Shown: piece by piece, positions 1-48,515 of the stretch | Layout of the letters: each line of letters opens with the position of its first letter | Numbering within the stretch: position 1 is the stretch's first letter | NCBI GenBank assembly: GCA_012840385.1 | Contig: DULK01000052.1 | Coordinates: forward strand, 1-48,515 | DNA: 48,515 nucleotides | Reading direction: 5' to 3' | Source of the DNA: Syntrophomonadaceae bacterium | GTDB lineage: Bacteria; Bacillota; DSM-12270; Thermacetogeniales; Thermacetogeniaceae | Program-made: the position numbers and the translations under genes | The notes under the pieces: model-generated | Seen by the model: the letters and a program-made list of their open reading frames with translations, nothing else | The model's database searches: none | Told to the model about the DNA's origin: nothing

Positions 1-209
1 AAGTTCACCCGCCGGTCTACCGCTCGACTCCCGATTCCAGGCCGGACAGGACGACGGCTCGCTTCGGGACAGCTCTGGGATGCTGCGTAACAAGTTGCGA
101 ACTGCTTCTGTCAAACGCAGCGTTTGGCCTTGTTTCAAATCTATTCCATCGCAGGTCAAGAGGTGTCTGTACTCGCATCCCGACCTGTCATCCTCGCTTC
201 GCCTGTCCT

Positions 210-262
210 GTTACCCGGCCTTCCATAGGTCGCTCGCCGGTAGACCCGTCGGGTATTTTCAT
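210..262 (+). repeat. 53-bp repeat fragment, left copy
   Basis: These 53 bases are identical to 9255-9307, by direct reading. After the identity both copies continue with a related but diverged GGTGCCGCC hairpin module (left copy stem GCCGCC 274-279 with GGCGGC 286-291). The segment contains no convincing gene. It is part of a modular interspersed repeat family that also includes 371-565 and the right end of the window. Confidence 0.85.
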
Positions 263-312
263 CTTCTGCTGGTGCCGCCGCCGGAGGCGGCGTGATCGTC
301 TGCCCTGAAAAT
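263..312 (+). repeat. Hairpin module of the interspersed repeat
   Basis: A GC-rich hairpin (GCCGCC at 274-279 with GGCGGC at 286-291) is followed by CCTGAAAATAC at 304-314. The same succession, a GCCGC hairpin, TGA(G/T), then CCCTGAAAATAC, is seen in inverse orientation near 48300-48345. A related hairpin sits at 544-559. The arrangement suggests a short module repeated within a longer element. Confidence 0.6.
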
Positions 313-370
313 ACGTTCCGGTTTATCCTTGCGCTTGCTCCCGGACTCCGGTTTAACTCGCTTATAATGC

Positions 371-565
371 GTCGCAGACGGCAGCCGACCGGCTCCTATG
401 ACGCCATCCATGGCGCATAGTCGCCTATCAAATTCCTGTTTCGCTTCGGCTGCCGTTAGCTGCTCCTTCGTCAAGGGCGAGTAACAACCTCCGTAGGTCG
501 CTGCGCCAGCAAGAATAAACCACCATTTTCATTCTTTTGATGGTGCCGCTTGGGCGGCATGAGCG
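371..565 (+). repeat. ~195-bp interspersed repeat, left inverted copy
   Basis: This segment matches the reverse complement of 48320-48515 with a few substitutions and small indels, so the two ends of the window carry the same element in opposite orientation. It ends in a hairpin, TGCCGC 544-549 with GCGGCA 554-559. A minus-strand reading frame crosses the element (259-474). It is unlikely to be a gene, because the right copy differs by a 2-nt indel that puts the frame out of register. The element lies just downstream of gerC and could also act in 3' end formation, but no clear U-tract is visible. Confidence 0.85.
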
Positions 566-606
566 TCTTTCTTGAGAATGTAGCCTTTCAGCACCGGGAT
601 CGTTTC

Positions 607-1902
607 CTATTGAATTTTTATTGGTTGCTCGATCAGACCAGGCTGTTCCACCGTAAAGTGTGCAGATATTTTGACATTGATAGTTGGGAGGATATCCCCC
701 CACCGGTTTTCAATCTGCCTCCAAGCCCGGGGATTAGTGCGGTGAATCAAATCGCCGAAACCGAAAATGTCCGATTTCAGCTCTTTTGCCCTGCTCACTG
801 CAATCCGGCACCGGTGCTCAACCTCCCGGTTTATTAACCGTTCCAATTCTTTGAGGTTTTGTTTCCGTGTAATGTCCAGGACGGCATTTTGCTCTTCAAT
901 CATTTCTCCCGTTCCCTTTATGCTTATTTCTATCGTGATTCCTTCATGAGAAATAACCGGTTTCAACCTTGTCCTTGCGTTGCGGAACAAGTATGAAATG
1001 TTTGCATGATCGGAGTTATAAGCAACGCTTATGACGCCGCCGCGCGCCTGGTTTTTGATCAACAAAGCTCCCTGGGTTTCCACTTCATTCAACAGGCCCA
1101 CCATTCTGTCTCTTCTGAAAGCCGCAGTGCCGGACAAAGAAAACGTCTTATTTTGGGCCATCCCCTCGCTGCCGGAGGCTGCCCCCGAAGTGCCAGTTCC
1201 TCCAGAAGCACCCTGTTGTCGCATTGTTGAACCTTTTTCCGTAGGAACAAAGGTTTTCATGTAAGATAGGGATACTTCCCTCCCGGGTGTCAATAAATCA
1301 TAAACCACATTGAACACATTTTCTCTCGCAGTTTTGGAAACAAAAGAGGTGTCCTTGTATTGAATATTTGCGATTTCGGTGGAGGTCAACGGTTCAAATT
1401 CCGGCTGAGCCTGCAGGGCGTCCCGAGCCGATCCTTTACAGGTAACCACCCAGGCGCGAAGGGGCACATCCTTGTCTCTCATGCAGAAATCGATGATTTG
1501 CGCAATTCCTCCCTTCGCCATACTCTCACCTATCACGAGCACCACGGTATGGGCTAAAAAAAGCTGCCTCGAGGAGCGCAGGTCCCAATTTCTTATAGCA
1601 TCTTCAATAGTCGCTCCTGTTACTGAAATGACCTCACCGGAGGTACCCTGCATCCGGCTCGCACCCGTTCCCCCCATGCCGCCCCCACCAGCGGCCATTG
1701 CGGACGGTTTCAGGGTAAGCACGGAGAGGAGAATCTGCGGCTTGCCGTTGACAGTTATCCTATCAAAGCCCAGTGCCGAATTAATGGTAAGAAATTGTGT
1801 TTCTCTTCTGCTCCAACAGCCGGTGGTTGTTATAAGAATCGTGACGATCATAAGCAAAATGGTTGTTCTTTTATGTTCTTTTGTTGCCAAGCTGCTTCCC
1901 AC
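607..1902 (-). CDS. gerC: GerC-type spore germination lipoprotein (Ger(x)C family)
   Basis: Third subunit of a GerA-type nutrient germinant receptor, anchored by a lipid to the outer face of the spore inner membrane. The 431-aa product has a hydrophobic N-terminal segment (about residues 12-27) ending in a lipobox TTTGC, with Cys29 as the likely lipidated residue. The rest is a soluble Ger(x)C-type domain. It follows gerB and overlaps its 3' end by 32 nt, so translation is probably coupled. The GTG at 1902 has little ribosome binding sequence. An in-frame TTG at 1890 lies 7 nt after AAGGTGGG and may be the true start, which would leave the lipobox intact. The stop is 607-609, next to the repeat element. 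The family assignment is firm; the germinant cannot be inferred. Confidence 0.9.
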   Translation of the reverse strand: MGSSLATKEHKRTTILLMIVTILITTTGCWSRRETQFLTINSALGFDRITVNGKPQILLSVLTLKPSAMAAGGGGMGGTGASRMQGTSGEVISVTGATIEDAIRNWDLRSSRQLFLAHTVVLVIGESMAKGGIAQIIDFCMRDKDVPLRAWVVTCKGSARDALQAQPEFEPLTSTEIANIQYKDTSFVSKTARENVFNVVYDLLTPGREVSLSYMKTFVPTEKGSTMRQQGASGGTGTSGAASGSEGMAQNKTFSLSGTAAFRRDRMVGLLNEVETQGALLIKNQARGGVISVAYNSDHANISYLFRNARTRLKPVISHEGITIEISIKGTGEMIEEQNAVLDITRKQNLKELERLINREVEHRCRIAVSRAKELKSDIFGFGDLIHRTNPRAWRQIENRWGDILPTINVKISAHFTVEQPGLIEQPIKIQ

Positions 1903-2986
1903 CTTTATTTCTTACGGCAGAAACAAGTAATATGAGGCTTGGAATCAACAACTGAAAGGCGACCGCATTGTAAGGCAGGACTTTGAAAAGAAAATTAACC
2001 AGTTTCAGAAAGTTGTCGTATAAAAGTGAACTGCCAAGAAGCGTTATGACAGTGATGGGCAGCAGGAACAGGCGTTGGTTGCTTGAACCGAGCGTGGTGG
2101 CTGCGGCAATGCTGCATGTGTGGTAAAATCCCGCCAGCTTGACAATCGTTCCCGCTATCCAGATGACAACGATCAGGGATTGGAAACGTTCAAAAAACCG
2201 GGCAATAGAGATATACCGGGCCAGCTCGTAATAGGGGAAAAGCATATGGGAAGTCACCGGATCACCAAAAACGCCCAGTGTAACGGATATTGCCAGGGCA
2301 TTGAAAAGTGTGGTTATTATTAAATACAAACCGGCAGCCTTTGCTGCTTCATTTTTCTGTTTCAGATACGGGTACAACATGAGTACGAGGAAAGCCTCAC
2401 CCCTATATACAAAGCTCGCCGTGCCGCCTTTGACAACGGGCATCACTCCGTTTTCCAGGAACGGCAAGAAATTCTCGCAGTTTATATCCTTTAGTGCCAG
2501 AATAGCCAAAAAGACAATGGAGAATGCCCATAGCGGCCAGACCAGTTCGTTTTGCCGGGCAATCACTTCAATGCCCAAATATGCTCCACAGGCGGCTACT
2601 CCTGACAGGATCAGGTTAAGCACCAGGGGAGGTGTTTGCCGTAAAATGGCGATTTGAACAAAACTAGAGGATTGGCTCAATATAGCGGAGGTGAGCATGA
2701 TAAAATAACAGGTGTAGCCTGTAGCCAAAAGTTTTCCCGGAATCTTGCCGGCAACTTCCGGGAGGTACTCTGTGAGAACCTGAAACGGGAAACGCCTTGC
2801 CAAAGCGATGCCTACCCAAACCACCAGCATAGCGTAGACCGAGGGCATCAGTGAAATAGCCAGCCAGCTATCCCGGCCTGCTATCCTTACGGTGGGTGAC
2901 GGGGCGTAGAGAAAGGATGTTGCTCCCTCAAGGATTAAGAATAAAAACAAAAGCTGAATGCTGCCAATCTGCGCTTTTTCCAGCAC
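1871..2986 (-). CDS. gerB: GerB-type spore germination permease
   Basis: Integral membrane subunit of the germinant receptor, from the spore permease branch of the amino acid/polyamine/organocation superfamily. It is thought to carry the germinant site. The 371-aa protein is almost entirely hydrophobic, with about ten membrane segments and the family start (LLFLFLILEGATSFLYAPSP near residues 13-32). Translation starts with GTG at 2986, directly after the gerA TAG stop (2987-2989). Its AAGGAGGA ribosome binding site lies inside the end of gerA, a clear sign of coupling. The length is typical of the family. Confidence 0.93.
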   Translation of the reverse strand: MLEKAQIGSIQLLFLFLILEGATSFLYAPSPTVRIAGRDSWLAISLMPSVYAMLVVWVGIALARRFPFQVLTEYLPEVAGKIPGKLLATGYTCYFIMLTSAILSQSSSFVQIAILRQTPPLVLNLILSGVAACGAYLGIEVIARQNELVWPLWAFSIVFLAILALKDINCENFLPFLENGVMPVVKGGTASFVYRGEAFLVLMLYPYLKQKNEAAKAAGLYLIITTLFNALAISVTLGVFGDPVTSHMLFPYYELARYISIARFFERFQSLIVVIWIAGTIVKLAGFYHTCSIAAATTLGSSNQRLFLLPITVITLLGSSLLYDNFLKLVNFLFKVLPYNAVAFQLLIPSLILLVSAVRNKGGKQLGNKRT

Positions 2987-4600
2987 CTAACCGTTCCTCC
3001 TTCCCCTGTTCACAACTTTCTCCCTTGTTAAAGGCGGATGGGGCTTTAAACCGGCGGCCTGTCTCTTGGGTTCGGCATAACCGGTTTGCTGCGGCCGCAG
3101 CAGCATCATCCACGCGGGTGCCCGGACGAGGGCATCTTTCAGATCGCTGAAGCTCAGTGGCGCCAGTGGGGAGAGGTAAGGCACTCCGAAGGACCGCAGG
3201 GAACAGAGATGAAAGGTTAAGAGCAGCAGCAGGGCCATAACTCCCAATAATCCGAAGGAACTTGCGGCAAACATAAAAGGGAACCGTAAAATCCGGACTG
3301 TATTGGCGAGAGGTATTGAGGGTATGGTAAACGAGGCGATTGCCGTTATTGAGATAATAATGACCATTGGTGCAGAGGCAAGCCCCGCGCTCACCGCCGC
3401 CTGTCCGAGCACGATGGCCCCAACGATGCTGACAGCCTGGCCAAAGGCGCGAGGAAGGCGAACCCCTGCCTCATGTAAAACCTCAAAGATGACGTCCATT
3501 ATTAAAGCTTCTACGAGGGCGGGAAAGGGTATTCCTTCGCGGGATACCAGAATGGACATGAGCAAAGGGGTAGGCAGCAACTCCTGGTGAAAGGTGATTA
3601 TTGCTATGTATAGTGAAGGAAGAAAAAGGGACGCCAAGGCAGCCAACCAGCGCACCAGCCTGATGAAAGAAGCAAACCAGTAGCGGTTATAATAGTCCTC
3701 CGGGCTCTGAAACTGTGACGTAAGTGTTGTGGGTATGATCAGACAGAAAGGAGTGTTGTCGATAATAAGTGCTGCCCTACCCTCCAGCAGGGCAGCAGTG
3801 AGCTTGTCCGGCCGCTCTGTAATGTCCAGGTGGTTGAAAGGACTGTATGGACTGTCCTGGATGTACTCCTCTATCTGGCCACTTCCCAATATACTGTCCA
3901 CCTTAATCCTTCTCACTCGTTTTTTTATTTCTTCGGCAAGACCCTCCATTACGTAGCCTTTCAAATAAACAAGTTTAACTGCCGTCTTGGTCACTTCACC
4001 GACCTCAAGATCTTCTACTGCCAGGCGGGAGGTGTGCAGGCGCTTCCTTAAAAGGGCAATATTTTTCCTCAGGTCTTCATTGAAAGCGTCGGCGGGCCCC
4101 CTTATCACTGTTTCTGCAGTAGGCTGGTCGATCTGGCGACTGTTTTTCTCCAAAGCGCTGATTAGAAGAGCGCTGGGCTGCCCTTCTACAAAGAGTCCCA
4201 ACAGACCGGTGGTGATATGGTATGTAACCTCGGCCCACCGGCTTTTTTCAATTATCTTTCCGTTGGGGATTATATTTTCTTCGAGCCACTTAACAGTGAT
4301 TTCTGGTAAAGGTATCTGTTCGACACTCATCAGGGGATGCAAAAGAATGTGGTGCAGGAGATCGGGGTTTACAAGGGGTTCGAAAAATACGGCCATCGCC
4401 CGCACCTGTTTTTTTCTGCCGATCATAAACTCCCGGATCACCAGATCGTCGCATCGGTTGAAAATCCCTTTGATAACCTTTTTGTTTTTTTCAAGGCTGG
4501 ATGAGAGTACGCGATTCTCCTTTCCCGGAAGCAGTTCCGGGTAGCTTTTCTTGTGGCGCTTTTTGATTAAGTTAAAAAGCCGTGAGAACCACTGAAACAT
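2987..4600 (-). CDS. gerA: GerA-type spore germination receptor subunit A
   Basis: First gene of the germination operon. The 537-aa product has an N-terminal soluble domain (roughly residues 30-300) with the family features VIRGPADAFNEDLRKNIALL (about 164-183) and GRAALIIDNTPF, followed by about five membrane segments (about residues 310-490) and a short hydrophilic tail. GerA subunits form a complex with GerB and GerC in the inner spore membrane and couple germinant binding to ion and dipicolinate release. The ATG at 4600 is preceded by AGAGGG. A sporulation-type promoter is proposed just upstream (4631-4661). Gene order A-B-C is the standard one. The germinant is not predictable. Confidence 0.94.
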   Translation of the reverse strand: MFQWFSRLFNLIKKRHKKSYPELLPGKENRVLSSSLEKNKKVIKGIFNRCDDLVIREFMIGRKKQVRAMAVFFEPLVNPDLLHHILLHPLMSVEQIPLPEITVKWLEENIIPNGKIIEKSRWAEVTYHITTGLLGLFVEGQPSALLISALEKNSRQIDQPTAETVIRGPADAFNEDLRKNIALLRKRLHTSRLAVEDLEVGEVTKTAVKLVYLKGYVMEGLAEEIKKRVRRIKVDSILGSGQIEEYIQDSPYSPFNHLDITERPDKLTAALLEGRAALIIDNTPFCLIIPTTLTSQFQSPEDYYNRYWFASFIRLVRWLAALASLFLPSLYIAIITFHQELLPTPLLMSILVSREGIPFPALVEALIMDVIFEVLHEAGVRLPRAFGQAVSIVGAIVLGQAAVSAGLASAPMVIIISITAIASFTIPSIPLANTVRILRFPFMFAASSFGLLGVMALLLLLTFHLCSLRSFGVPYLSPLAPLSFSDLKDALVRAPAWMMLLRPQQTGYAEPKRQAAGLKPHPPLTREKVVNRGRRNG

Positions 4601-4630
4601 TGGTTACCCTCTTTTTCCGTTCTTGTTTAT

Positions 4631-4661
4631 TAGTATCCCAACAATTTATTCCATAAATGCA
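4631..4661 (-). promoter_or_regulatory. Possible forespore (sigma-G-like) promoter of gerA
   Basis: Read on the minus strand, TGCATT (4661-4656) is separated by 18 nt from GATACTA (4637-4631). This resembles the remembered sigma-G pattern GNATR-N18-CATNHTA with one mismatch in each box. It would give a start of transcription about 25 nt before the gerA ATG. GerA operons are known to be sigma-G dependent in Bacillus, which supports the call. Confidence 0.45.
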
Positions 4662-4740
4662 TATTTCAGCATTGACTGCTGCCGGCGTTCTTATATGAAT
4701 ATGACATCTTTTCCTGAATCCCGGTATTGTCAGACGTGCC

Positions 4741-4769
4741 GTATATTTACCTTCAGGCGTTGCATACTA
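4741..4769 (+). promoter_or_regulatory. Possible sporulation-sigma promoter of the starch-binding protein gene
   Basis: GTATA (4741-4745), a 17-nt spacer and CATACTA (4763-4769) read on the plus strand. CATACTA is an exact match to the core -10 box of forespore sigma factors. It lies 36 nt before the ATG of the CBM25-like gene and diverges from the proposed gerA promoter. Confidence 0.45.
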
Positions 4770-4805
4770 AGGCAAGAAGCAAACTAAAAAAGGGGGTGAA
4801 AAATT

Positions 4806-5171
4806 ATGCGTCGTCGAGGAGAACCGCAGAAGGTTCCTTCAAGAAAGATTCGTTGCACGGAAGTGGAAGGAGGCGTTATTATAGCTCCGGTTCCGGTTAC
4901 CTTTGGCGAAGACATCACGGTGCAGTACCAGGGGTTGCTGACCCGGTCTGGGGCCGAGCAGGTCTATTTGCACATGGGTTACGGCCCCGCCGACCGCTGG
5001 CAGTTTATCTCTGATATACCAATGGAAAAGGTAGGCAACACCTGGGAAGCCAAATTTGAGATAACGGACGACAGCCGGTTAAACTTCTGTTTCAAAGACA
5101 ATGCCGGCAACTGGGACAACAATAACGGTCGCAACTGGAGTTTAGAGGTTCATACAGGGAAACAATACTAA
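4806..5171 (+). CDS. Starch-binding domain protein (CBM25-like)
   Basis: A 121-aa protein that is essentially one carbohydrate-binding module. The segment from about residue 20 to 118 has the CBM25-type pattern: ITVQYQGLL, VYLHMGYG, W..I.DIPM.K.G..WEA.FEI, LNFCFKD..GNWDNNNG.NW. The aromatic and Asn-rich GNWDNNNGRNW stretch is typical of starch-binding modules. It has no signal peptide, so it probably acts in the cytoplasm, perhaps tethering enzymes to storage glucan (inference). GGGGGTG precedes the ATG. The next gene downstream is a glycogen-synthase-like GT4, separated by a good terminator. Its upstream region carries a possible forespore promoter, so expression may be linked to sporulation. 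Confidence 0.8.
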   Translation: MRRRGEPQKVPSRKIRCTEVEGGVIIAPVPVTFGEDITVQYQGLLTRSGAEQVYLHMGYGPADRWQFISDIPMEKVGNTWEAKFEITDDSRLNFCFKDNAGNWDNNNGRNWSLEVHTGKQY

Positions 5172-5213
5172 AAACCCCTACAGGCTTGCCTTTGGGAGGG
5201 GTTTCCCTTGCTT
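5172..5213 (+). terminator. Intrinsic terminator after the starch-binding protein gene
   Basis: AAACCCCT (5172-5179) pairs perfectly with AGGGGTTT (5197-5204) across a 17-nt loop, followed by a pyrimidine-rich tail (CCCTTGCTTTCTT). Confidence 0.65.
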
Positions 5214-5257
5214 TCTTAAAACTAGGAAAAGGGATTTGTTTGTGAGGAGATGCATCC

Positions 5258-6595
5258 ATGCGGATTCTTATGCTGTCCTGGGAATTCCCTCCCCGCAGCG
5301 TGGGGGGGCTTTCCCAACACGTAGCCGACCTGACTGCGGCCCTGGCACGGGAGGGGGAGGATGTTCATCTGGTGACATGCGCTGCGCCCGGGGCACCGGA
5401 AGTGGAAGTGGTCGGCGGGGTACACGTCTACAGGGTTAATTCCTACAACCTTCCTTCGCTCGACTTCATTACCTGGGTTCTCCAGCTCAACATGGGGATG
5501 ATGGAATGCGCCGTTTCTGTTATAAATTCCACCGGTGGGTTTGACCTGGTTCATGCCCACGACTGGCTCGTTGCCTATGCCGGAAGAGCGTTGAAACACG
5601 CCTATAAGCTTCCTTTGATCGCCACGATTCACGCCACCGAATACGGCCGCAACTGGGGTCTTCATAACGACCTGCAGCGGTACATCAGCGACGTCGAATG
5701 GTGGCTGACCTACGAGGCTTGGCGGGTGATCGTCTGCAGCCGTTACATGGAGGACGAGTTGAAGCGAGTCTTTCGACTGCCGGCCGATAAGATCCGGGTG
5801 GTGCCCAACGGCGTTGACTTGTGCAGGTATAAAAAAGTTGAAAGCAAAAACCTGGCAAGGGACTTCTACGCCGCACCTGACGAGAGGATCGTCCTCTACG
5901 TGGGGAGGCTCGTTCATGAAAAGGGTGCCCACATTCTCATCGACGCCATCCCCAAAATCCTTCATTACTACGCCAAGACCAAGTTTATCATCGCCGGTAA
6001 AGGCCCCGCTGCGGATTACCTGAAGAACAAGGCCCGGGATATGGGGATCTATGATCGCATCTATTTTACAGGCTATATAGACGATGCCACCCGCGACTTC
6101 CTCTATCGGGAAGCGGATGTAGCCGTTTTCCCCAGCCTGTACGAGCCGTTCGGGATGGTGGTCCTGGAGGCGATGGCTGCCCGGACGCCGGTGGTGGTAT
6201 CCGATGTGGGCGGCCTTTCTGAGATCGTGCAGCACGAGCAAAACGGTTTGAAGTTTTATTCCGGCAACTCCGGGTCACTGGCCGATAACGTCCTGCGTTT
6301 GTTGTACGAAACTGATTTCGCCGCCCAACTGGCAGAACGGGCATATCGAGACCTTCACAGATTTTACACCTGGGATGAGATCGCACAACGGACACTGGGG
6401 GTGTACGAAGAAGTGAGGGGTGAGTACAAAGCCCATGCCCGCAAAACGAACTCATGGCTGTCGGGAATTAACAAGCTCAGGCGCCTCAAACGGGAGATAA
6501 CCGACGCGGGGAGGTATACAGCGCCCGGCTACGGGATTGAAGATGTATACGAAAACTGCAGCAAAACACCTGAAGCAGGAGGCAGATGCCATTGA
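5258..6595 (+). CDS. GT4 glycosyltransferase, probable glycogen synthase type
   Basis: A 445-aa GT-B fold retaining transferase. The N-terminal half opens with MRILMLSWEFPPRSVGGLS and contains HAHDWL (about residues 105-110), a motif shared with glycogen/starch synthases. The C-terminal half has VLYVGRLVHEKG, IIAGKGP and the donor-site E-x7-E signature EPFGMVVLE. It probably extends an alpha-1,4-glucan from a nucleotide-activated glucose (inference from motif and neighbours: CBM25 protein, nucleotidyltransferase, GH57 branching enzyme). ATG at 5258 with GAGGAG upstream. It overlaps the next gene by 10 nt, so the two are cotranslated. A cell-envelope glycosyltransferase is the alternative, but no membrane segment is present. 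Confidence 0.82.
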   Translation: MRILMLSWEFPPRSVGGLSQHVADLTAALAREGEDVHLVTCAAPGAPEVEVVGGVHVYRVNSYNLPSLDFITWVLQLNMGMMECAVSVINSTGGFDLVHAHDWLVAYAGRALKHAYKLPLIATIHATEYGRNWGLHNDLQRYISDVEWWLTYEAWRVIVCSRYMEDELKRVFRLPADKIRVVPNGVDLCRYKKVESKNLARDFYAAPDERIVLYVGRLVHEKGAHILIDAIPKILHYYAKTKFIIAGKGPAADYLKNKARDMGIYDRIYFTGYIDDATRDFLYREADVAVFPSLYEPFGMVVLEAMAARTPVVVSDVGGLSEIVQHEQNGLKFYSGNSGSLADNVLRLLYETDFAAQLAERAYRDLHRFYTWDEIAQRTLGVYEEVRGEYKAHARKTNSWLSGINKLRRLKREITDAGRYTAPGYGIEDVYENCSKTPEAGGRCH

Positions 6596-9069
6596 AAGCC
6601 GTAATCATGGCGGGGGGGGAGGGTTCCCGCCTGCGCCCCCTTACCTGCGCCAGACCAAAGCCGATGGTGCCGGTCATGAATCGCCCCTGTATGGAATACA
6701 TTATTAAGCTGCTGCGATATTACCAGATCACAGAAATCGGCGTAACCCTGCAGTATCTTCCGGACGATATCCGTAATTATTTTGGAAGGGGTACCGGCTT
6801 CGGGGTTAATCTTCGTTACTTTGTGGAAGATACCCCCCTGGGAACGGCGGGGAGTGTAAAAAACGCCGCATCCTTTCTGGATGAGACCTTTATCGTGATC
6901 AGCGGTGATGCCCTGACAGATTGCAACCTGAAAGAGGCGTATGACTTTCACAGGGATAAGGGCGCCCTGGCGACCCTTGTTCTCACGTCCGTGAACTGCC
7001 CGCTGGAGTACGGAGTGGTGATCACTGACCGTGAGGGGAAAATCACCCGCTTCCTGGAAAAACCGGGTTGGGGGGAGGTCTTCAGCGACACCGTTAACAC
7101 GGGCATCTACATCCTGGAGCCCGAGATCCTCGACTATATCCAACCGGGTAAAATGGTCGACTTTTCGAAGGACCTCTACCCCAGCCTGCTGGCTGCGGGC
7201 AAGCCCCTCTATGCCTTTGTGGCTAAGGGTTATTGGTGCGACATCGGTTCTGTCGAAGCTTACCTGCAGGCACATTACGACATGCTTGATCAAAAGGCCG
7301 GACTTTCTGTTGCCGGAGAAGAAATCATGCCGGGGGTTTGGATTGCAGGTAGAGCGGAAATAGATCCTTCGGTTCAGATCAAGCCTCCGGTCTTTATCGG
7401 TGAAGATACTGTAATTGGCTCCGGTGCGGAGGTGGGGCCTTATACTGTTCTGGGTAGAGATGTTCGTATAAAAAGAAACGCTTCCCTCAAAAGGAGCGTT
7501 GTTTGGGACCATGCCTGGATCGGCGAAGGAGCCGAGCTCCGGGGCACGGTGATTGGAACCGGTGCACGGATCAAAGCCGCTGCTTCCCTTTTTGAAGGAT
7601 CCGTAATAGGCGACCGGACGGTGGTCGGTGAAAAGAGCCTGGTTAAGGCAGGAGTAAAAATCTGGCCTGAAAAGTGGGTCGAAAAGGGAACCAGACTTTC
7701 CAGAAGCCTGGTGTGGGGCAACTGTGCCCGTCCCCATGTTTTTGGAGCAAACGGCATTAACGGGGATCTGGTCACCGAGATCTGTCCCGAATTTGCGAGC
7801 CGCGTCGGAGTTGCAGTGGGTTCGGTCACCGGTTTGCCCGCCCGGTTTGCCCTCAGCACGGACGGGCATACCGGCAGTCAAATGGTGAAGCATGCGGTTT
7901 TTGCCGGGTTGATGTCAACAGGAGTGCAGGTGATCGATTTCGGCAGTATAACCTCTCCCGTTCACCGTTACGGGATTCGCGCCCTTCGCCTGAACGGGGG
8001 GATCCACATCTGCAACAGGGGAAACGGGAAGGTGAATCTGCGCTTTTTCAACGAGCAGGGGATCGAGTATTCGCGGAGTGAGCAGCGCAAGGTGGAGGGG
8101 ATGATGAGCCGGGAAGAATACAGGTTCGTGGGGGCGGAAGAAGTTCCTGCCCCCGAGTACATTCCGGAGCTCAACCGTTCTTACCTCCATTTTCTTCTGG
8201 AATTTCTTGATAGGGAAGTTGCCAGGCGTGCCCGCCTCAAGGTGGTTGTCGATTACGATCCGGAACGCTTGGGCACGCTGCTTCCCCCTCTGTTTGAGGA
8301 TCTGGGTTGCGAGGTTGTTACCTTTGCCGCTCCCCGCAGGTCGGACCGGACCTTTGTTGAAATGCTCCAAACTGCCGAACATTTCGGTGATGTTGTGAAG
8401 GAACAGGGAGCCGATTTCGGTGCCGTCCTGGATGCGGGAGGAGAGGAGCTGATTCTCGTCGATGAAGGGGGGCGCATCGTTCAAAAAGACCTCTTTACAT
8501 CCCTGCTTTCCTTGATCATTTTGAGAGCCAATGATCATCCGACCCTTGTCCTTCCTGTAACGGCGCCTGATGCCCTGGAAGAGATGGTCAGGGAGCAGGG
8601 TGGCAGGGTGCTGAGGACGAAAACGGCGCCGTGGTCGCTTATGAAAACATTCCTTAATGATGATGTGATCCGTTCCCAGGAACGTTACCCGCAGTTCCTC
8701 CTCTACAGGGACGCTCTGGCAACCCTGGCGGTAATTACAGAATACCTCGCCCGGGAAGAGAGGCCGCTCTCCCGGATTCTCCAGGAAATGCCCGCTTTCG
8801 CCATGGCAAGGCGGGATGTGGAGGTCACCTGGGATGACAAGGGGAAGGTGCTGCGATCCCTTGCTGAGGAAGCCGGTGATCACCGGGTCGAAATGATAGA
8901 AGGCATCAAAATGTACCACCCGGATGGCTGGGCCCTGGTGTTGCCCGATGCCGATGAACCGCTATGCAGGGTTTACAGCGAGGGGTTTAACCAGGAAATC
9001 GCCGAATCCCTGACCGAGATGTATGTGGATAAGATCCGCGGCATTTGTGAAGGTCGGCCCGGGGGGTAA
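6586..9069 (+). CDS. Sugar-1-phosphate nucleotidyltransferase fused to a degenerate phosphohexomutase domain
   Basis: An 827-aa protein. Residues 1-235 form a nucleotidyltransferase domain with the signature VIMAGGEGSRLRPLT and RPKPMVPV. Residues about 250-375 are left-handed beta-helix hexapeptide repeats. Residues about 385-825 resemble alpha-D-phosphohexomutases. This architecture is known in cyanobacteria and Firmicutes and is often annotated as mannose-1-phosphate guanylyltransferase or glucose-1-phosphate nucleotidyltransferase. The mutase part seems inactive: where active enzymes have TASHNP, this protein reads CNRGNG (residues 476-481), and the metal loop DGDADR is replaced by DAGGEE (616-621). 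The first domain probably supplies NDP-glucose to the upstream GT4 (inference), and the mutase domain may be regulatory. Sugar and nucleotide specificity are not readable. Confidence 0.85.
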   Translation: MPLKAVIMAGGEGSRLRPLTCARPKPMVPVMNRPCMEYIIKLLRYYQITEIGVTLQYLPDDIRNYFGRGTGFGVNLRYFVEDTPLGTAGSVKNAASFLDETFIVISGDALTDCNLKEAYDFHRDKGALATLVLTSVNCPLEYGVVITDREGKITRFLEKPGWGEVFSDTVNTGIYILEPEILDYIQPGKMVDFSKDLYPSLLAAGKPLYAFVAKGYWCDIGSVEAYLQAHYDMLDQKAGLSVAGEEIMPGVWIAGRAEIDPSVQIKPPVFIGEDTVIGSGAEVGPYTVLGRDVRIKRNASLKRSVVWDHAWIGEGAELRGTVIGTGARIKAAASLFEGSVIGDRTVVGEKSLVKAGVKIWPEKWVEKGTRLSRSLVWGNCARPHVFGANGINGDLVTEICPEFASRVGVAVGSVTGLPARFALSTDGHTGSQMVKHAVFAGLMSTGVQVIDFGSITSPVHRYGIRALRLNGGIHICNRGNGKVNLRFFNEQGIEYSRSEQRKVEGMMSREEYRFVGAEEVPAPEYIPELNRSYLHFLLEFLDREVARRARLKVVVDYDPERLGTLLPPLFEDLGCEVVTFAAPRRSDRTFVEMLQTAEHFGDVVKEQGADFGAVLDAGGEELILVDEGGRIVQKDLFTSLLSLIILRANDHPTLVLPVTAPDALEEMVREQGGRVLRTKTAPWSLMKTFLNDDVIRSQERYPQFLLYRDALATLAVITEYLAREERPLSRILQEMPAFAMARRDVEVTWDDKGKVLRSLAEEAGDHRVEMIEGIKMYHPDGWALVLPDADEPLCRVYSEGFNQEIAESLTEMYVDKIRGICEGRPGG

Positions 9070-9131
9070 CCCGTAATTAAGCCCGATATTTAAACGATAC
9101 CCGAACGCCATATTCTTTTTCCCCTTTTAAT

Positions 9132-9220
9132 CGGGAGGTTTACTGCTTACATGGAGGCCCCCGAAGTCGCTAGTACCTCCCGCTGACAAAACAAGGTCAG
9201 TTTCTAGCGACTTCTTTTTT
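9132..9220 (+). terminator. Terminator with nested and alternative stems
   Basis: AAGTCGCTAG (9164-9173) pairs perfectly with CTAGCGACTT (9204-9213), followed by CTTTTTTTG, a textbook terminator. Inside it CTGAC (9183-9187) pairs with GTCAG (9196-9200). A competing 8-bp stem, CGGGAGGT (9132-9139) with ACCTCCCG (9175-9182), crosses the terminator stem and would form either a pseudoknot or an alternative fold. It may simply end the upstream 827-aa gene, or belong to a structured RNA. Confidence 0.65.
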
Positions 9221-9254
9221 TGCCTGTTTGGATATAACGGATATTATATGCCGG

Positions 9255-9307
9255 GTTACCCGGCCTTCCATAGGTCGCTCGCCGGTAGACCCGTCGGGTA
9301 TTTTCAT
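9255..9307 (+). repeat. 53-bp repeat fragment, second copy
   Basis: Identical to 210-262 over 53 nt and in the same orientation. A shorter version of the GGTGCCGCCGGAGGTG module follows at 9316-9331. The rest of the longer element is missing here, so this looks like a truncated copy. Confidence 0.85.
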
Positions 9308-9397
9308 ACTCTTTTGGTGCCGCCGGAGGTGTCAGGGAAATCTAAGAAGATGTGGCATTAAAGGACATTTATGTTACATAGATAAGATTATGTAGTT

Positions 9398-9436
9398 AAC
9401 AAACTACCCGCCATCTGGGCGGGTAGTTTGTTTTCA
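9398..9436. terminator. Bidirectional terminator between the glucan genes
   Basis: AACAAACTACCCGCC (9398-9412) and GGCGGGTAGTTTGTT (9418-9432) form a perfect 15-bp stem with a 5-nt loop. On the plus strand it runs into TTTTC. On the minus strand it lies just after the stop of the GH57 gene, so it probably ends that transcript too. Confidence 0.75.
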
Positions 9437-9447
9437 AAAATTGAGGT

Positions 9448-11085
9448 TCAGGCCGGCTGCAGGACCCGCCGGGAAAGGGGTTTGGGAAGTTCCATTACGT
9501 TCCGGCTCTGGAACACCCGGTAATCGATCTTGGGAAAAAGGTTGTTTTTCTCCTCAAGCTCGGCCAGCCGGCTCTCGTTTACGGCATTTCTCCTGATATC
9601 CTCGTAAAGTCCGGTGAAATTTGCGATGTGCGACTTGAGGCGCATCCGGGCGTAGGACACCATGGTACCGGTTTTCATGATAAACGGCCAGTCGCTGCTC
9701 TGAGCCAGCAGCAGCTCCCGTGCCGCCTGGTTGAGGGCGCGCCTCAGCCATCCATCTGCGTTCTCATAGGTGTTGGCCAGTTCTACCATGCGTTCCCCGG
9801 CTTTGTGCAGGTGACGCCAGATCCAGTCGTTTGCTCCGTTCAACCAGACCTCGTGGTAACCCTTCCACCCCCAACTGGATTCGCAGGGGACCGCAACCTG
9901 GTTGCAGGGGTAGAGGTCCAGGTACCCTCCCGGGGTGATCAACTCTATCGTCCTTTGATCGTAGCGGATCTTCCGGATCAGGTAATCCAGCCACTGGGGT
10001 CCCTCAAACCACCAGTGCCCGAACAGTTCGGCATCGTAAGGAGCAACCACAACCGGTTTGCGATCGAAAATGCTCGCCAGCCACTCCACCTGTTTTTCCC
10101 TGTTGAACATGAAATTCCCGGCGTGAACGGCCGCCTTTTCCAACGCCCGGCTCCTGACGTAGGGCTCTTTGTAATCTGAAGTACCGGTTATCCGGTGGTA
10201 CTTGATGCCGGTGTGGGTCCGGATACGACCTTCCGGGAGGTAGGGCCCGATGTAATCGAGATCCAGGTCATAGCCGATGTCCCGGTAGAAATCCCGGTAG
10301 TCGAAGTCGCCCGGGTAGCCCTCCTTGGAACTCCACACCTGCTTCGATGATTCGGGATCCCGGGCGAAGGCGGCCACCCCCGAGGGACAGTAGATCGGAG
10401 CATATGCGCCGTACTTGGGGCGCGGGAATGCATACAGGATGCCGTGCGTTTCTACGAAGAAGTATTTGATCCCGAACTTTTTGAGGATGCTGTCGTCACC
10501 CGGCTTGTATCCGCACTCAGGCAGCCAAAAGCCGGGCGGGCGCCGGCCGAAGTTCTGTTCGTAAAAGTCCACCGCCACGGCCACCTGGGCGTGAATGACC
10601 TCCCTCTGCAGTCCCAAAAGGGGGAAATAGCCGTGGGTGGCTCCTGTGGTGATGATTTCCACTTTACCCGCATCCTGAAGTCTTCGGAACGCTCCGGTGA
10701 GGTCCCGGTGGTATTTTTCTGTAAAGAAATGATGGACCCGGAAGAAGAGGTCCCGATACATGAGAGCGATATCGTGGAACTCAGGCTGGTGCCTGGTGCG
10801 TTCCACCTCCCGTTCGGCCAGCTCCATCAACCTTTCCAGGTGCCGGACGTAACGGTTCCGCAGCAGTTCATCGTTGAACATGGAGATCAGGGTGGGAGAG
10901 AGGTTGAGGGTCAACCTGAAATCCACGTTGTCTTCAATCAGTTTTTCAAAGGTCCAGAGGAGTGGGATATAGTTTTCGGTGACCGCTTCGTAGAACCATT
11001 TCTCCTCCAAGAAGTGCTCGTGCTCAGGATGCCGCACATACGGAAGGTGTGCATGCAAAACAAGAGCCAGATAACCTCGGTTCAT
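9448..11085 (-). CDS. GH57 1,4-alpha-glucan branching enzyme
   Basis: Makes alpha-1,6 branches in glycogen-like glucan. The 545-aa protein has the GH57 features HAHLPYVRHPE (11-21), GATHGYFPLL (148-157), FWLPECGY with catalytic nucleophile Glu190, and APYDAELFGHWWFEGP with acid/base Asp351. A DUF1957-type C-terminal helical region follows. Length and motifs fit the Thermococcus/Thermus type branching enzymes. I place the start at ATG 11085, because GAAGGGA lies 10 nt upstream and the family begins here (MNRGYLALVLHAH). The reading frame extends 13 codons further up, into the end of the preceding DUF4912 gene, without a good ribosome binding site. It is cotranscribed with the DUF4912 gene and works with the GT4 and nucleotidyltransferase on the opposite strand. 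Confidence 0.9.
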   Translation of the reverse strand: MNRGYLALVLHAHLPYVRHPEHEHFLEEKWFYEAVTENYIPLLWTFEKLIEDNVDFRLTLNLSPTLISMFNDELLRNRYVRHLERLMELAEREVERTRHQPEFHDIALMYRDLFFRVHHFFTEKYHRDLTGAFRRLQDAGKVEIITTGATHGYFPLLGLQREVIHAQVAVAVDFYEQNFGRRPPGFWLPECGYKPGDDSILKKFGIKYFFVETHGILYAFPRPKYGAYAPIYCPSGVAAFARDPESSKQVWSSKEGYPGDFDYRDFYRDIGYDLDLDYIGPYLPEGRIRTHTGIKYHRITGTSDYKEPYVRSRALEKAAVHAGNFMFNREKQVEWLASIFDRKPVVVAPYDAELFGHWWFEGPQWLDYLIRKIRYDQRTIELITPGGYLDLYPCNQVAVPCESSWGWKGYHEVWLNGANDWIWRHLHKAGERMVELANTYENADGWLRRALNQAARELLLAQSSDWPFIMKTGTMVSYARMRLKSHIANFTGLYEDIRRNAVNESRLAELEEKNNLFPKIDYRVFQSRNVMELPKPLSRRVLQPA

Positions 11086-11117
11086 CTCTGAACATCCCTT
11101 CAATGCTGTTTTTGTAA

Positions 11118-11927
11118 TTACCACTTCAGCGCCGAACTGACCTGTTCTTGCGGCCGGTACATCGGTGAACTGACGTAATCTTCGGCAATGATGTGCTCGT
11201 GTGATACAAGAGCCCGCCTGATAAACTCCGGTGAGCTCGGCGCGCCACCGCCTCCGTAGATTATTTTTTCATATTCGAGGGGTAGCAGCCATTCGTAGTC
11301 GATGACCTCCGAGATCCGGTCGCGGGGCATGCTCACCAGGTTGGAGCGGGCGATAAAGATATATGTCCCATCGGGACGAAGGCGTCCCAGTTCCACGCAG
11401 TAAGTGCGGCCCGGCTCCCCGGTGTTGATGTACCAGTTGTTGGCGTAATCATTGATCATAATTTCTTGAGCTTTTCGGGAGTCGTAAAAATAAACGTTGC
11501 TGATATCATAGACCCTGAGCACCGGTTGCGATTCTTCCCAGGCGTTGGGCCCAAACCGGCTCCGGATCTCGGCCTTCGTGGCTTCACTCACCTCCCAGTA
11601 AACAAAAAGCCAGTAGGGATCCCTGGCCAGGGCAACGATCCTGCTCTCCCCGTATCTCCAGGGAAGCTCGTGGATTTCAGCCGGCCTGGGGAGCGGGTGC
11701 TCTTCTCTTTGAGGTTGGGGAGGGCGCACTTCTTCGGCCATCTCCATCATCGTTGTTGCCGCAGCCGGCTGCCGTTCTTTCCATTCTCGCCCGGCAGCTT
11801 TTTTATGTTTGCGTTGTGGTAGACCTTTAAGAAAACCTTTGAAAAATCCTTTGTCAGACATCAAAATTAAACCCCCTACCACTATAATTGCGAAAAATAA
11901 AATTGAGAGGTCAATTAGGGTGGCCAC
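11118..11927 (-). CDS. DUF4912 protein with N-terminal membrane segment
   Basis: A 269-aa protein. Residues 4-23 are a hydrophobic segment (IDLSILFFAIIVVGGLILMS). A basic and then Pro/Glu-rich linker follows to about residue 85. Residues about 90-235 form a DUF4912 domain (ALARDPYWLFVYWEVS, LRVYDIS, ELGRLRPDGTYIFIARSN). DUF4912 proteins are commonly found beside GH57 branching enzymes, and the domain looks like a carbohydrate-binding beta-sandwich (inference). It may anchor glucan metabolism to the membrane. It starts with GTG at 11927, 9 nt after AAGGAGGG. The GH57 gene follows after 32 nt. Biochemical function is unknown. Confidence 0.85.
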   Translation of the reverse strand: MATLIDLSILFFAIIVVGGLILMSDKGFFKGFLKGLPQRKHKKAAGREWKERQPAAATTMMEMAEEVRPPQPQREEHPLPRPAEIHELPWRYGESRIVALARDPYWLFVYWEVSEATKAEIRSRFGPNAWEESQPVLRVYDISNVYFYDSRKAQEIMINDYANNWYINTGEPGRTYCVELGRLRPDGTYIFIARSNLVSMPRDRISEVIDYEWLLPLEYEKIIYGGGGAPSSPEFIRRALVSHEHIIAEDYVSSPMYRPQEQVSSALKW

Positions 11928-12075
11928 TGTTTGACTCCCTCCTTCCTGGGGGGTTCCGGACGGAACCAGTAATAAGGATTATTTTCCTCGCCGCAAGGAA
12001 AAAATTAAATAATAATCACTGCAATTTCTTTTGTATTATGTCCAAAGTCAAAATGGTTTATTTCAAAAAGTAAGT

Positions 12076-12108
12076 GGCCGAGGGGGAAGGGTTGTATATG
12101 CCCCGGCC
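12076..12108 (-). terminator. Possible terminator of the SDR gene
   Basis: On the minus strand GGCCGGGG (12108-12101) can pair with CCCCTCGGCC (12085-12076) with one bulge, followed by ACTTACTTTTTG. It lies about 120 nt after the SDR stop. The remainder of 11928-12227 shows no gene or other clear signal. Confidence 0.35.
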
Positions 12109-12227
12109 TTTGGTGCTAGGAAACGGTTTTTACCGGGCAAATGAGGGGAATAAAGGTGGTTAAAGAGCGACACGGACCTGCTTTCTTTCACTTCTGCTTT
12201 ACTGATGAAGGTTGCTGTTGTCCCGTA

Positions 12228-12974
12228 TTATCGTGCCGTATAACCACCGTCGACCATTAAGCTGGACCCTGTGATGAAGGATGATTCATCCGAGGCGAGG
12301 AACAGCATCCCGTAGGCGACTTCCATGGGTTCTCCCAGGCGGCCCAATGGATGCAAGGTTACCAGGTAATCGAGCTGGTCCTTGACGTCCCCCTCTTCCA
12401 CCATGGGTGTACGGATGAACCCGGGGCACACCGCATTGACCCGGATCTTGTCCTTGGCGTAATCAAGAGCCATGTTTTTTGTCAGGGTAATGATACCGCC
12501 TTTTGCGGCATTGTATGCGGCGGTACCGGGGAAGCCCACATGACCCAGGATAGAAGCGTTGTTGACGATGCTGCCGCCCCCGCTCTTTCTCATGTGGGGG
12601 ATGGCATGCTTGGCGCAAAGGAAGACTCCCTTCAAATTGATGTCGATGGTCCTGTACCACGCCTCCTCGCTCAGTTCTTCGACGGGGGAAACCTCCCCGA
12701 TGCCTGCGTTGCTGATCAGCACGTTCAGACGGCCGTAGTGCTGAAAGGCTTCCTCCATCAGGTGCTGTACTTCCGCTTCCTTTGAGACGTCAGCCTTGAC
12801 GGCGATGCCGTCGCTCCCGTTTTTCAGGATGTCATCCAGGGTTGCCCTGGCCGTATCCTCTTTGTAATCCGATACAACCACCCTGGCCCCTTCTTTGGCG
12901 AAAAGAATTGCCGTTGCCCGTCCGATGCCGCTGCCTGCCCCGGTAATCACGGCAACTTTATCTTTGAGACGCAT
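12228..12974 (-). CDS. Short-chain dehydrogenase/reductase (FabG/glucose dehydrogenase-like)
   Basis: A 248-aa classical SDR oxidoreductase using NAD(P)H. The nucleotide-binding motif TGAGSGIG is at residues 11-18. D36 (SDY) at the end of beta-2 suggests NAD preference. NAG is near residue 90, catalytic Ser lies in NNASILG, and YNAAK carries the Tyr/Lys pair near 154-158. The C-terminus GSSLMVDGGYTAR is typical. The substrate cannot be inferred. 3-oxoacyl-ACP reductase, glucose 1-dehydrogenase and other alcohol dehydrogenases share this pattern. It stands alone, divergent from hypF, with GAGGAGGG before the ATG. Confidence 0.88.
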   Translation of the reverse strand: MRLKDKVAVITGAGSGIGRATAILFAKEGARVVVSDYKEDTARATLDDILKNGSDGIAVKADVSKEAEVQHLMEEAFQHYGRLNVLISNAGIGEVSPVEELSEEAWYRTIDINLKGVFLCAKHAIPHMRKSGGGSIVNNASILGHVGFPGTAAYNAAKGGIITLTKNMALDYAKDKIRVNAVCPGFIRTPMVEEGDVKDQLDYLVTLHPLGRLGEPMEVAYGMLFLASDESSFITGSSLMVDGGYTAR

Positions 12975-13170
12975 TTTACTTTCCCTCCTCGTTAAAATAT
13001 GTCTTAGCTATAGTGTCCGAAGAAGAACCGGCTTATATTCAAACAAACGAAGAAATTCGGACGCCTTTCCCTTTACCATTCCGGTATTTCACTCGCCGGG
13101 CTGCGTTGCTCAAAGTATAGGGTTCGTCAAATTGGGACATTTCTAAAATTTTATCGCCCTCTGTAGCTGA

Positions 13171-13199
13171 TTTACACCCTTGTTCCTATGTGTTAAGAT
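13171..13199 (+). promoter_or_regulatory. Sigma-A-type promoter of the hyp operon
   Basis: TTTACA (13171-13176), a 17-nt spacer and TAAGAT (13194-13199), about 54 nt before the hypF ATG. The -35 matches 5 of 6 consensus positions and the -10 matches 4 of 6. Confidence 0.55.
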
Positions 13200-13252
13200 G
13201 AAGTTAACTGCGGTGGTCTTGATAGTTTTTCGGAGAGAGGAGGAAAGGTCTC

Positions 13253-15547
13253 ATGGAGACGGTTGCCCGGGAGATCCGGATCGAAGGGGTTGTCCAGGGT
13301 GTCGGATTTCGCCCCTTTGTGTTTCGTCTGGCCCATGAATACGGCATCAAGGGATGGGTCCTGAACTCCTCGGAGGGTGTCACCATCTGGGCCGAAGCCA
13401 CCGAGGAGCGGATTGCGGCCTTCTATGAGGCCTTGTTGGCGAATCCTCCGAAGCTGGCGATGATCGTCCGCCACTACCAGACGCCGCGCCAGGTGCAGGG
13501 TTTTGATCACTTTTTTATCAAGCACAGTGAGGCCGGCGACCGCAGGGATGTGCTGATCTCCCCGGATGTGAGCATCTGCGACGACTGCTACCGGGAGATT
13601 ATGGATCCCAGCGACAGGCGCTACCGTTACCCGTTTACTAACTGCACCAACTGCGGCCCCCGCTTCACGATCATCATGGATGTTCCTTACGACAGGATTA
13701 AAACCACCATGCGGGATTTTCCGATGTGCCCGGTTTGCCAGCAGGAGTTTGACGATCCGATGCACCGCCGCTTCCACGCCCAGCCGAACGCCTGCCCGGA
13801 CTGCGGCCCCCAGGTCACCCTGAGAGACCTGGAGGGGAATGTGTATCCCGGTTTCGGGCATGAATTTTTTAAGGAAGGCAAGATCATCGCCGTTAAGGGC
13901 CTGGGAGGTTTTCATCTGGTCTGCGACGCCACCCGGCGGGATGCGGTGGCAGCTTTGCGCCGCCGGAAGATCAGGGAGTTCAAGCCTTTTGCGGTGATGT
14001 GCAGGGACCTGGATGTGGTGAAGAAGTACTGCTATGTTTCACCTGAGGAAGCGGCACTCCTGGAGAGTCCGGCACACCCGATCGTGATCCTCGACCGGCG
14101 CCGGCAGGACGACCTTCCTCCGGAGATCGCTCCGGGGATCAAGACCCTGGGAGTGATGCTTCCCTATACACCGCTGCACCACCTGCTCTTTGACGACGAC
14201 CTGGAGATTTTGATCATGACCAGCGCCAACATCAGCGACGACCCGTTGATTATCGACAACGACGAGGCCCTGAGCAAGCTGAAGGGGATTGCCGATTACT
14301 TCCTGATGCACAACAGGCAGATCTACAACAGGTGTGACGACTCTCTGGCCGCTGTGGTGAACGGCGAGGTGCAGATCTACAGGCGGGCCAGGGGCTACGT
14401 TCCCCTGCCGGTTGACCTGCCTTATGATGTCCCCGTCATTCTGGGATGCGGCGGCGAGTTGAAAAACACCTTCTGCATGACCAAGGGGAAGAGCGCATTC
14501 TTGAGCCAGCACCTGGGGGATATCAACCACTACGGCAACTACCAGCAGTTTTTATACACGATTCCCCGCTTTGAAAAAATGCTGGATGTCAAGCCTGAAA
14601 TCGTCGCTTACGACCTGCATCCTGATTACATGGCGACCCGCTGGGCGAAGAACCAGGACGGGATGACCAAAATCGGGGTGCAGCACCATCATGCCCATAT
14701 GGCCAGCTGTATGGCGGAAAACCTTGTCACGGAGCCGGCTCTGGGTGTGATCTGCGACGGGACCGGTTACGGGTTGGATGGTGCCATCTGGGGATTCGAG
14801 TTCTTCGCCGGAACCCCGGCCCACCTGGAGCGCATGGCCCACCTGGCTTACATGCCGCTGCCGGGAGAGATCACCATCAAACGCCCGACCCGGATGTCCT
14901 TTGCCTACCTCTACGAGCTTTTCGGGGATGCGGGGCTTAAATACGCCAAAAAATATCTGCCGACCCTTCCGGAGGAGGAGCAGAGGGTTCTCATCCGGCA
15001 GCTGGAGAACAGGTTCAATACGGTTCTCACCTCCAGTGCCGGGCGGCTCTTTGACGGAATTTCCGCTCTCCTGGGCATCTGCACCCGGGTGCAGTACGAG
15101 GGGCAGGCGGCCATCGAAATGGAGGCAATCGCCGACCCCGAAGTGCGGGAGATCTACGGCTTTGAGTTTAATAAACAGGTTAAACCCTACCGGCTCGGGG
15201 TAAGGGGGATCTGGGAAGGGGTCTTGCGGGATCTGGAGTCCGGCACCCCAACTGCGGTCAGCGCCGGAAGGTTCCACCTCACCCTTGCGGTTATGATGGA
15301 AGAAGTATTAAAGGAACTGAGAGAGGAGACCGGCCTCAACCTGGTTGTCCTGAGCGGAGGGGTTTTCCAAAACAAACTGCTGTTCCGCTTGCTGCGTGAA
15401 AGGTTGACCGGGGCCGGGTTCCGGGTCATTTATCACCGGAAGGTACCGACCAATGACGGCGGGATTTCGCTGGGACAAGTCTATATAGCAAGCGAGGTGA
15501 TCAAGGAAAATGTGTCTTGCCATACCGGCCAAAATTACGAAGATTAA
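13253..15547 (+). CDS. hypF: Carbamoyltransferase HypF
   Basis: Hydrogenase maturation protein that converts carbamoyl phosphate to carbamoyl-adenylate and passes the group to HypE, the source of the CN ligands of [NiFe] hydrogenase. The 764-aa protein is full length. The acylphosphatase domain is at 5-92 (GVGFRPFV, Arg20, Asn38). Two zinc-finger motifs follow: Cys109/112/131/134 and Cys159/162/181/184. A YrdC-like domain covers about 200-385, and a Kae1-like carbamoyltransferase domain occupies the rest, with the metal motif HHHAH near 480. The ATG at 13253 follows GAGAGGAGG. It overlaps hypC by 38 nt. Confidence 0.96.
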   Translation: METVAREIRIEGVVQGVGFRPFVFRLAHEYGIKGWVLNSSEGVTIWAEATEERIAAFYEALLANPPKLAMIVRHYQTPRQVQGFDHFFIKHSEAGDRRDVLISPDVSICDDCYREIMDPSDRRYRYPFTNCTNCGPRFTIIMDVPYDRIKTTMRDFPMCPVCQQEFDDPMHRRFHAQPNACPDCGPQVTLRDLEGNVYPGFGHEFFKEGKIIAVKGLGGFHLVCDATRRDAVAALRRRKIREFKPFAVMCRDLDVVKKYCYVSPEEAALLESPAHPIVILDRRRQDDLPPEIAPGIKTLGVMLPYTPLHHLLFDDDLEILIMTSANISDDPLIIDNDEALSKLKGIADYFLMHNRQIYNRCDDSLAAVVNGEVQIYRRARGYVPLPVDLPYDVPVILGCGGELKNTFCMTKGKSAFLSQHLGDINHYGNYQQFLYTIPRFEKMLDVKPEIVAYDLHPDYMATRWAKNQDGMTKIGVQHHHAHMASCMAENLVTEPALGVICDGTGYGLDGAIWGFEFFAGTPAHLERMAHLAYMPLPGEITIKRPTRMSFAYLYELFGDAGLKYAKKYLPTLPEEEQRVLIRQLENRFNTVLTSSAGRLFDGISALLGICTRVQYEGQAAIEMEAIADPEVREIYGFEFNKQVKPYRLGVRGIWEGVLRDLESGTPTAVSAGRFHLTLAVMMEEVLKELREETGLNLVVLSGGVFQNKLLFRLLRERLTGAGFRVIYHRKVPTNDGGISLGQVYIASEVIKENVSCHTGQNYED

Positions 15548-15737
15548 CGGCATGATCGCAGAAGTGGATATCGGAGGAAATATAAAGGAGATCAATATCA
15601 CGCTGACTCCCGAAGCGAAAATAGGAGACTATGTGCTCATCCATGCCGGCTTTGCCATTCAGGTCATCGACGAGAAGGCGGCTGAGGAGATCTTCGAAGC
15701 CTGGGAGGTAGCTTATGAATCATTACAAAGACAATAG
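15510..15737 (+). CDS. hypC: Hydrogenase assembly chaperone HypC
   Basis: A 75-aa chaperone that shuttles the Fe(CN)2CO unit with HypD to the hydrogenase large subunit precursor. It has the invariant N-terminus MCLAIPAKI, in which Cys2 is essential. The OB-like core ends GDYVLIHAGFAIQVIDEKAA. Its start lies within the end of hypF and its end overlaps hypD by 23 nt, so the three genes are translationally coupled. Confidence 0.96.
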   Translation: MCLAIPAKITKINGMIAEVDIGGNIKEINITLTPEAKIGDYVLIHAGFAIQVIDEKAAEEIFEAWEVAYESLQRQ

Positions 15738-16812
15738 GGACTATGCCCGCTACCTCCTGGACCTGATCCAGAAGGAGGCGGACCGTCCCCTGACGGTAAT
15801 GGAGGTCTGCGGGACCCATACGGTTGCCATTGCCCGGAGCGGACTGAGGGAGTTGTTGCCGGAAAGCATTCGCCTTCTCTCCGGACCGGGCTGCCCGGTC
15901 TGCGTTACCGACGACCTGGATCTCGACCTGGTGATCGCCCTTGCCCGGGAGAAAGGGATTATACTGGCAACTTTCGGTGATATGATGCGGGTTCCGGGGA
16001 CTCAGAGCAGCCTGCTCCAGGAAAAGAGCCGCGGGGCCGACGTACGGGTTGTCTATTCTCCCGCCGACGCCCTGACGCTGGCGGCGGAGAACCCGGATTC
16101 CGAAGTGGTTTTCCTGGGAGTGGGTTTTGAGACGACCGTTCCCACGGTAGCCGTTGCCCTGGAACAGGCGATGCGGCAGGGTCTGAAGAACTTTTCCGTC
16201 TACTCCCTGCACAAGCTGGTGCCTCCTGTAATGAAGGCTTTGCTCGAGGATCCGGATGTCAAGATCGACGCCTTTATCAACCCCGGTCATGTCTGCACCA
16301 TTCTCGGGAGCGAACCCTTCCGCTTCATTCCCGAGAAATACGGGAGGCCGTGTGTTGTGACGGGTTTCGAGGCGGTTGATATCCTGGAGGCCATCCTGAT
16401 CATGCTCCGACAGCACAAGGAGAAGCGCCCCGCCGTTGAGATCCAGTATAAGCGGGCGGTGAGACCGGAGGGCAACCCTGTGGCCAGGTCCTTTATCGAG
16501 AAGTATTTTGAGCCCGTCACGGCGCGCTGGCGAGGGATCGGGGAGGTCCCGGACAGCGGTCTGACCTTGCGGGAGGAATACGCCGCATATGACGCCCAGC
16601 GGCGTTTTCCCCTGAGTATAACCCCGGGCAAGCGGAGGAAAAACTGCTCCTGTGGGGAGGTCTTAAAGGGGCTGAAGCTTCCCTATGAGTGCGCCCTTTT
16701 CGGAAAGGTATGCACACCGGTAAAACCGGTGGGCCCCTGCATGGTTTCCACTGAGGGCTCCTGTGCGGCTTACTACCGTTACGGAGCCCAGAAAGCGGGT
16801 GTTGCGCATTGA
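15715..16812 (+). CDS. hypD: Hydrogenase maturation factor HypD
   Basis: A 365-aa [4Fe-4S] protein that forms the scaffold with HypC on which the Fe(CN)2CO cofactor is built. Signature motifs are MEVCGTHT (near 30), GPGCPVC (near 60), GFETTVPT (near 139) and the C-terminal cysteine cluster beginning CSCGEVL. Length is normal. The stop codon is shared with the TTG start of hypE in a 4-nt overlap. Confidence 0.96.
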   Translation: MNHYKDNRDYARYLLDLIQKEADRPLTVMEVCGTHTVAIARSGLRELLPESIRLLSGPGCPVCVTDDLDLDLVIALAREKGIILATFGDMMRVPGTQSSLLQEKSRGADVRVVYSPADALTLAAENPDSEVVFLGVGFETTVPTVAVALEQAMRQGLKNFSVYSLHKLVPPVMKALLEDPDVKIDAFINPGHVCTILGSEPFRFIPEKYGRPCVVTGFEAVDILEAILIMLRQHKEKRPAVEIQYKRAVRPEGNPVARSFIEKYFEPVTARWRGIGEVPDSGLTLREEYAAYDAQRRFPLSITPGKRRKNCSCGEVLKGLKLPYECALFGKVCTPVKPVGPCMVSTEGSCAAYYRYGAQKAGVAH

Positions 16813-17834
16813 CGAAAGCAGGACGGGATGATGTTATTCTGCTGGGGCACGGCAGCGGTGGAACCCTGACAAATCAGCTCGTGAAAACTGTGTTTCAGGA
16901 CGCCTTCGGCAACCCGATCCTGGACGAAATGCTGGATGCCGCCGTGTTGGAGGTGCCGAAAGGCCGGATCGCTTTCACCACCGATTCCTTTGTGGTGGAT
17001 CCCATCTTCTTTCCGGGCGGCGACATCGGGAAGATTGCGGTTTGCGGCACCGTCAACGACCTGGCGGTGAGCGGAGCGGAGCCTCTCTACCTGAGTGCCG
17101 GTTTTATCATTGAGGAGGGATTTCCCTTAGCCGACCTGCGCCGGATCGTTCATTCCATGAAGGAAGCCGCCGAGTCGGCCGGCGTGCGCGTGGTCACGGG
17201 CGACACCAAGGTGGTGGGGAGGGGCAGCGCCGATAAGATCTTTATCAACACCACGGGGATCGGCCTGATACCGGAAGGAAGGGTGTTGTCACCGCGCCGC
17301 ATGCAGCCCGGTGATGCGGTGCTCGTCAGCGGCTCCCTGGGAGAGCACGGGCTTGCAATCCTCGCCCGGCGGGAGGGGCTATCTTTCACGACACCGGTGG
17401 TCAGCGACTGCGCCCCCCTCCGGCGGCTTACCCGCGCCATCCTCGAGGCAGGGGGGGACGGCATCCGGTGCATGAGGGACCCCACCCGCGGAGGTTTGGC
17501 GACTACCTTGAATGAACTGGCTGCCCAGAGCGGGCAGGGTATCCTTGTACATGAGGAACTGCTTCCCCTGCGCCGGGAGGTTGTAGGTGCCTGTGAGATG
17601 CTGGGTATTGATCCCATTTACCTGGCCAATGAGGGCAAAGTGATCGTGGTTGCTGCACCCGACGTCGCCGAAAGGGTGCTGGAAGCCATGCGGGGACTTC
17701 CCGAGGGGACCGGTGCTGTGCGGATCGGAGAGGTGATCCCTGACAACCCCGGCTTGGTGCTGCTTGAAACCGAACTGGGGGCAACCAGAATTATAACCAT
17801 GCTGGAAGGAGAACCCTTGCCGCGCATCTGTTAG
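16809..17834 (+). CDS. hypE: Hydrogenase maturation protein HypE
   Basis: A 341-aa PurM-like ATP-dependent dehydratase that turns the thiocarboxamide on its C-terminal cysteine into a thiocyanate, the CN donor. The N-terminal LLGHGSGGTLTNQLV and TTDSFVVDPIFFPGGDIG are typical. The chain ends exactly in PRIC, so the functional C-terminal Cys is present. It starts with TTG overlapping the hypD stop. With hypF, hypC and hypD this gives the cyanide branch of maturation. No hypA, hypB or hydrogenase structural gene is in the window. Confidence 0.96.
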   Translation: MTKAGRDDVILLGHGSGGTLTNQLVKTVFQDAFGNPILDEMLDAAVLEVPKGRIAFTTDSFVVDPIFFPGGDIGKIAVCGTVNDLAVSGAEPLYLSAGFIIEEGFPLADLRRIVHSMKEAAESAGVRVVTGDTKVVGRGSADKIFINTTGIGLIPEGRVLSPRRMQPGDAVLVSGSLGEHGLAILARREGLSFTTPVVSDCAPLRRLTRAILEAGGDGIRCMRDPTRGGLATTLNELAAQSGQGILVHEELLPLRREVVGACEMLGIDPIYLANEGKVIVVAAPDVAERVLEAMRGLPEGTGAVRIGEVIPDNPGLVLLETELGATRIITMLEGEPLPRIC

Positions 17835-17842
17835 AGTGAGCT

Positions 17843-18622
17843 ATGGGAGAAAAAAATCTGCATGAATTGGCAAAAAACTTAGGCGATTTTCAGGATTCCG
17901 GTTTTCCTCGCCGGAGACCACCCTGGGGGATAAAGGATATCATAGTTGTTCTCGTCCTTGTATTTCTGGCGGGTTTTGCCTTTACGTCGATCGGTGCCCG
18001 GTTTCTAGACCGGGTACCTTTGCTTGTTCCTGGTTTGAACAGCCGGGAAGCCGTTCTGTTCTTCGCCGTGGGTTTTGTACAGGCTCTTTGTTTCATCGGG
18101 CTTGTACTTTTCTGCGTTTCAGGCAAATACCACACCCCTCCTGCGGCGATCGGCCTCATCCGTTTCTCCCGGCGGGACATCCTCTGCACAGGCGTACCGG
18201 GAGGGTTGGGGATATTGGTTGTTGTGAGATTCCTGATGTCGCTGATCGCCTTCCTGACCCACGAAACCCCACCGCCACAGCCCCTGACGGAGCTGCTCGT
18301 TAACATCAGAAGCTGGCAGTCCCTGCTTATCTCATTTCTACTGGTGGGCGTTCTTGCACCCCTCGGCGAAGAAATCTATTTCCGTGGTTTTGTATACCCG
18401 GCACTTCGCTCGCGGCTGGGAGTGTTGCCCGCGGTGCTCATTTCCTCTTCTTTTTTTGGAGCCCTCCATTTTGACCCCTTTCGCTTTCTCCCCTTAGCCG
18501 TGGGAGGAGCGGCCCTTGCCGTGATGTGCGAGAGAACCGGTTCCCTTTTCCCCTCTATAGCCGCCCACAGCACCTGGAACATAACGATGCTGCTTCTTTT
18601 ATTGGAGGGCAGATCCTTTTAA
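17843..18622 (+). CDS. CPBP family intramembrane metalloprotease
   Basis: A 259-aa polytopic membrane protein with about 6-8 hydrophobic segments. It carries the CPBP (CAAX protease/bacteriocin-processing, Abi) motifs EEIYFRG (Glu176, Glu177, Arg181), FFGALHFDPF and AAHSTWN, which supply the metal and catalytic residues. It begins 8 nt after hypE, so it is probably cotranscribed, but a role in hydrogenase maturation is not implied. The substrate is unknown. The first 25 residues are a hydrophilic N-terminal tail. Confidence 0.88.
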   Translation: MGEKNLHELAKNLGDFQDSGFPRRRPPWGIKDIIVVLVLVFLAGFAFTSIGARFLDRVPLLVPGLNSREAVLFFAVGFVQALCFIGLVLFCVSGKYHTPPAAIGLIRFSRRDILCTGVPGGLGILVVVRFLMSLIAFLTHETPPPQPLTELLVNIRSWQSLLISFLLVGVLAPLGEEIYFRGFVYPALRSRLGVLPAVLISSSFFGALHFDPFRFLPLAVGGAALAVMCERTGSLFPSIAAHSTWNITMLLLLLEGRSF

Positions 18623-18689
18623 CTCTGCTTAAATTATAACCTGGCGGCCATCGAGCTCACAAGGAATTCCCTGACCGGGATGGTATCTA

Positions 18690-18747
18690 TTGAGTACGAC
18701 TTAATAGCTGCTATTAGTACCAACTATTAAGAAGGCCTGATAATAGC
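18690..18747 (+). promoter_or_regulatory. Candidate promoter with TAATAGC palindromic operator
   Basis: TAATAGC (18702-18708) and GCTATTA (18710-18716) form a 15-nt palindrome around one central base, and a further TAATAGC lies at 18741-18747. The palindrome overlaps a weak promoter, TTGAGT (18690-18695), 16 nt, TATTAG (18712-18717). A repressor site for the CoA-transferase gene is a reasonable reading, but unproven. Confidence 0.35.
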
Positions 18748-18774
18748 AAGTGTGGGGAAATGGAGGGAATTCCT

Positions 18775-20058
18775 GTGAAGCGACTGAGCGAAATTAAGCG
18801 CATACCTGCCCCTGCTCTGATTCCGCCCTTTGGGCCCCTTAAAGGAATGCGGGTGCTTTCAACCGGAAGCCTGGTGGGGATGCCCCATGCCGCAAACATG
18901 CTGGCGGATTTCGGAGCGGAGGTGATCCATGTTGAGCGTCCGCGGGTTGGTGACACCTACCGCAGGCTGGCGCCGTTTGTCCGGAACGGGGAAAAATCGG
19001 TCGGGGCCAGCTGGATCCAGGACGCCCGCAACCGGCTCAGCCTGACGCTGGAGCTCGACATGAAAATACCGGAGGCAAAGGAGATCTTTCTGGGTTTGAT
19101 CAAAATATCAGATCTCTGGTTTGAAAACCTGGTCTGGTTGGAGAAGCTGGGCATCAGCGACGAGATGTGCCTGGAAGTGAACCCGAAGCTGGTGATTGTC
19201 CACGTGAGCGGGTTCGGGAGGCCGCAGTTCGGCGGGGTGCCCGAGGTGTGCGACAGGGGATCCTACGATATGATCGGCCAGGCCGCAAGCGGATGGTTGA
19301 GCCTGATGGGAGAACCGGATCCCCGGCCACCGCTCCTGGCGAGACCCTGGACCAATGACTACATCTCAGGAATGTGTGCTGTATTCGGGGCTTTGATCGG
19401 CTACCTCCATGCCCAGAAAACCGGTCGGGGGCAGGTTATCGACGTCTCCCAGTATGAAGCAAATGCCCGTCTGCTCTCGGACACCTTTGTCTCCTATTTA
19501 GAGGCAGGTATCCTGCGCCAGCGAACAGGAAACAGGACTCCGGCTTTCCAGCCCTATGATATTTACAGGGCCCGGGACGGCCGCTGGGTCGCCCTGGGTG
19601 CTTTTGGGCCTTCCGTCTACGAGCGCTTTATCAAGGCCATAGGCCTCGATCCCGGCTACTTCACCTGGAAGGAGTGCGCATCCTCGATGGAGGCGGTTGC
19701 TTCCCCCAAGGGGCGTGAGCTTGACCGTCTGACCCGGGAGTGGATTGGCAAGAGAACTGCCAGGGAGGTGGAGGAGCACATGGCGAAGCACCGGGTTCCC
19801 TGCTCCCTCGTTTTAAATGCGAAAGACGCCTTCGAACACCCCCACTGGCAGGCCCGGGAGAACTTCATTACCTACGAGGACCAGACTTTAAAGAAAAGTG
19901 TTCGGGCCTTCGGAATCGTTCCCAAGCTGAGCAGGACGCCCGGCAGGGTCTGGCGGGGGGCGCCGGCCCTGGGGCAGGACACAGAAGCCATCCTGTCCAG
20001 GCTGCTGGGTTATACCGGCGAAGAAATTGAGGCTTTGCGACAAAAAGGTATAGTTTAA
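18775..20058 (+). CDS. Family III CoA-transferase (CaiB/BaiF type)
   Basis: Transfers CoA between carboxylic acids through an aspartyl-CoA intermediate. The product is about 427 aa, close to the family norm. It has MRVLSTGSLVGMPHAANMLA near 22-41, DFGAEVIHVE, and a GSYDMIGQAASG segment in which Asp165 is the likely catalytic residue. The C-terminal part contains HRVPCSLVLNAKDAFEHPHW. I choose the GTG at 18775, because GGAGGG lies 7 nt upstream. An in-frame ATG at 18760 has only a poorly spaced GGGGA. Substrates cannot be told. Carnitine, oxalate, bile acid and aromatic acid relatives share the fold. The gene ends before a hairpin that also covers the start of the next gene. Confidence 0.88.
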   Translation: MKRLSEIKRIPAPALIPPFGPLKGMRVLSTGSLVGMPHAANMLADFGAEVIHVERPRVGDTYRRLAPFVRNGEKSVGASWIQDARNRLSLTLELDMKIPEAKEIFLGLIKISDLWFENLVWLEKLGISDEMCLEVNPKLVIVHVSGFGRPQFGGVPEVCDRGSYDMIGQAASGWLSLMGEPDPRPPLLARPWTNDYISGMCAVFGALIGYLHAQKTGRGQVIDVSQYEANARLLSDTFVSYLEAGILRQRTGNRTPAFQPYDIYRARDGRWVALGAFGPSVYERFIKAIGLDPGYFTWKECASSMEAVASPKGRELDRLTREWIGKRTAREVEEHMAKHRVPCSLVLNAKDAFEHPHWQARENFITYEDQTLKKSVRAFGIVPKLSRTPGRVWRGAPALGQDTEAILSRLLGYTGEEIEALRQKGIV

Positions 20059-20070
20059 AAGGAATTTTCA

Positions 20071-20117
20071 TCCCTCCGCCGTAAACTTTAGAGAGACAAT
20101 TGCGGAGGGATAATTTT
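20071..20117 (+). terminator. Terminator-like hairpin overlapping the next ribosome binding site
   Basis: TCCCTCCGC (20071-20079) pairs perfectly with GCGGAGGGA (20102-20110), followed by TAATTTTTTG. The 3' arm contains the GGAGGG ribosome binding site for the TTG start at 20118. The hairpin can therefore end the CoA-transferase transcript and also mask translation of the next gene. It may act as an attenuator. Confidence 0.6.
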
Positions 20118-21557
20118 TTGAAGCGCCTTTTTTATTTCCTGCTGGTATTTACGGCAATCTTCGTATTAAGTTATAATGTGTGGTATTTTACCCTGCGCCA
20201 GGCCAAGGCTCCGGCCTGGCAGGAGGTCCTTTTGCGGGGGGGTATCCTGATCGATGGTTCGGGCGGCGAACCGTACAAGGCAGATCTTCTGATCCGGGGA
20301 TCGCGGATAGTTGCCGTAGGCAAGGGGCTCAAACCTTCTCCCGGCGCGAGGGTGATCGACGTCAGCGGCTCCCTGCTGGTACCGGGGATTGTGGCAACGT
20401 GGCCGGGGCTGCTGCCTACCGAGCAGGAACAGGAGGAATTTGCGGCTGCAGGAGTAACCACCATCATCGGGGGGGTGGACGGAAACTCCCCTCTGGATGT
20501 CAAAAGGTATCTGAATTGGGCTGCCCGGAGCGGCCTCCGCATTAATTTCGGCACACTGCTCGGGATGGGAAGCCTGAGAGGAATAATGCCGACACCCGGG
20601 CAGATCCGCCCTGCGGATGCGAGTGCCCTGCGGGAAGGGATTAAAAAAGGCCTGTCTGAAGGCGCAGTAGGGCTTTCCCTGGATTTTAACGAACTTCCCG
20701 ATGCTTTCTGGTCCTGGGAGGAGATTGAGGAGGTATGCGGTGATCTTCACCCGGTTCCCCTCCTGGTGGTCAACTTTTCCGATGAGGTTTACTCCGGGGC
20801 GGACGGTTTATTGCCGGCGCTGCAGGCCCTAAGAAAGGCGGCAGCCGCTACGCCGTTCCGGCCTTACCTGAAGAGCCTCCGCCTGCCAAAAGGTACCTTG
20901 GCATCCGAAATCCGGGCGATCCAGGAGGAACTGAAGCATGCCTCCCCTACCGGGGTGCAGATCTACGGCGATCTCGATCCTTTTCCTCTGGCCGGCAGGC
21001 CGCGCTACCTGTTTGACACGGCGGTGGGCAGGTTCCATCCGGAGGACCTGATTATTGCTAAGACTCCCCCTGCGCTGCGGCATCTTGTGGGAAAAAGACT
21101 GGCCGAGGCTGCAAAAGAGCGGGGTCTCCCGGTGCCCGCCATGATACAGCAGTTGCTGGGAAAGGCAATTCAGGTTGAAGTGGAGGATACGGGAGGTGAA
21201 GCTGCTCTGGCTGCAGCCCCGTTCTTTTGCTGGCAGGCAGGGTACGGCAGTCAGCAGGAAGAAAAGGAACATCTGGTAGATCCCGTGAACTATATGAAAC
21301 TGTTGGGACAGGAAGATGGGTATTTTGGTAGGCTTCCTCTGCCGGAGAAAGTAAGCAGGCTGACGTCTCTTCCTGCCCGCTTGTTCGGATTGCAGGGAAG
21401 GGGAAGAATTGCCGTGGATTATTACGCGGACCTGCTTGTTCTCAAAAAGCGGGGGAGTGGCTACGCTCCGGACTATGTCTTTATAAACGGCCGGCCGGCG
21501 GTCATCAAGGGGCACATCACAGGGTTTAAGGCGGGTCATGTTCTTGCGAAAAGATAA
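20118..21557 (+). CDS. Membrane-anchored amidohydrolase-like protein lacking the HxH motif
   Basis: A 479-aa protein with an N-terminal signal anchor (about residues 3-22). It then resembles the N-acyl-D-amino-acid deacylase/dihydroorotase-like amidohydrolases: LLRGGILIDGSGGEPYKADL, SRIVAVGKGL, VIDVSGSLLVPG, and near the end GRGRIAVDYYADLLVLKK. Active members read PGFIDxHxH after the conserved PG. Here the sequence is PGIVATWPG (residues 89-97), so the first pair of metal ligands is missing. It is probably a non-catalytic or reprogrammed homologue. TTG 20118 is preferred (GGAGGG upstream). An in-frame TTG at 20100 would precede its own ribosome binding site. It is 74 nt before nurA, perhaps in one transcript. 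Function unknown. Confidence 0.75.
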   Translation: MKRLFYFLLVFTAIFVLSYNVWYFTLRQAKAPAWQEVLLRGGILIDGSGGEPYKADLLIRGSRIVAVGKGLKPSPGARVIDVSGSLLVPGIVATWPGLLPTEQEQEEFAAAGVTTIIGGVDGNSPLDVKRYLNWAARSGLRINFGTLLGMGSLRGIMPTPGQIRPADASALREGIKKGLSEGAVGLSLDFNELPDAFWSWEEIEEVCGDLHPVPLLVVNFSDEVYSGADGLLPALQALRKAAAATPFRPYLKSLRLPKGTLASEIRAIQEELKHASPTGVQIYGDLDPFPLAGRPRYLFDTAVGRFHPEDLIIAKTPPALRHLVGKRLAEAAKERGLPVPAMIQQLLGKAIQVEVEDTGGEAALAAAPFFCWQAGYGSQQEEKEHLVDPVNYMKLLGQEDGYFGRLPLPEKVSRLTSLPARLFGLQGRGRIAVDYYADLLVLKKRGSGYAPDYVFINGRPAVIKGHITGFKAGHVLAKR

Positions 21558-21631
21558 GCTTTTCGGCAGAATGATCCGGCAGGAATTTGGCTGTAAAAAG
21601 CAGAACTGAACATTGACAGGGAGTGGTTCCG

Positions 21632-22615
21632 TTGGCTTCCCCGGATGGCATGATAACAGAGATCAAGGAACTGAATAAATTCCTGCGGGAGCGCCGGTTG
21701 GCAGGGGGGACAAGCACGGAAAGGAGACTCCAGGCCGGCAGGGAGGGGTCTTTTTTCCGACTCCGCCGTCTCACCGGAGAGGAGATCCGGTCCTTTTTTC
21801 AGGGTCACCCCCTTGTCGGGGTCGACGGTTCTTTTAACAATTACGGAGCCAGCTTTCCCTATGTGGTCACCTTTTTCCGGGCCCTGGCCCGCTCCAGCCG
21901 GCCGGACCCTCAAACGGGAGAACGGATCTGGGCACATCGTATCTTTTCCCCCCTGCTCCCCAGGTACCGGGAACAGGTACGGGAAAAGCTGGAACTGGGG
22001 CTGGAACCGGAAGACGCCCTGGCCCGCCTCCGCTGGGAGATACTTGCGACGCTGGAGGCGGAGGTGGGGAAACAGGCACTCATAATGAAGAAACCCCGCC
22101 TGCTTTTGTGGGATGGCGGGTTTGCCCGGTTGGAGGCCCATGCAGCGGCGACCTGGCAGCAGATCAGGGATGAGGCTTTACAGCAGGGGACGATCATGCT
22201 GGGCGTTACCGAGGAGATCGCCACCGCTTCCCTGGTTCAGGCTTTGTCCCCGGATGCCGGGGATATCTGGGGGGACCGCGAGGTGTTGTACGGCCTGCTG
22301 AAACCCGGCGAGGTTTTCTGCAGGCAGGAAAGGGGTGGGAGCAAGCGGAAACGGGTTTATGTGCGTTTTGCCTCCCATCCCCAGGTGGTGGCGGTGGACT
22401 ACCTGCCCGAACAGGAGCAGGAACTGGCGGCGGCTCTCAATTTTCTCTATACGATTACCCCCTCACACGGGAGAGGCTTTCCTCTCTGGCTGGATGTGGT
22501 GGATGCCGAGGTGCGCATCACCAGGGAGGAAATGGAGGCCCTTTTAGCAACCTATCTGGATCCGGTGCTGACCGAGGTATATCTGCGCCCGCTGCGGTCG
22601 CGGCGGGAGTTATAG
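21632..22615 (+). CDS. nurA: NurA-domain 5'-3' nuclease
   Basis: NurA is a Mn-dependent nuclease that pairs with HerA to resect DNA ends in archaea. The protein is about 327 aa. The RNase H-like catalytic core shows LVGVDGSFNNYGAS (about residues 60-73), RLLLWDGGFARLEA, with acidic residues in VDGS and WDGG as likely metal ligands, and a C-terminal PLWLDVVDAEVRIT. The start is uncertain: TTG at 21632 sits 8 nt after GGGAG, and GTG at 21623 is a poorer choice. It precedes herA by 11 nt. The neighbours herA, mre11 and rad50-like genes strongly support a role in DNA end processing. Confidence 0.85.
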   Translation: MASPDGMITEIKELNKFLRERRLAGGTSTERRLQAGREGSFFRLRRLTGEEIRSFFQGHPLVGVDGSFNNYGASFPYVVTFFRALARSSRPDPQTGERIWAHRIFSPLLPRYREQVREKLELGLEPEDALARLRWEILATLEAEVGKQALIMKKPRLLLWDGGFARLEAHAAATWQQIRDEALQQGTIMLGVTEEIATASLVQALSPDAGDIWGDREVLYGLLKPGEVFCRQERGGSKRKRVYVRFASHPQVVAVDYLPEQEQELAAALNFLYTITPSHGRGFPLWLDVVDAEVRITREEMEALLATYLDPVLTEVYLRPLRSRREL

Positions 22616-22626
22616 GAGGGTTTGCC

Positions 22627-24480
22627 ATGCAGGTGGTAGGGGTGACCACCCAGCAATACATATACGTAGCCTCCCGGGAAAGGAAGTTCCGGATCAACGA
22701 GATCCTCGTCATCGAAGACCCGGAGCATCACTACCCCCGGGGTGAGGTCATCGAGACCAAATCCTTCAACAGGTTTATTCCCCTGACCATGGAGCGCAGC
22801 CCCCTGATCGACTCCGGGGTTTGGGAGGGACTGGAACAGGTCGGCTTCCGCCTGGGGGAGGAGACCATCCACCTGGCCAAGGTGCGGCTTTTAGGGGATC
22901 TCCCTTCACCGGTGGAGGTGGGGGTAAGGGTTCGCCTTCCCGAGTTTTCGGAAGTTGAGGATCTCCTGGTACCCTGCCGCCCGGAGAAAGGGCTGGTTCT
23001 GGGGGTGATCCTGGGAACCGAGGATTTAAAGGACGGCCTGCCCGCGGAGTTGCGGGAGATAGCTCCGCTCTATGTGAAGGGGCAGGGGGTGTTGCCCCAG
23101 AGCGCCGTGCCCTTCATCTTTGATTACAGGGCAATGCAGGAGTACCCCCATATCGGTATCTTCGGCGGTTCCGGTTCCGGAAAATCTTTCGGGATGCGGG
23201 TGATCCTGGAGGAGCTTTTGGAGAAGAGGATTCCCGCCCTGGTGTTTGATCCCCATTATGAGATGAGCTTTGGCACTCCTTTCGAAGGCATAGATGAAAA
23301 ATGGGCCTCCGCCTACGAGGGGCGGACCGAGATTCTCACGGTTGGCCGCGATACCGGGGTAAATTTCGAGGAACTGACCGGCAACGATCTGGCATCCCTT
23401 CTGACCGCCGCCGGGTCCAATTTTACGGAAGGGATGGACAACGCCCTCAAGGCTATCCACCAGGAAAGAGACTCATTTGCCAGCTTTTCCCAGAAGCTCG
23501 AGGATCTGATCGGACTGGCCGAGAAGGAAGAGGAGACCCGGGAAAAAATACGCAGGAAGTACGGGGATAACTCACGGTATGAGAGGACCCTGTTAGCCAT
23601 GGCCCGCCAGGCCGGCCACCCCAGCAGCCTGCGCGGGATTGCCTGGCGGCTCTACCGTCTGCAGCGGGAGGGCATTTTTCAAAAGGGAATCGAGCCGATC
23701 GTTGCCTCCCTTCAGGCCCGCCGCCTTACCGTGATCCGGGGACCCATCTGGCTCCTGACGGTTTTCGGTGCCTACCTGGTCAGAAAACTTTACCGGATGC
23801 GGCGGAGCTACGCCGATGCCCTCCAGCGCGGCGAGGCTCCGGGGGAGAAGTTTCCCCCCTTTCTGGTGGTCACCGATGAGGCCCACAATTTTGCTCCAAA
23901 GGGCATCGAAATTCCCGCCCCGGCCCGGAGCGTGTTCCGGGAGGTGGCCCAGGAGGGCCGGAAGTACGGCGTATTTTTGATCCTGGCTACCCAGCGGCCG
24001 GCTTTGCTCGACGAGACGATTACCGCCCAGTTGAACACAAAGTTCATCTTCCGGACGGTCCGGGCATCGGACATCAGGGTCATCGAAGAGGAAACCGATA
24101 TCACCGCCGAAGAGTCGCGGCGGCTTCCTTACCTGAGTTCCGGAACGGCCTTCGTTTCTTCGGCCGTTGTAGGAAGGACGGTGGCGGTACGGATACGCTG
24201 CGCCCGAACCAGTGCCCCCCATACGGTTAATCCGTTTACTGAACTGGAAGAGGATTTTGGAGGGTTGCCGGAAGCTGCCTGGCGAGCCATAAAAAAGCTT
24301 TTACCCCTTGATGTGGGTCAGATCAATTTATATCTCCCTGACATCGAGGAGGAGTTGAACCGTTCTGTTTCCTTTAACGAAGTCCGGGAATGGCTGGAGG
24401 AGTTCGCGGCAGAAGGAAGGCTTGTCAAAACCGCGGGCCCCTTTGGGCCTACCTATTCACCTGCACGGGAAGAGGAGTGA
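22627..24480 (+). CDS. herA: HerA-like hexameric DNA translocase/ATPase
   Basis: A 617-aa FtsK/HerA-superfamily ATPase. An N-terminal HAS-barrel-like region (about 1-110) is followed by the RecA core with Walker A GGSGSGKS (180-187) and Walker B VVTDEAHNF, with Asp417 and Glu418. LILATQRPALLDETI and a terminal segment that looks like a winged helix (about 540-610) follow. HerA forms a ring that drives NurA along DNA. Start ATG 22627 follows TAGGAGGG. It is followed after 2 nt by the mre11-like gene. Archaeal genomes typically group herA, mre11, rad50 and nurA, and the same grouping is seen here. Confidence 0.9.
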   Translation: MQVVGVTTQQYIYVASRERKFRINEILVIEDPEHHYPRGEVIETKSFNRFIPLTMERSPLIDSGVWEGLEQVGFRLGEETIHLAKVRLLGDLPSPVEVGVRVRLPEFSEVEDLLVPCRPEKGLVLGVILGTEDLKDGLPAELREIAPLYVKGQGVLPQSAVPFIFDYRAMQEYPHIGIFGGSGSGKSFGMRVILEELLEKRIPALVFDPHYEMSFGTPFEGIDEKWASAYEGRTEILTVGRDTGVNFEELTGNDLASLLTAAGSNFTEGMDNALKAIHQERDSFASFSQKLEDLIGLAEKEEETREKIRRKYGDNSRYERTLLAMARQAGHPSSLRGIAWRLYRLQREGIFQKGIEPIVASLQARRLTVIRGPIWLLTVFGAYLVRKLYRMRRSYADALQRGEAPGEKFPPFLVVTDEAHNFAPKGIEIPAPARSVFREVAQEGRKYGVFLILATQRPALLDETITAQLNTKFIFRTVRASDIRVIEEETDITAEESRRLPYLSSGTAFVSSAVVGRTVAVRIRCARTSAPHTVNPFTELEEDFGGLPEAAWRAIKKLLPLDVGQINLYLPDIEEELNRSVSFNEVREWLEEFAAEGRLVKTAGPFGPTYSPAREEE

Positions 24481-24482
24481 TC

Positions 24483-25469
24483 ATGCGCTTTCTTTTTCTG
24501 ACAGACGACCATAAACGGGGCACCACCCCTTCGAACAGAAAGGACAACTTTCCGGCCACACTGGCAGCAAAGCTGCGCGAGGTGCTGGAGATCGTCCGGA
24601 CCCGCCGGGTGGATTACGTCCTGCACGGAGGGGATTTTTTTGACGTTCCCGCACCCGCTCTCAGCGTCTGTGCCGATTTTTTGCAGATCTACCAGCAGTT
24701 CCCGGTACCCGTTTTCGTCATCCCGGGCAACCACGACCTGTTTGGCCACAATGTGGAGACCCTCCCTCGAACCATGCTCGGCTTTGCGGCTCGGCTGGGG
24801 ATCGTGCGCCTGCTTGGGAGGGAACCCGTCTATTTAGAAAAAGACGGGGTGCGGGTTCAGCTGACAGGCCAGGGCTTCCACTTTGACATGGACCGCAGGG
24901 ACCCGAGAGAGGATTATGTGGTGCAGAAAAAGGACTGCGATTATGCCATCCACCTGGTGCACGGGATGCTGCTCGACAGGGCCTCTTTCCCGGGTTCCGC
25001 CTATACCCTCGTGGAGCAGATCTGGGAGACGGAGGCCGACTTTACCCTTGCCGGCCACTACCACCTGGGCTTTCCCGATATGCAAAGGGACGGCAGGTTC
25101 TTTCTTAACCCCGGGGCTCTGGCCCGTCTCTCCAACCATCCGGACGAGATGCGAAGGCCGGTTCAGGTGGTCCTGATCGACCTGTCGGGGAGCATCCCCT
25201 CCTACGAAAAGATCAGACTGCAGAGCGCCCCTCCCGGTGAAGAGGTCCTTGACAGGAGCAGGTTGGAGGAGGCGGTTTTCCGGGAGCAGAGGCTGGCCGG
25301 CTACCTGGCCGAGGTAATGTCTGCCGGCTCTTACCGACGGGCCGACGTCCGGCTTCTGGTCGAAGAGATTGCCCGGGCGGAGAAGCTGGACCAGAGGGTG
25401 AGGGATGAGGCCTTAAGACGCATCAGCCTGGCCGAAGAGGCTTTAGCACGGGGGGAGGAAGAGGCATGA
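24483..25469 (+). CDS. Mre11/SbcD-type DNA repair exonuclease
   Basis: A 328-aa calcineurin-like phosphoesterase with all five metal motifs of Mre11: TDDH (Asp8, His10), HGGDFFD (Asp51), PGNHD (Asn83, His84), VHGM and GHYHLG. The C-terminal 80 residues are charged and helical and would contact the Rad50 coil. The start at ATG 24483 follows GAAGAGGAG. The open frame continues upstream into herA, but no start there is better. The stop overlaps the start of the next gene as ATGA. This is the nuclease partner of the split Rad50-like ATPase that follows. Confidence 0.9.
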   Translation: MRFLFLTDDHKRGTTPSNRKDNFPATLAAKLREVLEIVRTRRVDYVLHGGDFFDVPAPALSVCADFLQIYQQFPVPVFVIPGNHDLFGHNVETLPRTMLGFAARLGIVRLLGREPVYLEKDGVRVQLTGQGFHFDMDRRDPREDYVVQKKDCDYAIHLVHGMLLDRASFPGSAYTLVEQIWETEADFTLAGHYHLGFPDMQRDGRFFLNPGALARLSNHPDEMRRPVQVVLIDLSGSIPSYEKIRLQSAPPGEEVLDRSRLEEAVFREQRLAGYLAEVMSAGSYRRADVRLLVEEIARAEKLDQRVRDEALRRISLAEEALARGEEEA

Positions 25470-26770
25470 GCCATTTGCGGAAGCTGATCGTGGAAAATTT
25501 CCAGTCCCACGAGCATACCGAGGTGGTTTTCGGCCCGGGCTTGAACGTCATCGTAGGGCCTTCCGACTACGGGAAATCGGCCCTGGTGAGGGCGCTCCGC
25601 TGGGTGTTTTTTAACGAACCGAAAGGGGCCAACTTTATCCGGGTGGGGGCGCGCACCTGCCGGGTTACGGTGGAGATGGAGGACGGCACCAGGATTACCC
25701 GCCTGCGCACCACCGGCGGCAGGAACCAGTACCTTTTGCAGAAAGCGGGAGAACAGGAACAGGTCTTCGAAGGTTTCGGAAGCGAAATTCCCCAGGAGAT
25801 CGTGCAGGCCTCCGGAATGAGGAAGGTTGTCATTGATGACCGGAATAAGGCGGAACTGAATTTCGGGGGACAGCTCGAAGGCCCCTTTTTGCTTACGGAA
25901 AATGGAGCGGTCAGGGCAAAGGTGATCGGGCAGCTAGGAGGCGTCCATATCCTTGACTGGGCCCAGAAGTCTACAGCAACGGAACTGCGGCGCCTGCGGG
26001 AAGAGGACGGCCAGCTCAATGCTGCCCTTAAAGACCTTGAGGAGGCCCTGCATGCTTATGATCACCTGCCGCACCTTGAGGAAACGATCAAGCGGCTGGA
26101 GGCTCTGTTCGGGAGGATTGAAGAGATCTCCCGCATGATTGATGCCCTGAGCGATCTTGCTGGGCAGTGGCAGGAACTGGAGTGTGCCCTGGAGGAAACC
26201 CACAGGGTCCTGGAGGGGCTTGCCTTTGTGGAACAGGCGGAGGATGGGATGCAAAGGCTGGAGGTTCTTGCAAAGGATTACGCTTATCTTTCATCCCTGG
26301 CAGAGGACCTGCGCCGGGTCGATTTTCAGCTGCAGCAGGTGGAGAGATTGATTGCGGAAACCGGACATGTTCCGGAACTGGAGGCCCGCCTTGAAAGGTT
26401 GGAAGAACTTTACCGGCAGCTACATGAACTGGCCGGGGTTGCACAGGAGCTTGGTACCGTCTCAAGAACGCTGGGGAGGTGTGCCCAGATAACTGCCAGG
26501 ACAGAAATGCTTGAGAAGAGCGAGGAGTACCTTTCCGGGGCGGCTGATGTACTGCGACTGATCGGTTCCTACCAGGAGCTTCTGGCGGCATGGCAGGATC
26601 ACCAGCGGGATTATCAGGGGGTATCCCTGGCCGTGGAACGCTATCAAAAAGAGGTAGAAAGATATCTCGAAGAATACCGGAAGGTCTTAAATATGCTGGG
26701 GAAGTGTCCGGTCTGCTTCGGAGAACTCACGGCCGATGCCATTCAGCGGGCACTCGCCGAGTATGAATAG
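25466..26770 (+). CDS. Rad50-like ATPase, N-terminal half ending in the zinc hook
   Basis: A 434-aa protein holding only the first half of a Rad50/SbcC ATPase. Residues 1-165 form the N-lobe: LIVENFQSHEHTEVVF, Walker A GPSDYGKS (31-38), and beta strands that recognise ATP. Residues about 170-405 are predominantly charged heptad-like coiled coil. The chain ends with CPVC (Cys414, Cys417), the zinc-hook motif, just 17 residues before the stop. There is no signature motif and no Walker B. These lie in the gene at 27057. The break falls right after the hook apex of a normal Rad50. It is coupled to mre11 by an ATGA overlap. A clean AGGAGG and a separate start follow, so this is a true gene end, not a visible frameshift. 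Confidence 0.88.
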   Translation: MSHLRKLIVENFQSHEHTEVVFGPGLNVIVGPSDYGKSALVRALRWVFFNEPKGANFIRVGARTCRVTVEMEDGTRITRLRTTGGRNQYLLQKAGEQEQVFEGFGSEIPQEIVQASGMRKVVIDDRNKAELNFGGQLEGPFLLTENGAVRAKVIGQLGGVHILDWAQKSTATELRRLREEDGQLNAALKDLEEALHAYDHLPHLEETIKRLEALFGRIEEISRMIDALSDLAGQWQELECALEETHRVLEGLAFVEQAEDGMQRLEVLAKDYAYLSSLAEDLRRVDFQLQQVERLIAETGHVPELEARLERLEELYRQLHELAGVAQELGTVSRTLGRCAQITARTEMLEKSEEYLSGAADVLRLIGSYQELLAAWQDHQRDYQGVSLAVERYQKEVERYLEEYRKVLNMLGKCPVCFGELTADAIQRALAEYE

Positions 26771-26781
26771 GAGGGAAGAAG

Positions 26782-27060
26782 GTGCAGGGGCAAAAAGAGC
26801 AGGCACACTACGAAAAGCAGATCAATCACTTAAAGGAAGCCTTGCGGAGATCCCGGGACCTGAGGTCAAGGGCATTGAGCCAGAAGGAATTACTTGAACA
26901 GCAGCGGGAAAAACTCTATCAAAAAGCGGCCGAATACGGTGTCAAACCCGAGGAGTTGGGGGACAGGATTAACGCTTTAAAGGCGGAAATGGACCGCCTC
27001 CTGGCAGAGGCCAACAGGTTGATCCCCTGGGATTTGCTGGAGAAGGAGCAATCCCGATGA
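26782..27060 (+). CDS. Small coiled-coil protein between the Rad50 halves
   Basis: A 92-aa protein rich in Glu, Gln, Lys, Arg and Leu with heptad spacing over almost its whole length. No Walker, signature or cysteine-hook motif is present. It starts with GTG at 26782, 7 nt after AGGAGG, and its TGA overlaps the next start as ATGA. By position it corresponds to the part of a Rad50 just after the hook, so it may form part of the returning coil arm or bridge the two ATPase pieces (inference). I recognise no named family. Confidence 0.75.
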   Translation: MQGQKEQAHYEKQINHLKEALRRSRDLRSRALSQKELLEQQREKLYQKAAEYGVKPEELGDRINALKAEMDRLLAEANRLIPWDLLEKEQSR

Positions 27061-27710
27061 ACCAACTGCTGGCCTCCTTGAAAAGCTCCCTTGACCGGGT
27101 TAAGGCCCTTTACCACCGCCAGCGAGGAGAACAGTCGGCCCTGCTGCAGGAAATAGACGCCAGGGAGAAGCGGCTCGAAGAGGTCAGGGAAGAGGCCGAA
27201 TGCCTCGAAAAGGTGCGCCTCTTGCTTATGGAGGCTGCCAGGCACGCCCGGGAGCAGGGACGGCAGCAGGTGGAGTACCTGGTGACCCAGGCACTGCAGT
27301 TTGTCTTCGGTGGTGACATGGAATTCAAAGTTGTGGTGGAGGACAAGAGGGACCGGCCGGAGGCGGAATTTTACGTTTGCTCCACTTACGGCGGCGACTT
27401 CAGGGTGGAGACAACACCGCAGGACGCCAGGGGGGGAGGAGTTGTGGATGTGATTTCCCTGGCCTTACGGCTCGCTCTCCTGCATGCCTTCCGACCCCCG
27501 GTCGGCGGTCCCGTGATCCTCGACGAACCGGGCAAGCACGTTTCCGAGGAGTTTTCCCCCCAGGTGGCACAGTTTTTGAAGAGTTACAGCCAGAGCCTGG
27601 GGCGGCAGATCATCATGGTCTCCCATAATCAACACCTGGCCGATTCTGCGGATATTGCCTACCTGGTTGAAATGCACCAGGGTATCAGCAGCGTAAGGCG
27701 CATTCGTTGA
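27057..27710 (+). CDS. Rad50-like ATPase, C-terminal half
   Basis: A 217-aa protein with coiled coil over residues 1-75, then the C-lobe of an SMC/Rad50 ATPase. The signature-like segment is ARGGGVVDVISLALRLAL (124-141). The Walker B is GPVILDEPGKHVS with Asp156 and Glu157. The switch histidine is in MVSHN (His190). It lacks a Walker A. With the 25466 product it supplies all ATPase motifs, and ATP would bind between lobes from two different polypeptides. The signature region resembles phage and YhaN/SbcC-type ATPases. It is coupled to the 92-aa gene by ATGA. It is 33 nt before uppP. Confidence 0.85.
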   Translation: MNQLLASLKSSLDRVKALYHRQRGEQSALLQEIDAREKRLEEVREEAECLEKVRLLLMEAARHAREQGRQQVEYLVTQALQFVFGGDMEFKVVVEDKRDRPEAEFYVCSTYGGDFRVETTPQDARGGGVVDVISLALRLALLHAFRPPVGGPVILDEPGKHVSEEFSPQVAQFLKSYSQSLGRQIIMVSHNQHLADSADIAYLVEMHQGISSVRRIR

Positions 27711-27743
27711 GGGATAATAGTAAAAATACGAGGAGGTTTTCTT

Positions 27744-28535
27744 GTGGCAATCTGGCAGGCAGTAGTCTTGGGTTTGGTGCAGGGGCTGGGTGAATTCCTG
27801 CCCATCTCCAGTTCCGCCCACCTGGTTCTGGTACCCTGGATATTCCGCTGGCCGGATCCTGGGCTGACCTTTGATGTTGCCCTGCATTTGGGCACTCTTG
27901 TAGCCGTGGTGGCTTTTTTCTGGCGGGATTGGTTGAGCCTGATAGCCGGCGCCTTTCGGGGCAGCAGGACGGTAGAAGGCCGGCTTTTCTGGTACCTGGT
28001 GCTTGCCTCGCTACCGGGGGCCGTCTTTGGCTTTCTCCTGGAGACAAAGGCCGAAACTGTTTTCCGCACCCCGGCCTTGATTGCGGCGATGCTGATAATC
28101 ATGGGCGTAATCCTCTACCTGGCGGACCGCCGCGGAGCTAAGAGAGTAAAAATTGAGAAAATCGGGTTAGGCCGCAGCCTGTTGATCGGCCTTTCCCAGG
28201 CCCTGGCGATTATCCCGGGGGTATCCCGCTCAGGGGTAACCATGACGACCGGGCTTTTCACCGGGTTGACAAGAGAGGGCGCGGCGCGATTCTCCTTTCT
28301 CCTCTCCGTGCCGATCATTTTAGGGGCGGGCCTGGTAAAGATTCCCGATCTGCTGGCCCGGCCGGAAATGGTCAACCTGGCTTTCCTGACAGGTATGATC
28401 GTTTCTGCAGTGTCGGGTGTCGCCAGCATAAGTTTTTTGCTGCGCTATGTCCGGACGAAGAGCTATCTGCCCTTTGTCTGGTACCGGTTTGCGCTGGGGG
28501 TACTCGTCCTGATACTTTTTTTCTTGCGACATTAA
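27744..28535 (+). CDS. uppP: Undecaprenyl-diphosphatase UppP
   Basis: A 263-aa membrane enzyme that dephosphorylates undecaprenyl pyrophosphate for recycling of the cell-wall lipid carrier. It may confer bacitracin resistance. Motif 1 GEFLPISSSAHL (Glu17, His26) and motif 2 PGVSRSGVT are present, with about eight hydrophobic segments. It starts with GTG at 27744, 7 nt after GAGGAGG. It is probably read through from the rad50-like genes, though no functional link is known. Confidence 0.95.
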   Translation: MAIWQAVVLGLVQGLGEFLPISSSAHLVLVPWIFRWPDPGLTFDVALHLGTLVAVVAFFWRDWLSLIAGAFRGSRTVEGRLFWYLVLASLPGAVFGFLLETKAETVFRTPALIAAMLIIMGVILYLADRRGAKRVKIEKIGLGRSLLIGLSQALAIIPGVSRSGVTMTTGLFTGLTREGAARFSFLLSVPIILGAGLVKIPDLLARPEMVNLAFLTGMIVSAVSGVASISFLLRYVRTKSYLPFVWYRFALGVLVLILFFLRH

Positions 28536-28558
28536 CCTGAACTTCATAATAGTTAACC

Positions 28559-28587
28559 TTGACGGAGTAGAAGAAAATAATTAAAAT
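28559..28587 (+). promoter_or_regulatory. Sigma-A promoter of tRNA-Pro
   Basis: TTGACG (28559-28564), a 17-nt spacer and TAAAAT (28582-28587), placing the transcription start about 8 nt before the tRNA. It matches 5 of 6 positions in each box. Confidence 0.7.
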
Positions 28588-28601
28588 ATAAATCGTAAGA
28601 T

Positions 28602-28679
28602 CGGGATGTAGCTCAGCTTGGCTAGAGCGCACGGTTCGGGACCGTGAGGTCGCTGGTTCAAATCCAGTCATCCCGACCA
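28602..28679 (+). tRNA. tRNA-Pro (CGG anticodon)
   Basis: The cloverleaf can be drawn by eye. The acceptor stem is CGGGATG (28602-28608) with CATCCCG (28669-28675). The D-arm follows, then the anticodon stem CACGG/CCGTG with loop TTCGGGA and anticodon CGG (28637-28639). The T-arm is GCTGG TTCAAAT CCAGT (last U of one side wobble). The discriminator is A, and the 3' CCA is encoded. It reads CCG proline codons. Confidence 0.95.
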
Positions 28680-28701
28680 TTTTCATGCCTAAGAGCAAAA
28701 T

Positions 28702-28733
28702 AAGCCGGGAAAATTACCCCGGCTTTGTTTTTC
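28702..28733 (+). terminator. Terminator after tRNA-Pro
   Basis: AAGCCGGG (28702-28709) pairs with CCCGGCTT (28718-28725) across an 8-nt loop, followed by TGTTTTT. Confidence 0.75.
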
Positions 28734-28821
28734 CACCAGGCACGGCAGGAACGCCATCTTGTCCATGAAGCAAGATTTATGGTAAACTTTCTCCAAAAAA
28801 GAGAAGAGCGGAGGAAACAGG

Positions 28822-29535
28822 TTGTTCACTACATTTCTCTTCGATCTGGACGGCACTCTGGTGCCTATGGAAATGGAACATTTTATGAACGAATATTTTC
28901 AAGCTGTGAGCTGTAAGTTTGCTCACCTCATCGAGCCCAAAAAACTGATTAAAGAAATTTTTGAGGGGACCATGATGATGATCAACAACCTGAACCCCCG
29001 GCAGACCAACAAAGAGGTCTTCTGGTCCTATTTTGCACCGCGTATCGGTATTCCTCCCGAAGTCCTTGTTCCCCTGTTTGATGAATTTTACAACAATGAT
29101 TTCACAAACATTAAAAGGATCACCCGGCCGAACCCTTTGGCACGCCCTATGCTCGAACGGCTCATAAAAAATGGGTATCAGGTGGTAATCGCCACAAATC
29201 CCGTTTTCCCTGAAAATGCCATCAGGGAACGCCTGAACTGGGTGGAGATCGGCGACCTGCCTTACGCCTTGGTAACGACTTACGAGAATATGCACTTCTG
29301 CAAGCCTAAAATAGAGTATTATGAAGAGGTTCTCAGCAATTTAAACGCAAGACCTGAGGAGTGCCTGATGATCGGCAATGATGTGGAGGAGGATCTGGTT
29401 GCCCGGAAACTGGGAATAAAGACCTTTCTTGTGGAGGACTGGCTTCTCAATACAAAAAATCTCCCCATTGAGACCGATTACCGCGGTTCCTTTAAGGACC
29501 TTGCGGAGTTTCTGAAACAGGCGATTAATTGCTAG
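28822..29535 (+). CDS. HAD-superfamily phosphatase
   Basis: A 237-aa HAD subfamily I hydrolase. Motif I is FDLDGTLVP (nucleophile Asp8). A helical cap covers about 15-95. Motif II is VVIATNP, motif III Lys lies in FCKPKIEYY, and motif IV is MIGNDVEEDL. TTG 28822 is the likely start, 7 nt after GGAGG. The substrate is unknown. Its place just upstream of the mannose activation genes could mean a sugar phosphate, but a 275-nt gap separates them. Length fits phosphoglycolate-phosphatase-like HADs. Confidence 0.85.
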   Translation: MFTTFLFDLDGTLVPMEMEHFMNEYFQAVSCKFAHLIEPKKLIKEIFEGTMMMINNLNPRQTNKEVFWSYFAPRIGIPPEVLVPLFDEFYNNDFTNIKRITRPNPLARPMLERLIKNGYQVVIATNPVFPENAIRERLNWVEIGDLPYALVTTYENMHFCKPKIEYYEEVLSNLNARPEECLMIGNDVEEDLVARKLGIKTFLVEDWLLNTKNLPIETDYRGSFKDLAEFLKQAINC

Positions 29536-29748
29536 TCCATATTACTCCACAGCAGGTGCTGTGTTATTTACTGCTGAGGAGAGGCTTTTACACGGTTGCA
29601 TGGCCGGTAATTTCATTCAAAGATTGGTTTTTCTGCATATCCACATACAGGCTTTTGCTTATCTTGCTCCTCAACAATAACTCGCCACGGTTGCCGCCCT
29701 TTATTCACGGCTCTTTTTACCGAACTTTGAGAGTAAAATCAATTATAC

Positions 29749-29768
29749 CTGCGCAACTGATTGCGCAG
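29749..29768. promoter_or_regulatory. Inverted repeat upstream of the mannose-activation genes
   Basis: CTGCGCAA (29749-29756) and TTGCGCAG (29761-29768) are perfect inverted arms around CTGA, 43 nt before the proposed start of the guanylyltransferase. No U-run follows directly, so an operator fits better than a terminator. The surrounding 29536-29810 holds no supported gene. Confidence 0.35.
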
Positions 29769-29810
29769 TGTGTTCACAATCTATTTTTATGAAGGGAGAT
29801 GAGAGCTGGA

Positions 29811-30884
29811 ATGGTCTACGCTGTAGTCATGGCCGGAGGCAGCGGTCAGAGATTCTGGCCGAAGAGCAGGCAGGAAATGCCGAAACAGTTCTTAAGCCTT
29901 GTTGGAGAAAAAACAATGCTCCAGAGGACGGTTGGCAGGCTAAAAGGCTTCGTCAACCCTGACGAGATCTACATAATCACCGCAGCCCTTTACACAGGAC
30001 TGGTTCTCCAGCAGGTGCCGGAAGTTCCGACCGAAAACATCATCACCGAGCCGTACGGTCGTGATACGGCGGCAGCTGTCGGTCTGGCAGCAATAACAGT
30101 TGCGGCTCGCGATCCGGAGGGTGTGATGATCGTCCTTCCAGCCGATCACTTTATTGCGGATGAGGAACGTTTCCGAAATGTTTTAAAAGGCGCCGTGGCC
30201 GCTGCCGGGGAAGGGGAGCATCTGGTCACCATAGGAATCACACCGAGCCGCCCGGAAACAGGGTTCGGTTACATAGCGAGGGGGAGCTTGCACGGTACTT
30301 TTGCCGGTATCCCCGCCTATGTTGCGGAAGGATTCACGGAAAAGCCGGACCTGGAACGTGCTCGGCAGTATCTCGCCAGCGGGAATTACTTCTGGAACAG
30401 CGGAATGTTCATCTGGAGGGCGGATTTAATTATAAGGATGATTCGGGAATACATGCCGGAGCTGTACGCCGGCCTGCAAAAAATCCAGGCGGCCATGGGT
30501 TCCGAACAGTACCAGGACGTGCTGAACGGTGTGTACTCCGGTTTACCCAAGATCTCTATAGACTACGGGGTTATGGAAAAAGCAACAAATGTCCTGGTAC
30601 TGCCCGGCAGCTTCGGCTGGGACGATGTCGGTTCCTGGACGGCTCTGGAGGCCTATAAAGTAAAGGACAGGCAGGGAAACATCCTCGAGGGAAAGGGGGT
30701 TTTGGTGGATACCCAAAACACGCTGGTCTTCTCCTCCGAAAAAGTCGTTGCAACACTGGGGGTAAAAGACCTGATAGTGGTGGTGGGAGGAGACAGCGTG
30801 CTTGTTTGCCATAAAAAAAAGGCACAGGAAATAAAGAAGGTTATTAATGCACTTCAAGAACAGGGGTATCAGGAGATATTATGA
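29811..30884 (+). CDS. manC: Mannose-1-phosphate guanylyltransferase
   Basis: Makes GDP-mannose from mannose-1-phosphate and GTP. The 357-aa protein has the family signature MAGGSGQRFWPKSR (7-20), PKQFLSLVGEKTMLQRTV, EPYGRDTAAAVGLAA and IDYGVMEKA, and ends after the transferase domain. It lacks the C-terminal phosphomannose-isomerase cupin found in bifunctional ManC/AlgA enzymes. A cupin of that type is instead fused to a glycosyltransferase at 35841. ATG 29811 is preferred: AAGGGAG abuts the alternative ATG at 29799 with no spacing. The TGA overlaps the start of the phosphomannomutase gene. Confidence 0.92.
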   Translation: MVYAVVMAGGSGQRFWPKSRQEMPKQFLSLVGEKTMLQRTVGRLKGFVNPDEIYIITAALYTGLVLQQVPEVPTENIITEPYGRDTAAAVGLAAITVAARDPEGVMIVLPADHFIADEERFRNVLKGAVAAAGEGEHLVTIGITPSRPETGFGYIARGSLHGTFAGIPAYVAEGFTEKPDLERARQYLASGNYFWNSGMFIWRADLIIRMIREYMPELYAGLQKIQAAMGSEQYQDVLNGVYSGLPKISIDYGVMEKATNVLVLPGSFGWDDVGSWTALEAYKVKDRQGNILEGKGVLVDTQNTLVFSSEKVVATLGVKDLIVVVGGDSVLVCHKKKAQEIKKVINALQEQGYQEIL

Positions 30885-32257
30885 TGAATCCGTTGATTTT
30901 TCGTCAGTACGATATCAGAGGTAATGCGGAACGGGATCTAACGGACGAGACGGTGCGGCTGTTAGGCCGGGCTTTCGGGAGCTATGTCCAGGAGCATGGT
31001 TCCCGCGAGGTTCTGGTTGGCCGGGACAACCGCCTCAGTTCCCCCAGGCTGCACCAGGCATTCGTTGACGGGCTGGTTGCCTCGGGATGCCTGGTTATGG
31101 ATCTCGGGTTGATCGTAACCCCGATGCTTTATTACGCAAGGATATACTTCGGTATCGACGGGGGTGTGATGATTACAGGCAGCCACAATCCCCCTGATGA
31201 AAACGGCTTCAAGCTGGCCTGCGGGGATGGCACGATCTATGGAGAGGAAATCCAGTACCTAAGAGAAATAATCGAAAAGAAAAGGTTTACATCGGGTGCA
31301 GGTAAAGTAGTGGAGAGGGATATAGCAGCTCCCTATTTGGCCATGTTAAAGGAAAAAATTGCATTGGGCCGGCGCAAACTTAAAGTTGCCGTTGACTGCG
31401 GCAACGGCACGGCATCCCTTTTTGCCGAACGGATTTTAGAGGGATGGGGCTGCGATGTGATTCCCCTTCACTGCGTGTCTGACGGGCGTTTTCCTGTTCA
31501 CCACCCGGACCCGGTTAAAACGGCCAACCTGCAGGATTTGAGAAAGGCTGTTGCGGAACATGGAGCCGACCTGGGAGTAGCCTACGATGGCGATGCCGAC
31601 AGGATTGGGGTGGTTGATGAAAAGGGTGAGGTGATCTGGGGGGATAAGCTGATGTGCCTTTACTGGCGGGAGATTTTAGGTTCTCATCCCAACGCTCTGG
31701 CGATCATCGAAGTAAAGTGCTCCCAGGCCCTGGTGGAGGAGGTCACCCGCCTCGGTGGAAGGCCGCTCTTCTATAAGACAGGTCATTCCCTGATCAAGGC
31801 CAAGATGAAGGAAACAGGGGCCGTCTTCACCGGTGAGATGTCCGGGCACATGTTTTTTGCGGATGAATACTATGGTTATGACGATGCCCTTTATGCCACG
31901 GGCAGGCTCTTGAGAATTCTGTCAAACACCCAACAGAGCCTGGGAGAACTGCTGAAAGACATTCCGAAGTATTATGCTACTGCAGAGACCAGAGTGCCCT
32001 GCGACGACCGGGTTAAGTTCAAGGTCGTTGCAGGTCTCGTGGAAAAATTCCGCAAGGAATACGAGGTCATCGACGTGGATGGGGCAAGGGTGCTTTTCCC
32101 GGACGGTTGGGGACTTGTACGGGCGTCGAACACCCAGCCTGTTTTGGTGGCAAGGTGCGAGGCGAAAACGCCGGAGGCGCTTCAGAGGATCTCCGGCGTT
32201 ATGAAAGCGGCCATGGTCCAGTATCCGGAAGTGGGGGATTTCGATTGGGAGTATTAG
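30881..32257 (+). CDS. Phosphomannomutase/phosphoglucomutase
   Basis: Interconverts hexose-6- and 1-phosphates. This is most probably the mannose pair, because it is coupled to the guanylyltransferase. The 458-aa protein has the phosphoserine loop ITGSHNPPDENGF with Ser101, the Mg loop DGDADR (236-241), and the C-terminal phosphate-binding RASNTQP. All catalytic elements are intact, unlike the degenerate mutase domain at 6586. It overlaps the guanylyltransferase stop (ATGATG) and, by about 13 nt, the start proposed for the giant fusion gene. Confidence 0.93.
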   Translation: MMNPLIFRQYDIRGNAERDLTDETVRLLGRAFGSYVQEHGSREVLVGRDNRLSSPRLHQAFVDGLVASGCLVMDLGLIVTPMLYYARIYFGIDGGVMITGSHNPPDENGFKLACGDGTIYGEEIQYLREIIEKKRFTSGAGKVVERDIAAPYLAMLKEKIALGRRKLKVAVDCGNGTASLFAERILEGWGCDVIPLHCVSDGRFPVHHPDPVKTANLQDLRKAVAEHGADLGVAYDGDADRIGVVDEKGEVIWGDKLMCLYWREILGSHPNALAIIEVKCSQALVEEVTRLGGRPLFYKTGHSLIKAKMKETGAVFTGEMSGHMFFADEYYGYDDALYATGRLLRILSNTQQSLGELLKDIPKYYATAETRVPCDDRVKFKVVAGLVEKFRKEYEVIDVDGARVLFPDGWGLVRASNTQPVLVARCEAKTPEALQRISGVMKAAMVQYPEVGDFDWEY

Positions 32258-35200
32258 ATGGAGAATTGCTCTTTGAGCAAAGCGTTTCAGGTGCTCTGCG
32301 CCAGATCCAGGAGATGGATGGGATCAATCTTGTCGTCGGTATTCCGTTCTTGAATGAGAAAGACACCCTGCCCGAAGTGGTGAAAATAGTGGACAGGGGA
32401 CTGGCGGAGTCACAACTTCTCAGCAGATCTCTTATCGTTTGTGTAGGAGACCCGGCCGGAGTCGAGGCCCTGGAAGCGGTTAAAAAATTGGACCTGAGAT
32501 CCGAACATCTGGAATTCCTGATGTTTCCCGGAAGCAATGGTAGGGGAGCAAGTATCAGGGCGATCATGAACATCGCCAACCGGCTTGAAGCCGACCTCAT
32601 TATCCTAGCGGCGGATCTGGTCAACGAGGATGGGGGGGGGATTCAACCCGGGTGGATCGGCCGGTTGCTGGAACCGATTGTCCATGAATATGATTTTGCA
32701 TTGGCCATTTTGAGGAAGAATTTCCTGGAGGATCTCCTCAACAACTTTTTCCTGGCCCCCCTCTTCGAGATGTTCTATGGATATCATATCCAGGGCACCC
32801 TGGGCGGAGTGTATGCCATGTCGCACGATGTGGTGGAGGATTGCTGTGCGGAGATCAAATTTTGGTTGGAAACGACAAAGAGTTACGGGATTGATCCCTG
32901 GCTGATCACAAGAGTTATACGCTGGAATAAGAAGATTTGCGAGGTTGATCTCGGTACTAGGCGCAGAACCATATCCCTGGAAAAACTCCAGCATGTTTTC
33001 AAGGAGTCTGCCAGGGCGCTTTTCGAGTCGATCAAAAGGGATGAGGAATACTGGTTGAGCAGCGGGGGTGTCTTAAGGACGCCCGATGTCTACGGTGAGA
33101 GCAGGGAAGATGTGTGCTACGAGCCGACCTATTCCACCCTGGGGCTGATCCAGTTGTTTAAAAGAGGCTTTAACCAGTATAAGAGCCTCTTTGAAACAGC
33201 CTTACCCGATGCCTGCCATTCGGACTTTTCCCCCCGTTTTGCCTGTCGCACAGATTTGCAAAGGATTGTGGATGCTCCTGCCAAGGACTTCAGATTTGAC
33301 GGTACGATGTGGTCCAGCGTCGTGTACCGTTTTTTGATCCAGTACAGTTTTGCTACCGGAATCAGCAGGGATGACGTTCTGAGTGCCCTGGCAGCCTCTT
33401 TCTGCGGGAGGCTGGCCGGTTTTCTCGAGTATCTCCAGTCTCTCCAGGAGGAGACAAAGAAGCTAAAGAGCATCAATCCTTCTGCCTTTCTCTCCAATGA
33501 GGTTGCTGCTGAGGAACGGCAGCAGAAGAGGGTTTTTCAGACGCTAAAGCTTGATTTTATTGAAGCATGGAAGAAAAAGGCATTAGAGGTGGCCCCTCCT
33601 CTCGTTCCCCAGTATTACCTGGAGTTCATTCCGGGAATTCCCATTACCATGCCGAAAAAAATCGAAGGGAGGGGGGGAAGGGTAGTCTGGGCGGATGCCC
33701 TTTTTAACAGGTTGCAGATCCGTTATCAGGAGGCGTTCAATCACTTTATTTACAGCGGCCTCCAGGTGCCGGAGAGCGCGGCTTCCAACACCATCGCCGC
33801 ACACCTCAAGGAGTTTATGAAAAGCCTGGAAATGACTCTTGATGCGATACTTCCAGGGGACCTGTACACCGAAGAGGGTACACGGCAGGTGGTCGAAGGC
33901 CTCTTCAGACTCATTCCCAGCCACAGGATTTTTTCCATCAGGAACGAGGTCTTCCGGGAGGCACTGCTAAGGTACCCTCCCCTTAATGTGATGATACCTG
34001 CCGGCTGCAATGCACCCAGGGTTCTGATTGAGAAGATGGATGTGCGGGATGCCATTACCCTTGGAAACCTGGTCGAAAACCGGAAGTGGGCGGACAGCAT
34101 CCTCCTCTGGATACTGGAACATACCACACCGGACGACATGGATGCGGTGGAGATCAAGCCCATCGTTTTGGGACGGGATATCCTGGGAGGCACTGTTAAG
34201 CTGGCAAACATTTCGGATCTGAACAAGCTCACTACCAGGGTAGCAGTCAGGCCCTTGAGCAAAGGAATGGGTGGTGAATACCCGAAGCTCCGCTATTGCC
34301 TCTTCATCGGCAGGCACATCATGATCGCCGAAAACTACTCCTACCTTAACAAAACATTTGCCCGCGAAAGGAAAAACCTCGGCCTTAAGATCCGCAATTC
34401 CCTGATCGGCCGGTATGAAAGCGGCCCTTTCTCCGCCCACAATATTTTTGAAAACCTTCATCATCGTGCTCTTGTCCGTCATTTCCGGGCGATCTCCGAA
34501 AAGCTGGCAAAACAGGGCATGACCGAAGAAGCGCGGCTGCTCGGCCTGATGTGCGACGGCTACGGATTGAGTCAGGTGCTTGCCGACGGGACATTTATTC
34601 CATGTTCTGCCTGGACCTGGGCTAGCTATAGCTATAAAGGGGGAAGGGGCATACCAACCCCCCTGTCAAGTCACGTCGAGGAAAAGTGGTTCAACCATGA
34701 CTTCCTGGATGAAATCTATGCAGAACTGGGATACGATCCCGGAGAAATTATGCGCATGGTAGTTCAGTTGATCGGTGAGGGGCGGGCGAGCGAAAACCTC
34801 TTGGACGTCCTGCTGGGAATAAAACCGAAAAATGTTAATGTGGTGGTTCAGGAATCTAAAGATTATCCTCCGGCAGGCTCCCTGGTCAGGTATCCCGGCA
34901 ACCCGATCCTGCAGCCGATCAGAGAACACCCCTGGGAGAGCAAGTATGTCCTTAATGCCGCCGCTTTTCGGATTGCCGATAGGGTATACCTGCTCTACCG
35001 GGCCTTTGGGGATGACCAGGTGTCCCGGATTGGACTGGCCGTTACCGACGGTTATCAGGTGCTTGAAAGATTCCCGGAACCGGTATTCGTCCCTCAAGGA
35101 GAAAGGGAAAAGAAGGGAGTCGAGGACCCCCGGGTGGTGATCATCGATGACTGGATTTACATGCTTTACACCGCCTATGACGGGGTTGTCGCCCAGATCT

Positions 35201-35844
35201 CGTTTGCGGCCATAACCGTGGAAGATTTCTTAAATAGAAGGTTTGACAGATGGGTGCGTAAGGGTTACGCCTTCCAGGATGTCTGGGATAAGGACTCCAT
35301 TCTTTTCCCGGAAAAGATCGGGGGAAAGTACGTTATCTATCATAGAATCGAGCCCGGTATATGGGTAACACGTTTGGATAAGCTTGAGTTCCCGGCTCCC
35401 AGAGAAAAACACTCCATTATCGCGGGCCCTCGACCGGGAAGGATGTGGGATTCTTTGAAGATCGGTGCCGGTGCCCAGCCTATTAAGACGAAATACGGCT
35501 GGCTGCTGATTTACCACGGGGTGGATAGGGACCGGGTCTACCGCCTTGGGGTGATGCTCGTGGATCTCAAAAATCCGGAGCGACTTCTCTACCGTTCACC
35601 CAATCCTGTATTGTCCCCCGAGACCGACTATGAAATAGGAAGGGCAGGAGAAGTCTGGGTGCCCCGGGTTGTTTTCACCTGCGGGGCCGTCCCTGTAGAG
35701 GATAAGGAAGTGCTGGACGCTGAAGACGAAATCCTTGTTTACTATGGCGCCGCCGATACTTATGTTTGCCTGGCTACAGGTAAGGTCGGGGACCTCATTC
35801 CGGAGGCGGTAAGAAAAGAAATTGGAGAGGGCGTGCCCTTCTAG
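32245..35844 (+). CDS. Giant GT-A glycosyltransferase - GH130 phosphorylase fusion
   Basis: About 1199 aa. Residues about 25-300 form a retaining-type GT-A domain similar to GT2/GT78/GT81 synthases (VVGIPFLNEKDTL, LIILAADLVNEDGGG in the DxD region, GTLGGVYAMS). Residues about 300-860 are largely helical and match nothing I recognise. Residues about 865-1195 are a GH130-type beta-propeller (RYPGNPILQP, NAAAFRIADRVYLLYRA, GVEDPRVV with the probable catalytic Asp, YHGVDRDRVYRLG). GH130 enzymes phosphorolyse beta-mannosides to mannose-1-phosphate. Synthesis and phosphorolysis of a mannoside may be joined in one chain (inference). TTG 32245 is chosen because GTGGGGG lies 8 nt upstream. An ATG at 32314 is the alternative. 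The stop forms CTAG with the convergent gene. Confidence 0.8.
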   Translation: MGVLDGELLFEQSVSGALRQIQEMDGINLVVGIPFLNEKDTLPEVVKIVDRGLAESQLLSRSLIVCVGDPAGVEALEAVKKLDLRSEHLEFLMFPGSNGRGASIRAIMNIANRLEADLIILAADLVNEDGGGIQPGWIGRLLEPIVHEYDFALAILRKNFLEDLLNNFFLAPLFEMFYGYHIQGTLGGVYAMSHDVVEDCCAEIKFWLETTKSYGIDPWLITRVIRWNKKICEVDLGTRRRTISLEKLQHVFKESARALFESIKRDEEYWLSSGGVLRTPDVYGESREDVCYEPTYSTLGLIQLFKRGFNQYKSLFETALPDACHSDFSPRFACRTDLQRIVDAPAKDFRFDGTMWSSVVYRFLIQYSFATGISRDDVLSALAASFCGRLAGFLEYLQSLQEETKKLKSINPSAFLSNEVAAEERQQKRVFQTLKLDFIEAWKKKALEVAPPLVPQYYLEFIPGIPITMPKKIEGRGGRVVWADALFNRLQIRYQEAFNHFIYSGLQVPESAASNTIAAHLKEFMKSLEMTLDAILPGDLYTEEGTRQVVEGLFRLIPSHRIFSIRNEVFREALLRYPPLNVMIPAGCNAPRVLIEKMDVRDAITLGNLVENRKWADSILLWILEHTTPDDMDAVEIKPIVLGRDILGGTVKLANISDLNKLTTRVAVRPLSKGMGGEYPKLRYCLFIGRHIMIAENYSYLNKTFARERKNLGLKIRNSLIGRYESGPFSAHNIFENLHHRALVRHFRAISEKLAKQGMTEEARLLGLMCDGYGLSQVLADGTFIPCSAWTWASYSYKGGRGIPTPLSSHVEEKWFNHDFLDEIYAELGYDPGEIMRMVVQLIGEGRASENLLDVLLGIKPKNVNVVVQESKDYPPAGSLVRYPGNPILQPIREHPWESKYVLNAAAFRIADRVYLLYRAFGDDQVSRIGLAVTDGYQVLERFPEPVFVPQGEREKKGVEDPRVVIIDDWIYMLYTAYDGVVAQISFAAITVEDFLNRRFDRWVRKGYAFQDVWDKDSILFPEKIGGKYVIYHRIEPGIWVTRLDKLEFPAPREKHSIIAGPRPGRMWDSLKIGAGAQPIKTKYGWLLIYHGVDRDRVYRLGVMLVDLKNPERLLYRSPNPVLSPETDYEIGRAGEVWVPRVVFTCGAVPVEDKEVLDAEDEILVYYGAADTYVCLATGKVGDLIPEAVRKEIGEGVPF

Positions 35845-37208
35845 CCGTGGGCACGCCCGTAGTCGTCCTCCAAACGGATGATGTCGTCTTCCCCCAGATA
35901 ATCTCCCGTTTGGGTTTCGATAAACACCAGGGGAGCATTGCCGGGGTTGGCTACCCGGTGTGCGGCTTCCTGGGGGATATCTATGGACTGCCCCGCTCTG
36001 ACTGGGACGGTTTCTCCATTCAGAGTTACCAGGGCCTCCCCTGCCACTACGAACCAGTGTTCCCTTCTCCTCAGGTGCTTCTGGTAGCTGAGCCGCCGTC
36101 CGGGCTCCACGGTGATTTTTTTCACTTTGGTATTGGGCTCGTCGAGGAGGACCTCCCAGCGCCCCCAGGGCGTGGTCGAGCGGTGTGCCCGGGGCGCTTC
36201 TCTTTTCAAAACATCTTGGTAGACGGCCAGGTAGTCATCCACCATGCGTTCTCTGCTGAATCGTTCCTCTACCCATTGCCGGCAGTCCTTGCGATCGATC
36301 GAGGGGATGCTCCCCAACACCTCAACCGCCTCATCGACACTGCCGACCAGGTACCCCGTTTTACCGTGTTTTACGATTTCGGGCATGGAGCCCCTGGCAA
36401 AGGCGACCACGGGGGTTCCACAGGCCATCGCTTCCACCACGCTCAAACCGAAGGGTTCCGCGAAATTGATCGGGTGGAGCAGGGCGTAAGCACCTCCCAG
36501 CAGTTCGCCTCTTCTGTCGGGGCCGACCGGGCCAATGTACCTTACCATATGGTTGTCCAGTTGAGGCGCCACCCTTTTCTCAAAATACGACCGGTCCTGG
36601 ATGATTCCGGCGATGATCAGCTTCATCCCGAACTTCCTGGCAATTTCAATAGCCTCCGCAGTGCCTTTATCGTGATGAATGCGACCGAAATACAGGAGAT
36701 AATCCCCGGTCTTCGGCTCAAAGGTAAAGGACTCCAGATCGATGCCGTGGTATACGGTGGCGATATAACTCAATCCCGGGTCTCTATCGGCATTGCTGAT
36801 GGAGACGTAATAACTCCTGTCGGCGTATTCCCGGTATACGGGAAGTATTGTCGGCGAAGAAAAGCCGTGGATGGTGGTGACCAGGGGAGTATCCACCAGC
36901 CTGCTGTAGGTCAATGGCAAGAAATCGTAATGGTTGTGAATCAGATCAAACTCCTGGGCGTGTTCAAAGAGGTTGGCTATGTGCAGGCATTCCCACACCT
37001 TGGGGTTGATGGTTTTATCCTCCTCGTAAGGGGTCTTGCAGACGAAGACAAGTTTACCGCTGGTTTGGGAATCCCCTGTTGCAAAAAGGGTGACATCAAC
37101 CCCTCTCTGCACCAGACCTTCGCATAGAAGTGAAACCACCCTTTCCCAGGGACCGTAATGCCTTGGGGGTGTTCTCCAGGCAATAGGCGATAAGAGTGCG
37201 ATTTTCAT
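35841..37208 (-). CDS. GT4 glycosyltransferase fused to phosphomannose-isomerase-type cupin
   Basis: A 455-aa protein. Residues 1-335 are a GT-B GT4 transferase (YGPWERVVSLLCEGL, LLYFGRIHHDKG, EPFGLSVVE with Glu251 and Glu259). Residues about 343-447 are a cupin whose core QKHLRRREHWFVVAGEA (376-392, His378, Glu383, His384) and IPQEAAHRVANPG (His417) match the type II mannose-6-phosphate isomerase domain normally at the end of ManC. The nearby guanylyltransferase lacks this domain. The fusion may supply mannose-6-phosphate as well as transfer mannose (inference). ATG 37208 follows GGAGGAAGAGC. Its stop overlaps that of the convergent fusion gene. Confidence 0.85.
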   Translation of the reverse strand: MKIALLSPIAWRTPPRHYGPWERVVSLLCEGLVQRGVDVTLFATGDSQTSGKLVFVCKTPYEEDKTINPKVWECLHIANLFEHAQEFDLIHNHYDFLPLTYSRLVDTPLVTTIHGFSSPTILPVYREYADRSYYVSISNADRDPGLSYIATVYHGIDLESFTFEPKTGDYLLYFGRIHHDKGTAEAIEIARKFGMKLIIAGIIQDRSYFEKRVAPQLDNHMVRYIGPVGPDRRGELLGGAYALLHPINFAEPFGLSVVEAMACGTPVVAFARGSMPEIVKHGKTGYLVGSVDEAVEVLGSIPSIDRKDCRQWVEERFSRERMVDDYLAVYQDVLKREAPRAHRSTTPWGRWEVLLDEPNTKVKKITVEPGRRLSYQKHLRRREHWFVVAGEALVTLNGETVPVRAGQSIDIPQEAAHRVANPGNAPLVFIETQTGDYLGEDDIIRLEDDYGRAHG

Positions 37209-37271
37209 GCTCTTCCTCCGGCAACTTATTAATTTGATGATTTAAAACCCTAGATTGTTCTAACGCATTCC

Positions 37272-38498
37272 CTATAACGGCCCTTTTTCAACGGCTTTTT
37301 TAAATTTACGATATAGCCTTTTTAATTCACTCAAGGGGTTGCGATAAAACTGTTCCCGGTCTTCGTTGTCCAGCCAGGAAGCTGTTGGTGTATCGACATA
37401 GCGGCGCAAATAGGCAGGCCGCCGGGCGAAATCCCGTATCACACTTGCCGCCGGTTTGGGGGAGCCGTCGTGCCTGAAAAGACCAAAATGCCTTTCATGC
37501 GGGTTGTCTTTAAACGGAGGTTTGTCCCATAAATCCGGATGGTAGTCGCCGTAACACCAAACAAGAGCGCCGGTCATCCCACTCAGCCGGAGCAGTTCCA
37601 GCGCCTGCCCGTAATAGTCCGTGAACAGATTTTCTTGCTCACGGGGGTATGATTTTTTTATGACAATTTGGCTGTAAATACCGAATTCTTCAAACAGCAC
37701 AGGCTTGCTACCTAACCAGCGGGTGATTTCACCCAAAAAGGGGAGAACCTGAACGTCGAGCGGGTCATCAACCCATTCCAGGTAAAACGGGTATCCGTGC
37801 ATGCATAAAAAATCACAGGAACAGGCCGCATCCTGGGGCCAAAGGTTGCGGTTTTCCTCCAGGTCCTCGGCATGCATACCCAATGTGACCTGACACCCTC
37901 CGCTGCTGTATTTAAGTTCACCTGCCATTATCTCCAGCCAGTTCCGTGCACTCTGACGATCTGGAGGAATAACGCAATTTGACGATTCGTTGCCCAGGTC
38001 ATAGGCCCAAACCGCCGGATGCCGTTTCAACGCACCGGCGATCTCCCGGCACTGGAGGCGCTGGGCACGGATAAGGTCACGGTCGGTGTAATAGTTAAGA
38101 ATCCGGCAGTTGTGAAGCCGTCCGTTGCTCATAACGGGGAATCGTGTGCTGTTTGTCCCGTCCCCCAGCATCCAACCGGGCATCCAGTTGATACCGCTCA
38201 TGTGCCCGCAAAAAAGGGTCGGCAGAATTAAGATGCTGCACTCATATGCGGTGTCTGCCACGGAGACCAGGTTGCGAACGGCTGGAGATGATACCTTAGA
38301 TGGGGTGGGCTGAAAATCCTCCCATAGCAGGAAAATCCTGACAACCTTTAAGCCGCACTCGCCGATCTTCCGAAAATCCTCTTTCACTTCGGCAAGATCG
38401 AAACATTTCCACCAGTACATGGCCTTTTTTATCGGCCAGTAATTGACACCCAGAACAAACTTCTGAATTTCCTTTTGTTTAACAGTTTCCTTACCCAT
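37272..38498 (-). CDS. GH5-like (mannanase-type) glycoside hydrolase, cytoplasmic
   Basis: A 408-aa TIM-barrel glycosidase of clan GH-A. GVNYWPIKKAMYWW opens the barrel. LKVVRIFLLWEDFQP is typical of mannanase-like members. The acid/base is Glu171 in AYDLGNESSN, and the nucleophile is probably Glu271 in PVLFEEFGIYS. It has no signal peptide, so it would act on an intracellular or cytoplasmic-face glycan. It lies between two GT4 genes in a mannose locus, which suggests a mannoside substrate (inference). The start ATG 38498 has a weak ribosome binding site. It follows the alpha/alpha-barrel gene by 14 nt. Confidence 0.78.
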   Translation of the reverse strand: MGKETVKQKEIQKFVLGVNYWPIKKAMYWWKCFDLAEVKEDFRKIGECGLKVVRIFLLWEDFQPTPSKVSSPAVRNLVSVADTAYECSILILPTLFCGHMSGINWMPGWMLGDGTNSTRFPVMSNGRLHNCRILNYYTDRDLIRAQRLQCREIAGALKRHPAVWAYDLGNESSNCVIPPDRQSARNWLEIMAGELKYSSGGCQVTLGMHAEDLEENRNLWPQDAACSCDFLCMHGYPFYLEWVDDPLDVQVLPFLGEITRWLGSKPVLFEEFGIYSQIVIKKSYPREQENLFTDYYGQALELLRLSGMTGALVWCYGDYHPDLWDKPPFKDNPHERHFGLFRHDGSPKPAASVIRDFARRPAYLRRYVDTPTASWLDNEDREQFYRNPLSELKRLYRKFKKAVEKGPL

Positions 38499-38512
38499 TG
38501 CTCAGCCTGTTT

Positions 38513-39583
38513 TTAAACAACCTCTTTAAAAGTCTGTTCGCTTCTTGTTTCAGTGTTTTTGCTTTCGATTCCGGCATCCAGCCCCAGTTTTCGCAGCGCC
38601 TGCTGGGTCAACAGCATGGAGATCAGGGCCTCTGCACCCTGGTTTGGGTTTACTCCGCTGGGGATCAGGGCATCGTGGCAGCCTCCTGTTTTGCGATTGT
38701 ACAGGGGGGTGTTGTTTATATTTTTCCCGAAATACCAGGCAGAGGCCAGACGGGCCAGAGAGGCGTATTCATTCTGCCCGGTTGCGACAAAGGCTTCCAG
38801 GCAAGCCAGGGCCGTGGAACAGGCGTCGACGGGCTGCTGATCGTAGAACGGCATGTAATTCCCCTTCAGCCACCAACCCCTGTTCCCGACAATATTCAGG
38901 TAGCCTTTGGCGAATAAACTGTCGTTTAAAAAGCTCAATGACTCCTTTGCTACCTCAAGGGCCTTTCTGTTGGAGGTAAGGTTGTAGTAAGCAAAAAGCG
39001 CATGGGGAAGCACCCCGTTGCAATAGGTAATTCGATCCTCGAACCAGTACCAGCCGGGGGATTTGTTGTGATTGTAAAGAGCAAGGAGCTCTTCGCAATA
39101 CCTTGCCGCAGCTTCGCGCAGGGAAGCCTGGTTCCGGTTAGGGTCTGAAACGGCCGCGCCTTTTGTAAGCCCGATCAGGGTATAGGCGATTGCCCGGGGG
39201 TACTTCAGTCTCAGCACGACCGGCAGGGCTTTAACCGCCATTTCTCGGGTCAACCGGCGAATTTCTTCTAAATCGGAGGAGGCCGCAACGCTACAGGCCA
39301 GGAATGCCCTTCCCAGGCTGTCTTCCGAATCCAGCTCGGGAGTAAAGCGGCAGTGCACCATCAGGTTACACCAGCTTCCGTCTGTACGTTGAGCGGAATG
39401 CAGGAAACCGGCATAGATCCTGGCATATGCCGGACCTTCTTTTCCGGTCATGTTGAGAGCAACCAGCAGGGCGCGGGCGTTATCATCAACGGTGTACCCG
39501 CTGTTGAAGTCGGGCTTGTCCCACTTTGCAAACTGGACTATACCGGTAGCATCGGTCATCGTTCTCAGATGCCTGGAATCCAT
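38513..39583 (-). CDS. Predicted alpha/alpha-barrel glycan-active protein
   Basis: A 356-aa soluble protein with repeated helical hairpins and conserved aromatic/acidic stretches (MTDATGIVQFAKWDKPDF, GYTVDDNARALLVALNMT, GWYWFEDRITYCNGVLPHAL, GWWLKGNYMPFYDQQPVDA). This resembles six-hairpin glycosidase-like folds seen with, or fused to, GT4 enzymes. The catalytic residues are not certain. The ATG at 39583 has AGGGGA 8 nt upstream. An in-frame GTG at 39607 is less good. It follows the GT4 at 39611 by 27 nt and is probably its functional partner. Confidence 0.68.
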   Translation of the reverse strand: MDSRHLRTMTDATGIVQFAKWDKPDFNSGYTVDDNARALLVALNMTGKEGPAYARIYAGFLHSAQRTDGSWCNLMVHCRFTPELDSEDSLGRAFLACSVAASSDLEEIRRLTREMAVKALPVVLRLKYPRAIAYTLIGLTKGAAVSDPNRNQASLREAAARYCEELLALYNHNKSPGWYWFEDRITYCNGVLPHALFAYYNLTSNRKALEVAKESLSFLNDSLFAKGYLNIVGNRGWWLKGNYMPFYDQQPVDACSTALACLEAFVATGQNEYASLARLASAWYFGKNINNTPLYNRKTGGCHDALIPSGVNPNQGAEALISMLLTQQALRKLGLDAGIESKNTETRSEQTFKEVV

Positions 39584-39610
39584 CGGTTTTTCCCCTTTTC
39601 TTTCCACCTT

Positions 39611-40768
39611 TTACGAGACAATACCCGCCATGGATGGCCTCAACACGCTTTTTGCCAGGTTGGCATACTGTTTTGCCACATGCGGCCACCGGAGGGTCCT
39701 GCCGAGCTGGGCGGTTTTCTTTTCCAGATGCGACTTTAGCTGGGGATTACCTAAAACCTTGTCCAAAAGTTCGGCAATCGCCTCCGGGTTTGTATCCTGG
39801 GCGATAAGCCCCCGTTCCCCCTCTGACAGCATATCAAGGGCATATTCGTAAGGGGTCGAAACTATGGCACGCCCGCAACCGATGGCGTAGGAAAGTGTGC
39901 CGCTGACAGCCTGGTCACGGTTTGGATAGGGGCTCAAATAGATGTCGGTCATGTACAGGTATTCCCCCAGCTCGTCCAATTCCAGAAAGTGGTTGACGAA
40001 CCTAACCTGTTTTTCCAGCCCCATATCTGTGACCATTTCCGTCAGCATTCCCCGGTAGCTTTCACCCTCTCTCTTCAACAGCATGGGATGTGTCCTCCCG
40101 GCGATAAGGTAAAGCACCTCCGGGTATTTGTTAACCAGATATTTTATGGCCTTAATGCCGTTTTCCAGCCCCTTGCCGGGACCGATCAATCCGAAGGTGG
40201 TGATCACCTGACGCCCAGAGCAGCCGTGCTTCTGCTTGAGATAGTCCCGGTTCTTAGCCTGGAAGAGAGGAACGCCGTGGTATATGACGTACACTTTTTC
40301 CCGCGGCACAGCATAGACCCTTTCCAGCAAACGTGCCGAACTTTTTGTCATGCAGATAACCCTGGCCGCTTGTTGAGCAAGTTTCTGGAGAATGAAAAGT
40401 TGATTTCTTGAAGGACGCGGCAGGATCGTGTGCGCTACCAGCAGGTAAGGCTTGTTGAGGTAAGAGATGAAATTGAGAATATACTCCCCGTCCGCACCCC
40501 CAAAGATACCGTACTCATGCTGGATGATAACCAGATCGATCTGTTGTGAGTTGTTGATTGCTCCCGCTACGCTTAAGTAATCCTTCTTTACGTCCTGACG
40601 GATTTCGTACAGCACCTCGGCGGGATAGGAATATGAGTACTCGGAGTCTGACACCGCCACAACAGGAACCTCGATTCCGCATTCGAGAAGGTTGTCCCTT
40701 AGGTCTTTCGAGAAACTGGCTATGCCGCACTGCTTGGGGGGGTATGTGCCTACGTTTAAAATAACCAT
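39611..40768 (-). CDS. GT4 glycosyltransferase
   Basis: A 385-aa GT-B enzyme: VGTYPPKQCGIASFSKDLRD (about 6-25), IIQHEYGIFGG, GVPLF, TTFGLIGPGKGLENGIKAI and LSPYPNRDQAVSGTLSYAIG at the donor site. The usual E-x7-E is not obvious here, with Asp/Gln in place of the first Glu. I place the start at ATG 40768, 8 nt after GAGGAGG. The open frame extends to 40813 without such a site. First gene of a four-gene minus-strand operon with the alpha/alpha-barrel, GH5-like and GT4-cupin genes. Its donor is probably GDP-mannose or another NDP-sugar. Confidence 0.85.
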   Translation of the reverse strand: MVILNVGTYPPKQCGIASFSKDLRDNLLECGIEVPVVAVSDSEYSYSYPAEVLYEIRQDVKKDYLSVAGAINNSQQIDLVIIQHEYGIFGGADGEYILNFISYLNKPYLLVAHTILPRPSRNQLFILQKLAQQAARVICMTKSSARLLERVYAVPREKVYVIYHGVPLFQAKNRDYLKQKHGCSGRQVITTFGLIGPGKGLENGIKAIKYLVNKYPEVLYLIAGRTHPMLLKREGESYRGMLTEMVTDMGLEKQVRFVNHFLELDELGEYLYMTDIYLSPYPNRDQAVSGTLSYAIGCGRAIVSTPYEYALDMLSEGERGLIAQDTNPEAIAELLDKVLGNPQLKSHLEKKTAQLGRTLRWPHVAKQYANLAKSVLRPSMAGIVS

Positions 40769-41174
40769 CTTCAACACCTCCTCTTCAGGATCACATAACG
40801 TTTTCGCCATCATGTATCCTTACATCAGGCTTGTCAGATGGTTAACCATAAAATTAAGTTATAAAAAATTAAGTTATAATTATAGTAGGCGCCTACAGGA
40901 GAATCGCGATAAGTTGGTTAACCGAGGATAATTTGGTGAGGCATGAAACTTTTTTGATAAAGAGGAAGAGAAAAGTTGTTAATTGTTTAGATTTATAATA
41001 AACTATTTCACTAATTTTGCCAAGTGCTTAAATCGATTGAAATGCTATTCTTTGAGCGGTAATAAGAGACAGAAGGCCTCAGGTTTCGATCAGGGTAATT
41101 TTTTAAACGAAATTTACCTATGGTAAAATAATATGTGGTTGGTTAGCTATCCCAAAGGGAGCATGGTAGGCATT
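40769..41174. other. Divergent regulatory interval between the GT4 operon and dnaE
   Basis: No gene is visible. The AT-rich interval holds two tandem 14-nt copies of AAATTAAGTTATAA (40851-40864, 40866-40879), a 12-bp palindrome GTAGGCGCCTAC (40885-40896) and the proposed dnaE promoter (41101-41129). The first two features could control the minus-strand glycan operon, the plus-strand dnaE, or neither. Confidence 0.5.
41101..41129 (+). promoter_or_regulatory. Extended -10 promoter of dnaE
   Basis: TGGTAAAAT (41121-41129) fits an extended -10 element (TGn plus TAAAAT). The -35 hexamer TTTTAA is poor but correctly spaced at 17 nt. Transcription would start near 41136, which rules out the ATG at 41133 and favours a start at 41163 or 41175. 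Confidence 0.45.
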
Positions 41175-44100
41175 ATGAGTAAAGACTTGCTGGATTTTGT
41201 CCATCTCCATGTACACAGTGAATACAGCCTTCTGGACGGGGCATCCCGTTTGAAAGACCTGGTGCGGACCGCCGCCGAACTTGGTATGACCTCCCTTGCC
41301 ATTACAGACCACGGCGTCATGTATGGGGTAATTGACTTTTACCGTCTGGCAAAACAGCATGGCATCCATCCGGTGCTGGGCTGCGAGGTCTATGTGGCGC
41401 CGCGCAGCCGTTTTGAAAGGACCCCGCATGTGGACGACTCCCCGCACCACCTGGTCCTGCTGGCCGAAAATGAGCAGGGTTATAAAAACCTGATATCCCT
41501 GGTCTCTGCCGCCTACCTGGAGGGTTTTTATTACAAGCCCAGGGTGGACAGGGATTTGCTTGCAGCACACAGCGAAGGTCTCATTGCCATGAGTGCCTGC
41601 CTGGCCGGGGAAATACCGAAGCACATCCTGGCGGGTGATGACGCTAAAGCCAGGGAAGCTGCCGGGTCGTACCGCGAGATTTTCGGACCTTCCGGTTTCT
41701 TTCTGGAATTGATGGACCACCAGCTTCCCGAACAGCAGCGTGTCAACGCAGGATTGAGGGAAATCGGTCGTCAACTGGGAATACCTTTGGTTGTGACCAA
41801 CGACTCTCACTACATCAGGAAAGAGGATGCCAGGGTTCACGACGTGCTGCTCTGTATCCAGACCGGTAAAACACTGGAGGAAGAGAACCGCCTGCGTTTT
41901 TCAGGGAAGGAGTTTTACCTGAAGTCCGCGGCCGAAATGGCCGCTCTGTTCCCTGATGACCGGGAAGCCCTCATGCGGACACGGGAAATAGCGGAAAGGT
42001 GTCAGGTGGAATTCGACTTCAACCAGATGCACCTTCCCGTTTTTGAGGTTCCGGAGGGGTATGATCTCGATTCTTATTTAAAGGAGCTCTGTTATGCCGG
42101 TTTGAAGCGGCGTTTCCCCGGAGAAATTCCTGCCGAGGTCCGGGAAAGGGTGGACTACGAGCTGAGTGTCATCCGGCAGATGGGCTTTTCCGGTTACTTC
42201 CTCATAGTCCAGGACTTCATCAACTGGTCCCGCAGCAGGGGAATTCTCGTGGGGCCCGGCCGGGGTTCGGCAGCGGGCTCCCTGGTGGCCTACGCCTTAG
42301 GGATTACAAATATCAATCCCCTCAAGTACGGCCTGCTCTTTGAACGCTTCCTGAACCCGGACCGGATCACCATGCCCGATATTGACATTGATTTTTGTTT
42401 CGAACGGCGCGGCGAAGTTATCGACTACGTGGTTGAGAAGTACGGGGCAGATCACGTCGCCCAGATCATCACCTTTGGAACCATGATGGCCAGGGCTGCC
42501 ATACGGGACGTGGGGCGTGTGCTCAACCTCCCACTTTCCGAAGTAGACCGCATTGCCAAGCTTGTCCCTGAAGAACTTGGGGTCACCATTGACAAGGCCC
42601 TGGAGACTTCACCTGAGCTCAAGCAGCTCTATGACGAAGACCCCGATGTCCGCAATCTGCTCGACCTGGCCCGGGCGATTGAGGGCATGCCGCGCCACGC
42701 CTCTACCCATGCAGCGGGTGTCGTTATTTCCAAGGACCCGCTTACCTGCTATGTCCCGCTGCAGCGCACCGGTGACTCGATTGTCACCCAGTTCCCCAAG
42801 GAAACGGTGGAAGAGATCGGGCTGCTCAAAATGGACTTCCTGGGGCTCCGCACCCTTACCGTTATTGGAGATGCGTTGAAGATTATCGAGCAGACCCAGA
42901 ATATAAAACTCGATCTGGATAAAATCCCCCTTGATGACAGGGATACTTATGACCTGCTGGGAACGGGGGAGAGCAGAGGAATCTTTCAGCTGGAAAGCGC
43001 CGGGATGCGCCACATCCTGAGGAACATGAAACCCCGGCGGTTTGAGGATTTGATTGCCCTGGTCGCCCTGTACAGGCCTGGACCCATCGGGAGCGGCATG
43101 GTCGACGATTTTATCAGCCGTAAAAACGGGCAGACGGAGGTAAAATACCTTCATCCCGTTCTTGAGCCGATCTTAAAGGAAACCTACGGAGTTATCCTGT
43201 ATCAGGAACAGGTGATGCAGATCTCCTGTGATCTGGCGGGGTTTACCATGGCACAGGCCGATTCCTTGAGGAGGGCGATGGGCAAAAAGAAACCGGAGGT
43301 AATCGCCGGGCTGCGGGAGACCTTTATTTCCGGGGCCGTAAAACGTCAGGTTGACCCTAAGGTGGCAGGACAGATCTTTGACTTAATGGAGCACTTTGCA
43401 GGCTACGGATTTAACAAAAGCCACTCTGCCGCATACGCCTTGATCGCTTATCAGACCGCCTATCTGAAAGCCCACTATCCGGTGGCATTTATGGCGGCCC
43501 TGCTCACCAGCTTTCGCGGTAACTCGGACAAGGTATCCTATTACATCCAGGAATGCCGCCGTCTGGGAATTAAAATCCTCCCTCCTGACGTAAACGAAAG
43601 CATGGAGAACTTTACAGTTGTGGGAGACAGTATCAGATTTGGGCTGGCGGCGGTGAAGAATGTCGGGGAGGAGGCGGTAGAGGCCATCATTGCGGCGCGC
43701 CGGAAGGGGGGACCGTTCGTTTCCCTGGACGACTTCTGCCAGCGTGTCGACCTGCGGCAGGTGAACAAACGGGTAATTGAAAGCCTGATCATGTGCGGTG
43801 CCTTTGATTCCTTAAAGGCTTACCGGTCGCAGTTGATCGCAATTCTTGAAGACTGTATCGAAACCGCCCAGGCAAACCGCAGGGATCAGGGTGCCCAGAT
43901 CGAGGGCCAGGTTTCCCTATTCGACCTGATCGAAGGACCGGGACGTGTGCAGGTGCAGCGCAGCCTCCCTGATATTCCGGAATACTCCCGGCAGGAACTC
44001 CTCGCCAGGGAAAAAGAGGTGCTGGGTTTCTATGTCAGTGGCCACCCTCTCAGCGGCTACAGGAGCCTGCTGGCCGGACGGACAACCTCCATAGGGGATC

Positions 44101-44660
44101 TTTCTAAATATAAGGACGGGGAGAGGTTGACCTTGGGGGGCATCATTACCTCCCTGCGCCGCAGAACCTCCAAACGCGGGGAAGGAGTGATCCGCTTTAC
44201 TCTGGAGGATTTAGGAGGAAGTATTGAGATCACCCTTTTCCCCGGCAACAGCCGTAGAGATCTCACATTTCTCAAAGAAGATGCGGTTGTCCTCGTGGAC
44301 GGGAGGCTGAGCCTGCAGGAAGAGTCGTGCCGCTTTTTTGCCGAGGATGTCAGGCCGCTGCAGACCCCATCCGCTCAGCCGGAGCAGGTGCTATACGTTC
44401 GCATCAACCCCATGGCAGGAAGCCCGGGCGTAATGGAGAGATTGCGGATACTCCTGATGCAGCAGCGCGGCCCAACACCCGTTTTTCTTTATTTTGTAAA
44501 ACAGAAGGAACTCCTGAAGACCGACCCATCCTTTTGGGTGGATGTCACCCCGGATCTCTGCTACCAGGTAGAGGGTCTCTGCGGGCCCGGCTCCTGTTTC
44601 GTGCTCGACTCCAATTCAAAGATAAAAATTAGCGGGATGGCGTTGACAACAACTGCATAG
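41175..44660 (+). CDS. dnaE: DNA polymerase III subunit alpha, DnaE type
   Basis: A replicative polymerase subunit of about 1161 aa. The N-terminal PHP domain begins FVHLHVHSEYSLLDGAS. The C-family polymerase core has PGRGSAAGSLVAYALGI and PDIDIDF with catalytic Asp402 and Asp404. GYGFNKSHSAAYALIAYQTA lies further on. A C-terminal helix-hairpin-helix and an OB-fold (LGGIITSLRRRTSKRGEGV) complete it. This is the DnaE1/DnaE3-type length, not PolC. The ATG at 41175 fits other DnaE starts (MSKDLLDFVHLHVH). ATGs at 41163 and 41133 are in frame. It heads the housekeeping block mtrB, accD, accA, pfkA. Confidence 0.95.
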   Translation: MSKDLLDFVHLHVHSEYSLLDGASRLKDLVRTAAELGMTSLAITDHGVMYGVIDFYRLAKQHGIHPVLGCEVYVAPRSRFERTPHVDDSPHHLVLLAENEQGYKNLISLVSAAYLEGFYYKPRVDRDLLAAHSEGLIAMSACLAGEIPKHILAGDDAKAREAAGSYREIFGPSGFFLELMDHQLPEQQRVNAGLREIGRQLGIPLVVTNDSHYIRKEDARVHDVLLCIQTGKTLEEENRLRFSGKEFYLKSAAEMAALFPDDREALMRTREIAERCQVEFDFNQMHLPVFEVPEGYDLDSYLKELCYAGLKRRFPGEIPAEVRERVDYELSVIRQMGFSGYFLIVQDFINWSRSRGILVGPGRGSAAGSLVAYALGITNINPLKYGLLFERFLNPDRITMPDIDIDFCFERRGEVIDYVVEKYGADHVAQIITFGTMMARAAIRDVGRVLNLPLSEVDRIAKLVPEELGVTIDKALETSPELKQLYDEDPDVRNLLDLARAIEGMPRHASTHAAGVVISKDPLTCYVPLQRTGDSIVTQFPKETVEEIGLLKMDFLGLRTLTVIGDALKIIEQTQNIKLDLDKIPLDDRDTYDLLGTGESRGIFQLESAGMRHILRNMKPRRFEDLIALVALYRPGPIGSGMVDDFISRKNGQTEVKYLHPVLEPILKETYGVILYQEQVMQISCDLAGFTMAQADSLRRAMGKKKPEVIAGLRETFISGAVKRQVDPKVAGQIFDLMEHFAGYGFNKSHSAAYALIAYQTAYLKAHYPVAFMAALLTSFRGNSDKVSYYIQECRRLGIKILPPDVNESMENFTVVGDSIRFGLAAVKNVGEEAVEAIIAARRKGGPFVSLDDFCQRVDLRQVNKRVIESLIMCGAFDSLKAYRSQLIAILEDCIETAQANRRDQGAQIEGQVSLFDLIEGPGRVQVQRSLPDIPEYSRQELLAREKEVLGFYVSGHPLSGYRSLLAGRTTSIGDLSKYKDGERLTLGGIITSLRRRTSKRGEGVIRFTLEDLGGSIEITLFPGNSRRDLTFLKEDAVVLVDGRLSLQEESCRFFAEDVRPLQTPSAQPEQVLYVRINPMAGSPGVMERLRILLMQQRGPTPVFLYFVKQKELLKTDPSFWVDVTPDLCYQVEGLCGPGSCFVLDSNSKIKISGMALTTTA

Positions 44661-44683
44661 CCTTTATAAGATAATGTAATTTG

Positions 44684-44692
44684 TGGTATTAT
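44684..44692 (+). promoter_or_regulatory. Possible extended -10 promoter of mtrB
   Basis: TGGTATTAT is an extended -10 element 27 nt before the mtrB ATG. No good -35 is seen. Confidence 0.3.
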
Positions 44693-44718
44693 TTAGATAG
44701 CAAAGGTAGGTGGTATGG

Positions 44719-44949
44719 ATGGCGGATGAAGCAGTGCAGGCCGAATACATAGCGGTTAAGGCTTTGGAAAATGGAGTGACCATCATCGGACTTACCCGCG
44801 GCCGGGACACAAAGTTTCATCACACCGAGAAGCTGGACAAGGGGGAAGTGATGATTGCCCAGTTCACCGAGCATACCTCGGCGATAAAGATACGCGGTCG
44901 GGCAGAGGTCTACACCAAATTTGGGGTTATAGCAACTTCTTCTGGATAA
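44719..44949 (+). CDS. mtrB: TRAP, trp RNA-binding attenuation protein
   Basis: A 76-aa protein very similar to Bacillus TRAP: VIGLTRGxDTKFHH, EKLDKGEV and [15 protein letters not shown] are all present, including the Thr residues that contact tryptophan and the Lys/Lys/Arg residues that bind GAG/UAG triplets. TRAP forms an 11-subunit ring, senses L-tryptophan and terminates or blocks translation of trp genes. Start ATG 44719 is 5 nt after AGGTGG. An in-frame GTG at 44710 lies on the ribosome binding site. Its place between dnaE and accD differs from the Bacillus location next to folE (mtrA). No trp gene or triplet leader was noticed in the window. Confidence 0.93.
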
Positions 44950-45043
44950 ATTTATAATGAAAATTCAATTACCAGGAAGGATTCTCTTATCATCTGGTCG
45001 AAATGCTTATCCGCGAGAATTTTGGATAGGGGGGCCAAAATTC

Positions 45044-45244
45044 ATGTGGACTGTGGTTTATATTGCATCGAATCGCACCACCGCCGAGACGCTGAAGAAA
45101 ATTCTTAACAAGGAGGGGCTCCTGGTGATGCTCCGTCCTACCGGAATCCCTCATTTTGGGGACGAGAGCACCGTGGAAGTGTTGGTTCCGGAGTCCGAAG
45201 CCGAAGAAGCACATGAGATACTTAGTACCACTTATGCTGTTTAG
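45044..45244 (+). CDS. Small DUF2007-like protein
   Basis: A 66-aa protein with the fold pattern of DUF2007/putative signal-transducing proteins: VVYIASNRTTAETLKKIL, LVMLRP, VEVLVPESEAEEAHEIL. ATG 45044 is placed 10 nt after AGGGGGG. The frame extends 29 codons further up without support. A position before accD suggests it belongs to the same neighbourhood. Function unknown. Confidence 0.72.
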   Translation: MWTVVYIASNRTTAETLKKILNKEGLLVMLRPTGIPHFGDESTVEVLVPESEAEEAHEILSTTYAV

Positions 45245-45281
45245 GGGGTAATGTTCAATTACAAAGTTTCTTCAGTGGTAA

Positions 45282-45310
45282 TTTCCTGCAGAGCCTTGCT
45301 CTGCAGGAAA
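45282..45310 (+). terminator. Terminator-like hairpin before accD
   Basis: TTTCCTGCAGAG (45282-45293) and CTCTGCAGGAAA (45299-45310) form a perfect 12-bp stem with loop CCTTG. The following TATTTCATTA is only moderately U-rich. Confidence 0.6.
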
Positions 45311-45323
45311 TATTTCATTATGA

Positions 45324-45332
45324 TGCTAAAAT
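45324..45332 (+). promoter_or_regulatory. Possible extended -10 promoter of accDA-pfkA
   Basis: TGCTAAAAT is an extended -10 element directly after the terminator hairpin and about 49 nt before the accD start. No clear -35 box. Confidence 0.35.
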
Positions 45333-45380
45333 AAGAATAATGTTGGAATAGGACTGGAACCGAAGGTAAGGAGTGATCAA

Positions 45381-46238
45381 GTGTTAAAGGACCTATTCCG
45401 TAAACAAAAAAGATACATCACGGTACGGCCAGGTACTGTGCCTGAACGTGAAGAAGAGAAAGAACCCTTATGGATCAAATGCCCCGGCTGCGGGGAAATT
45501 TTATATGTGCGGGAATTGGAAAAAGGCTTGAAGGTCTGCTCGAAATGCCGTTATCACTTTCGCCTCTCCGCTCCGGAGAGGATCGCTGCCACCGTTGACG
45601 ACAACACCTTTCAGGAGTTGGATGGGGATCTACAAGCCGTAGATCCGCTGTCCTTCCCTGCCTACCGGCCCAAGCTGTCTTCGGCTGAACAGGAAACCGG
45701 CATGCGCGATGCCATTCTCACCGGTCAGGGCACAATCGAGGGATGGCCGGTACTGATAGGGGCGCTGGAGCCCAATTTTATTATGGGGAGCATGGGGTGT
45801 ATTGTCGGTGAAAAAATTACCAGGCTGATTGAAAAGGCCCTCAAGGAAAGGCTTCCGGTTATCCTCTTTTCAGCCTCGGGGGGAGCGCGCATGCAGGAAG
45901 GGGTTTTTTCCCTGATGCAGATGGCCAAGACAAGCGCGGCAATTGCCAGGCTCCACGAGGCCGGGATCTTGTATGTTTCAGTCCTGACCGATCCTACTAC
46001 AGGGGGCGTCCTGGCAAGCTTTGCTACACTCGGGGATATCATTCTTGCGGAACCTGGAGCACTGATCGGTTTTGCCGGTCGCCGGGTAACGGAACAAACT
46101 CTGAAAGAAAAGCTCCCCCCTGATTTTCAGACCGCAGAGTTTTGCTTTAACCACGGCCTCATCGACCTGATTGTGCCTCGCAACGAAATGCGGCAGATAC
46201 TGGCGCAGATTCTTTCTCTCCACAGTGAAAGGGGTTAA
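45381..46238 (+). CDS. accD: Acetyl-CoA carboxylase carboxyltransferase subunit beta
   Basis: Beta subunit of the carboxyltransferase that makes malonyl-CoA for fatty acid synthesis, working with AccA. 285 aa. The N-terminal zinc finger is CPGCGE and CSKCRYHF (four Cys). The crotonase-like core includes GxGxIEGWPVLIGALEPNFIMGSMG-type sequence, LFSASGGARMQEG and DPTTGGVLASFA. GTG at 45381 follows AAGGAG. accA follows after 4 nt. Confidence 0.96.
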   Translation: MLKDLFRKQKRYITVRPGTVPEREEEKEPLWIKCPGCGEILYVRELEKGLKVCSKCRYHFRLSAPERIAATVDDNTFQELDGDLQAVDPLSFPAYRPKLSSAEQETGMRDAILTGQGTIEGWPVLIGALEPNFIMGSMGCIVGEKITRLIEKALKERLPVILFSASGGARMQEGVFSLMQMAKTSAAIARLHEAGILYVSVLTDPTTGGVLASFATLGDIILAEPGALIGFAGRRVTEQTLKEKLPPDFQTAEFCFNHGLIDLIVPRNEMRQILAQILSLHSERG

Positions 46239-46242
46239 GCAA

Positions 46243-48202
<1,960 letters not shown>

Positions 48203-48237
48203 CCTTTTGTTGGGAGCGCTTAGGACCGCTTAGACTC

Positions 48238-48298
48238 TCATACTGCCCAAGCGGCATAAAAATAGTGGTTTATCCTAAAAATACCCGGCGGGTGTATT
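48238..48298 (-). repeat. Partial hairpin module of the repeat family
   Basis: On the minus strand this reads GGATAAACCACTATTTTTATGCCGCTTGGGCAG, a diverged copy of the module at 510-560 and of the adjacent copy at 48300-48375. It lies 36 nt after the pfkA stop. Confidence 0.6.
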
Positions 48299-48319
48299 CG
48301 ATGTATTTTCAGGGTATAC

Positions 48320-48515
48320 ACTCATGCCGCTTATGCGGCACCATCAAAAGAATGAAATTGGTGGTTTATCCTTGCAGGCGCAGCGACCTACGGAGGTTGT
48401 TACTCGCCCTTGACGAAGGAGCAGCTAACGGCAGCCGAAGCGAAACAGGAGGTTGAGCTAGGCGACTATGCGCCATGGACGGCGTCATAGGAGCCGGTCG
48501 GCTGCCGTCTGCGAC
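48320..48515 (-). repeat. ~195-bp interspersed repeat, right inverted copy
   Basis: Reverse complement of 371-565 with few differences. It runs off the window end, so the full element is longer. It contains the hairpin TGCCGC (48325-48330) / GCGGCA (48335-48340). No gene is supported within it. The 2-nt indel relative to the left copy argues against coding. Confidence 0.85.

Follow-up and report, generated by a model that had tools for sequence, protein, structure and literature searches.

A conserved Rad50 variant encoded by three separate genes in bacterial chromosomes, megaplasmids and phages

Background

To our knowledge, in all textbook models Rad50 and SMC proteins consist of a single chain that doubles back at the hook or hinge. 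In archaea the herA, nurA, mre11 and rad50 genes are clustered, according to work cited in PMC9960219. Fusion proteins of Mre11 and Rad50 have also been described, among them one from Bacillus phage 0305phi8-36; in that analysis one P-loop segment was not observed (Yoshida 2011; PMC3175470). For SMC proteins, arm lengths are multimodally distributed with steps of approximately 100 amino acids, and the question of preferred lengths was left open for Rad50 (Burmann 2017; PMC5344682). A search of the open-access literature returned no paper describing a split Rad50.

The locus reported here lies on a contig of a Syntrophomonadaceae bacterium (DULK01000052.1 of assembly GCA_012840385.1), the 48,515 nt of which are referred to as the window. 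As in the archaeal cluster the same four functions are encoded in one operon; here, however, the organism is a bacterium and Rad50 is distributed over three genes, Rad50-N, M and Rad50-C, a form that dispenses with the single fold-back chain in chromosomes as well as in phages.

The locus

NurA, HerA, Mre11, Rad50-N, M and Rad50-C form one operon; all six genes are read from the same strand, and neighbours either overlap slightly or are separated by no more than 11 bases (Table 1); the start of the Mre11 gene was taken at the ATG that opens MRFLFLTDDHK. The TAG stop codon of Rad50-N (26768-26770) overlaps the AGGAGG motif, seven bases downstream of which M begins; the stop of M in turn overlaps the ATG of Rad50-C by four bases, and the three ORFs occupy three different reading frames. 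That NurA and HerA adjoin the Mre11/Rad50 genes, in the window (by Pfam) as in relatives, suggests a role in DNA end resection. Elsewhere in the window, a tRNA-Pro gene is found at 28602-28679 (+), and the ORF running across it on the opposite strand (28372-28698) is probably spurious; a 1245-aa ORF at 32107-35844 resembles a sugar-acting enzyme.

Table 1. Features of the three-gene Rad50 locus (window coordinates)
Feature	Position	Strand	Basis or remark
NurA nuclease gene	21623..22615	+	Pfam NurA E=3.5e-16
HerA translocase gene	22627..24480	+	Pfam DUF87/HerA E=9.6e-18
Mre11/SbcD-like phosphoesterase gene	24483..25469	+	Pfam Metallophos E=2.9e-11; Mre11 models
Rad50-N: ATPase lobe I, outgoing arm, zinc hook	25466..26770	+	434 aa; AAA_23 E=3.5e-16
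Walker A GPSDYGKS	25556..25579	+	G31, G36, K37 invariant in 58 sequences
Two 47-residue arm repeats, residues 253-346, variable-copy part of arm	26222..26503	+	autocorrelation; length classes
Zinc-hook motif CPVC	26705..26716	+	C414, P415, C417 invariant in 58 sequences (CPxC)
AGGAGG ribosome-binding site of M	26769..26774	+	sequence; purine-rich site before M in relatives
M, 92-aa helical protein, GTG start	26782..27060	+	PHROG 18563, dN/dS, model
Rad50-C: short return coil and ATPase lobe II	27057..27710	+	217 aa; PHROG 15167, structures
ABC signature position, ARGGGVVD instead of LSGGE	27426..27449	+	alignment to Pfu Rad50
Walker B region, catalytic D156-E157	27507..27530	+	invariant in 29 C sequences

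The likeness to Rad50/SbcC and Mre11/SbcD comprises the two ATPase lobes (lobe I with Walker A, lobe II with Walker B), a coil arm, a CxxC hook and a neighbouring Mre11/SbcD gene. Both lobes match Rad50 structures: Rad50-N is assigned to PHROG 16465 (E=1e-79) with Pfu Rad50 (1ii8_A) among its best fold matches, and Rad50-C to PHROG 15167 (E=1.7e-59) with matches to Rad50 lobe II structures (E=4e-6). The profile of the hook, a zinc hook as predicted from its sequence, matches the hook structures 6ZFF and 1L8D. Other hallmarks of Rad50 are not found. Instead of a single chain holding both lobes and both arms there are three ORFs, in all 110 loci analysed below, and outgoing and returning arms are unequal in length; the score against the curated NCBIfam Rad50 model is 78.3 bits, below the cut-off of 700. 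In the alignment with Pfu Rad50 the canonical ABC signature LSGG(E/Q) is absent, RGGGV standing in its place, and so is the canonical D-loop LD after Walker B, where VS aligns; because of these two replacements the ATPase may work by a mechanism different from that of canonical Rad50. The source genome encodes one further, weak SbcD-like protein and no SbcC above the NCBIfam cut-off, for which reason the three-gene Rad50 may be its main Rad50 system.

Recurrence of the split

The three-gene split is a conserved variant of Rad50. Profiles of N, M and C run over approximately 130 loci yielded 119 complete trios, 110 of which remained as non-redundant after identical C sequences had been dropped. 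These 110 loci span chromosomes, megaplasmids and phages, and the break is always just past the hook, the first hook cysteine lying 9-32 residues before the end of Rad50-N in every trio locus; in the window 17 residues follow CPVC, and the claim of an earlier note on this DNA that Rad50 breaks exactly behind the hook therefore holds well beyond the locus for which it was made. Throughout the family of the window bacterium, as a search of its relatives revealed, the C piece has a short ORF of its own; a sample of 398 genomes from the phylum contains it in 65 (three of the 65 being fused coil-less forms), and it is also present in nine plasmids and in phages. In relatives, too, M is preceded by a purine-rich ribosome-binding site; together with the recurrence in 110 loci these sites bear out the same note's view that AGGAGG marks a real gene start and not a frameshift. 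The N-to-M frame offsets (28/26/25) reveal no preference, which argues against a hidden readthrough rule, and stop-codon readthrough or frameshifting as a means of joining N and M was rejected on these grounds.

The pieces are not always neighbours. In a Jeotgalibacillus megaplasmid (L206, L062) an Mre11-N fusion and M lie together and C is found approximately 73 kb off; in the Microbacterium phage Magritte (L207, L060) N, there without the hook motif, and C are far apart in the same record. Since N and C are so distant on the plasmid the three pieces must, judged by gene position, act in trans. Mre11 is fused to Rad50-N in ten loci (L057, L058, L061, L082, L083, L086, L087, L206, L208, L209), in which C is still separate and M nearly always so; one N-M fusion was seen (L086) and an M-C fusion in no locus. 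In three chromosomal ORFs of 686-702 aa (L161, L162, L163) Mre11, lobe I and lobe II are joined in one chain; these lack the coil arm and the CxxC hook, and no M gene was found with them. In three loci (L122, L125, L127) helical ORFs of the size of M lie between N and C; the profile missed them, and they were judged by eye. Three genomes related to that of the window (L063, L064, L065) carry second, diverged copies of the trio, and in Bacillus phage vB_BboS-125 (L055) a gene with an AP2 domain (5023-5595), probably a homing endonuclease, is situated between N and M.

Lengths of the outgoing and returning arms

The outgoing arm of the window protein measures 249 residues (D164 to C414), somewhat more than the approximately 235 estimated in the earlier note, and the coil of Rad50-C approximately 64 before the head rather than 75; the estimate of about 165 for the two returning coil pieces came close to the approximately 155 obtained for hook tail, M and C. 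Across loci, the arm (head anchor D164 to hook) falls into classes of approximately 197, 249, 296 and 343 aa: in almost all of 108 loci its length is within 191-199, 248-257, 292-303 or 341-347, with one arm at 282, and the best period of the lengths is 47-49. The same unit appears in the sequence of the arm, which correlates with itself most strongly at offsets 47 and 94, and in close pairs (L043 to L053, L074 to L076) one arm is longer by a single insertion, mostly mid-arm, of 47 or 94 residues. A tree of the heads with 92 rows, quickly made and with many weak forks, requires at least 21 changes of arm class. A single-chain AlphaFold model, the confidence of which is poor in mid-arm (pLDDT ~50, pTM 0.40), consists there of long single helices with breaks near the repeat boundaries (~300 and 341-350).

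The returning pieces behave differently. The M core of 72 residues and the C coil of 64 are almost invariant in approximately 107 loci, the lengths coming from alignments of loci that passed the M threshold, so that regular cases may be favoured. As these two stay constant while the arm steps by 47, changes in the outgoing arm are not followed by the returning pieces, and a one-to-one pairing along the full length of the arms is excluded. The earlier note had offered an unequal arm or a separate clamp as alternatives; the arms are indeed unequal, and systematically so, but the two possibilities are not mutually exclusive. Preferred lengths are also a property of SMC arms (PMC5344682); here, in contrast, the steps are of 47 aa, derive from sequence repeats and affect one strand only. 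Such natural change of arm length by whole units opens to test both the communication between heads and hook along the arm and the reason for preferred arm lengths, a question raised for SMC proteins.

The M protein

M matches PHROG 18563 (E=1e-5); a comparison with solved folds returned only weak generic coil matches, one with Pfam and NCBIfam generic coil matches that were all below cut-off, and a pattern search for M in viral contigs no confirmed match. An AlphaFold model, made as a single chain of the N-M read-through of L046 with 11 sequences, predicts helices of 49, 25 and 9 residues and a turn at GVKPEEL. Periodicity is heptad-like, with a best period of 3.52-3.56 that is equalled by shuffled sequences in 3.5% and 0.8% of cases. 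The 92-aa product, which the earlier note had taken for a coil, is thus predicted to be helical; coil propensity, the absence of which would have told against that note, is present in helix 1, though modest.

Mean pairwise identity of M among 16 genomes of the family is 0.77 (0.80 for residues 8-82), in the range of the two heads (0.74 and 0.86), Mre11 (0.78) and HerA (0.77), whereas it is 0.42 for the outgoing arm and 0.51 for the C coil. Of five close pairs, four gave dN/dS values of 0.036-0.058 for M and the fifth gave 0.20, compared with 0.17-0.38 for the outgoing arm; by this measure M is under strong purifying selection, as is Rad50-C in close pairs. That M is so much more conserved than the arm suggests an interface, or partners, beyond plain coil pairing with it. 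The C-terminal tail IPW[DE]LL (27022-27057) occurs mostly where HerA is encoded in the locus (both in 22 loci, neither in 52, 6 mismatches) and in none of 47 viral trios; these counts reduce to four independent contrasts (sign test p=0.5), and tail and HerA were set aside as a functional pair, the association being a trend only.

As to the position of M, a separate M gene is missing from the viral contig L086, in which N extends 138 residues beyond CPLC and includes an M-like stretch (13.3 bits; the best of 125 arms reaches 10.9, and 12.4 or more is reached by 2 of 5000 shuffles). With 155 residues its outgoing arm is the shortest seen, and strict arm matching fails here, too, because the returning strand (138 + 64) exceeds it. 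A search for close relatives returned only the contig itself. L086, one metagenomic contig with a weak score, favours a place of M directly after the hook.

A proposed Rad50 of three chains

We infer, with a probability of roughly 0.6, that the locus encodes a conserved Rad50/SbcC-like ATPase assembled in trans from three polypeptides. N would supply lobe I and the outgoing arm together with the whole of the zinc hook, and C would supply lobe II and the returning coil next to the heads; M, helical and of fixed length, most likely runs along the outgoing arm near the hook and forms the initial segment of the returning strand. The mid-arm repeats between the parts covered by C and M would have no covalent partner and, with no covalently linked strand to be kept in step, could vary freely in number. 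Together with Mre11, HerA and NurA, to judge from gene context, the complex probably tethers and resects broken DNA ends. The recurrence of the trio in 110 loci, the 73-kb separation of C, the constancy of M and C beside a stepped arm, L086, the lack of M in relatives without coil and hook, and the position of NurA, HerA and Mre11 upstream of Rad50-N all support this three-chain assembly.

Among the points against it, M is more conserved than its putative partner arm, and in eight viral loci where N is more than 1.5 kb away M adjoins C and not N. Both would fit M as a separate accessory protein, a clamp or adaptor on the heads, Mre11 or HerA, with Rad50 itself made of two pieces, N and a C with a short return coil. 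Conservation equal to that of Mre11 and HerA, and nearly twice that of the arm, favours such a role, as does the occurrence of the IPW[DE]LL tail mostly in loci with HerA. We nevertheless regard it as unlikely, though deserving serious attention, since L086 has its M-like stretch directly after the hook, M stays beside N where C is 73 kb off, coil-less relatives that retain Mre11 and heads are without it, and the association with HerA comes down to so few contrasts.

A continuous return arm, in which the 47-aa repeats are folded out and add no length, would explain a numerical agreement: hook tail (~17-20), M core (72) and C coil (64) sum to approximately 155 residues, which is the 249 class minus two repeats and also the length of the L086 arm. 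This agreement has odds of approximately 1 in 7 of arising by luck, and its base was chosen post hoc. Moreover, the modelled arm consists of long single helices with no hairpins within a unit, one-unit steps occur that an up-down fold would hardly tolerate, and M and C are fused in no locus; all this renders folded-out repeats improbable. A long shot is that the first helix of M (~47-49 residues) equals one 47-residue repeat and that several copies of M line the arm, their number following the repeats. This would account for M being separate, of fixed length and highly conserved; in that case identical subunits in a row would make up the returning strand. Finally, although errors often underlie split genes, the chance that a frameshift, an assembly error or a decaying Rad50 gene is at work is negligible, given an identical break in 110 loci from independent assemblies, ribosome-binding sites at the starts of M, unbiased frame offsets and strong purifying selection on M and C.

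Apparent half genes in phages and plasmids

The three-gene Rad50 bears on genes annotated before. PHROGs holds the three pieces as separate families, 16465 (exonuclease), 18563 (unknown function) and 15167 (ATPase), not linked as one protein; the small family 18563 now gains a hypothesis for its function. The top viral fold match of Rad50-N is A7KV18, a 769-aa protein of Bacillus phage 0305phi8-36. The 218,948-bp record L082, taken on matching lengths to be the phage carrying A7KV18, has a 769-aa Mre11-N ORF, and the M and C genes downstream of it hold the missing half; by this assignment, the P-loop half went unobserved in 2011 because it is encoded in separate downstream genes. More generally, the split accounts for Rad50 genes in phages and plasmids of which half seems to be missing. 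In Microcystis phage Mvi-JY20 (L210, 3980-6807), N ends shortly after CSQC; a coil-like gene of 94 aa and a C piece come later, and the split may thus extend to cyanophages.
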